From a bacterium (GTDB lineage: Bacteria; Bacteroidota; Bacteroidia; Bacteroidales; Bacteroidaceae): a stretch of DNA of 29,864 bases. Numbering within the stretch: position 1 is the first letter of the stretch; every line of letters starts with the position of its first letter. This document shows, piece by piece, positions 1 to 29,864 of this stretch. Location: positions 1-29,864 of the forward strand of contig SFQP01000003.1 of NCBI GenBank assembly GCA_004562975.1, given 5' to 3'. The position numbers and the translations under genes were made by a program. Under the pieces are notes generated by a model. The model saw only the letters and a list, made by a program, of their open reading frames with translations, did no database searches and was not told where the DNA came from.

Positions 1-132
1 AGCATTTTTCCAGATTGCAAAATGTCAAAGAACGATATAGTGATAAACAAATATAATATTAATCATAGGCCGGCTTGCCGACTTTTTAGAGTAAGCTCAT
101 ATATTATAAAAGGAATAAGAGGGAGGGGGAGG
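1..132. other. Intergenic edge downstream of pyrB; possible promoter for an off-window minus-strand gene
   Basis: No complete gene is visible. On the minus strand the box TATATTTG (positions 55 to 48) fits the Bacteroidetes -7 consensus TAnnTTTG and points out of the window to the left, where an ATG lies at 5-3. I see no good -33 TTTG. A short GC-rich inverted repeat (GCCGGC/GTCGGC, about 71-84) is followed by five T on the plus strand. No pyrI start follows pyrB at the few-base spacing usual for pyrBI. Confidence 0.35.
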
Positions 133-1065
133 TTATTGTTTTACTTCGTCGAGCGTGATGCCGAGCACGTCGCTGATGATGGCCTGCCGGGCATACAGTC
201 CGTTGCGAGCCTGCTCGAAGTAGTAAGCGTGCGGGTCGTTGTCCACGTCGTAGGCTATCTCGTTCACGCGGGGCAGCGGGTGGAGTATTTTCATGTTGTC
301 CTTCGCCTTGTGCAGCATATTGGCGCGCAGGATGTACACGTCCTTCACGCGTTCGTACTCCATGAGGTCCGTGAAGCGTTCGCGTTGCACACGGGTCATG
401 TAGAGGATGTCGGCGCCGGCAATCACGTCGGCGTTGAAGTCTTCGTGTTCCTCAAAACGAATGCCATGCTCTCGACAATACAGTTTGTACTCTTCGGGCA
501 TGGCAAGTTCTTTGGGTGCGATAAAGTGGAAGGTGGGGTTGAAGTGGCGCATGGCCATGAGCAACGAGTGTACGGTGCGACCGTATTTCAAGTCGCCTAC
601 GAGGTAGATGTTCAGGTTGTCGAGCGTGCCTTGCGTCTTGTAGATGCTGTAAAGGTCGAGCATGGTTTGCGAGGGGTGCTGGTTGGCGCCGTCGCCGGCG
701 TTGACCACGGGCACGGGCGACACTTCGCTGGCGTAGCGAGCTGCACCTTCCAGGTAGTGGCGCATCACGATGACATCGGCATAGTTGCTCACCATCATGA
801 TGGTGTCCTTGAGCGTTTCTCCCTTCGTGGAACTGGTCACCTTGGGGTCGGTAAATCCGATGACCCTGGCACCGAGGCGGTTGGCGGCTGTTTCAAAGGA
901 GAGGCGTGTACGGGTGGAAGGTTCAAAGAAAAGGGTGGCCACCACGCGGCCGTCCAATATCTTTCGGTTGGGGCGTTTTTCAAATTCCTGGGCCATGCTG
1001 ATGAGGTAGAGCAATTTCTCCCTCGACAGGTTGGCAATCGTTACAAAACTGCGTTTTTCGGTCAT
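133..1065 (-). CDS. pyrB: Aspartate carbamoyltransferase catalytic subunit
   Basis: It catalyses the first committed step of pyrimidine synthesis: carbamoyl phosphate plus aspartate gives carbamoyl-aspartate, in the cytoplasm. The 310-aa product has the usual length of the catalytic chain. Visible signatures are the carbamoyl-phosphate loop STRTR at residues 50-54 (context [12 protein letters not shown]), HPSQ at 130-133, and LHPLPRVNE near residue 260. The start MTEKRSF is the only sensible one. In many bacteria, including Bacteroides as I recall, a regulatory pyrI gene follows pyrB immediately; here 132 bases follow without one. Transcription probably starts from the TATCTTTG box at 1135-1128, which is one end of a palindromic repeat. 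The gene function is very secure; regulation is inferred. Confidence 0.97.
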
Positions 1066-1127
1066 AATGAGGCAACAAAATGATTGATTGTTGAAAAAGG
1101 TGGCTTATCGTTGACCGATAGGCCGGG

Positions 1128-1135
1128 CAAAGATA
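1128..1135 (-). promoter_or_regulatory. Putative -7 promoter element for pyrB inside a palindromic repeat
   Basis: On the minus strand the sequence CCTTGCACTATCTTTG ends at 1128. It contains TATCTTTG, an exact match to the Bacteroidetes -7 consensus TAnnTTTG, about 63 bases before the pyrB ATG. The -33 region falls in the hairpin arm of the repeat, and no clear TTTG is seen there. The assignment rests on motif and position only. Confidence 0.5.
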
Positions 1136-1208
1136 GTGCAAGGCGAGAGAAGAATGAAAAACAAAGCTGAAAGTTTTGTTTTTCTTCTTCCGAGCCGCCG
1201 CCTATATT
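1130..1208 (-). repeat. Palindromic promoter-bearing repeat, copy 1
   Basis: Read on the minus strand: a left box with TATAGGCGGCGGCTCGG (1206-1190), then a hairpin whose arms are GAAAAACAAA (1184-1175 read in reverse) and TTTGTTTTTC (1165-1156 in reverse), perfect over 10 bp with a 9-base loop. The right box CCTTGCACTATCTTTG follows. The outer ends (AATATAG/CTATCTT) also pair with one mismatch. Another right-box remnant (TTGCACTATCTTT) lies directly outside at about 1213-1226, so the copy looks like part of a tandem pair. Confidence 0.75.
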
Positions 1209-1230
1209 ATGAAAAGATAGTGCAAGGAAT

Positions 1231-1329
1231 AATTTACAATTTATTATTTATAATTAGGTCTGGCGACCGTTGTGCAGGACAATAAACCGCCGCAACCATT
1301 GGCGTATCCTTCATTATAAATTGTAAATT
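1231..1329. repeat. AT-rich element bounded by a 14-bp perfect inverted repeat
   Basis: AATTTACAATTTAT at 1231-1244 is the exact reverse complement of ATAAATTGTAAATT at 1316-1329. The 71 bases between are GC-richer. The element sits between the 3' end of cdd (1341) and the palindromic repeat upstream of pyrB. It could be a terminator region for cdd, or a small mobile (MITE-like) sequence. No target duplication was identified with confidence. Confidence 0.5.
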
Positions 1330-1340
1330 ATAAATTGCTC

Positions 1341-1817
1341 TCACACGATTTCGTTGAACGCAAAGGGCAGCAGGTTTTCTATGCCCGTGAGGCGGATGAT
1401 GTGCCGCCTGCCGCAGAGCAACACGCGAATAGGTTTTCCCGCGCGGTTCTGCGCTTCGAGCAAGGCTTGCCGGCAAATGCCGCAGGGCGATATGGGACAG
1501 TCCGTCAGTTCGCCGTTCGTGCCGCGTGCAGCGATGGCGATGGCTTCCACTGCCGCTTCCGGGTGGCTGGAATGCGCATAGAAAAGGGCGGAGCGTTCGG
1601 CGCAGGTGCCGGCACCGAAGGCCGCGTTTTCCTGATTGCTGCCTGCTATCCGGACGTTGCCCTCCAGTTGCAGCGCGGCACCTACGTGGAAATGGGAATA
1701 AGGGGCGTAGCTGGTTTGGGTGGCCTCTTTGGCCAGTTTCACCAATGCCTGCTCGTCGGCCGGTAGTTCTTCAAAAGAAAGCAAGGCATAGGCGATGGTG
1801 AGTTCTTCGTTCTTCAT
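1341..1817 (-). CDS. cdd: Cytidine deaminase
   Basis: It deaminates cytidine and deoxycytidine to uridine and deoxyuridine in pyrimidine salvage. The 158-aa product starts at MKNEELTIAY (ATG at 1817-1815). Upstream in-frame codons would run through a terminator-like hairpin and the promoter box, so they are unlikely to be translated. Zinc ligands and catalytic Glu are visible: TCAER (C72, E74) and PCGIC (C112, C115), the pattern of the small tetrameric class. YAPYSHFHVGAAL (about 38-49) is also characteristic. The gene is transcribed toward pyrB, another pyrimidine gene, but each appears to have its own promoter. Confidence 0.95.
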   Translation of the reverse strand: MKNEELTIAYALLSFEELPADEQALVKLAKEATQTSYAPYSHFHVGAALQLEGNVRIAGSNQENAAFGAGTCAERSALFYAHSSHPEAAVEAIAIAARGTNGELTDCPISPCGICRQALLEAQNRAGKPIRVLLCGRRHIIRLTGIENLLPFAFNEIV

Positions 1818-1826
1818 GTGTAAGAT

Positions 1827-1853
1827 AAAAAGGGCGGGAAACAGTTCCCGCCC
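1827..1853 (-). terminator. Intrinsic terminator-like hairpin directly before cdd
   Basis: On the minus strand GGGCGGGAA, loop CTGT, TTCCCGCCC forms a perfect 9-bp GC-rich stem (1853-1832). It is followed at once by TTTTT (1831-1827). The cdd ATG is only ten bases further on. It can terminate read-through from the sigma/outer-membrane operon upstream, or act as a leader structure of cdd. Confidence 0.7.
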
Positions 1854-1860
1854 AAAAGTA
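1853..1860 (-). promoter_or_regulatory. Putative -7 promoter element for cdd
   Basis: TACTTTTG on the minus strand (1860-1853) matches TAnnTTTG and lies 35 bases before the cdd ATG. It touches the terminator-like hairpin, so a start a few bases downstream would place the transcript start inside the hairpin arm. No clear -33 TTTG is seen. Confidence 0.45.
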
Positions 1861-1872
1861 CACATTTTGCAT

Positions 1873-1952
1873 AAGATAGGCTGCGGCTTGGCAAAGAAAA
1901 TGCAAATCCCCTACGCTTTGCATTTTGCTTTGCACTCGCCTTGCACTATCTT
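1873..1952 (+). repeat. Palindromic repeat, copy 2a
   Basis: The left box AAGATAGGCTGCGGCTTGG begins at 1873. The hairpin arms AAAATGCAAA (1897-1906) and TTTGCATTTT (1917-1926) pair perfectly. The right box CCTTGCACTATCTTTG ends at 1954. The terminal heptamers AAGATAG and CTATCTT are complementary. The -7-like end points away from cdd and toward the end of the outer-membrane gene, so this copy does not drive an obvious gene. Confidence 0.8.
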
Positions 1953-1957
1953 TGAAT

Positions 1958-1992
1958 AAGATAGGCTGCGGCTCGGCAAAGAAAATGCAAAT
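1958..1992 (+). repeat. Palindromic repeat, truncated half-copy 2b
   Basis: Directly after copy 2a a second left box begins (AAGATAGGCTGCGGCTCGG). It runs through the left hairpin arm AAAATGCAAA and then diverges; the right arm and right box are missing. The junction heptamers CTATCTT and AAGATAG, five bases apart, themselves form an inverted repeat. Confidence 0.75.
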
Positions 1993-2044
1993 CTGCCTTT
2001 GGAATAATATGAAAAGAAATTGCACGTAAAACGCCGCTTATCAC

Positions 2045-2962
2045 TTAGTAAAACAGGGATATGCCCACTGATACTGGCGTGAAGTCCGGCCCCCAGTCAG
2101 GGTTCAGCACCTTGCAGGGCGAATATTTGGCATATACGCCGAGCCACTTCCAGTGTACTTGCGCCATGAAGTCCACCGATACCGGTTTTTGGTGCAGGTC
2201 TTTCGTCATTTCCTTGACCTTGTGCGTTACGGTCCGGTTAGGGTAGAACGAGTCGTCCGTCAGTTCGTAGCGCGTCTTCACCGAGGCATACGTGTTGAAG
2301 TTCAGGATGGCCGAAAGGTCCATCTTCCAGTTTCTGTCCATCTTGAAAGTGTAGCGGAAGGGGATGCCGAGGCTGAAGAGCTTGATGCGCGAGAACTCCG
2401 TCTTGGAAGCGTTGTCGGGGTAGCCCGTTGTGGTGAGGATGCCGTTGTCGTCCTTCAGGAAACGGCTGTGGCCCGTCATGCGGAAGTTACGCCAACCGAA
2501 ACTCATGCCGATGGAGAAGTACTGCGTCTGGCGGCGGTTGTACCAACGGTAGTTGAGCGGTTCGAAAGTCATCTCCACCGACGATGCCATGTCAATGTCC
2601 ACATTGCCGGGAGCATCTACGGCATTGACAAATCCCAGGTTAATGCCGCCGAAGCCCCATTTCATGGCTTTGGTACAGAATTTCTTCTTGCCCACCCGCA
2701 TACCTGCTGAAGTCTGCGCCCCTTTTTTCTTGATTTCTTCCATGTGTGTGGCTATGCGCGGGCGGAAGCCGGAGTAAACAAACAGGAAGGTACTGTCGGC
2801 CTCTTTGCCTTTGACGTAGAGGGTAACCGTTTCGCCGTCGTCTTCGAGCACCACTTCTTTGACAGACTTGACATCCACGATGGTATCGTTGACCGTGGAG
2901 GCTTGCAGCCGGCCCGTGAGGCTCAGGAGGCCGGCGAGGATAAACATTGTATATCGTTTCAT
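2045..2962 (-). CDS. Outer-membrane beta-barrel (porin-like) protein
   Basis: The 305-aa product starts with a signal peptide (MKRYTMFILAGLLSLTGRLQA, cleavage likely after QA). From about residue 110 it shows alternating aromatic and polar beta-strand segments, and it ends in SVGISLFY, a typical C-terminal outer-membrane strand with a final aromatic residue. This resembles the small 'outer membrane beta-barrel' families common in Bacteroidetes. A short conserved-looking N-terminal part (VKSVKEVVLEDDGETVTLYVKG) precedes the barrel and resembles that of the next gene upstream. It is the last gene of the sigma/anti-sigma operon, 18 bases after its neighbour. The transported ligand is unknown. 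Confidence 0.8.
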   Translation of the reverse strand: MKRYTMFILAGLLSLTGRLQASTVNDTIVDVKSVKEVVLEDDGETVTLYVKGKEADSTFLFVYSGFRPRIATHMEEIKKKGAQTSAGMRVGKKKFCTKAMKWGFGGINLGFVNAVDAPGNVDIDMASSVEMTFEPLNYRWYNRRQTQYFSIGMSFGWRNFRMTGHSRFLKDDNGILTTTGYPDNASKTEFSRIKLFSLGIPFRYTFKMDRNWKMDLSAILNFNTYASVKTRYELTDDSFYPNRTVTHKVKEMTKDLHQKPVSVDFMAQVHWKWLGVYAKYSPCKVLNPDWGPDFTPVSVGISLFY

Positions 2963-2980
2963 GATGAGGAGTTTGAAGGG

Positions 2981-3847
2981 TTAAATGGTCAGACCGAAGG
3001 TGAGCAGCTGGAAGCGGGGGCCTTGGTCCTTTTTGAAGAGGTAGGTCGGCGTGTACTTGACATAGATGCCGATGATGTCGCTGAAATGGAAATCGGCGCG
3101 GAAGCTCATGCCGAACACATTGCGGTCAAAATGTTTCAGTTTGTGTTCGTACTCGCGGTTGTCCGCCTTGAACTTGTTCCGGACGAAGGGTTTGATGTGC
3201 AGTTCAGGGATGGCCGACAGGTGTATCCAGTTATTGCCAAAGGCGTGGCCGTAGGTGAGGGGAAAGCTGAAGTACGTGTCAATGAGCAGGGACTTCCGCT
3301 TGCGTGTCCCGTCGGGAAACTGCATTATGCTCAGTCGGCCTTCATCCTTGAACCAAAGGTTCCCCTTGTGCTGCTTCATCAGGTTGGCGTTGTAAGCAAA
3401 GCCGATGCTCCAGGAGTCCTTCTTGCCGGGCAGCAGCGAATGCACCTGCAGCAGTTCCATACTGATGTTCCAGCAGCTGAAGTGTTCCGTTTCGGGCACC
3501 TCCTGAAGCGGAATGCTGTAGCCCAGGGAGCAGATGAGGCTGCGGAGCGTGTACTGCGCCGAGCTTTTCTTGTGCGAAGGCTGGAAGGGTAGGGCAAAGT
3601 CCCAGTTACTCGCGTGCTCCTTCACGGAAGTCAGGGCATCGGGCGAGTTGCCGATGGTATAGTTGAACTTGTAGGCGTTGTCGTCCGAGCGTCCGTACAC
3701 CTGTACTTGTGTGAGCGAGTCGCCGGTCGTAATCAGCACGCTGTCTGGGTGGAGCACTTTCACCACCGTGTCGTTCAGACACCGGTCTTCGGCCAGTCCC
3801 GTCAGCGGCACCAGCCCCATGACGAGGGAAAGGAGGAAATGTTTCAT
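2981..3847 (-). CDS. Outer-membrane beta-barrel protein, paralogue of the downstream gene
   Basis: The start is placed at MKHFLLSLVMGLVPLTGLAED (ATG at 3847), because it begins a clean signal peptide; the longer in-frame start adds a non-secretory segment. The 288-aa protein shares its layout with the following gene: signal peptide, a segment beginning NDTVVKVLHPDSVLITTGDSLTQV, then a beta-rich barrel ending LLTFGLTI. The two look like tandem duplicates that have diverged. It lies in the ECF sigma operon, 19 bases after the small secreted protein. No enzyme motif is visible. The role is probably in the cell envelope; the substrate cannot be told. Confidence 0.78.
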   Translation of the reverse strand: MKHFLLSLVMGLVPLTGLAEDRCLNDTVVKVLHPDSVLITTGDSLTQVQVYGRSDDNAYKFNYTIGNSPDALTSVKEHASNWDFALPFQPSHKKSSAQYTLRSLICSLGYSIPLQEVPETEHFSCWNISMELLQVHSLLPGKKDSWSIGFAYNANLMKQHKGNLWFKDEGRLSIMQFPDGTRKRKSLLIDTYFSFPLTYGHAFGNNWIHLSAIPELHIKPFVRNKFKADNREYEHKLKHFDRNVFGMSFRADFHFSDIIGIYVKYTPTYLFKKDQGPRFQLLTFGLTI

Positions 3848-3866
3848 AGAAAAAGAAGTTATGTGG

Positions 3867-4319
3867 TTATGAGAAAATTTTTTGCAGTTCTTCAATGGTG
3901 GCCGTGCCTTCCATGTAGATGATGGTCAGCGTCTTGTTGTCGCCGGCTTTGGAGGGATGGAGGGCATTGTTGCGGTAGAAGATGTATCGCCGCGTCTTGC
4001 CTTGCGGCTTCAGCTGGTAAAATCCGTAATACAGATGGCCTCCGCGCAGGGAAACCTCCTTGTCGATGGCCTGCCGGGCATCGGCCTGTACCAGCTGTTC
4101 TATCCGGTCGCGCTCTGCGTTCGAGGGAGTGAGCGTCAGGCTGCGGAATAGCGAGAGCTTGTACTGGCTGATCTTCTTGCCTTTCAGCAAGACCTCCGTG
4201 GCGTCTTTGCGTTGGCGGTATTGCCCGTTGAATACAGAGGCAATGTGCAGCCCCGTCTGTGCGCAGAGCGGCAGTGCGAGGAGCCATGCCAATAACCAAA
4301 GGATAAAACGATGTTTCAT
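3867..4319 (-). CDS. Small secreted protein of unknown function (DUF6108-like)
   Basis: The 150-aa product has a signal peptide (MKHRFILWLLAWLLALPLCAQ, cleavage after CAQ). The mature part is basic and contains LLKGKKISQYKLSLFRSLTL and, near the C terminus, TLTIIYMEGTATIEELQKIF. I recall similar proteins grouped as DUF6108 in Bacteroides, next to an ECF sigma factor, but this was not checked by a search. It follows the anti-sigma gene after a 100-bp gap and precedes the two barrel proteins. A role sensing or relaying an envelope signal is possible but is only inferred from the neighbours. Confidence 0.75.
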   Translation of the reverse strand: MKHRFILWLLAWLLALPLCAQTGLHIASVFNGQYRQRKDATEVLLKGKKISQYKLSLFRSLTLTPSNAERDRIEQLVQADARQAIDKEVSLRGGHLYYGFYQLKPQGKTRRYIFYRNNALHPSKAGDNKTLTIIYMEGTATIEELQKIFS

Positions 4320-4419
4320 AGTGCCGTGGGGATGGGAAAAAGAGGGGGAGTCGGGTAATCAGACTTTGTCGTGAAGTGTAGGAGAGATGGTACGGTGCCG
4401 GGGTCGTGTCGCCGGGAAG

Positions 4420-4896
4420 CTATTCTTCTAACGGCGTGCGCAACATATCGCCCAGTTGCTGTTCAAAGCCGCAGGTGCCGGTGGGTGCCGCCATGTCGGC
4501 TACCGTTTGGTGCATGGCCGCCATCACCCTTTCTGTATCGGTGGTCCGTACGCCGTTGATGTAAGCCAGACATTGGTTCTGCTGCCGGTACGAATAGGTA
4601 AAAATGGCTGCACCTCCCATCAGCAGACAGCAGGCTGCGGCAGCTGCATAGCGCAGGGTCAGCCTACGCAGTTGCAGCGTGCGGCTGCGGCGTGGCGTCG
4701 TCCGGCTGCGGCTCGCGTAGGCAGCCAGTCCCAGCACGGCGCGCAGTTCGTCGAAGCGGGGCGCGGTTCCTGCTGGCGAAACGGCGAAGCGTTTCAGCCA
4801 TTCCTCTTCGGCTTCCGTGGTCTGCGCTTCAAAGAAACGCTCCGTCAGCCGTTCGGCCTTTTGCAGGGTCAGGTGAGTGGGGTGGATAAGTTTCAT
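4420..4896 (-). CDS. Probable membrane anti-sigma factor
   Basis: The start is fixed at ATG 4896 by a 4-base ATGA overlap with the stop of the sigma gene, which suggests translational coupling. The 158-aa product has a cytoplasmic N terminus with ERLTERFFEAQTTEAEEEW, the kind of short acidic helix seen at the start of many Bacteroidetes anti-sigma proteins. A very basic stretch (about 63-82) comes next. One membrane helix follows at about 82-101 (RYAAAAACCLLMGGAAIFTY), then a short outer part. No zinc-binding HxxxCxxC motif is seen. The role is inferred from architecture and from the partner gene. Confidence 0.75.
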   Translation of the reverse strand: MKLIHPTHLTLQKAERLTERFFEAQTTEAEEEWLKRFAVSPAGTAPRFDELRAVLGLAAYASRSRTTPRRSRTLQLRRLTLRYAAAAACCLLMGGAAIFTYSYRQQNQCLAYINGVRTTDTERVMAAMHQTVADMAAPTGTCGFEQQLGDMLRTPLEE

Positions 4897-5411
4897 GAGG
4901 ATTGGTTTTGTGTGCGCCATGTGTTGCGCACGGTTTGGCGTGCTCTTGAGAGTTGCATCCTTACGGCAGCCTGCTGCATACAGAAGTGGCTGGCAATTTG
5001 CTCGTAAGTGCAGCCGTCGCAGTCGCGCATTTTCATGATGTCCTGCTGGAGGGGCGTGAGCTTTTCCCGGATGATGCGTTCCACCTGCTGGTATTTCTCA
5101 TCGGCGGCAGCTTGCATTTCAGCCGCGTTGTCGGCAATGGTGTCTCGCGTTTCATCAATGGGCACCGATTGTTCCGCCTGTCGTCGTCGCACCCGGTCAA
5201 TGCTCAGGTTGCGGACGGTGGTGGTCATCAGTGCCGGTGCAACGTCGGGTGGCACTTCCGGGTATTTCACCCACAGCCGTACAAAGGCATCTTGCAAAGC
5301 GTCTTCCGCGTCTTCCTTGTTGCCTGTGATGAGGCGGGCCATCTGTTGCAAACCCTGGCGCATCCGTCTGAAAACCTCCGGCAGTGCATTTGTTTCGGCC
5401 GGTTTTGCCAT
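4893..5411 (-). CDS. ECF-type RNA polymerase sigma factor
   Basis: It directs RNA polymerase to a small regulon, probably including its own operon. The start MAKPAETNAL (ATG 5411) gives 172 aa, normal for the family; a longer frame would add a lysine- and phenylalanine-rich segment unlike sigma factors. Sigma region 2 is at about 13-80 (NKEDAEDALQDAFVRLW, then TTTVRNLSIDRVRRR). Sigma region 4 is at about 105-165 (LTPLQQDIMKMRDCDGCTYEQIA, then QLSRARQTVRNTW). The gene heads a five-gene operon with its anti-sigma factor and envelope proteins. The upstream gap lacks an exact TAnnTTTG box (nearest TTCCTTTG), so control by another sigma, or by itself, is possible. Confidence 0.93.
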   Translation of the reverse strand: MAKPAETNALPEVFRRMRQGLQQMARLITGNKEDAEDALQDAFVRLWVKYPEVPPDVAPALMTTTVRNLSIDRVRRRQAEQSVPIDETRDTIADNAAEMQAAADEKYQQVERIIREKLTPLQQDIMKMRDCDGCTYEQIASHFCMQQAAVRMQLSRARQTVRNTWRTQNQSS

Positions 5412-5546
5412 TGTGCGTAGGTTTTGTTTATAAGGTAAACGCAAAGGAATGTGTTTTGTAACGTCTTTTTTAAGGTGAAATGTAGTTTTTTTTGAAAAAA
5501 AGAGTGTGTGCATGAAGATAAGCCTTGGCTGTTTGTATTTTTCGAT

Positions 5547-5625
5547 AAGACAGGCTGCGGCTCGGCAAACAAAATGTAAATCCGTTGGCTTTGCATTTTG
5601 CTTTGCACTCGCCTTGCACTATCTT
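5547..5625 (+). repeat. Palindromic repeat, copy 3a
   Basis: The left box AAGACAGGCTGCGGCTCGG starts at 5547. The arms AAAATGTAAA (5571-5580) and TTTGCATTTT (5590-5599) pair with one G-T. The right box CCTTGCACTATCTTTG ends at 5627. It is followed after a few bases by copy 3b in the same orientation. Confidence 0.8.
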
Positions 5626-5630
5626 TGAAT

Positions 5631-5707
5631 AAGATAGGCTGCGGCTCGGAAGAGAAAAAACAAAACTGGCGTTTCGTTTTTTTTCTTCTCTCACCTTGCA
5701 CTATCTT
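5631..5707 (+). repeat. Palindromic repeat, copy 3b
   Basis: The left box AAGATAGGCTGCGGCTCGG starts at 5631. The hairpin is quite different in sequence from copy 3a: the left arm AAGAGAAAAAACAAAAC (5650-5666) faces the right arm at 5671-5691, which begins GTTTCGTTTT and ends TTCTTCTCT, so pairing is kept. The right box CCTTGCACTATCTTTG runs to 5709. Confidence 0.8.
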
Positions 5708-5709
5708 TG
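5702..5709 (+). promoter_or_regulatory. Putative -7 element for the lipoprotein/permease operon
   Basis: TATCTTTG exactly matches TAnnTTTG and lies 50 bases before the lipoprotein ATG at 5759. It is the right end of repeat copy 3b. The -33 region is the T-rich hairpin arm (TTTCG near 5672). Confidence 0.55.
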
Positions 5710-5758
5710 CCCGAGTTTTTAACGGGTGTTTATATCCCTTAACCTCAATCCTTTGCTG

Positions 5759-6280
5759 ATGCGACCTGTTTCCTTCTTATATATAATAGGTGTGCTCCTC
5801 TGCTTTTCGGCCTGCGTTTCGGAAGATGCGCCCGATGCCGAGCCAGCAGATGGCCGTGGTGATGTGGTCAGGGTGGGGCAGCAGTTGCCCGCCTTCAGCG
5901 TGCAGCTGTCTGACGGAACCCCAGCCGGCAATTCCCAATGCTGGGGCAGGCAGAGCGTCATCGTTTTTTTTCACACCTCCTGTCCCGACTGCCGGCGCGA
6001 GCTGGCCGAGTTGCAGCAGGTATATGCAGAAAGGGGCGACAGTGTTTGCTTTCTCTGCATCAGTCGGCAGCAACCGGCCGAAGAGGTGGCGTCTTATTGG
6101 CAGGAAAACAGTCTGACGCTTCCTTATTCCGCACAGCCTGACAGAGCGGTGTATAACCTTTTTGCCACAGCCTACATACCCCGCGTTTATGTGGCGGATA
6201 CGGCCACCGTGGTGCGCACCCTCTTTGTGGAGCAGATGGGAGCCGGCCAGCTGCGCGCCGCGCTCGACGAATTGAAATAA
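5759..6280 (+). CDS. Thioredoxin-fold lipoprotein (TlpA/ResA-like)
   Basis: The product is predicted to be a membrane-anchored disulfide oxidoreductase facing the periplasm. The start MRPVSFLYIIG (ATG 5759) gives a lipoprotein signal with lipobox FSAC (Cys19). A thioredoxin-like domain covers about 38-170: VGQQLPAFSVQLSDG as in the AhpC/TlpA entry segment, redox motif CPDC (C75, C78) after IVFFHTS, and the cis-proline region YIPRVYV near 150. It has 173 aa. Residues 20-37 are an acidic linker. The partner could be a cytochrome-maturation or outer-membrane protein, but nothing in the window decides this. A nucleoside permease follows 24 bases downstream, so the two are probably co-transcribed. 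Confidence 0.85.
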   Translation: MRPVSFLYIIGVLLCFSACVSEDAPDAEPADGRGDVVRVGQQLPAFSVQLSDGTPAGNSQCWGRQSVIVFFHTSCPDCRRELAELQQVYAERGDSVCFLCISRQQPAEEVASYWQENSLTLPYSAQPDRAVYNLFATAYIPRVYVADTATVVRTLFVEQMGAGQLRAALDELK

Positions 6281-6304
6281 ACTTTTTTACAAATCTGATA
6301 AACC

Positions 6305-7570
6305 ATGAATTGTTTTGTTCTGAAAACGCGCCTCACGGCGATGAATTTTCTGGAGTTTGCCGTGTGGGGAGCTTACCTCACCTCGATGGGAGCCTATCTG
6401 GCTTCGCACGGCCTGGGACCTCACATCGGTTGGTTCTACGCCATACAAGGTATAGTTTCTCTCTTCATGCCCGGCCTGATAGGCATCATTGCCGACCGCT
6501 GGATACCCGGGCAGCGGTTGCTCGGCCTGTGCCACCTGCTGGCTGGCGGCTTCATGCTTGCTGCCGCCGCTTATGCCCTCCGTGCCGGCGAGGCGGTGGA
6601 GCTGGCTCCGCTTTTCAGCCTGTACACGCTGAGCGTGGCCTTCTATATGCCTACCATCGCGCTGAGCAATTCGGTGGCCTTCTGCGGGCTGACACAGGCC
6701 GGTCTGGACACTGTAAAGGCGTTCCCGCCCATCCGCGTGTTCGGCACGGTCGGTTTCATCTGTACCATGCTGGCTGTCAACTTCCTCGGATTTCAGGATA
6801 ATCCTTACCAGCTCGCATTGTCCGGCGGCCTGAGCCTGGTGCTGGCGGTCTATGCCCAGACACTCCCCCCGTGTCCCGTCAGCAAAAGTGCCGGACGCAA
6901 GTCAGTAGCTGATTCGCTTGGCCTCGATGCTTTCAGGCTGTTCAAGCAGCGGCGCATGGCGGTGTTCTTCATCTTCTCCATGTTGCTCGGCGTAAGCCTG
7001 CAAATCACCAATGGTTATGCTAACCCCTTCATCTCCGGTTTCCGGGATATTCCCGAATATGCCGGCACCTTCGGTGCGAACAACGCCAACGCCCTCATTT
7101 CCCTTTCGCAGATGAGCGAGACTCTCTGCATCCTGCTCATTCCCTTCTGTCTGAAGCATTTCGGCATCAAGCGCGTCATGATGATTTCCATGTTGGCGTG
7201 GGTGTTGCGCTTCGGCCTCTTCGGTCTGGGCGACCCGGGACCCGGCGTGTGGATGTTCGTGCTCTCGATGATAGTTTACGGCGTGGCTTTCGACTTTTTC
7301 AACATCTCGGGAGCCTTGTTCGTTGACCGGCATACGCAGCCCGAAATCCGGAGCAGTGCGCAGGGATTGTTCATGATTATGACCAATGGTTTCGGTGCTT
7401 CCATCGGTACCATCGCCGCCCAGGAAGTGGTGAACCATTTCGTCTATTTCGTTCCCGAAGCCCAACAGCTGGAAGGCTGGCGCACGTGCTGGTTCATCTT
7501 TGCCGCCTACGCTTTCATCGTTCTCGTGTTCTTCACCTTTATTTTCAAAGAGAAGGAAACAAGAAGCTGA
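6305..7570 (+). CDS. Nucleoside:H+ symporter family permease (NHS/NupG-like MFS)
   Basis: The 421-aa inner-membrane protein has about 12 predicted helices. The N terminus LKTRLTAMNFLEFAVWGAYLTSMGAYL closely follows the NupG/XapB pattern, and FYAIQGIVSLFMPGLIGIIADRW matches the first MFS loop. Helices are rich in Gly, Ala and Phe throughout, and the central loop (KSAGRKSVADSLGLDAFRLF) is short and charged. It probably imports nucleosides with protons, which fits the nearby salvage gene cdd, although they are not in one operon. MNCFVL or the internal Met13 could be the start; the first gives the complete N-terminal segment. Substrate preference is not visible. Confidence 0.9.
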   Translation: MNCFVLKTRLTAMNFLEFAVWGAYLTSMGAYLASHGLGPHIGWFYAIQGIVSLFMPGLIGIIADRWIPGQRLLGLCHLLAGGFMLAAAAYALRAGEAVELAPLFSLYTLSVAFYMPTIALSNSVAFCGLTQAGLDTVKAFPPIRVFGTVGFICTMLAVNFLGFQDNPYQLALSGGLSLVLAVYAQTLPPCPVSKSAGRKSVADSLGLDAFRLFKQRRMAVFFIFSMLLGVSLQITNGYANPFISGFRDIPEYAGTFGANNANALISLSQMSETLCILLIPFCLKHFGIKRVMMISMLAWVLRFGLFGLGDPGPGVWMFVLSMIVYGVAFDFFNISGALFVDRHTQPEIRSSAQGLFMIMTNGFGASIGTIAAQEVVNHFVYFVPEAQQLEGWRTCWFIFAAYAFIVLVFFTFIFKEKETRS

Positions 7571-7579
7571 TTTTTAGAT

Positions 7580-7737
7580 AAAATAGGTGGCAGCTCGGCA
7601 ATGGAAAAGTAAAATCCTGTGGCTTTTTAATAAAGCCGGCTGCAGTTCGGAAAAGAATGGAAAACTTTCGTTTCCCATTCTTTTCTCTCACTTTGCACGG
7701 CTTTTCTTTTTCCATTGCGCTCGCCTTGCATTATCTT
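7580..7737 (+). repeat. Palindromic repeat, copy 4 (outer element)
   Basis: The outer left box AAAATAGGTGGCAGCTCGG starts at 7580. Its arm CAATGGAAAAG (7599-7609) pairs with CTTTTTCCATTG (7706-7717) with one extra T. The outer right box CGCCTTGCATTATCTTTG ends at 7739. Between the arms lies a second complete element (7632-7704), so this copy is nested. Confidence 0.75.
7632..7704 (+). repeat. Palindromic repeat, copy 4 (inner nested element)
   Basis: The ends AAAGCCG (7632-7638) and CGGCTTT (7698-7704) are exactly complementary, although both differ from the AAGATAG/CTATCTT ends of other copies. The inner arms GAAAAGAATGGAAAAC (7650-7665) and GTTTCCCATTCTTTTC (7670-7685) pair over 16 positions with one mismatch (A-C on one strand, G-T on the other), loop TTTC. 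The -7 box of the right end is lost (TTGCACGGCTTTT). Confidence 0.75.
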
Positions 7738-7739
7738 TG
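7732..7739 (+). promoter_or_regulatory. Putative -7 element for trxA
   Basis: TATCTTTG at the right end of repeat copy 4 matches TAnnTTTG and is 42 bases before the trxA ATG. This spacing would give a leader of about 35 bases. Confidence 0.6.
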
Positions 7740-7781
7740 CCCCGTGAAACGCAATATCCATTACTCTAAAACAAGAATACA

Positions 7782-8096
7782 ATGGCAAAAATCATCACTG
7801 ACGCAAACTATGCGGAATTATTGGAGGCTGGAACGCCTGTCGTAATCGACTTCTCCGCCACCTGGTGCGGACCTTGCAAGAAAATTTCGCCCATCATCGA
7901 CGAACTGGCCGATGAATACGAGGGCAAGGTCGTCATTGGCAAGTGCGACGTGGACGACAACGATGAACTGACTTCACGCTTCGGCATCCGCAATGTGCCC
8001 ACCGTGCTCTTCATCAAAAACGGTGAGGTGGTCGACAAACATGTCGGCGCAGCACCCAAGAGCGAATTTGTTTCCAAAATCGAAGCCCTGCTCTAA
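7782..8096 (+). CDS. trxA: Thioredoxin
   Basis: It is a cytoplasmic dithiol reductant for ribonucleotide reductase, peroxiredoxins and other partners. The 104-aa product is the standard size. The active site WCGPC lies at 28-32 in VIDFSATWCGPCKKISP. The buried Asp (D23), the cis-proline segment RNVPTVLFIKNGEVV (about 71-85) and the C-terminal helix are present. It has its own promoter in the upstream repeat and a strong terminator downstream, so it is probably a single-gene unit. No signal peptide is present, unlike the thioredoxin-fold lipoprotein 1.5 kb upstream. Confidence 0.98.
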   Translation: MAKIITDANYAELLEAGTPVVIDFSATWCGPCKKISPIIDELADEYEGKVVIGKCDVDDNDELTSRFGIRNVPTVLFIKNGEVVDKHVGAAPKSEFVSKIEALL

Positions 8097-8122
8097 AGCC
8101 GGCTTCCCACAGATTTCCACCG

Positions 8123-8186
8123 ACGACAGCCGCTGCAAGCAGTCGCGACCCACAACCGCTATGCTGCAACGGCTGTCGTTGTTTTT
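8123..8186 (+). terminator. Intrinsic terminator of trxA
   Basis: ACGACAGCCG (8123-8132) and CGGCTGTCGT (8170-8179) form a perfect 10-bp stem. Further pairing is possible inside (CTGCAAGCAG with CTGCAA). The run TGTTTTT follows at 8180-8186. Confidence 0.8.
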
Positions 8187-8280
8187 CATTCACTCCACTG
8201 CTGCGTCAGCCACGCCGCGATCTACCGCATAGCCAGTCGCCGCGTGCCGACCGCTGCAGTAACTTAAAAACTACATTGCT

Positions 8281-8613
8281 ATGTCAATCGACGATGAACT
8301 TCTGGAAGACGCACAGCACGATGCTGAGGCCGTGGACTATATCCGCAAGCACTTGCCGCAGGAGTTGCAGGAACGCCTCGACGACGATCTGCTCTATTAC
8401 TTCCTTGACCTCACGGTGGAATACCTGGCCGAGAGCAACATTCTCGACGCTGAGCCGGACAAAGACGGCTATGTTGACATCGACGTGGAGGCCATCGCCC
8501 AACACTTGGCCAAGAAGGCTCAGAAAGAAGGCATGGGCCAGTTTGAAACGGACGACCTCCAGGTGCTCGTGATGGTGCTGCTGGACTATGAATTGGGCGA
8601 AGCTGACGACTGA
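8281..8613 (+). CDS. Small acidic conserved protein of unknown function
   Basis: The 110-aa product is strongly acidic and predicted to be helical, with no signal peptide and no membrane segment. It begins MSIDDELLEDAQHD and contains paired motifs LQERLDDDLLYYFLDLTVEYLAES and ETDDLQVLVMVLLDYELGE, which look like a two-part all-helical fold. Similar small proteins next to thioredoxin are familiar from Bacteroides and Prevotella genomes, but I cannot name a family. It lies 184 bases after trxA beyond a terminator, and its own terminator follows. Clean codon usage, a terminator and clear boundaries argue that it is real. Confidence 0.8.
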   Translation: MSIDDELLEDAQHDAEAVDYIRKHLPQELQERLDDDLLYYFLDLTVEYLAESNILDAEPDKDGYVDIDVEAIAQHLAKKAQKEGMGQFETDDLQVLVMVLLDYELGEADD

Positions 8614-8655
8614 CAACGAGCCGCCCCACGCATTGCTTACATTGAACGTGATATG

Positions 8656-8687
8656 GACCGGGAAACGACCTTTCTCGGTCTTATTTT
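8656..8687 (+). terminator. Intrinsic terminator of the small acidic gene
   Basis: GACCGGGAAA (8656-8665), loop CGACC, TTTCTCGGTC (8671-8680), with one mismatched (G-T or A-C) position. TTATTTT follows. It lies 43 bases after the stop codon. Confidence 0.75.
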
Positions 8688-9029
8688 ATGCCCTTCTTCC
8701 ACGTCCCTGCCGTCACTTTTCTGCACCATCAGACCGTGGACGTGGTGCGTGCCTCGGCTGTGTCAGCCCGTGACACACAGCCGGCATTCTCTTCGCCCAA
8801 ATCCGCCGACACGTTAACATCTTTAACCTTTGTGCCTGAAAAATCCTGACAAATTTGTCACGACCCTAAGGCTCGGATTTTCCGGACCAGGCCCGGTTGT
8901 TACTACTCGCCGTGCAGAAATCACGGCACTGGGTGCGAAATTTTTCACACTGGCTCCAAAAAATCCGAGAATAGGCTTAGAAAATACTAAGCCCGGACTT
9001 GTAACCCCGAAAACAGGGACAGAAAAAAA
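8688..9029. other. Gene-free stretch dense in inverted repeats
   Basis: No convincing gene. Seen in order: CCACGTCC/GGACGTGG (8699-8706, 8738-8745); CGGCTGTGTCA/TGACACACAGCCG (8755-8783, with a two-base bulge); a perfect 14-bp palindrome TGACAAATTTGTCA (8847-8860); GCCGTG/CACGGC (8909-8927); a pseudo-palindrome GTGCGAAATTTTTCACAC (8933-8950); and GGCTTAG/CTAAGCC (8974-8993, loop AAAATA). A terminator follows at 9030. A structured RNA or a regulatory array is possible. An open frame of 99 codons (8830-9129, plus) runs through it but has no family features. Confidence 0.45.
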
Positions 9030-9063
9030 GGAAGGGGGCTTGGTATATAGCCCTCTTCCTTTT
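9030..9063 (-). terminator. Intrinsic terminator, probably bidirectional
   Basis: GGAAGGGGGCT (9030-9040) and AGCCCTCTTCC (9049-9059) pair over 11 positions with one mismatch, loop TGGTATAT. On the minus strand CTTTTTTT follows, so it best serves the secreted-protein operon ending at 9192. On the plus strand only four T follow. Confidence 0.75.
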
Positions 9064-9191
9064 GCTAAAGCAAATATAGGCATTGGAGCGCGAAACTCCA
9101 AATCTGCATTTTCGGAATTAACAGTCTGAATTTTTCTTAAAAACCGCTTTCCGGTCAAGGCTGGTTTTGCCTGGCACGGTGGTGTGGCGGT

Positions 9192-11399
9192 TTATCGGGT
9201 TACGCACACCTTCTGCGTGGCGGTGCGGCCCTGGGCAGTGGTGCGTACCACATAGATGCCCTGCGTCAGCTGCCGGTCGGCGGGAACGAGGCGGCCATTG
9301 AGGTCGAACACCTGCAGGCTGTCCACAGAACCCGAAACGGCGATGCGTCCGTTCTCCACGTTGATGGCCGGAGCGTCAGGCGTGAGGCCGATGGGGCGGA
9401 TGCCCACATATTGCAGGTTGGTGGGCACGGGGCAACCGTCGTTCAGCTCGTCGTTGAGCGTCCAAACACCCGTCGCGCCGCCGTTGAGCATTTCGGCGAA
9501 GGAAGCGTTGCGCATATCCTTGAAGAGCATGGGCTCCACTTCGCAGAGCGGATTGTTGTCCAGCTCATCGTAGGGATAGGTGTTGATGTCGGAAGCGTAG
9601 TAGCAGTTGCTGATGGTCAGGTCAAGTCCGTCAACGAGGTAGAAGGGGAAGATGGGAGCCATGGCCATGGAAACCTCGGCAAACGCACCACGGTTGTAGC
9701 AGTTGGCGATGGAGATGCTGCCGTTGAAGTTAGCTTCGATGGTGGCCATGATACCGGCGGCGAAGGTGTTGGCTGCGCCCTGGTAGTTGTAGGTGAAAAC
9801 GTCGCCCGAGTTGTAGCAGTCCTTGATGCTGATGGTGTTGGCCGAGGAGCAGATGATGCCGGCTGCGCTCGAGTTGTTGTCACTGATTGTGCCGTTGTTG
9901 CCGCAGCGTGCAATGATCAGTTCGTTGCAGCTGCTGGTCGAGATGATACCGGCAGTATAGCCGTATTCGCCGGAGACAGTAGCGGCGTTGAAGCAGTCGG
10001 AGATTTCAACCGTACCGCCGAGGGCTCCGGCGCAGATGCCGGCAGCATAGTAGTAATAGTCGCTCACCGATACGCTGCTCGTGGTCTGGCAACCGGAGAT
10101 GGTGGAGTTGAGGGCGGCACCTGCGATGGCTGCCACACCGTAGCCGGCATAGAAGGAGCTGTTGCTGATGGTGAGGTTCTTGACGGTGGCGTTGGAGATG
10201 ATGCCGAACAGGCCGGCAAAACCGTAAACGTCCCAATTCATGGAGATGTCGGAGATGGTGTGGCCATCGCCGTCGAACACGCCGCTGAAGGGACGGATGG
10301 CATCTGCACCCTCGCGTCCGAAGTTGTTGCCGATGGGGCGGAAGTTGGCGGCATCCTTCATGCTGAAATCGTTCGTTACGAGGAAGTAAGTGCCGCTGTA
10401 ATTGTTCTTCTCATATTCCACATTGTAGGACAGTTCGAGGATGTCCGATGCGCAAGAAATGCGGTAGGGGTCTTCGGCTGTGCCGGTGCCGCCGCTAAAG
10501 GTCATGTTCTCGTCCTTCTCGGCTTTGGCACTGAGGATGACGGAGGTGGAGTAGTTGCACCATTCGATTTGCAGGGCCGCTTTCAGGTCGCCGCGCTGAT
10601 TGGCGGCGCAGGTCACTGAAACGGTTTGCTGCCCTGGGGTGTTGTCGGATCTGGTTTCGACGGTAAAGGCAGAGGCGTTGGTGCCGCTCACGCTAATGAG
10701 GGGAAGGTCCGTGGTTTCCACGCCGGAGAAGGTGAGGGTGAACTCTTTCGTGGATTTTTCGCCCATCATGAGGGTGCCGAAGTCGAGTTCGGCCACGGAA
10801 GCCTGCAACACGACGGGGTCGCCGCTGGCATCGGTGATGCGGAAGTCGTCGATGTTGGTGATGTAGCTGTAGGAGGATTGTGAAGACAGGTCGAACGTGT
10901 CATAGTCGGCGCGGACGATGCGGATGTAGCCGCTTTCGAGGTTCACGGTGCGCTCGATGACGCGCGGCGTTTCGGTGGCGGTGAAGGAAGTGCCCACCGT
11001 GGTCCAGGACTGTCCGTCGGTGGAGCACTGGAGTATCCATGCCACTTGATACGCGCTCCAGTAGGCATTGGCGCAGAGGGTGAAGCTCACGGTGCCGATG
11101 CTGCGGGGAGTCATGAGGGTGAAGTTGGTGATTTCGTTGCCGGGTTTGGTCACGCTGCCCACTTCGCCATAGATGCGCATGGAGCCTTGGCCGTCGTGGT
11201 AGTCATCGCCGTCCGCATTGTTGCGCACGCCGTACATGTGCCATTCCAGGCCGTTGAGCGTGGCATCGATGGCTTTGCGCGGACCTTGGCTGTTGATGTC
11301 GGTGGCGAATGTTTCAAAGTCGTAAGTCCAGTCTTCAGCCTGTGCCGGCAGAGCCAGGGCCAGCAAGGCCAGGAGGATAGTGTAGAAAGGTTTCTTCAT
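9192..11399 (-). CDS. Large secreted GLUG/beta-helix protein with type IX-like sorting tail
   Basis: The 735-aa product begins with a signal peptide (MKKPFYTILLALLALALPAQA). Roughly 24-190 is a beta-rich domain of the kind found in secreted adhesins (DWTYDFETF, then ITNIDDFRIT). About 195-295 is an immunoglobulin-like repeat (VAELDFGTLMMGEKSTKEFTLTF). About 300-625 carries GLUG-type repeats: FSGVFDGDGHTISDI, GLFGIISNATVKNLTI, then many C-x-N-x-G units such as CYNSGDV and CYNRGAF. The last 70 residues (VSGSVDSLQVFDLNGRLV, then LTQGIYVVRT, then QKVCVTR) match the layout of a type A type IX secretion tail. It is probably exported to the cell surface or medium. The target is unknown. It follows the 349-aa secreted protein after 48 bases. 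Confidence 0.85.
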   Translation of the reverse strand: MKKPFYTILLALLALALPAQAEDWTYDFETFATDINSQGPRKAIDATLNGLEWHMYGVRNNADGDDYHDGQGSMRIYGEVGSVTKPGNEITNFTLMTPRSIGTVSFTLCANAYWSAYQVAWILQCSTDGQSWTTVGTSFTATETPRVIERTVNLESGYIRIVRADYDTFDLSSQSSYSYITNIDDFRITDASGDPVVLQASVAELDFGTLMMGEKSTKEFTLTFSGVETTDLPLISVSGTNASAFTVETRSDNTPGQQTVSVTCAANQRGDLKAALQIEWCNYSTSVILSAKAEKDENMTFSGGTGTAEDPYRISCASDILELSYNVEYEKNNYSGTYFLVTNDFSMKDAANFRPIGNNFGREGADAIRPFSGVFDGDGHTISDISMNWDVYGFAGLFGIISNATVKNLTISNSSFYAGYGVAAIAGAALNSTISGCQTTSSVSVSDYYYYAAGICAGALGGTVEISDCFNAATVSGEYGYTAGIISTSSCNELIIARCGNNGTISDNNSSAAGIICSSANTISIKDCYNSGDVFTYNYQGAANTFAAGIMATIEANFNGSISIANCYNRGAFAEVSMAMAPIFPFYLVDGLDLTISNCYYASDINTYPYDELDNNPLCEVEPMLFKDMRNASFAEMLNGGATGVWTLNDELNDGCPVPTNLQYVGIRPIGLTPDAPAINVENGRIAVSGSVDSLQVFDLNGRLVPADRQLTQGIYVVRTTAQGRTATQKVCVTR

Positions 11400-11447
11400 G
11401 TCGATTAGGGTTGTTTAGGTTATTTTAGGTTAGAAGTTTTGAGGATA

Positions 11448-12497
11448 TTACATCACCTTCACGCCCATGGTCTGTCCGATTTTGACAATGACGGGCTGGT
11501 GGGTATCGAGGCTGATGGCGTTGTCGCCCTCGTGGAGTGTACGCGAGTCAAGCAGCTTGCCGCCTGCGCCGTAGATGCGCACCGTCTGTCCGGCCTGTCC
11601 GGCAGCGTCTATGTGGAGCGTGCCGTTCTGCTTGGTGATGGTGGCCGTGGGCATAGGCAGCTGCCCGTGCGTGATGCCCAGCGGGTTCTCTTCGCAGTAT
11701 TCCAAACCCAGCATCCTGAAGTATTGGCCTTGTATGGTGAGCACGCCGCCGTAGGCTTGTGTTTTCGTGGCCTCGTTGTAGAGCACGGGCCATCCCATTT
11801 CGTCATAGCCCAGGAGTTCATATCCTTGCGGTTCGAGTGCCTGCGTTATTTCGCTTTCGGCCATATAGCCCAGGCGTGTGGCATTGTTCACGAGCGTGTA
11901 GGTGCTGACGAGCTGTCCTTCCTCGTTGAACATATTGTACACCAAGGGATATTCGTAGTCGTCGGTGTAATAGATGTCGTAGTAGGAGAGTTCCTCCTCC
12001 GTCATGCCCGGGTTCATGATGGCGAAGGTAGCATTGAAGTCCTCGTACAGCTTGTCCGTCATGGCCTGTGCCACTTCAGCGCGTCCCAGTCCCCAGTCGG
12101 TGAGCATGGTGGGGAGCGTGGCGGGCACCTGGTCCTCCACTTTCACCACGAAGGACAGTTCATCGAGTTTCTTTTCGTAGTCGGGGTAATCCTTGAACTT
12201 GGTGGACTCCTGATAAATGGTGAGCATGACCTTGGCTTTTCCCGTATTCTTGCCTTTGAACCAGGCCCCACCGTCCTGCACCACGGTGGCATCGGACGAG
12301 GTAAATTCGATGGCAATGCGCGGATGGTTGGCCAAGTAGTCCAATATGGGCTGAGAGAAGGATTTGATGAACATGTGGTTCTGTGTCCCGACAGGCACAC
12401 ATACGGTGTCGGCCACCAGTTCGGTGGTCTGTGCTTGAAGCTCGAGGGGCAGGCAGGTGGCAGCCGGCAGGAGCAGGGCAAGTAAAGGATGTTTCAT
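11448..12497 (-). CDS. Secreted protein with possible type IX sorting tail
   Basis: The start MKHPLLALLLPAATCLPLELQAQ (ATG 12497) gives a signal peptide and 349 aa; the longer frame upstream lacks one. No enzyme family is recognised. Residues about 24-130 contain beta-rich sequence with FVVKVEDQVPATLPT at the end. The middle is rich in Asp, Glu and Tyr (EEELSYYDIYYTDDYEYPLVYNMF). The final 50 residues (TVRIYGAGGKLLDSRTL, then EGDNAISLD, then KIGQTMGVKVM) resemble a shortened C-terminal sorting domain. It is transcribed just before the large GLUG protein, and both share the export logic, so they may act together at the surface. Confidence 0.8.
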   Translation of the reverse strand: MKHPLLALLLPAATCLPLELQAQTTELVADTVCVPVGTQNHMFIKSFSQPILDYLANHPRIAIEFTSSDATVVQDGGAWFKGKNTGKAKVMLTIYQESTKFKDYPDYEKKLDELSFVVKVEDQVPATLPTMLTDWGLGRAEVAQAMTDKLYEDFNATFAIMNPGMTEEELSYYDIYYTDDYEYPLVYNMFNEEGQLVSTYTLVNNATRLGYMAESEITQALEPQGYELLGYDEMGWPVLYNEATKTQAYGGVLTIQGQYFRMLGLEYCEENPLGITHGQLPMPTATITKQNGTLHIDAAGQAGQTVRIYGAGGKLLDSRTLHEGDNAISLDTHQPVIVKIGQTMGVKVM

Positions 12498-13114
12498 AGG
12501 AGAATGTGGTTTGTTGTGTTGTAAATGGATATTCGTAATAGTAATGTTGACCGTTTGCTTTTCGGAAGGCAGGAGCCAGCATCGGCAGACTTTGTGATCC
12601 AGTGTGCAATCAGGTCTTTTTGTAATTATCGATAGGTTTGAATGATCAAAAAGTAAGGAATTTTTTGGTTTGCGTTTGCAAATGTATATAATCAAGCGGG
12701 ATATGCGGTATGGATGATTACATTTTTTAGTATTTTGTGTTGAAAAAGACTGTACAGGACCACGATGACAGCCATTTGTCTGCTATTTTCGCCGTTCGGT
12801 CGGCAAAATGAGCATATGCATGAGGCTGCCTCGGAAGCCACAGCAGCCTGTCTGTGAAAAGGGAAAGCAGCTGTTCTCTTTCCTGAAATAGGACAATGAG
12901 AATGGTTCCTTTCGGTTTTGTTTGCTGACATAAGTAGAGAAATCTCTGGCTGAATGTATAAATCATTAAATTAAAGCCTGTTTTTTGTGGATGATTTTCA
13001 GAAATGCAACGGAATGCCTTACAAAATGCCATTCGGAGGAGAGGATGCTATGTGGCAGTATGTGAACAAAAAATCCTAAATTAGCGCGCCGATAACCCAT
13101 AATCAGTACAACGC
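12498..13114. other. 617-bp divergent intergenic region
   Basis: This gap separates the secreted-protein operon (minus) from umuD (plus). On the minus strand TACATTTG (12686-12679) fits the -7 consensus and would leave a leader of about 180 bases. On the plus strand TAAATTAG near 13078 is a one-mismatch -7 box just before umuD. I see no recognisable LexA box, no tRNA and no convincing small gene. The reading frames here are short and lack family features. Confidence 0.4.
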
Positions 13115-13549
13115 ATGACCAGCAACATCAAAATACGAAAAGGTGCGTTCAAACCGGGGCTTGCCTTGGAACACGCTTCCGTGGTGGCCGGCTTCCCCTC
13201 ACCGGCCGACGATTACCAACACGAAACGCTCGATTTCAACCGCGATTACATCTACCATCCCGAAGCATCGTTCTATGGCGATGTGGAAGGCGATTCCATG
13301 AAGGATGCGGGCATACTGAACGGCGACCGCGTCATCATTGACCGCGCCGTCGAGCCTCACGATGGTTCTATCGTGGTGGCTTTCTGGAACGGCGAGTTCA
13401 CCATGAAGTACCTTGACCTGACCCACAAGAAGGAGGGCTACATCGAACTGAGGCCGGCCAACAAGGACTATCCCGTGTTCAAGGTGGAGGCGGGCGACAA
13501 CTTCGAGGTGTGGGGCGTGGTCATTCATCTCATCAGGACTTTTGTATAA
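13115..13549 (+). CDS. umuD: UmuD-like S24 peptidase, SOS mutagenesis subunit
   Basis: It is the partner of error-prone polymerase UmuC; in the known system RecA-stimulated self-cleavage yields active UmuD'. The 144-aa protein has the expected size. The cleavage-site context ASVVAGFPSPADDY places the scissile bond at Ala25-Gly26, where E. coli UmuD has Cys-Gly. The catalytic Ser is S61 in EGDSMKDAGI, and the catalytic Lys is K98 in GEFTMKYL. The C-terminal VWGVVIHLIRTF matches UmuD well. There is no DNA-binding domain, so it is not LexA. umuC follows after a 119-base gap filled largely by tandem repeats. Confidence 0.93.
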   Translation: MTSNIKIRKGAFKPGLALEHASVVAGFPSPADDYQHETLDFNRDYIYHPEASFYGDVEGDSMKDAGILNGDRVIIDRAVEPHDGSIVVAFWNGEFTMKYLDLTHKKEGYIELRPANKDYPVFKVEAGDNFEVWGVVIHLIRTFV

Positions 13550-13550
13550 T

Positions 13551-13620
13551 TCATCTCGGGATAATCATCTCGGGATAATCATCACGGGATAATCATCACG
13601 GGATAATCATCACGGGGCAT
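13551..13620 (+). repeat. 14-bp tandem repeat, five units
   Basis: The unit TCATCTCGGGATAA occurs twice (13551-13578), then TCATCACGGGATAA twice (13579-13606), then a partial fifth (13607-13620, TCATCACGGGGCAT). It starts one base after the umuD stop and ends 48 bases before the umuC start. There are no spacers, so it is not a CRISPR array. Confidence 0.9.
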
Positions 13621-13668
13621 TCGTGTCATTCGCTCCCGATGAGGGTACACACACCTATTTATATATAT

Positions 13669-14958
13669 ATGTACGGCATTATTGATTGCGACAACTGCTA
13701 TGTGAGTTGCGAAAGGGTTTTCCGTCCGGATCTGGAGGGAAAACCCGTGGTGGTGCTGTCGAACAACGACGGCTGCGTGGTGGCGCGGAGCAACGAGGCC
13801 AAGGCACTGGGCATCAAGGCCGGCACGCCCTATTTCCGGCTGGGACAGCTTTTCCCGCAGGCCAAGATTGCCGTGTTCTCATCCAACTATGAGCTTTACG
13901 GCGAAATGACTTCGCGCGTGGTGTCCATCATCCGGGCCGAGGCGCCGGCATATTTCCGGTATTCCATTGACGAGTGTTTCGTCTGTTTCCGCGGGATGGA
14001 GGGCACGGACTATAAGGCGTGGGGCGAAAGGCTGCACCGGAAAATCAGGCAATGGACGGGTATGCCCGTGAGCATCGGGCTGGGTCCCAACAAGACGGTG
14101 GCCAAGGTGGCCAGCCACTTCGCCAAGAAATTCCCGGGCTACCGGCATTGCTGCCTTATCGACACGGAGGAGAAACGCCGCCGGGCCTTACAGCTCTATC
14201 CCGTGGAGGAGGTGTGGGGCATCGGCCGGAAATATGCGGCCAAGCTGTGGGGGCTGGGCGTGAAGACAGCCTACGACTTTGCCGAACGGCCCGAGGAGTG
14301 GGTGAGGGCGGTGTTCCGCAACGTGGTGGTTTACCGCACGTGGGCCGAGCTTAACGGCCACGACTGCGTGCCCAACGAGGAGTTTGCCAAGAAGAAAAGC
14401 ATCTGCACCAGCCGCAGTTTCAACGGGATGGTGTGCGACGTGGAAACGCTGGGCACTCACGTGGCCAACTTCGCCGCCCGGTGTGCGGAGAAGTTGCGGG
14501 CACAGCAAACGGTGGCCTCGACGGTGGGTGTCTTTCTGCAAACCAATGCTTTCCGCGAGGACCTGCCCCAGTATTGGAACTTTGCCGAGGAACGGCTGCT
14601 CACGCCGACAAACGCCACGCTGTCAGTGGTGCAGGCGGCCAAGGCGGCACTGCGGCAGATTTTCAGGCCGGGGTTTCATTACAAGAAAGCCGGTGTCATC
14701 GTGCTGAACGTGACACCGGACAATCCCATCCAGTTCGATCTTTTCGAGATGACCCCGGAGCGGTACAGCCGGCTGAGGGCTCTCGACGAGGCTTTGGACC
14801 GCGTCAACCGTCTCTATGGCTCGGAAACCCTCGTCGTCGGCGCGCAGCAATATACGGTGCAGGGCGGGAAGGCGGTGGTCTTCGCCGATGCCGTGAAGCA
14901 TGACTTCAAAAGCCCCAACCCCACGACGCGCTGGTGCGACGTGTTGAAGCTGAAATAA
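13669..14958 (+). CDS. umuC: UmuC-like Y-family translesion DNA polymerase
   Basis: It is the catalytic subunit of DNA polymerase V, which copies past lesions. The start [18 protein letters not shown] (ATG 13669) gives 429 aa with the first metal-binding Asp at the family position; the in-frame ATG ten codons earlier would add a poorly conserved stretch. Visible motifs are [20 protein letters not shown] in the fingers, YSIDECFV with the catalytic Asp-Glu pair (about residue 100), and [21 protein letters not shown] as the helix-hairpin-helix. The little-finger and UmuC C-terminal region includes [10 protein letters not shown]. It pairs with the upstream umuD. Confidence 0.95.
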
Positions 14959-15078
14959 GGTTATGAGGGATAAGGTTATAAAGTAACTAACAGGGTGGAG
15001 GAACATGTATCCCTTTCTAATAGTAACATTATAACCTCATAACCTCATAACCTTATAACCTCATCCCTCATAACCTTA
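14956..15078. repeat. Octamer-rich inverted repeat between convergent umuC and HD genes
   Basis: TAAGGTTATGAGGGA (14956-14970, starting with the umuC stop) is the exact reverse complement of TCCCTCATAACCTTA (15064-15078, ending with the HD gene stop). The right side is a run of the octamer ATAACCT(C/T), at least five times between 15031 and 15078. The left side has the inverse octamer twice. It may serve as a bidirectional terminator, although there is no clean U-tract. Confidence 0.8.
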
Positions 15079-15696
15079 TACTTTCCCCTCCATCACCGCC
15101 ATCACCTCGTCGATCATGGCTTGAGGCAGGGTAAATCGGGGGTCGTCCAGCGGTGAGGTGATGGCCGTCAGGAAATGGGGCCATTCCTCGTGGTACACCT
15201 CCTTCATGTGGAGGTTCATCCGATGGGCGTGGGAAAAGGAATAGGTGATGTTTGCCAGCCGGTCGGCCAGTTTCACGAAGGGCGCATAGGCCGTTTGCCT
15301 GATGCCTTGATAGTATCTTTCATCAGCGCGTTCCGCTCTGGTGCGTCCTTTTTCGTTGGTCAGGGCGTAGACAATTTCGGCGGCGGTCAGCGCGCCGTCA
15401 TCGTCCATCCACCGCAGTGCAGTGCGTTTCACGTCGTTGTACGATAGCCGAGCGTCCTCTATGCTGTCGTGGTAGAAAGCCCCGAAGAAGAGCGGCAGGA
15501 TGTCCGCCTCTGAGGCGCATACGGCGTGCCCGTAGCGGTGCACCGCGTCGGCCACCATGTCAAGGTGGTAGCCGTAGGGGCGCGTTTTGTCATACATCTG
15601 GTTCACGCTGTCGTGCAGGCTGTGTGCGCTTTCGCGTATTTGGGAAATCGCTGCGGCGTGGTGTTCCACCCACTGTTCAAACGTAGTTCTGTTCAT
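15076..15696 (-). CDS. HD-domain phosphohydrolase, MESH1/SpoT hydrolase-like
   Basis: The 206-aa cytoplasmic protein has the metal-binding pattern of the HD superfamily: H44 (GYHLDMVADAV), H76-D77 (FYHDSIEDAR) and D145 (VKLADRLANITYS). The spacing and the phrases FGAFYHDSIED and KLADRLAN are those of the hydrolase half of RelA/SpoT and of small alarmone hydrolases. No synthetase, TGS or ACT domain is present. It may hydrolyse (p)ppGpp or a related nucleotide; the exact substrate is inferred from family. The gene converges on umuC, and the stops share the ends of an inverted repeat. A DNA-damage link is possible only by position. Confidence 0.85.
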   Translation of the reverse strand: MNRTTFEQWVEHHAAAISQIRESAHSLHDSVNQMYDKTRPYGYHLDMVADAVHRYGHAVCASEADILPLFFGAFYHDSIEDARLSYNDVKRTALRWMDDDGALTAAEIVYALTNEKGRTRAERADERYYQGIRQTAYAPFVKLADRLANITYSFSHAHRMNLHMKEVYHEEWPHFLTAITSPLDDPRFTLPQAMIDEVMAVMEGKV

Positions 15697-15825
15697 CTTT
15701 TTGGCTTGTAAGAAGGTTGTGTTTCACAATGATTTTTCCACTGCCCCACAATGAGGGTGCAATGATACGCATTTCCCGGGACTGGACAAGGCTGCCGGGG
15801 CATTTCCGGCGTGGGAAATGGCATC

Positions 15826-15859
15826 AAAAAAAGCTATGCCGCTTTGTACGACATAGCTT
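15826..15859 (-). terminator. Intrinsic terminator of tRNA-Tyr
   Basis: AAGCTATG (15831-15838) and CATAGCTT (15852-15859) pair perfectly with a 13-base loop. On the minus strand a run of seven T follows (15832-15826). It lies 15 bases past the tRNA 3' end. Confidence 0.8.
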
Positions 15860-15873
15860 CTGGAAATTAGGTG

Positions 15874-15956
15874 TGGGCAAAGATGGATTCGAACCACCGA
15901 AGGCGTAAGCCAGCAGATTTACAGTCTGCCCCATTTGGCCACTCTGGTATTTGCCC
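15874..15956 (-). tRNA. tRNA-Tyr (anticodon GTA)
   Basis: On the minus strand the acceptor stem GGGCAAA starts at 15956 and pairs with TTTGCCC ending at 15875, with discriminator A at 15874. The anticodon arm GCAGA-CTGTAAA-TCTGC places GTA at 15922-15920. A long variable arm follows (class II, as bacterial tRNA-Tyr). The T-arm is GGTGGTTCGAATCCATC. The CCA end is not encoded (CAC follows the discriminator). Confidence 0.96.
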
Positions 15957-15975
15957 TTATTGCTGTTTTGCGGTG

Positions 15976-15983
15976 CAAATGTA
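15976..15983 (-). promoter_or_regulatory. Promoter of tRNA-Tyr
   Basis: TACATTTG (15983-15976, minus) is an exact TAnnTTTG box, 20 bases before the mature tRNA end. CTTG at 16007-16004, twenty bases further upstream, is a near match to the -33 TTTG and lies inside the end of ribH. Confidence 0.65.
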
Positions 15984-15987
15984 GACT

Positions 15988-16482
15988 TTATTTCTGTAAC
16001 TTCCAAGCGTAGTCCACCATTTTTATAGCCGTAAGTGCAAATTCGTTGCCTTTGTTGCCCAATTTGCCCCCGGCTCTTTCTTCAGCCTGCTCGGGATTGT
16101 TGACGGTGAGGAGTCCGAAGATGACGGGAATGTCGCCGTGCGCATTCAGCTCGGTGATGCCTTGGGTGACGCCTTGGCAGATGTAGTCGAAGTGGGGCGT
16201 ATCGCCTCGTATCACGCAGCCGAGGATGATGATGCCGTTCACGTGTCCGAACTTGGCCAGTTGGGCGGCGGCATAGATGAGTTCAAAACTGCCAGGCACG
16301 CGCTTGACGGTGATGTTTTGCGTAGGAACCCCATTCTTTTCCAGTTCCTCGATGGTGCCTGCCAGGAGTTTGTCGGTGATGGACTGGTTCCACTCTGTTA
16401 CGATGATGCCGAAGCGCATTTCGCTGGCATCGGGTATGGGCAGTGTCTGGTCGGCGGTGTAGGAATAGGTGGATGTGGACAT
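15988..16482 (-). CDS. ribH: 6,7-dimethyl-8-ribityllumazine synthase
   Basis: It performs the penultimate step of riboflavin synthesis, condensing the ribityl-aminopyrimidine with dihydroxybutanone phosphate; family members form 60-mer or pentamer shells. The 164-aa product has the hallmarks [19 protein letters not shown] (about 24-42), [18 protein letters not shown] with the phosphate/substrate segment, [15 protein letters not shown] containing the catalytic His, and [19 protein letters not shown]. The start [12 protein letters not shown] gives a normal N-terminal extension. It is transcribed after the TPR gene, across a 152-base gap that carries a large inverted repeat. No FMN riboswitch was recognised. 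tRNA-Tyr follows at once. Confidence 0.97.
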
Positions 16483-16516
16483 GGTCGTTGGGGGAGAGGA
16501 AGGTGAGAAAAGATGA

Positions 16517-16617
16517 AGGGGTGTTCTGTAAATCAGGTTTTAAAGAATACCCCATGAGTGTACTCATATATTCCGGCTGTCTTCTGCTCAGCTCGGCCTA
16601 ATTTATAGAACACCCCT
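16517..16617 (-). repeat. 101-bp element closed by a 17-bp inverted repeat upstream of ribH
   Basis: AGGGGTGTTCTGTAAAT (16517-16533) and ATTTATAGAACACCCCT (16601-16617) pair over 17 positions with one mismatch. Inside lies the small inverted repeat ATGAGT-GT-ACTCAT (16554-16567). On the minus strand an AACACC (16633-16628), just after the TPR gene stop, can compete for the same GGTGTT arm (16614-16609). Hence two exclusive folds are possible in a transcript running into ribH. Confidence 0.65.
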
Positions 16618-16634
16618 AAATAAAGACGGTGTTA

Positions 16635-17342
16635 TTATTTGCTCAACTTTTCAATGTATTTGTCAATCATGGCACTGAGCATCATGCCGTTTTGCTGCTG
16701 CTGGACGCAGAGCGGGGCAGAGGGATAGTCGCTCTTGATTTGCTGGTAGATGGCCAGTGCCTCATCGTTTTTCTTCTGGCTTTCGAGGATGATGCCTGCC
16801 TGGAAGAGGTATTCAGCGCAGAGGGCGGGCACATCGGTAGCCTTGGCGGCCTTCTTGAAAGTTTCTACCGCCTTGTCGGCCTGCTTGTCGGCGGCATAGC
16901 AGTTAGCCAGGGCGAAAAGAGCTTGTGCTGAAACGGTGTTGTCGCCTTTGGTGTCAAAGTCTTCAAGGTATTTGATGGCTTCCTTGGTCTTGCCCGTCTG
17001 GTAGTAGCAAAGTCCGGCTTCGTATTTGGCCAGGTTGCCGGCATCGGTCGAGCCGTACTGGTCGGCAATTTTCAGGAGTCCCATGGTCTTGCCTTCGCCC
17101 TTGAGTGCCTTTTCGTAGTCCTGGGCCATGACATATTGCTGCATGACGATGCCCAGCATTTCCTGTGCTTTGTTTTCGCGGGGCTTGGAGTAGCCGTAGA
17201 TGTAGGCCAATGTGCCGCCCACCACTACTACCACTGCGATGCAGGCTGTGATGATTTGTTTTTTGTACTTGATGACGAAAGCTTCGGAACGCGCCAAAGT
17301 TTCATTCACGTCGAGTGCTTGGTTGTTGGTTTGTTTGCTCAT
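16635..17342 (-). CDS. Membrane-anchored tetratricopeptide-repeat protein
   Basis: The 235-aa product has a cytoplasmic N terminus, one membrane helix at about 30-50 (ITACIAVVVVVGGTLAYIYGY), and then an outward-facing helical part with TPR-like units from about 95 to 205 (AKYEAGLCYYQTGKTKEAIKYLEDF; AQALFALANCYAADKQADKAVETFKKAA; AEYLFQAGIILESQKKNDEALAIYQQI). The layout is like the YfgM-type TPR proteins that accompany the secretion machinery, but a name cannot be given safely. The first gene of a minus-strand unit with ribH, it is divergent from recF. A -7-like box TAATTTTG (17472-17465) lies 120 bases upstream. Confidence 0.85.
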   Translation of the reverse strand: MSKQTNNQALDVNETLARSEAFVIKYKKQIITACIAVVVVVGGTLAYIYGYSKPRENKAQEMLGIVMQQYVMAQDYEKALKGEGKTMGLLKIADQYGSTDAGNLAKYEAGLCYYQTGKTKEAIKYLEDFDTKGDNTVSAQALFALANCYAADKQADKAVETFKKAAKATDVPALCAEYLFQAGIILESQKKNDEALAIYQQIKSDYPSAPLCVQQQQNGMMLSAMIDKYIEKLSK

Positions 17343-17464
17343 ATTTTCAGTATGCTTGTTTCGTGGTTTGGCAGCCTGCCCGGAAGGCAGGTTGATAGGT
17401 TGTTGTTTGGTCTTTTGTCGGAAAAGAATGGCACAGCCGCACTGGGGCGGCGAAAATTGCAGCG

Positions 17465-17472
17465 CAAAATTA
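17465..17472 (-). promoter_or_regulatory. Putative -7 element for the TPR/ribH unit
   Basis: TAATTTTG (17472-17465, minus) matches TAnnTTTG. The leader to the TPR gene would be about 115 bases. No exact -33 TTTG is found at 19-21 bases. Confidence 0.45.
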
Positions 17473-17521
17473 CAACTTTTCGTTTATGAAAGTGATTTCG
17501 CCCTTCATTTTTTTCAATTTC

Positions 17522-17554
17522 TTTGGGGTTTGCTCTCATTCCTGCGTACTTTTG
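17522..17554 (+). promoter_or_regulatory. Promoter of recF
   Basis: TTTG at 17522-17525, a 21-base spacer, then TACTTTTG at 17547-17554. This is the complete Bacteroidetes -33/-7 pattern. The recF ATG is only ten bases further, so the leader would be very short. Confidence 0.7.
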
Positions 17555-17564
17555 TCGGTGAAAT

Positions 17565-18677
17565 ATGATACTAAAGCGTCTTTCTATACTGAATTACAGA
17601 AATCTCCGTGCTGCTGATTTACAGTTTTCGCCCCATGTGAATTGTCTGGTCGGAAGCAACGGCATGGGCAAGTCGAACGTGCTTGATGCTATCCACTACC
17701 TGGCCTTTTGCCGGGGCTTTGCCAGTGCTCAGGACGGGATGAACGTACACCACGAGGCCGACTGTTTTCTGCTCGAGGGAAATTTCGAGCGCGAAACCAG
17801 TGTGCCCATGCAAGTGTGTTGCGCCCTGAAGCGCGGCTCGCGCAAGCGGTTGAAGGTGGACGGAAAGGATGTGAAGCGATTGTCGGAACACATCGGCCGC
17901 ATTCCGCTTGTCATGATTGCGCCCACCGACTCCGAACTGATAACGGGCGGCAGCGAGTCGCGCCGCCATTTCATGGACGTGGTCATCATGCAATATAATC
18001 CCTCGTACTTGGAGGCGTTGATGCGCTACGAACGGGCTTTGAAGCAAAGGAACGTGTTGCTGAAGCAGGAGGATGCCCCCGACGACGGCGTGATGGAGGT
18101 GCTGGAGGAGATGATGTCGGACGCTGCCGCCGTCATTTGCCGGGAGCGCAGCGCGTTTGTCGCCGAGTTCCAGCCGCTGTTCGGCGACTTGTACGGACGG
18201 CTGTCGGGCCAGGAGGGCGAAGTGGTGGAAATCGCTTACGAAAGTCATTCGTCAAGGGGCGAGCTGAAGCCTCAGTTGGCCGGCTGGCGCGAACGCGAAC
18301 GGATCGTGGGCTATACGCTGCACGGCCCGCACAAGGACGACTTGCTGTTCACGCTGGGCGGCTACGGCGTGAAGCGCGAGGCTTCGCAGGGACAACAAAA
18401 AACATTTTTCATTGCCCTGAAACTGGCGCAGTACACTTTCTTGAAGCAAAAGGGGGAGCAGCGTGCGCCGCTGTTGCTGCTCGATGATATTTTCGACAAA
18501 TTGGACGTTCATCGGGTGGCCAACATCGTGCAGTACGTATCATCGGCAGATTTCGGCCAGATATTCATCACGGACACGAGCCGTGACCACCTGAACGGCA
18601 TCCTTGCATCAACGAAGCGGAGTTTCAAACTGTTTGAAGTGGAAAACGGCGAAGTACGCAGTTTGGAGTTTACATAG
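17565..18677 (+). CDS. recF: DNA replication and repair protein RecF
   Basis: An SMC-like ATPase that, with RecO and RecR, loads RecA on gapped DNA. The 370-aa product is full length. Walker A GSNGMGKSN lies at 30-38, preceded by LSILNYRNLRAADLQF. IGRIPLVMIAPTDSELI is a typical RecF phrase. The signature GQQKTFFIALKLAQ and Walker B LLLLDDIFDKLD are near residues 275-315, and the end IFITDTSRDHL follows. The gene reads alone from its own promoter, converging on the glycogen operon. It is not next to dnaN or gyrB here, as is usual outside the dnaA-region arrangement. Confidence 0.97.
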   Translation: MILKRLSILNYRNLRAADLQFSPHVNCLVGSNGMGKSNVLDAIHYLAFCRGFASAQDGMNVHHEADCFLLEGNFERETSVPMQVCCALKRGSRKRLKVDGKDVKRLSEHIGRIPLVMIAPTDSELITGGSESRRHFMDVVIMQYNPSYLEALMRYERALKQRNVLLKQEDAPDDGVMEVLEEMMSDAAAVICRERSAFVAEFQPLFGDLYGRLSGQEGEVVEIAYESHSSRGELKPQLAGWRERERIVGYTLHGPHKDDLLFTLGGYGVKREASQGQQKTFFIALKLAQYTFLKQKGEQRAPLLLLDDIFDKLDVHRVANIVQYVSSADFGQIFITDTSRDHLNGILASTKRSFKLFEVENGEVRSLEFT

Positions 18678-18761
18678 CTTCTGAACGAAAGTTCTCTAAC
18701 TGCTCGAATGCCAATAGTTCTGTACATTATTCTGTTTTATTCTCTCTTCTTTTATAAAACG

Positions 18762-18797
18762 AAAAAAATCCGCCTGTCGGATTTTGGCAGGCGGATT
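18762..18797 (-). terminator. Intrinsic terminator of the glycogen operon
   Basis: AATCCGCCTG (18767-18776) and CAGGCGGATT (18788-18797) pair perfectly with an 11-base loop. On the minus strand a run of seven T follows (18768-18762). It is 26 bases after the GH57 stop. Confidence 0.9.
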
Positions 18798-18822
18798 GAT
18801 GGTGGGGATAATCGGTCAGGAT

Positions 18823-20214
18823 TTATTCTTTTGCAGGAGCTTTCTTGGCGGCAGCTTTTTTGGTTGCCGGTTTTTTTGCTGCTGCTTTTTTGGCAGGTGT
18901 TTCTCCGCCTTCCTTCTTCTCCAACCGTGCGAGCATGTTCTGGAGCTTGGAAATTTCCTTGTTCTTGAGTTCCAACTCGTCGCCCTGGTTCTTGATGGTG
19001 GTAAGGAGGGAGTTGAGCTCTTCGTTGTCGATGTCGAGCGGATAGCGGTCGTTGACGCGGGTGATGAAGTCGCCGAGGATGTTCATGTAGTTGGTGAACG
19101 CATCGTAGGGCGAATCATAAATTCCGCGATAGCCTCCGTAGCTGTTGGGCTTGGTGGACATGAAGCGGAGGTTGTTGGATGCCTGGAGGTAGTCGAAGTC
19201 CTGCATCAGACGGCGGTCACGGCAAATGCGTACGCGGTCAGCAATGGAGTAGAGTTTTTCGATGGCTTCGCGTTGCATGACGTTGCCCAACCACGGCGAC
19301 ATGTCGCGCTCTTCGTCAACCCATGAGGTGGGGTAGCTCACGGTGAGTTCGCCGGCAGGCTTCACCTTGGAGCAGATTTCCGAAGGTGTGCTGAAGGTGA
19401 TGCCTCTTTCCTGGAATTGTGCCGGAAGGGCTTTCATGAATTCGAGGATGTTTGACGAAAGCGGCTGGAAGATGCCCAATGCGCAGAGCTCCATGAAGAT
19501 GTTGATGACTTGTTCTTCTTCGGGGAGGTTGGCAATCCAGTTGGCGTATGTGTCGGCAAACAGGGGATATTCGCTCCAGGAGGAATCGTTGAAACGGTAG
19601 GAAATGTCCTCAGAGAGTGAATGGTCGCGAAGGAGGAGCTTGAGGCGCGGGTCGCGGTTGCAGCTGTAAACGAAATGCGGACTCTTCCATCCCAACACGT
19701 GTTTGGCTCCTTCGGCCAGCATTCCCTTGAATCCCATGGAGGCAACGAGTTCGCCGATTTCGTCGGAGTAGACGAGGCAGGAGTTACGGAAGATTTTGGG
19801 CTCTTGTCCGAAGAGGGCTTTTACCTTGGCGCAGAGGCGTTTTACCTCGTCGCGGAAGGTTTCCTCGTTCTTGAGGGAGGAGAAGCCGTGGGAATAGGGT
19901 TCGGCGAGAAACTCTACACTGCCGGTTTCGTTGAGCTGCTGGAGGAGTTCGATGACTTGGGGCGCGTGGTTTTCGAGTTGCTCGATGGCGCAGCCGGAGA
20001 GCGAGAAGGCGCATTTGAAGTAGCCGGGATTGGCTTTTGCCATCTCTATGAGGGCTTCAAGTGCGGGAACGTAGGAGCGTTCGGCTGTTTCACTGATGGA
20101 GCGCGCGTTTTCGTAATCATCGTAGTAATAGTGGTCCGTGCCGATGTCGAAGAAACGGTAACGCTTCAGGTGGATGTTTTGGTGTATCTCGAAATATAGA
20201 CAGACTGTTTTCAT
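18823..20214 (-). CDS. Glycoside hydrolase family 57 alpha-glucan enzyme with Lys/Ala-rich tail
   Basis: Probably an alpha-amylase or 4-alpha-glucanotransferase acting on glycogen in the cytoplasm. The start MKTVCLYFEIHQNIHLKRY (ATG 20214) gives 463 aa and no signal peptide. GH57 features are the opening strand with HQNIHL, FKCAFSLSGCAIEQLE, VEFLAEPYSHGFSSL and FRNSCLVYSDEIGELVASMGFKGMLAEGA. A coiled-coil segment (about 400-432, NQGDELELKNKEISKLQNML) is followed by a 30-residue tail of repeated AAKK and PATKK-like units, reminiscent of histone H1 tails. It is the last gene of the debranching enzyme/glycosyltransferase operon. Which activity it has cannot be told from sequence alone. Confidence 0.9.
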   Translation of the reverse strand: MKTVCLYFEIHQNIHLKRYRFFDIGTDHYYYDDYENARSISETAERSYVPALEALIEMAKANPGYFKCAFSLSGCAIEQLENHAPQVIELLQQLNETGSVEFLAEPYSHGFSSLKNEETFRDEVKRLCAKVKALFGQEPKIFRNSCLVYSDEIGELVASMGFKGMLAEGAKHVLGWKSPHFVYSCNRDPRLKLLLRDHSLSEDISYRFNDSSWSEYPLFADTYANWIANLPEEEQVINIFMELCALGIFQPLSSNILEFMKALPAQFQERGITFSTPSEICSKVKPAGELTVSYPTSWVDEERDMSPWLGNVMQREAIEKLYSIADRVRICRDRRLMQDFDYLQASNNLRFMSTKPNSYGGYRGIYDSPYDAFTNYMNILGDFITRVNDRYPLDIDNEELNSLLTTIKNQGDELELKNKEISKLQNMLARLEKKEGGETPAKKAAAKKPATKKAAAKKAPAKE

Positions 20215-20296
20215 GATGAATGGTTGATTTGTTGGGTTTATGGGCTTCTTTGCCTTGGCGGCTTGCTTTACGCCGGGCTTGAAGTCTGGCTGGCTG

Positions 20297-21571
20297 TTAA
20301 TGAATAAGCTGGCTGTAGACATCGTAGATGCGTTTGCCTACTTTTTCCCAGGTGATTTGGTCAACTTCGTTCTTACCTTCTACTTTCAGATATTCATGTA
20401 GTGACTCGTTGGTGCAAAGTGAATACATGGCATCTGCCATGGCGTAGATGTCCCAGTAGTCGGTTTTGATACATTTGTCGAGGATTTCGGCGCAACCGCT
20501 CTGTTTGGAGATGATGGAAGGAACGCCACATTGCATGGCTTCGAGGGGCGAGATGCCGAAGGGCTCACTGACGGAGGGCATGACGTAGACATCGGAATCG
20601 GCAAAGGCTTCGTAAACCTGCTTGCCGCGCATGAAGCCGGGGAAGTGGAAACGGTCGGCTATGCCGCGTGCGGCTGCCATATTGATCATGTCGTTCATCA
20701 TGTCGCCCGAGCCGGCCATGCAGAAGCGGATGTTGCGTGTGCGCTGCAGCACGAGTGCGGCGGCTTCAACGAAGTATTCCGGACCTTTTTGCATGGTGAT
20801 GCGTCCCAGGAATGTGACCACTTTTTCCTTACGGTTTGTACGGGCTTTGCGCCGTTCGGCTACCATATCAAGGATGTCCTGCGAGAGGGGGTACACGGCA
20901 TTGTGCATGGTAATACATTTTGCCGGATCTTGGTGGTAGTGGTTGATGACGGTTTGCCGGGTGAGTTCAGACACACACATGATGCAGTCGGCATGATCCA
21001 TTCCGTCTTTCTCGATGCCATAGACTGTGGGGTTGACATGTCCGCGTGAGCGGTCGAAGTCGGTGGCGTGGACGTGGATGACCAGAGGTTTCCCGCTGAC
21101 GTTCTTGGCGTGGATGCCTGCAGGATAGGTAAGCCAGTCGTGGGCATGGATGATGTCGAATTGCTGTTGGCGTGCAATGACACCGGCCACGATGGAGTAG
21201 TTGTTGATTTCGTCCTGAAGGTTTTCGGGGTAGCGTCCTGAGAATTCGATGCAGCCGAGGTCGTCTGTGAGGCGATAGTTGAAGTCTGCATAGATATGGT
21301 CGCGGAGGTCGAAGTAGAGCTGGGGATCCATTTTGGAACCTATGCGCTCTTTTACGTAATCGTAGTTGACATCACGCCAAACGACCGGTGTTTCGCTCAA
21401 GCCAATAATGTTCATGAAACTTTTGTCTTCATCGCCCCAAGGCTTGGGAAGACAAAATGTGATGTGCATATCGGGTTGTGCGGCCAAGCCTTTGGTGATG
21501 CCGTAACTGGCAGTTCCGAGTCCCCCCAGGATGTGAGGCGGGAACTCCCAACCGAACATTAGAACTTTCAT
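20297..21571 (-). CDS. Glycogen-synthase-like glycosyltransferase (GT-B fold, GT4-like)
   Basis: The 424-aa cytoplasmic enzyme probably extends or builds alpha-glucan from a nucleotide sugar. The N terminus MKVLMFGWEFPPHILGGLGTA has the glycine-rich donor loop seen in starch synthases and GT4 enzymes. IIHAHDWLTYPAGI (about 140-153) and VTFLGRITMQKGPEYFVEAA (about 250-269) are typical. The E-x7-E motif is SEPFGISPLEAMQCGVPSI (about 340-358). Neighbouring debranching and GH57 genes support a glycogen role. Bacteroides has a comparable three-gene set, as I recall around BT4303-BT4305. Spacing to its neighbours is 56 and 82 bases, so one operon is likely. The donor (UDP- or ADP-glucose) is not determined. 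Confidence 0.88.
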   Translation of the reverse strand: MKVLMFGWEFPPHILGGLGTASYGITKGLAAQPDMHITFCLPKPWGDEDKSFMNIIGLSETPVVWRDVNYDYVKERIGSKMDPQLYFDLRDHIYADFNYRLTDDLGCIEFSGRYPENLQDEINNYSIVAGVIARQQQFDIIHAHDWLTYPAGIHAKNVSGKPLVIHVHATDFDRSRGHVNPTVYGIEKDGMDHADCIMCVSELTRQTVINHYHQDPAKCITMHNAVYPLSQDILDMVAERRKARTNRKEKVVTFLGRITMQKGPEYFVEAAALVLQRTRNIRFCMAGSGDMMNDMINMAAARGIADRFHFPGFMRGKQVYEAFADSDVYVMPSVSEPFGISPLEAMQCGVPSIISKQSGCAEILDKCIKTDYWDIYAMADAMYSLCTNESLHEYLKVEGKNEVDQITWEKVGKRIYDVYSQLIH

Positions 21572-21627
21572 AAAGTGTCGATTTTAAGGGGTGTGTATGC
21601 GGAGGTGTTCAGTTCTCCGCATACAAC

Positions 21628-23586
21628 TTATTCCATGGCATTATTATATTTTTCAAGCAGACGGAGTGCGCGTAGGATACCGCTCACGTTCATGGCAAAG
21701 GACATGGCGCCTCGACCGTGGAAGGGCGGGTTACCGTCGAAGAGTTCGGGTATTGTTCCGATGCAGTGGTAGAAAAGTTCTTCCTCGAAACCGATGAGTT
21801 GGCGTTCGATGTAGTTCACGCCGCTCATGCGGTAGACACGGAGGTAGGCTTCGAGATAGAAACCGGTGAGCCAAGGCCAGGCTGTTCCCTGATGGTAGGC
21901 CAGATCGCGTTGGTACTGTTGGCCTACGTACATCGGGGTGTAGCCGCCGCTCTTGGGCGATAGGGAACGGATGCCTTTGGGGGTTACGAGTTCCTTTGTG
22001 CAGATGTCGAGCACGGACTTGCGCTCTTTCATGTCGAGCGGGGAGAAGTCGAGGGCAATGGCAAAGAGCTGGTTCGGACGGACGCTCCAATCCATCATGT
22101 GTCCGTCTACGTAGTCGAGCAGATAGCCGTATTCATTGAGGAATACTTCCTTGAAGGATTTGGCAACTTTTTCTGCTTCTTCACCGGCCTTGTGGGCGAG
22201 CGCCGAGTTTTCGGGAGCTTCGTTTTCGGAAAGCAACTGTTCGAAGAACTTGAGGGCGTTGTACCACAGGGCATTGAATTCTACGATGTAGCCGGAGCGA
22301 GGAACGATAGGCCTTCCGTTTGACTGGGAATTCATCCAAGTGATGCCCTGATCGCGTCCGTTGGCATATACCAGCCCGTTTTCATGGATGAACAGGTTGG
22401 GGTGTTTGCCACTTTGGACAAAAGCCATGATGTCCTTGAGCAACTGCCCGTATTTTTCATAGCAGGCCTGACGGGAAGCGTGTTTGGCATATTGCTGGAT
22501 GGTCCATACGGCCCAAAGAAGTGTGTCGGGTTGCTCCATTTCATAGATGCCGACTGACATGGGCTCTTTGCGGATGAAGTTGTAGATGGCTTTGGTCGCG
22601 GTGGCCATGTATTTTTCAAAGCGTTCGTCTTCGCCGATAGCCAGTGTGAGGCCGGGCATGGAGATAAACGTGTCGCGGGCACGGGGCTTGAACCAGGGAT
22701 AACCGGCAAGGATGTATGTTTCGCCGTCTTTGTTCACGCGGTATTGGTGAGCTGCGTTTACCAGACAGTGGTAGAAGCTGTCACGGTGGTCGAGGCGGGG
22801 TATTTCTTTTTCAACAAAATCCTTGGTGCTCTTCGGCTCGGAGGGTTCGACACCTGCACTGAAAATGATGCTTTCGCCTTTCTTGATGGACATTTCAAAG
22901 TAGCCGGGAACGAGCAGGTCTTCAGTGGCGTTGTAGCCGCGTTCGCGTTCTTTGGGATAATCAATTCCCCTGTACCAGTCGGGGCAGTAGTTCCATTCGG
23001 CTTTCTTGCTCAGCTGCATGTACAGGTCTGGATAGCCCTGATACAGACACATCTTGATTCCGTTTTTCACCTCTTCGTAGCTACGGTTGGCCACGCCGTT
23101 TTCATGTGTCCACTGCCTTACACTGCGGAAGGCCAGGAAGGGACGCAGACGGAGGGTGGTGGCAGAGTGGGCATCAAGCAATGTGTAACGGATATGGATG
23201 CGATGGACGGAACGCTCAAAAATGATTTCCTTCTTCAGTAATACGCCGCCGACGCGGTAGGTCCAGGTGGGAACTTGTTCCCATTCAAAACTCACGATGT
23301 ACTTGTGCCCCTTGGGGCTGTAATTCTCTCCTTGATACTTGTGCAGGCCAAGGTTGAATTCCGCTCCATGCTGGATTATGGTTTCATCAAGCGAGGAAAG
23401 GAGAACATGGTTCTCATCATCCAGTTCAGGGATTGGAATTACGAGCAGTCCATCGTACTTTCGGATATTGCACCCTACGAGGGTTGTTGAGCAATACGCT
23501 CCTGACCGGTTCGTTATGAGCATCTCCTTATACAAGGAGTCTTGCAGGTTGGTCATTTGCGCTTTGTCAAATCTTAGGTAGCACAT
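21628..23586 (-). CDS. Glycogen debranching enzyme (amylo-alpha-1,6-glucosidase type)
   Basis: The 652-aa protein removes alpha-1,6 branches of glycogen. It has an N-terminal beta-sandwich domain (about 15-250, beginning DSLYKEMLITNRSGAYCSTTLVGCNIRKYDGLLV) and a C-terminal (alpha/alpha)6 domain (about 275-645). Characteristic segments are AGYPWFKPRARDTFISMPGL, GITWMNSQSNGRPIVPRSGYIVEFNALWYNAL and YHQGTAWPWLTGFYLEAYLRV, which carry the acidic residues of the GH133/GH15-like site. It is the first gene of the operon; a 385-bp upstream gap holds a candidate promoter and a palindrome. No signal peptide is present, so storage polysaccharide inside the cell is the likely substrate. Confidence 0.95.
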   Translation of the reverse strand: MCYLRFDKAQMTNLQDSLYKEMLITNRSGAYCSTTLVGCNIRKYDGLLVIPIPELDDENHVLLSSLDETIIQHGAEFNLGLHKYQGENYSPKGHKYIVSFEWEQVPTWTYRVGGVLLKKEIIFERSVHRIHIRYTLLDAHSATTLRLRPFLAFRSVRQWTHENGVANRSYEEVKNGIKMCLYQGYPDLYMQLSKKAEWNYCPDWYRGIDYPKERERGYNATEDLLVPGYFEMSIKKGESIIFSAGVEPSEPKSTKDFVEKEIPRLDHRDSFYHCLVNAAHQYRVNKDGETYILAGYPWFKPRARDTFISMPGLTLAIGEDERFEKYMATATKAIYNFIRKEPMSVGIYEMEQPDTLLWAVWTIQQYAKHASRQACYEKYGQLLKDIMAFVQSGKHPNLFIHENGLVYANGRDQGITWMNSQSNGRPIVPRSGYIVEFNALWYNALKFFEQLLSENEAPENSALAHKAGEEAEKVAKSFKEVFLNEYGYLLDYVDGHMMDWSVRPNQLFAIALDFSPLDMKERKSVLDICTKELVTPKGIRSLSPKSGGYTPMYVGQQYQRDLAYHQGTAWPWLTGFYLEAYLRVYRMSGVNYIERQLIGFEEELFYHCIGTIPELFDGNPPFHGRGAMSFAMNVSGILRALRLLEKYNNAME

Positions 23587-23971
23587 GGTTCTTATGATTT
23601 AAAGGTTGTAGTTTTAAGGTGGAAGGAACAAGGCTTGTTCCGGTAAGTTGTTAAGTTGTATTTGTTGACTTTTGAATTGAACGGCCAACACATACAGGTG
23701 CTTGACAGGTGTGTGCGCGTTGACTTTCTTTGCGCATTTTTAGTACTTCAGTTGGGATATTGCAAGCTAAAGTTTGCAGTGTGGGCTTCAAATCGGCTCT
23801 CAAAAGTAGAAAAATCCGTTTGGCAAAAAAAGTTTTTTAGTAAAAAAATGATTTCAGACTGGATTTTTTGTGGATTGCCAATGAAAAAAAAGGTTTTTCG
23901 TGAAAATACCCGGCTGTTTTGTCATTATACCCAATGAAATGCCGGTTGTCGGGATGATGTGAAGGTGGGTT
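23587..23971. other. Control region of the glycogen operon
   Basis: No gene is seen. On the minus strand TACTTTTG (23808-23801) is an exact -7 box; TTTG at 23827-23824 lies 15 bases upstream, closer than the usual 19-21. The leader would be about 210 bases. Near the debranching start is the palindrome GGAACAAG-G-CTTGTTCC (23625-23641). The part from 23820 to 23930 is T/A-rich with several runs of A. Confidence 0.45.
23625..23641. promoter_or_regulatory. 17-bp palindrome in the glycogen leader, possible operator
   Basis: GGAACAAG (23625-23632), one central G, CTTGTTCC (23634-23641). The arms are perfect. With a single central base it cannot form a stable hairpin, so a dimeric protein site is more likely than an RNA structure. 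It is 39 bases before the ATG, well downstream of the candidate promoter. Confidence 0.45.
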
Positions 23972-24898
23972 TTACGGGATGAGAAAATCAATCTCTTCGG
24001 GGAGAATGCTAATGTCCAGGGCTTTGACTTGATGGTGGTAAACACGGCCGTCAATGCTCAACAAAGCACGGCTGGTTTTGTTGAAGGCTAAATGCTTGGT
24101 GCGCCAAACCCTGACTCCGCGATGGCTCAGGAACCGTCCGGTGAAGAGAAGCCACAGGCCATGGAACAGGTGCAGCAGTTGTGGTTTGGAAACCAACGTG
24201 ATGTCCAGCATTCCATTGTATGGCACGGCACTGGGAGTTTGCCCGTAGCCATGGGCAGAACCGATGCAGATGCTCATCGCCTGACTTTCAACGTGTTCGC
24301 CGCTCATGTTAAAGGAAAACCTGAAGTTGGTGCGTTGAAATAGCAGCAGCAGTGCTGAGATAAAATAGGATAGGGTTTTCAGCCCGAACAGACTGCTTGT
24401 CTTGCGCTTCAGGTTGGTGATGGAAGAGGCTATGCCCAAGTTCACACAATTCAGGAAGTGGAGGGTTTCGCTTTCGCCTTCTTCCGGTTTCACAAGGATG
24501 GTGCCCACATCCACCTTGCGGGTGCGGCGGTGAAGAAGGGAATTGATGGTTGATTTGTAATCGTCGGCAGAGAAGCCCCAATACTTGGCAAAATCATTGC
24601 CGAACCCGTTAGGGATAACGCCGATGGCCGGGTGTCTGCCGGTGGGGGATTCTGATTGCATGATACCGCAAAGCGCATGATTGAGGGCGGCATCGCCACC
24701 CACCACGATGATTGTGCCATAACCGGCGCGTGTCATCATGGAGGCCAGACGCTCCACGGATCCGGCCCCTTCGCTTTGCACATAGTCAAAAGCCACTCCC
24801 TGCCACTCCATATAGTGGCGGATCTTCTTCCAGCGCTTGTGGGTGCGTGGTGACCCTTTCTTGGGGCAGTAGATAACTCCCCATGATTTTGTCGGCAT
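23972..24898 (-). CDS. Diacylglycerol/sphingoid-base kinase-like lipid kinase (DAGK_cat family)
   Basis: A YegS/DgkB-type kinase that would phosphorylate a lipid hydroxyl with ATP. The 308-aa length is normal. The nucleotide loop is IIVVGGDAALNHALCGIM, with GGDA at 67-70 where the family has GGDG(T/S). Other family features are IGVIPNGFGNDFAKYWG (about 92-108), FLNCVNLGIASSI and MLDITLVSKPQLLHLF. The Gly-to-Ala change in the core motif may reduce or alter activity. The gene begins 10 bases after miaA, so they share a transcript. Bacteroidetes make sphingolipids, so a sphingoid or diacylglycerol substrate are both possible. Confidence 0.85.
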   Translation of the reverse strand: MPTKSWGVIYCPKKGSPRTHKRWKKIRHYMEWQGVAFDYVQSEGAGSVERLASMMTRAGYGTIIVVGGDAALNHALCGIMQSESPTGRHPAIGVIPNGFGNDFAKYWGFSADDYKSTINSLLHRRTRKVDVGTILVKPEEGESETLHFLNCVNLGIASSITNLKRKTSSLFGLKTLSYFISALLLLFQRTNFRFSFNMSGEHVESQAMSICIGSAHGYGQTPSAVPYNGMLDITLVSKPQLLHLFHGLWLLFTGRFLSHRGVRVWRTKHLAFNKTSRALLSIDGRVYHHQVKALDISILPEEIDFLIP

Positions 24899-24908
24899 GA
24901 GCAGAAAG

Positions 24909-25805
24909 TTATAAGAGAGTGAACCGGGCTGCTTCTTCCGGTTTCATCCAGTGAATTTCTATCCCTCTGCGCTCCATTCCCCGAAACCATGTCATTTGGC
25001 GTTTGGCAAATTGGTGGATGGCTATTTCCAGCTTGGTAAACATCTCATCGAAGCTAAGTTTACCGATAGCGTGGAGCGTGAGGTATTTGTATTCCAGACC
25101 GTAGTAAATCAGGTCATCGGGTGATATGCCTTCATCCAGCAAATTTTTCACTTCGTCCACCATTCCTTCTTCAAGTCGTTGGCGCAGGCGTTGGGAAATA
25201 CGTTGTCTTCTCGTTTCCCTGTCTGTTTCGATACCGATGGTGTAGGAAGAGAGGGTGGGGAAGGGACGGTCGTCCACAGGCGTGTGCTGGTAGTATGTGG
25301 CAATTTCAATGGCACGTATCGCTCGTGCAGGTGTGTCCACATCGGTCGTGTTGTGGAGGGTCTTGAATTGCTTGAGGATGTCGGTTAGTTCTTCCAGCGT
25401 TTTGTTGCTGAGTTCCTTTCGCAGCGTGGGGTTTTGCGGCACAGGCGAGAGGCGGTAGCTGCGGAGAATGCTTTCCAGATACAGTCCGGTCCCACCGCAT
25501 ACGATTACATTCTTTCCACGAGCCTTGATATCTTGGTAAGCCTGAAGAAAATCGCGTTGGTATTCGTACACATTGTATTTAGTCCCGGGCTCAGCAATGT
25601 CAATGAGGTGGTAGCGAATGTTTGTTCCGTCTACGACATAGTCTTCCAAATCCTTTCCTGTTCCCAAATCCATCCGGCGGTACACCTGCCGGCTGTCAGC
25701 ACTGATGATTTCAGCATCGATACGTGCTGCCATAGTTGCAGCAACCTTCGTCTTGCCCGATGCCGTGGGGCCAAGTATGGTAATGATGTCAGGTGATACA
25801 GACAT
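24909..25805 (-). CDS. miaA: tRNA dimethylallyltransferase
   Basis: It transfers a dimethylallyl group to N6 of A37 in tRNAs that read codons starting with U, tRNA-Tyr among them. The 298-aa product is complete. The P-loop GPTASGKT lies at 12-19. ADSRQVYRRMDLGTGK is the conserved substrate segment, and CGGTGLYLESIL and ARAIRAIEIA match the family. The C-terminal FAKRQMTWFRGMERRGIEIHW is typical. The start MSVSPDIITILGPT fits. The lipid kinase gene follows at 10 bases. Upstream, only the gapA terminator and a gap of under 200 bases are seen; no clear promoter. Confidence 0.97.
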   Translation of the reverse strand: MSVSPDIITILGPTASGKTKVAATMAARIDAEIISADSRQVYRRMDLGTGKDLEDYVVDGTNIRYHLIDIAEPGTKYNVYEYQRDFLQAYQDIKARGKNVIVCGGTGLYLESILRSYRLSPVPQNPTLRKELSNKTLEELTDILKQFKTLHNTTDVDTPARAIRAIEIATYYQHTPVDDRPFPTLSSYTIGIETDRETRRQRISQRLRQRLEEGMVDEVKNLLDEGISPDDLIYYGLEYKYLTLHAIGKLSFDEMFTKLEIAIHQFAKRQMTWFRGMERRGIEIHWMKPEEAARFTLL

Positions 25806-25917
25806 GATGAAATGGTAGGGAGGAATAAAAGGAAATGTGGCTTGTCCGTTCTGCCGGAGAGCAGTTGGTTGTGTTTCGGTGATGTGGCTTCTTGGATGGC
25901 AACATTCGGAAACGAAA

Positions 25918-25953
25918 GCCGCTGCAACACCTCTTTAGCGGTATTGCAGCGGC
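25918..25953 (-). terminator. Intrinsic terminator of gapA
   Basis: GCCGCTGCAA (25918-25927) and TTGCAGCGGC (25944-25953) form a perfect 10-bp stem with a 16-base loop. On the minus strand TTTCGTTT follows. It lies 46 bases after the gapA stop. The core GCCGCTGCAA recurs in the trxA terminator. Confidence 0.75.
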
Positions 25954-25998
25954 CATGTACATTTAGCGATACAGAAATCTTACGCTACAATGTGCTGA

Positions 25999-27018
<1,020 letters not shown>

Positions 27019-27129
27019 TTAGTTGGAAAAAACTATTAAGTGGTTAATATTTCAGTGAACAATCTCTGATGGAAAACGGGAAGAAAGCCCAGAATGGAAA
27101 AACCTGCCACTTTTTTCCTTATTCCACGG

Positions 27130-27137
27130 CAAAAGTA
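27130..27137 (-). promoter_or_regulatory. Putative -7 promoter element for gapA
   Basis: TACTTTTG (27137-27130, minus) is an exact TAnnTTTG box. A -33-like TTG lies at 27163-27161 with a 23-base spacer, slightly long. The leader would be about 115 bases. Confidence 0.6.
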
Positions 27138-27149
27138 CGAAAAGCTTTT

Positions 27150-27157
27150 TATTTTTG
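27150..27157 (+). promoter_or_regulatory. Putative -7 promoter element for mscL
   Basis: TATTTTTG matches TAnnTTTG and is 31 bases before the mscL ATG. It lies just 12 bases from the divergent gapA -7 box, so the two promoters overlap back to back. Confidence 0.55.
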
Positions 27158-27187
27158 CACCAAGTTTAATCATTAAATTTTTGAAAA

Positions 27188-27610
27188 ATGGCAAAATCTT
27201 CCTTTATCAAAGAGTTTAAGGACTTTGCAGTGAAAGGCAATGCCGTAGATATGGCTGTAGGTGTGATTATTGGTGGAGCTTTTGGCAAAATAGTATCCTC
27301 CATAGTCAATGATTTGATTATGCCTCCCATCGGATGGCTTATTGGTGGCATTGACTTTAAGGACTTGAAGTACGATTTACCTGTCAATCCCTTGAATGAA
27401 GGAGGTGAACCTGTCAGTATTGCATACGGTAATTTCATCCAGACGTGTTTGGATTTTTTCATTATCGCATTCTGCGTTTTCCTGCTTGTCCGCGCTTTGA
27501 TGAAACTTTCCCGTAAGAAAGAAGAAGCTCCTGCACCTCAGGCACCCGCAGAACCCAGCGAGGAGGTGAAACTTCTTACTGAAATCCGCGATGCGCTGAA
27601 AAACAAATAG
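27188..27610 (+). CDS. mscL: Large-conductance mechanosensitive channel
   Basis: An inner-membrane homopentamer that opens under high membrane tension to release solutes on hypo-osmotic shock. The 140-aa product is typical. The amphipathic start [49 protein letters not shown] covers helix S1 and TM1 (about 5-50). A periplasmic loop is at about 51-82, and TM2 is [25 protein letters not shown] (about 83-107). The cytoplasmic helix [17 protein letters not shown] closes it, after a Pro/Ala linker. guaA follows 30 bases downstream and may be read from the same promoter. Confidence 0.97.
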
Positions 27611-27640
27611 AGGCTTTTTGAGATACCATAAATATAAAAT

Positions 27641-29194
27641 ATGCAGCAGAAGATCATCATTCTTGATTTTGGTTCGCAGACAACACAACTCATCGGGCGG
27701 CGTGTCCGGGAGTTGGACACGTTCTGTGAGATACTACCTTACAATAAATTCCCACACGACGATCCATCCGTTATAGGTGTCATCCTCTCCGGTTCGCCCT
27801 ATAGCGTGTACGATCCCGAAGCCTTCAAAGTGGACCTTGGCGAGATCCGTGGGCGTTACCCCATCCTTGGCATCTGCTATGGAGCGCAGTATATGTCACA
27901 GCTCTATGGAGGAAAAGTGGAACCGGCTGGGTCGCGTGAGTACGGACGTGCCAATCTGACGCAATTTGATGCGGCCAATCCACTGTTTGAGGGATTCTCG
28001 GAGAATTCGCAGGTTTGGATGAGCCATGGCGATACCATTACCGCCATACCCGAGGGTTTCCGTACCATCGCTTCTACTGACAAAGTGCGCCATGCAGCCT
28101 ATCAGGCCGAAGGCGAACCCCTCTGGGGCGTACAGTTCCATCCCGAAGTGTTCCATTCTCTTCAGGGCACTTTGCTTCTGAAAAACTTTGTGGTGAACAT
28201 TTGCGGAAGCCGTCAGGACTGGAGTCCGGCATCCTTTGTTGACACAACGGTGGCAGAGCTCAAGGCCCAGTTAGGAAACGACCGTGTCATTCTCGGCCTG
28301 TCGGGAGGTGTAGACAGCTCCGTCGCAGCAGTGTTGCTCCATCGCGCCATAGGTTCCAATCTTACTTGCATCTTTGTGGACCATGGAATGTTGCGGAAAA
28401 ATGAGTTCCGCGATGTGCTCCATGACTATGAATGTCTGGGTTTGAATGTGATTGGCGTAGATGCCAGTGAGAAATTCTTTTCCGAACTTGCCGGTGTGAC
28501 TGATCCTGAGCGCAAACGCAAAATCATTGGCAAGGGTTTCATTGATGTCTTTGATGCGGAGGCGCAGAAGATAACGGATGCCAAGTGGCTTGCTCAAGGT
28601 ACCATCTATCCCGACCGCATAGAAAGTCTGAATATCACGGGCAAGGTCATCAAGAGCCACCACAACGTAGGCGGACTTCCGGAGAAGATGCATTTGAAAT
28701 TGTGCGAACCACTCAAATGGCTGTTCAAGGACGAAGTGCGCCGTGTGGGTCGCCAATTGGGAATGCCTGAGCATCTCATCACGCGTCATCCTTTCCCTGG
28801 TCCCGGTCTTGCCGTGCGCATATTGGGCGACATCACTCCGGAGAAGGTGCGCATACTTCAGGAAGCCGATGACATCTTTATCCGAGGTTTGCGTGAGTGG
28901 AAGGTGGTCGATGCTGCCGGACATGAGGACAGTCTTTACAATCAAGTATGGCAGGCAGGAGTCGTTCTGCTCCCCATCAAGAGTGTGGGTGTCATGGGCG
29001 ACGAGCGGACCTATGAGCGCGCTGTAGCCTTGCGGTCAGTTACCAGCACCGATGCCATGACAGCCGATTGGGCCCATCTTCCTTACGAGTTCATGGCAAA
29101 GGTTTCTAATGACATTATCAATCATGTCAAAGGCGTAAACCGCGTTTGCTATGACATTTCTTCCAAGCCGCCTTCAACCATTGAGTGGGAGTAG
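27641..29194 (+). CDS. guaA: GMP synthase (glutamine-hydrolysing)
   Basis: It converts XMP to GMP using ATP and glutamine, the last step of guanine nucleotide synthesis. The 517-aa product is the usual two-domain form. The class I glutamine amidotransferase (about 1-190) has Cys79 in GICYGAQ and His167/Glu169 in QFHPEV. The ATP-pyrophosphatase (about 205-390) has the P-loop SGGVDSS at 221-227. The C-terminal dimerisation domain ends in KPPSTIEWE, the standard GuaA end. It starts [22 protein letters not shown], 30 bases after mscL. A strong terminator follows at 29279. Confidence 0.98.
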
Positions 29195-29278
29195 AAACCG
29201 TGGCTGAAGCACCTTTACTCACGGCAATGTGACAGAAAGGTGAAGACAGCACGAATCCACAAGACAATCATATAGTTA

Positions 29279-29324
29279 AGCCACCATTTGAGCTCTTTGG
29301 AAAGGGCGCAAGTGGTGGCTTTTT
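29279..29324 (+). terminator. Intrinsic terminator of guaA
   Basis: AGCCACCATTT (29279-29289) and AAGTGGTGGCT (29310-29320) pair over 11 positions with one wobble, with a 20-base loop. Five T follow (29320-29324). It lies 85 bases after the stop. Confidence 0.8.
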
Positions 29325-29714
29325 CATGATTGATAACTTGAGTATTAGAGTGGGTAGGCTCGCAAAAAAGTTGAACATCCGAATTTAGCCGCCTTGTCAG
29401 GATTTGGCTGGTTGCTGACCTTTGCGCCAAAAATTATGTTCACGGATTATTGTTCAATGACTGAATTACGAAAGTTGACAAATCATCCGCCTAAAGGATA
29501 CAGCGCAATTGGCTGTTTACGGGTCATATTTTTACATAGTGGAAAACTACCTCCTTCATGCTGTTCAGGACACTATTGGTTTACGGCTCTATTTTTCACT
29601 CTTCTCTATACGCTTTTTATCCGTAAAAAAGTATTCACTCTTTCACGTGAATACTTTTTCCTGTTGATTTTCAGGAGTTTTAAGTGTGAAGGTTTTGAAT
29701 TTCAAATGTTCACG
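29325..29714. other. Gene-free stretch with a long perfect hairpin
   Basis: I see no supported gene. The plus-strand frame 29394-29738 (114 codons) has no family features and covers the hairpin. AAAAAGTATTCAC (29626-29638) and GTGAATACTTTTT (29647-29659) form a perfect 13-bp stem with U-tracts on both strands, probably a bidirectional terminator closing the partial gene at the right edge. Confidence 0.6.
29626..29659 (-). terminator. Bidirectional terminator-like hairpin
   Basis: A perfect 13-bp stem, loop TCTTTCAC, with T5 at the end of the 3' arm on either strand. On the minus strand it is 56 bases after the stop of the partial coiled-coil gene. Confidence 0.75.
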
Positions 29715-29864
29715 CTACAAGTTCTTATGTTGCTTTGACTTTTCCGCCAACTTTTGTTCGAGCAAGTTTTTTAAGGACGCGACCTCTTCCAGAAGGGCGT
29801 CCGCCTTACGGTTCGCCCCCTGGAGCTGTTCCTGCAAAAAGGACACCTGTTCCTGCAAAAGGGA
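29715..29864 (-). CDS. Partial coiled-coil protein, C-terminal end (start outside window)
   Basis: An open frame enters from the right edge on the minus strand and stops at TAG (29717-29715), leaving 49 codons. The product contains LLQEQVSFLQEQLQGANRK, then ADALLEEVASLKNLLEQKL, and ends EKSKQHKNL, with leucines in heptad spacing. The composition resembles the N-terminal coiled coils of IS66-type transposases, but also many other coiled-coil proteins, and a C-terminal stop here would not fit a full transposase. The terminator hairpin downstream supports a real gene end. Confidence 0.45.
   Translation of the reverse strand, partial: SLLQEQVSFLQEQLQGANRKADALLEEVASLKNLLEQKLAEKSKQHKNL

Follow-up and report, generated by a model that had tools for sequence, protein, structure and literature searches.

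We sought to establish what kind of sequence fills the gaps beside pyrB, a lipoprotein gene and trxA in a Bacteroidaceae contig (SFQP01000003.1; the 29,864 nucleotides analysed are referred to below as the window), and whether it could serve these genes as a promoter. A preliminary description, made from the letters alone, had reported six palindromic units plus partial copies, and a repeat search and motif counts bore this out. Unit U1 (1126..1210, minus strand; cmsearch 97.7 bits) ends in a -7 box, TATCTTTG, at 1135-1128, which faces the start of pyrB (aspartate carbamoyltransferase; 133..1065, minus strand; Pfam PF02729 and PF00185) at 1065, 62 nt away; a remnant right box lies upstream of the unit (1212..1227, minus strand). 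Unit U2 (1871..1955, plus strand; 94.7 bits; -7 box 1947-1954) points, according to the open reading frames, at the 3' end of a minus-strand gene, and is followed by a half copy consisting of left box and left arm (1956..1999, plus strand; repeat families D1 and D3). Units U3 (5545..5628, plus strand; 91.9 bits) and U4 (5629..5711, plus strand; 88.8 bits) form a two-unit array. The -7 box of the gene-proximal U4 (5702-5709) lies 49 nt from the ATG at 5759 of a thioredoxin-like (Redoxin, AhpC/TSA) gene (5759..6280, plus strand; Pfam), judged by eye to carry a lipoprotein signal. Downstream of a nucleoside H+ symporter gene (6305..7570, plus strand; PF03825), unit U5 (7578..7741, plus strand) was recognised from its sequence and its fold (z -5.0); its -7 box (7732-7739) is 42 nt from trxA (7782..8096, plus strand; PF00085). 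U5 is split by an inner unit nested in its arm (7630..7706, plus strand; 77.3 bits; fold z -5.3) that has no -7 box. The right boxes of U1, U2, U3, U4 and U5 all terminate in TATCTTTG, and that of the inner unit is CGGCTTTT. The right boxes had been said to face pyrB, the lipoprotein gene and trxA, which is true of the -7 boxes of U1, U4 and U5.

The left-box pattern matched seven times in the window (six within units) where 1.14 matches were expected, and the right-box pattern ten times (six being true right boxes) where 1.32 were expected; neither total was attained in any of 100 shuffles. Each window unit can, by folding prediction, form one long hairpin. The DNA folding z-scores of the five uninterrupted units were -4.5, -4.4, -1.7, -3.1 and -5.3, beside the -5.0 of the interrupted U5; the fold of U3 was weak, with 13 of 200 shuffles equally good. 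The outer stem of U3 (AAGACAG/CTATCTT) has a single mismatch, and that of the inner unit (AAAGCCG/CGGCTTT) differs from the others in a compensated way. A scan of the window with 4227 Rfam models at E up to 1 gave no match to the units. Separately, weak Rfam miRNA matches at 14959-15073 correspond to an unrelated inverted repeat.

To ask how far the units extend beyond this contig, a covariance model was built from five of them; it returned no separate hit for U5. In G001, the nearest genome, 109 distinct copies were found in about 0.78 Mb of examined sequence, mostly chosen around matches, so that the family is dispersed and has many copies outside the window. The 110 model matches in G001 include at least six opposite-strand repeats. 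One copy set used 88 of 105 rows, after removal of opposite-strand hits of kept copies, one copy cut by a contig end and a weak same-strand unit (L121:9558-9656); a second set from G001 used 21 of 24, two being cut by contig ends and one having an E of 0.33; a third used 102 of 106, four opposite-strand rows being dropped. Counting G001, matches were present in 64 of 101 genomes of the family sample and 40 of 58 of the genus sample, and 15 of the 38 genomes reached through named loci had them as well (for example Alistipes muris with 29 and Prevotella falsenii with 5). A phylum-wide sample of 296 genomes, in which G001 alone matched, carries little weight, since just 15 candidates per genome were scored under strict filters. 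No match was found in the plasmids searched; nine unannotated human faecal phage records showed partial similarity, and among viral contigs 14 exact matches to a 17-letter left-box pattern included none that the model confirmed. No name for the family was found in the accessible literature, most subscription papers lying outside its coverage, and the eight papers whose text contained any of five box oligomers were unrelated, judging by their titles.

Members of the family are dispersed hairpin repeats, some 60-90 bp long and thus too short to hold a gene. It consists, in order, of a left outer arm X', a left box (GGCTGCGGCTCGG and variants), an inner stem, a right box (CTCGCCTTGCA and variants) and a right outer arm X. 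The boxes are conserved and the inner stem changes fast. The right outer arm of most long copies is the sigma-ABfr -7 box, (C)TAnnTTTG, and the inner right arm frequently contributes a -33 box, TTTG, 19 nt further upstream. Copies occur singly, as tandem arrays or nested. G001 has a 68-nt subclass with neither a -7 box nor a preferred orientation, and off-promoter copies carry wholly different yet matched outer arms (CGGCTTT, CGATGAT, CGAGATT).

If the arms changed independently, pairing should fall to the level of shuffled arms. The stems had been described as co-varying, and the changes were indeed paired well above shuffles. With one unit taken per array, the outer 7-bp stem varies among loci and still pairs in 821 of 868 cells (5000 shuffles, which ignore descent among copies, gave a mean of 707 and a maximum of 734), and 90 of 124 outer stems are perfect, where shuffling gave at most 52. 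Measured as covariation, the outer stem (93.7% paired) scored 0.299, against 0.095 when shuffled and at most 0.061 when slid. In three genomes, chimeric inner hairpins were less stable than the native ones by about 5 kcal/mol. In 16 of 216 copies at least one arm escaped parsing. These results bear on the possibility that the palindromes are operators, that is, binding sites of one regulator that arose in place at the promoters of its regulon. Promoter-proximal position and conservation of both boxes would fit such sites; inner arms that vary widely with pairing retained would not, nor would scored copy numbers that run from 0 to 77 per genome inside one genus, tandem arrays, nested copies, or the G001 subclass that lacks both box and orientation preference. 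We regard operators as unlikely.

We next consider the right end, which had been described as promoter-like and oriented to genes. This holds across arrays in three genomes, where 81 of 86 decidable arrays that end in TAnnTTTG point at a gene start (38/38, 22/23 and 21/25 per genome), two of the 81 lying more than 1 kb from the called start. The other five point the wrong way, as does U2 in the window. Among G001 arrays without this end, 16 of 31 face a start (Fisher 5e-7), and the median distance is 31 nt for TAnnTTTG-ended arrays versus 175 nt for arrays without. Gene starts came from a custom ORF caller, which failed to call the window's lipoprotein gene. Intergenic TAnnTTTG motifs outside the elements served as a control, and 72-79% of them already point at a start; the arrays clearly exceed this level in G001 (p 1e-4) and G071 (p 0.006) and do not clearly do so in G106 alone (p 0.16). 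The full arrangement TTTG-N19-TAnnTTTG was present in 19/39, 16/23 and 5/27 cases in the three genomes. Since it is a minority in G106, and since the subclass without a -7 box has TTG at N19 in 20 of 21 copies, the N19 spacing alone does not mark a promoter. A full -7 box is kept in 44 of 52 gene-proximal units and 21 of 75 internal units, a contrast that is modest in G071 (13/16 vs 12/27). We infer from these sequence features that the right end starts transcription.

The same data speak to a reading in which the hairpin acts in RNA, as a leader transcribed from upstream that serves as attenuator, stability element or other regulatory structure. A strong covarying hairpin is what such a leader would have, and in an array the promoter of an upstream unit would transcribe the next unit. 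However, the gene-proximal -7 box marks the end of the hairpin, and a transcript begun at that box would leave the hairpin out; internal units mostly lose the full box, no T tract follows the stem, and the window has no Rfam match. An RNA leader is in our judgement very unlikely.

How the copies arise can be approached by comparing relatives. Two comparisons with a near relative revealed differences of whole units, with a -7 box in both alleles: Prevotella falsenii and its relative are two 66-bp units apart at one promoter; at a second the length difference is 68 bp, made up of a single 67-bp unit and 1 bp. Direct repeats of about 16-20 bp are present at P. falsenii loci. The polarity of these differences could run either way, as deletion between flanking direct repeats would be expected to look alike; two distant relatives have hairpin-like sequence at the first promoter. 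In the sister contig L001 the trxA gap contains neither a unit nor TAnnTTTG. At mtaB, arrays occur in three species; in each of the six further relatives whose upstream DNA could be read, a TAnnTTTG box stands without a unit. The inner unit of the window has a direct repeat of GGCTTTT on both sides (7621..7627 and 7699..7705, plus strand), a candidate 7-bp target-site duplication whose right copy also falls within the right outer arm of the unit. Across solo units a general target-site duplication was not found: an exact repeat of the unit's own X was seen in 0 of 67, and one of at least six of seven letters in 5 of 67. Aligned at the correct offset, left flanks of solo units look like a -7 box, with 2.97 of 7 letters matching (the next offset gives 2.91, the others 1.4 to 2.3). 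They are not matched to the unit's own X (462 of 5000 permutations were as high), and simple duplication of the -7 box was therefore not adopted as a general rule.

The preliminary description had called the family REP- or MITE-like and suggested looking for a Y1 (RAYT) transposase gene. Presence and absence among relatives make MITE-like mobility plausible, while REP proper is unsupported. A REP/BIME family mobilised by a RAYT enzyme would explain high-copy dispersed palindromes, and Y1_Tnp does occur in 28 of 58 genus genomes. Its presence is not associated with copy number (12 of 22 genomes with at least 10 copies vs 16 of 36 with fewer), the high-copy genomes G155, G153, G131 and G111 lack it, the 3.3 kb around the sole Y1 gene of G001 contain no copy, and the units exceed the 20-40 bp of REPs (PMC3733652). 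We consider this origin highly improbable, unless the gene is missing from the draft assemblies or works from another location; no mobilising enzyme was found.

Taken together, the units are probably MITE-like dispersed hairpins that act as a portable promoter. The MITE features seen are terminal inverted repeats (821/868 cells), absence of coding capacity and many dispersed copies (109). A unit adjoining a gene would supply that gene with a promoter. Units may spread by transposition or by copy-paste between promoters. Local multiplication yields tandem arrays, and it is chiefly the gene-proximal copy of an array that keeps its -7 box intact. Promoter selection would maintain the -7 half, and the arms, including the complement of the local -7 box, would be kept paired chiefly through replication template switching in the hairpin. 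A more specific version, which we put forward tentatively, is a promoter-homing, self-adapting element that would insert at an existing -7 box, leave a working box by the gene and have its left arm rewritten as the complement of the local -7 box or other target sequence. At mtaB the sequence is CTAACTT in every one of the three units of G155 and CTACCTT in those of G150, the closest relative of G155 in that search, and the left arms match in both genomes; G001 has CTATCTT and a matching arm in its gene-proximal unit, and its two inner units are mismatched. Should the right ends prove active, dozens of genes in each genome of some Bacteroidales, pyrB and trxA here probably among them, would draw their promoter from a dispersed repeat, which would be a direct way to rewire expression in this abundant gut and oral group. 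Because promoter function constrains one arm of every promoter-bearing unit and leaves the other free, the family could also be used to test whether perfect stems persist through selection for pairing or through template-switch repair.

Several known systems share part of this design. According to the portion of the source available, Correia elements of Neisseria are short non-coding repeats in more than 100 copies, often upstream of genes and carrying promoters (PMC10969869); by description they are alike as short, dispersed, promoter-bearing repeats near genes. They belong to a different phylum and sigma factor, and unlike them each of our units is a whole hairpin with a fast-changing stem and a terminal arm that is the -7 box, and occurs in tandem arrays. 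The BrickBuilt MITE of Porphyromonas gingivalis, which had lacZ promoter activity in E. coli (PMC4596501, available in part), shares a Bacteroidales host, intergenic location and MITE-like nature; as described there, it is assembled from 23-nt direct repeats plus a leader and a tail, whereas our units are hairpins whose arms covary and which carry a single outward promoter box. REP, REPIN and BIME sequences are likewise abundant extragenic palindromes; REPs are 20-40 bp with a GTAG or CGTC end tag (PMC3733652), whereas these units have 60-90 bp, no such tag by eye in the copies inspected and no link to a RAYT gene. At -7 and near -33 the units agree with sigma-ABfr promoters, which have TAnnTTTG and TTTG there (PMC7366714, in the text seen). 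B. thetaiotaomicron is reported, in the part of the paper seen, to have 1,997 inverted repeats, 569 holding potential promoters (PMC10994844); the available text of these two papers describes no dispersed repeat family. Some of these inverted repeats, or the near-palindromic motif PM2 of PMC7366714, may be of a similar kind to our units. Bacteroides invertons, finally, share a promoter associated with inverted repeats; there the promoter lies between the repeats, whereas in these units the sequence places the -7 box inside the right arm itself.

Repeat and motif searches bore out the six palindromic units, with partial copies, that the preliminary description had placed across four gaps of the window. 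These are U1 (1126-1210, minus strand), U2 (1871-1955) with a half copy directly 3' of it, U3 (5545-5628), U4 (5629-5711), U5 (7578-7741) and an inner unit (7630-7706) that interrupts an arm of U5; a remnant right box lies at 1212-1227. The left-box pattern matched the window seven times, six of them inside units, against 1.1 expected, and the right-box pattern ten times, six being true right boxes, against 1.3 expected. None of 100 shuffled windows matched either box total. Fold z-scores were -4.5, -4.4, -1.7, -3.1 and -5.3 for the five uninterrupted units and -5.0 for the interrupted U5, and no unit of the window matched Rfam. The inner unit has GGCTTTT on both sides, a 7-bp direct repeat, and in its outer stem AAAGCCG/CGGCTTT replaces AAGATAG/CTATCTT, a change that keeps the pairing. 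As had been proposed, -7 boxes (the sigma-ABfr motif TAnnTTTG) stand ahead of genes: that of U1 62 nt from pyrB (133-1065, minus), that of U4 49 nt from a lipoprotein gene that is thioredoxin-like by Pfam (5759-6280), and that of U5 42 nt from trxA (7782-8096). U2 points at the 3' end of an opposite-strand gene. Pfam likewise assigned pyrB, trxA, a cytidine deaminase (1341-1817, minus), a sigma factor (4893-5411, minus) and a nucleoside H+ symporter (6305-7570). The window also contains about five tandem copies of a 14-bp TCATCACGGGATAA-like unit (13551-13620), an imperfect inverted repeat with 30-nt arms and a 65-nt spacer (14955-15079) whose weak Rfam miRNA matches are surely spurious, an inverted repeat with 21-nt arms unrelated to the hairpin units (16517-16617), and an AT-rich inverted repeat in the interval separating the U1 remnant from the cytidine deaminase gene (1219-1341).

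The locus nearest to the window came from an uncultured Bacteroidales MAG, G001, with a symporter 80% identical. R1, a covariance model built on five units of the window, gave 110 matches there, some being opposite-strand repeats, with 150 of 577 first-look candidates scored. The 109 distinct copies counted in 60 fetched stretches of this genome establish the dispersed family that had been suspected. Contigs C13, C58, C75, C90, C118 and C145 of G001 stop at a unit or ~100 bp or less from one. The repeats may therefore interrupt assembly, and the copy numbers are minimum values. R1 also matched G003 (16), G004 (4) and, weakly, G002 (2), with no match in three other genomes of the same search. 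Matches were present in 64 of 101 sampled genomes of the family of G001, in 40 of 58 of its genus (0 to 77 matches, 77 being the candidates scored per genome), and in 15 of 38 genomes reached via named loci. This genus takes in Candidatus Equimonas faecalis (G109, locus L018; Bacteroidaceae at NCBI). Among the genomes reached via named loci, the model matched Alistipes muris (29), an Alistipes senegalensis MAG (11), Alistipes sp. UBA934 (10), Prevotella falsenii (5) and a Bacteroides sp. MAG (31); a phylum-wide sample of 296 genomes, searched at low sensitivity, gave matches in G001 only. A link to a Y1 (RAYT) transposase did not hold up: Y1_Tnp was found in 12 of 22 genus genomes with at least 10 copies versus 16 of 36 with fewer, and in none of the high-copy genomes G155, G153, G131 and G111.

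The 109 copies of G001 form 73 arrays, of which 46 hold one unit, 20 two, 5 three and 2 four, and fall into two main length classes of ~84 and ~68 nt. Most copies of the short class end in AATCTTTG and lack the TA of the -7 box. Diverged subfamilies outside G001 have altered boxes and keep the plan, for instance AAATTAC/GTAATTT in G003 and AATATAG/CTATATT in Alistipes. Some 68-nt copies without a -7 box (L132:2388-2455, L146:13071-13138, L150:182-249, L125:5499-5566) share flanks, GGGCTATGCGCTCGTTA-like upstream and, in most, GGGGCGTGCCTTGAA-like downstream, and may thus be part of a larger repeat. Three arrays on separate G001 contigs (L111:4561, L114:2587, L128:6666) have the identical upstream sequence ttcattccataatcacttacttt, perhaps another repeat. 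A unit with outer stem AATCTCG/CGAGATT is seemingly nested in another unit at L138:11567-11636 and L149:1482-1551, also in G001. On a Prevotella sp. contig (L286:1207-5054), four units in one orientation at ~1.0-1.8 kb spacing look like a cassette array; the two fully read have outer stem ATGATTG/CAATCAT and lack a -7 box.

Arrays were sorted solely by the presence or absence of TAnnTTTG at the right end; the -7/-33 consensus is that given in PMC7366714. All 38 decidable arrays with the motif in G001 pointed towards a gene start (1 undecidable), as did 22 of 23 in G071, 21 of 25 in G106 (with 2 undecidable) and, in the window, 2 of 3; the 81 facing arrays of the three genomes include two that lie over 1 kb from the start as called. 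Without the motif, the counts were 16/31 in G001 (3 undecidable), 3/3 in G071 and 1/1 in the window. The median distance to the start was 31 nt with the box versus 175 nt without. TAnnTTTG motifs that lie in gaps but belong to no element served as the control; they pointed towards starts in 146/185 (G001), 155/214 (G071) and 88/120 (G106) cases. Gene-facing was commoner among the elements than in this control for G001 (p 1e-4) and G071 (p 0.006), as the idea of a promoter-like right end would have it, but not clearly so for G106 taken alone (p 0.16). In multi-unit arrays, the gene-proximal unit carried the full box in 19/24, 13/16 and 12/12 cases (G001, G071, G106), and internal units in 5/32, 12/27 and 4/16. 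TTTG preceded the box by 19 nt in 19/39, 16/23 and 5/27 cases, but the G001 class without a -7 box has TTG at that position in 20/21, so the spacing alone proves nothing.

The proposed covariation of the arms was supported in copies from the window, G001, G071 and G106 (216 collected, 200 parsed; one unit per array, n=124). The outer 7-bp stem was paired in 821 of 868 cells, whereas shuffling the right outer arm, X, within each genome gave a mean of 707 (sd 7.3, maximum 734 in 5000). Perfect outer stems numbered 90/124, and shuffles reached at most 52. X is mostly C-T-A-n-C-T-T, which with the following TG gives the -7 consensus TAnnTTTG; position 4 takes all four letters (T 86, A 21, C 15, G 2) and pairs in 121/124, and position 2 is A in 26/124, mostly in the class without the box. 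In 102 distinct G001 rows, aligned by fitting to the structure and including opposite-strand rows, 93.7% were paired, with covariation of 0.299; the shuffled value was 0.095, and slid values did not exceed 0.061. Native inner hairpins (RNA parameters) gave -11.3, -11.0 and -13.2 kcal/mol in G001, G071 and G106, and chimeric ones -6.6, -6.1 and -7.6; 70, 84 and 44 chimeras per 600 reached the native median. All these controls (shuffled, slid, chimeric) leave descent among copies in place. At the expected offset, the left flank of solo units resembles a -7 box, yet a unit's own X was repeated there exactly in 0/67 and at 6 or more of 7 letters in 5/67. The arms may be matched through selection for pairing, or through copying of the left outer arm, X', from the target during insertion. 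Template switching in hairpins can create perfect stems, and repair them, in a single step (PMC8794818). Template switching would account for matched arms both at promoters and away from them (CGGCTTT, CGATGAT, CGAGATT), and for similar inner types with differing outer stems, a combination that was judged by eye.

Relatives differ in the presence of units. In L001, a sister contig, the symporter-trxA gap has neither unit nor TAnnTTTG, and the lipoprotein gene has an ordinary TACATTTG and no unit. Ahead of a gene that we take to be mtaB stand arrays of three units, with the ends CTAACTTTG in G155, CTACCTTTG in G150 and CTATCTTTG in G001. At this locus seven further relatives gave no model match; each of the six whose upstream DNA could be read has a TAnnTTTG box, the seventh sequence being cut short, and in one (L234) the letters ahead of the box resemble the right box. 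P. falsenii G189 and its relative G570 differ by 132 bp at a first promoter, corresponding to two 66-bp units, and by 68 bp at a second, one 67-bp unit plus 1 bp; G570 keeps one -7 box at each, and the upstream box TACCTTTG of the second is identical in both. For the first gene, three (L256-L258) of ten relatives at greater distance have TATCTTTGCATA and no unit, which favours a gain in P. falsenii. A deletion between the direct repeats on either side would be indistinguishable from absence, and two other distant relatives (L267, L268) have hairpin-like sequence ahead of the box, so the change may have gone either way.

A hairpin ending in a -7 box, with the other arm mirroring it, was not found in the literature searched by topic and by sequence, subscription papers being mostly uncovered. 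Many promoter-associated inverted repeats are recorded in B. thetaiotaomicron (PMC10994844). The general kind is already known: Correia and BrickBuilt elements are short repeats bearing promoters, as the units here appear to be.
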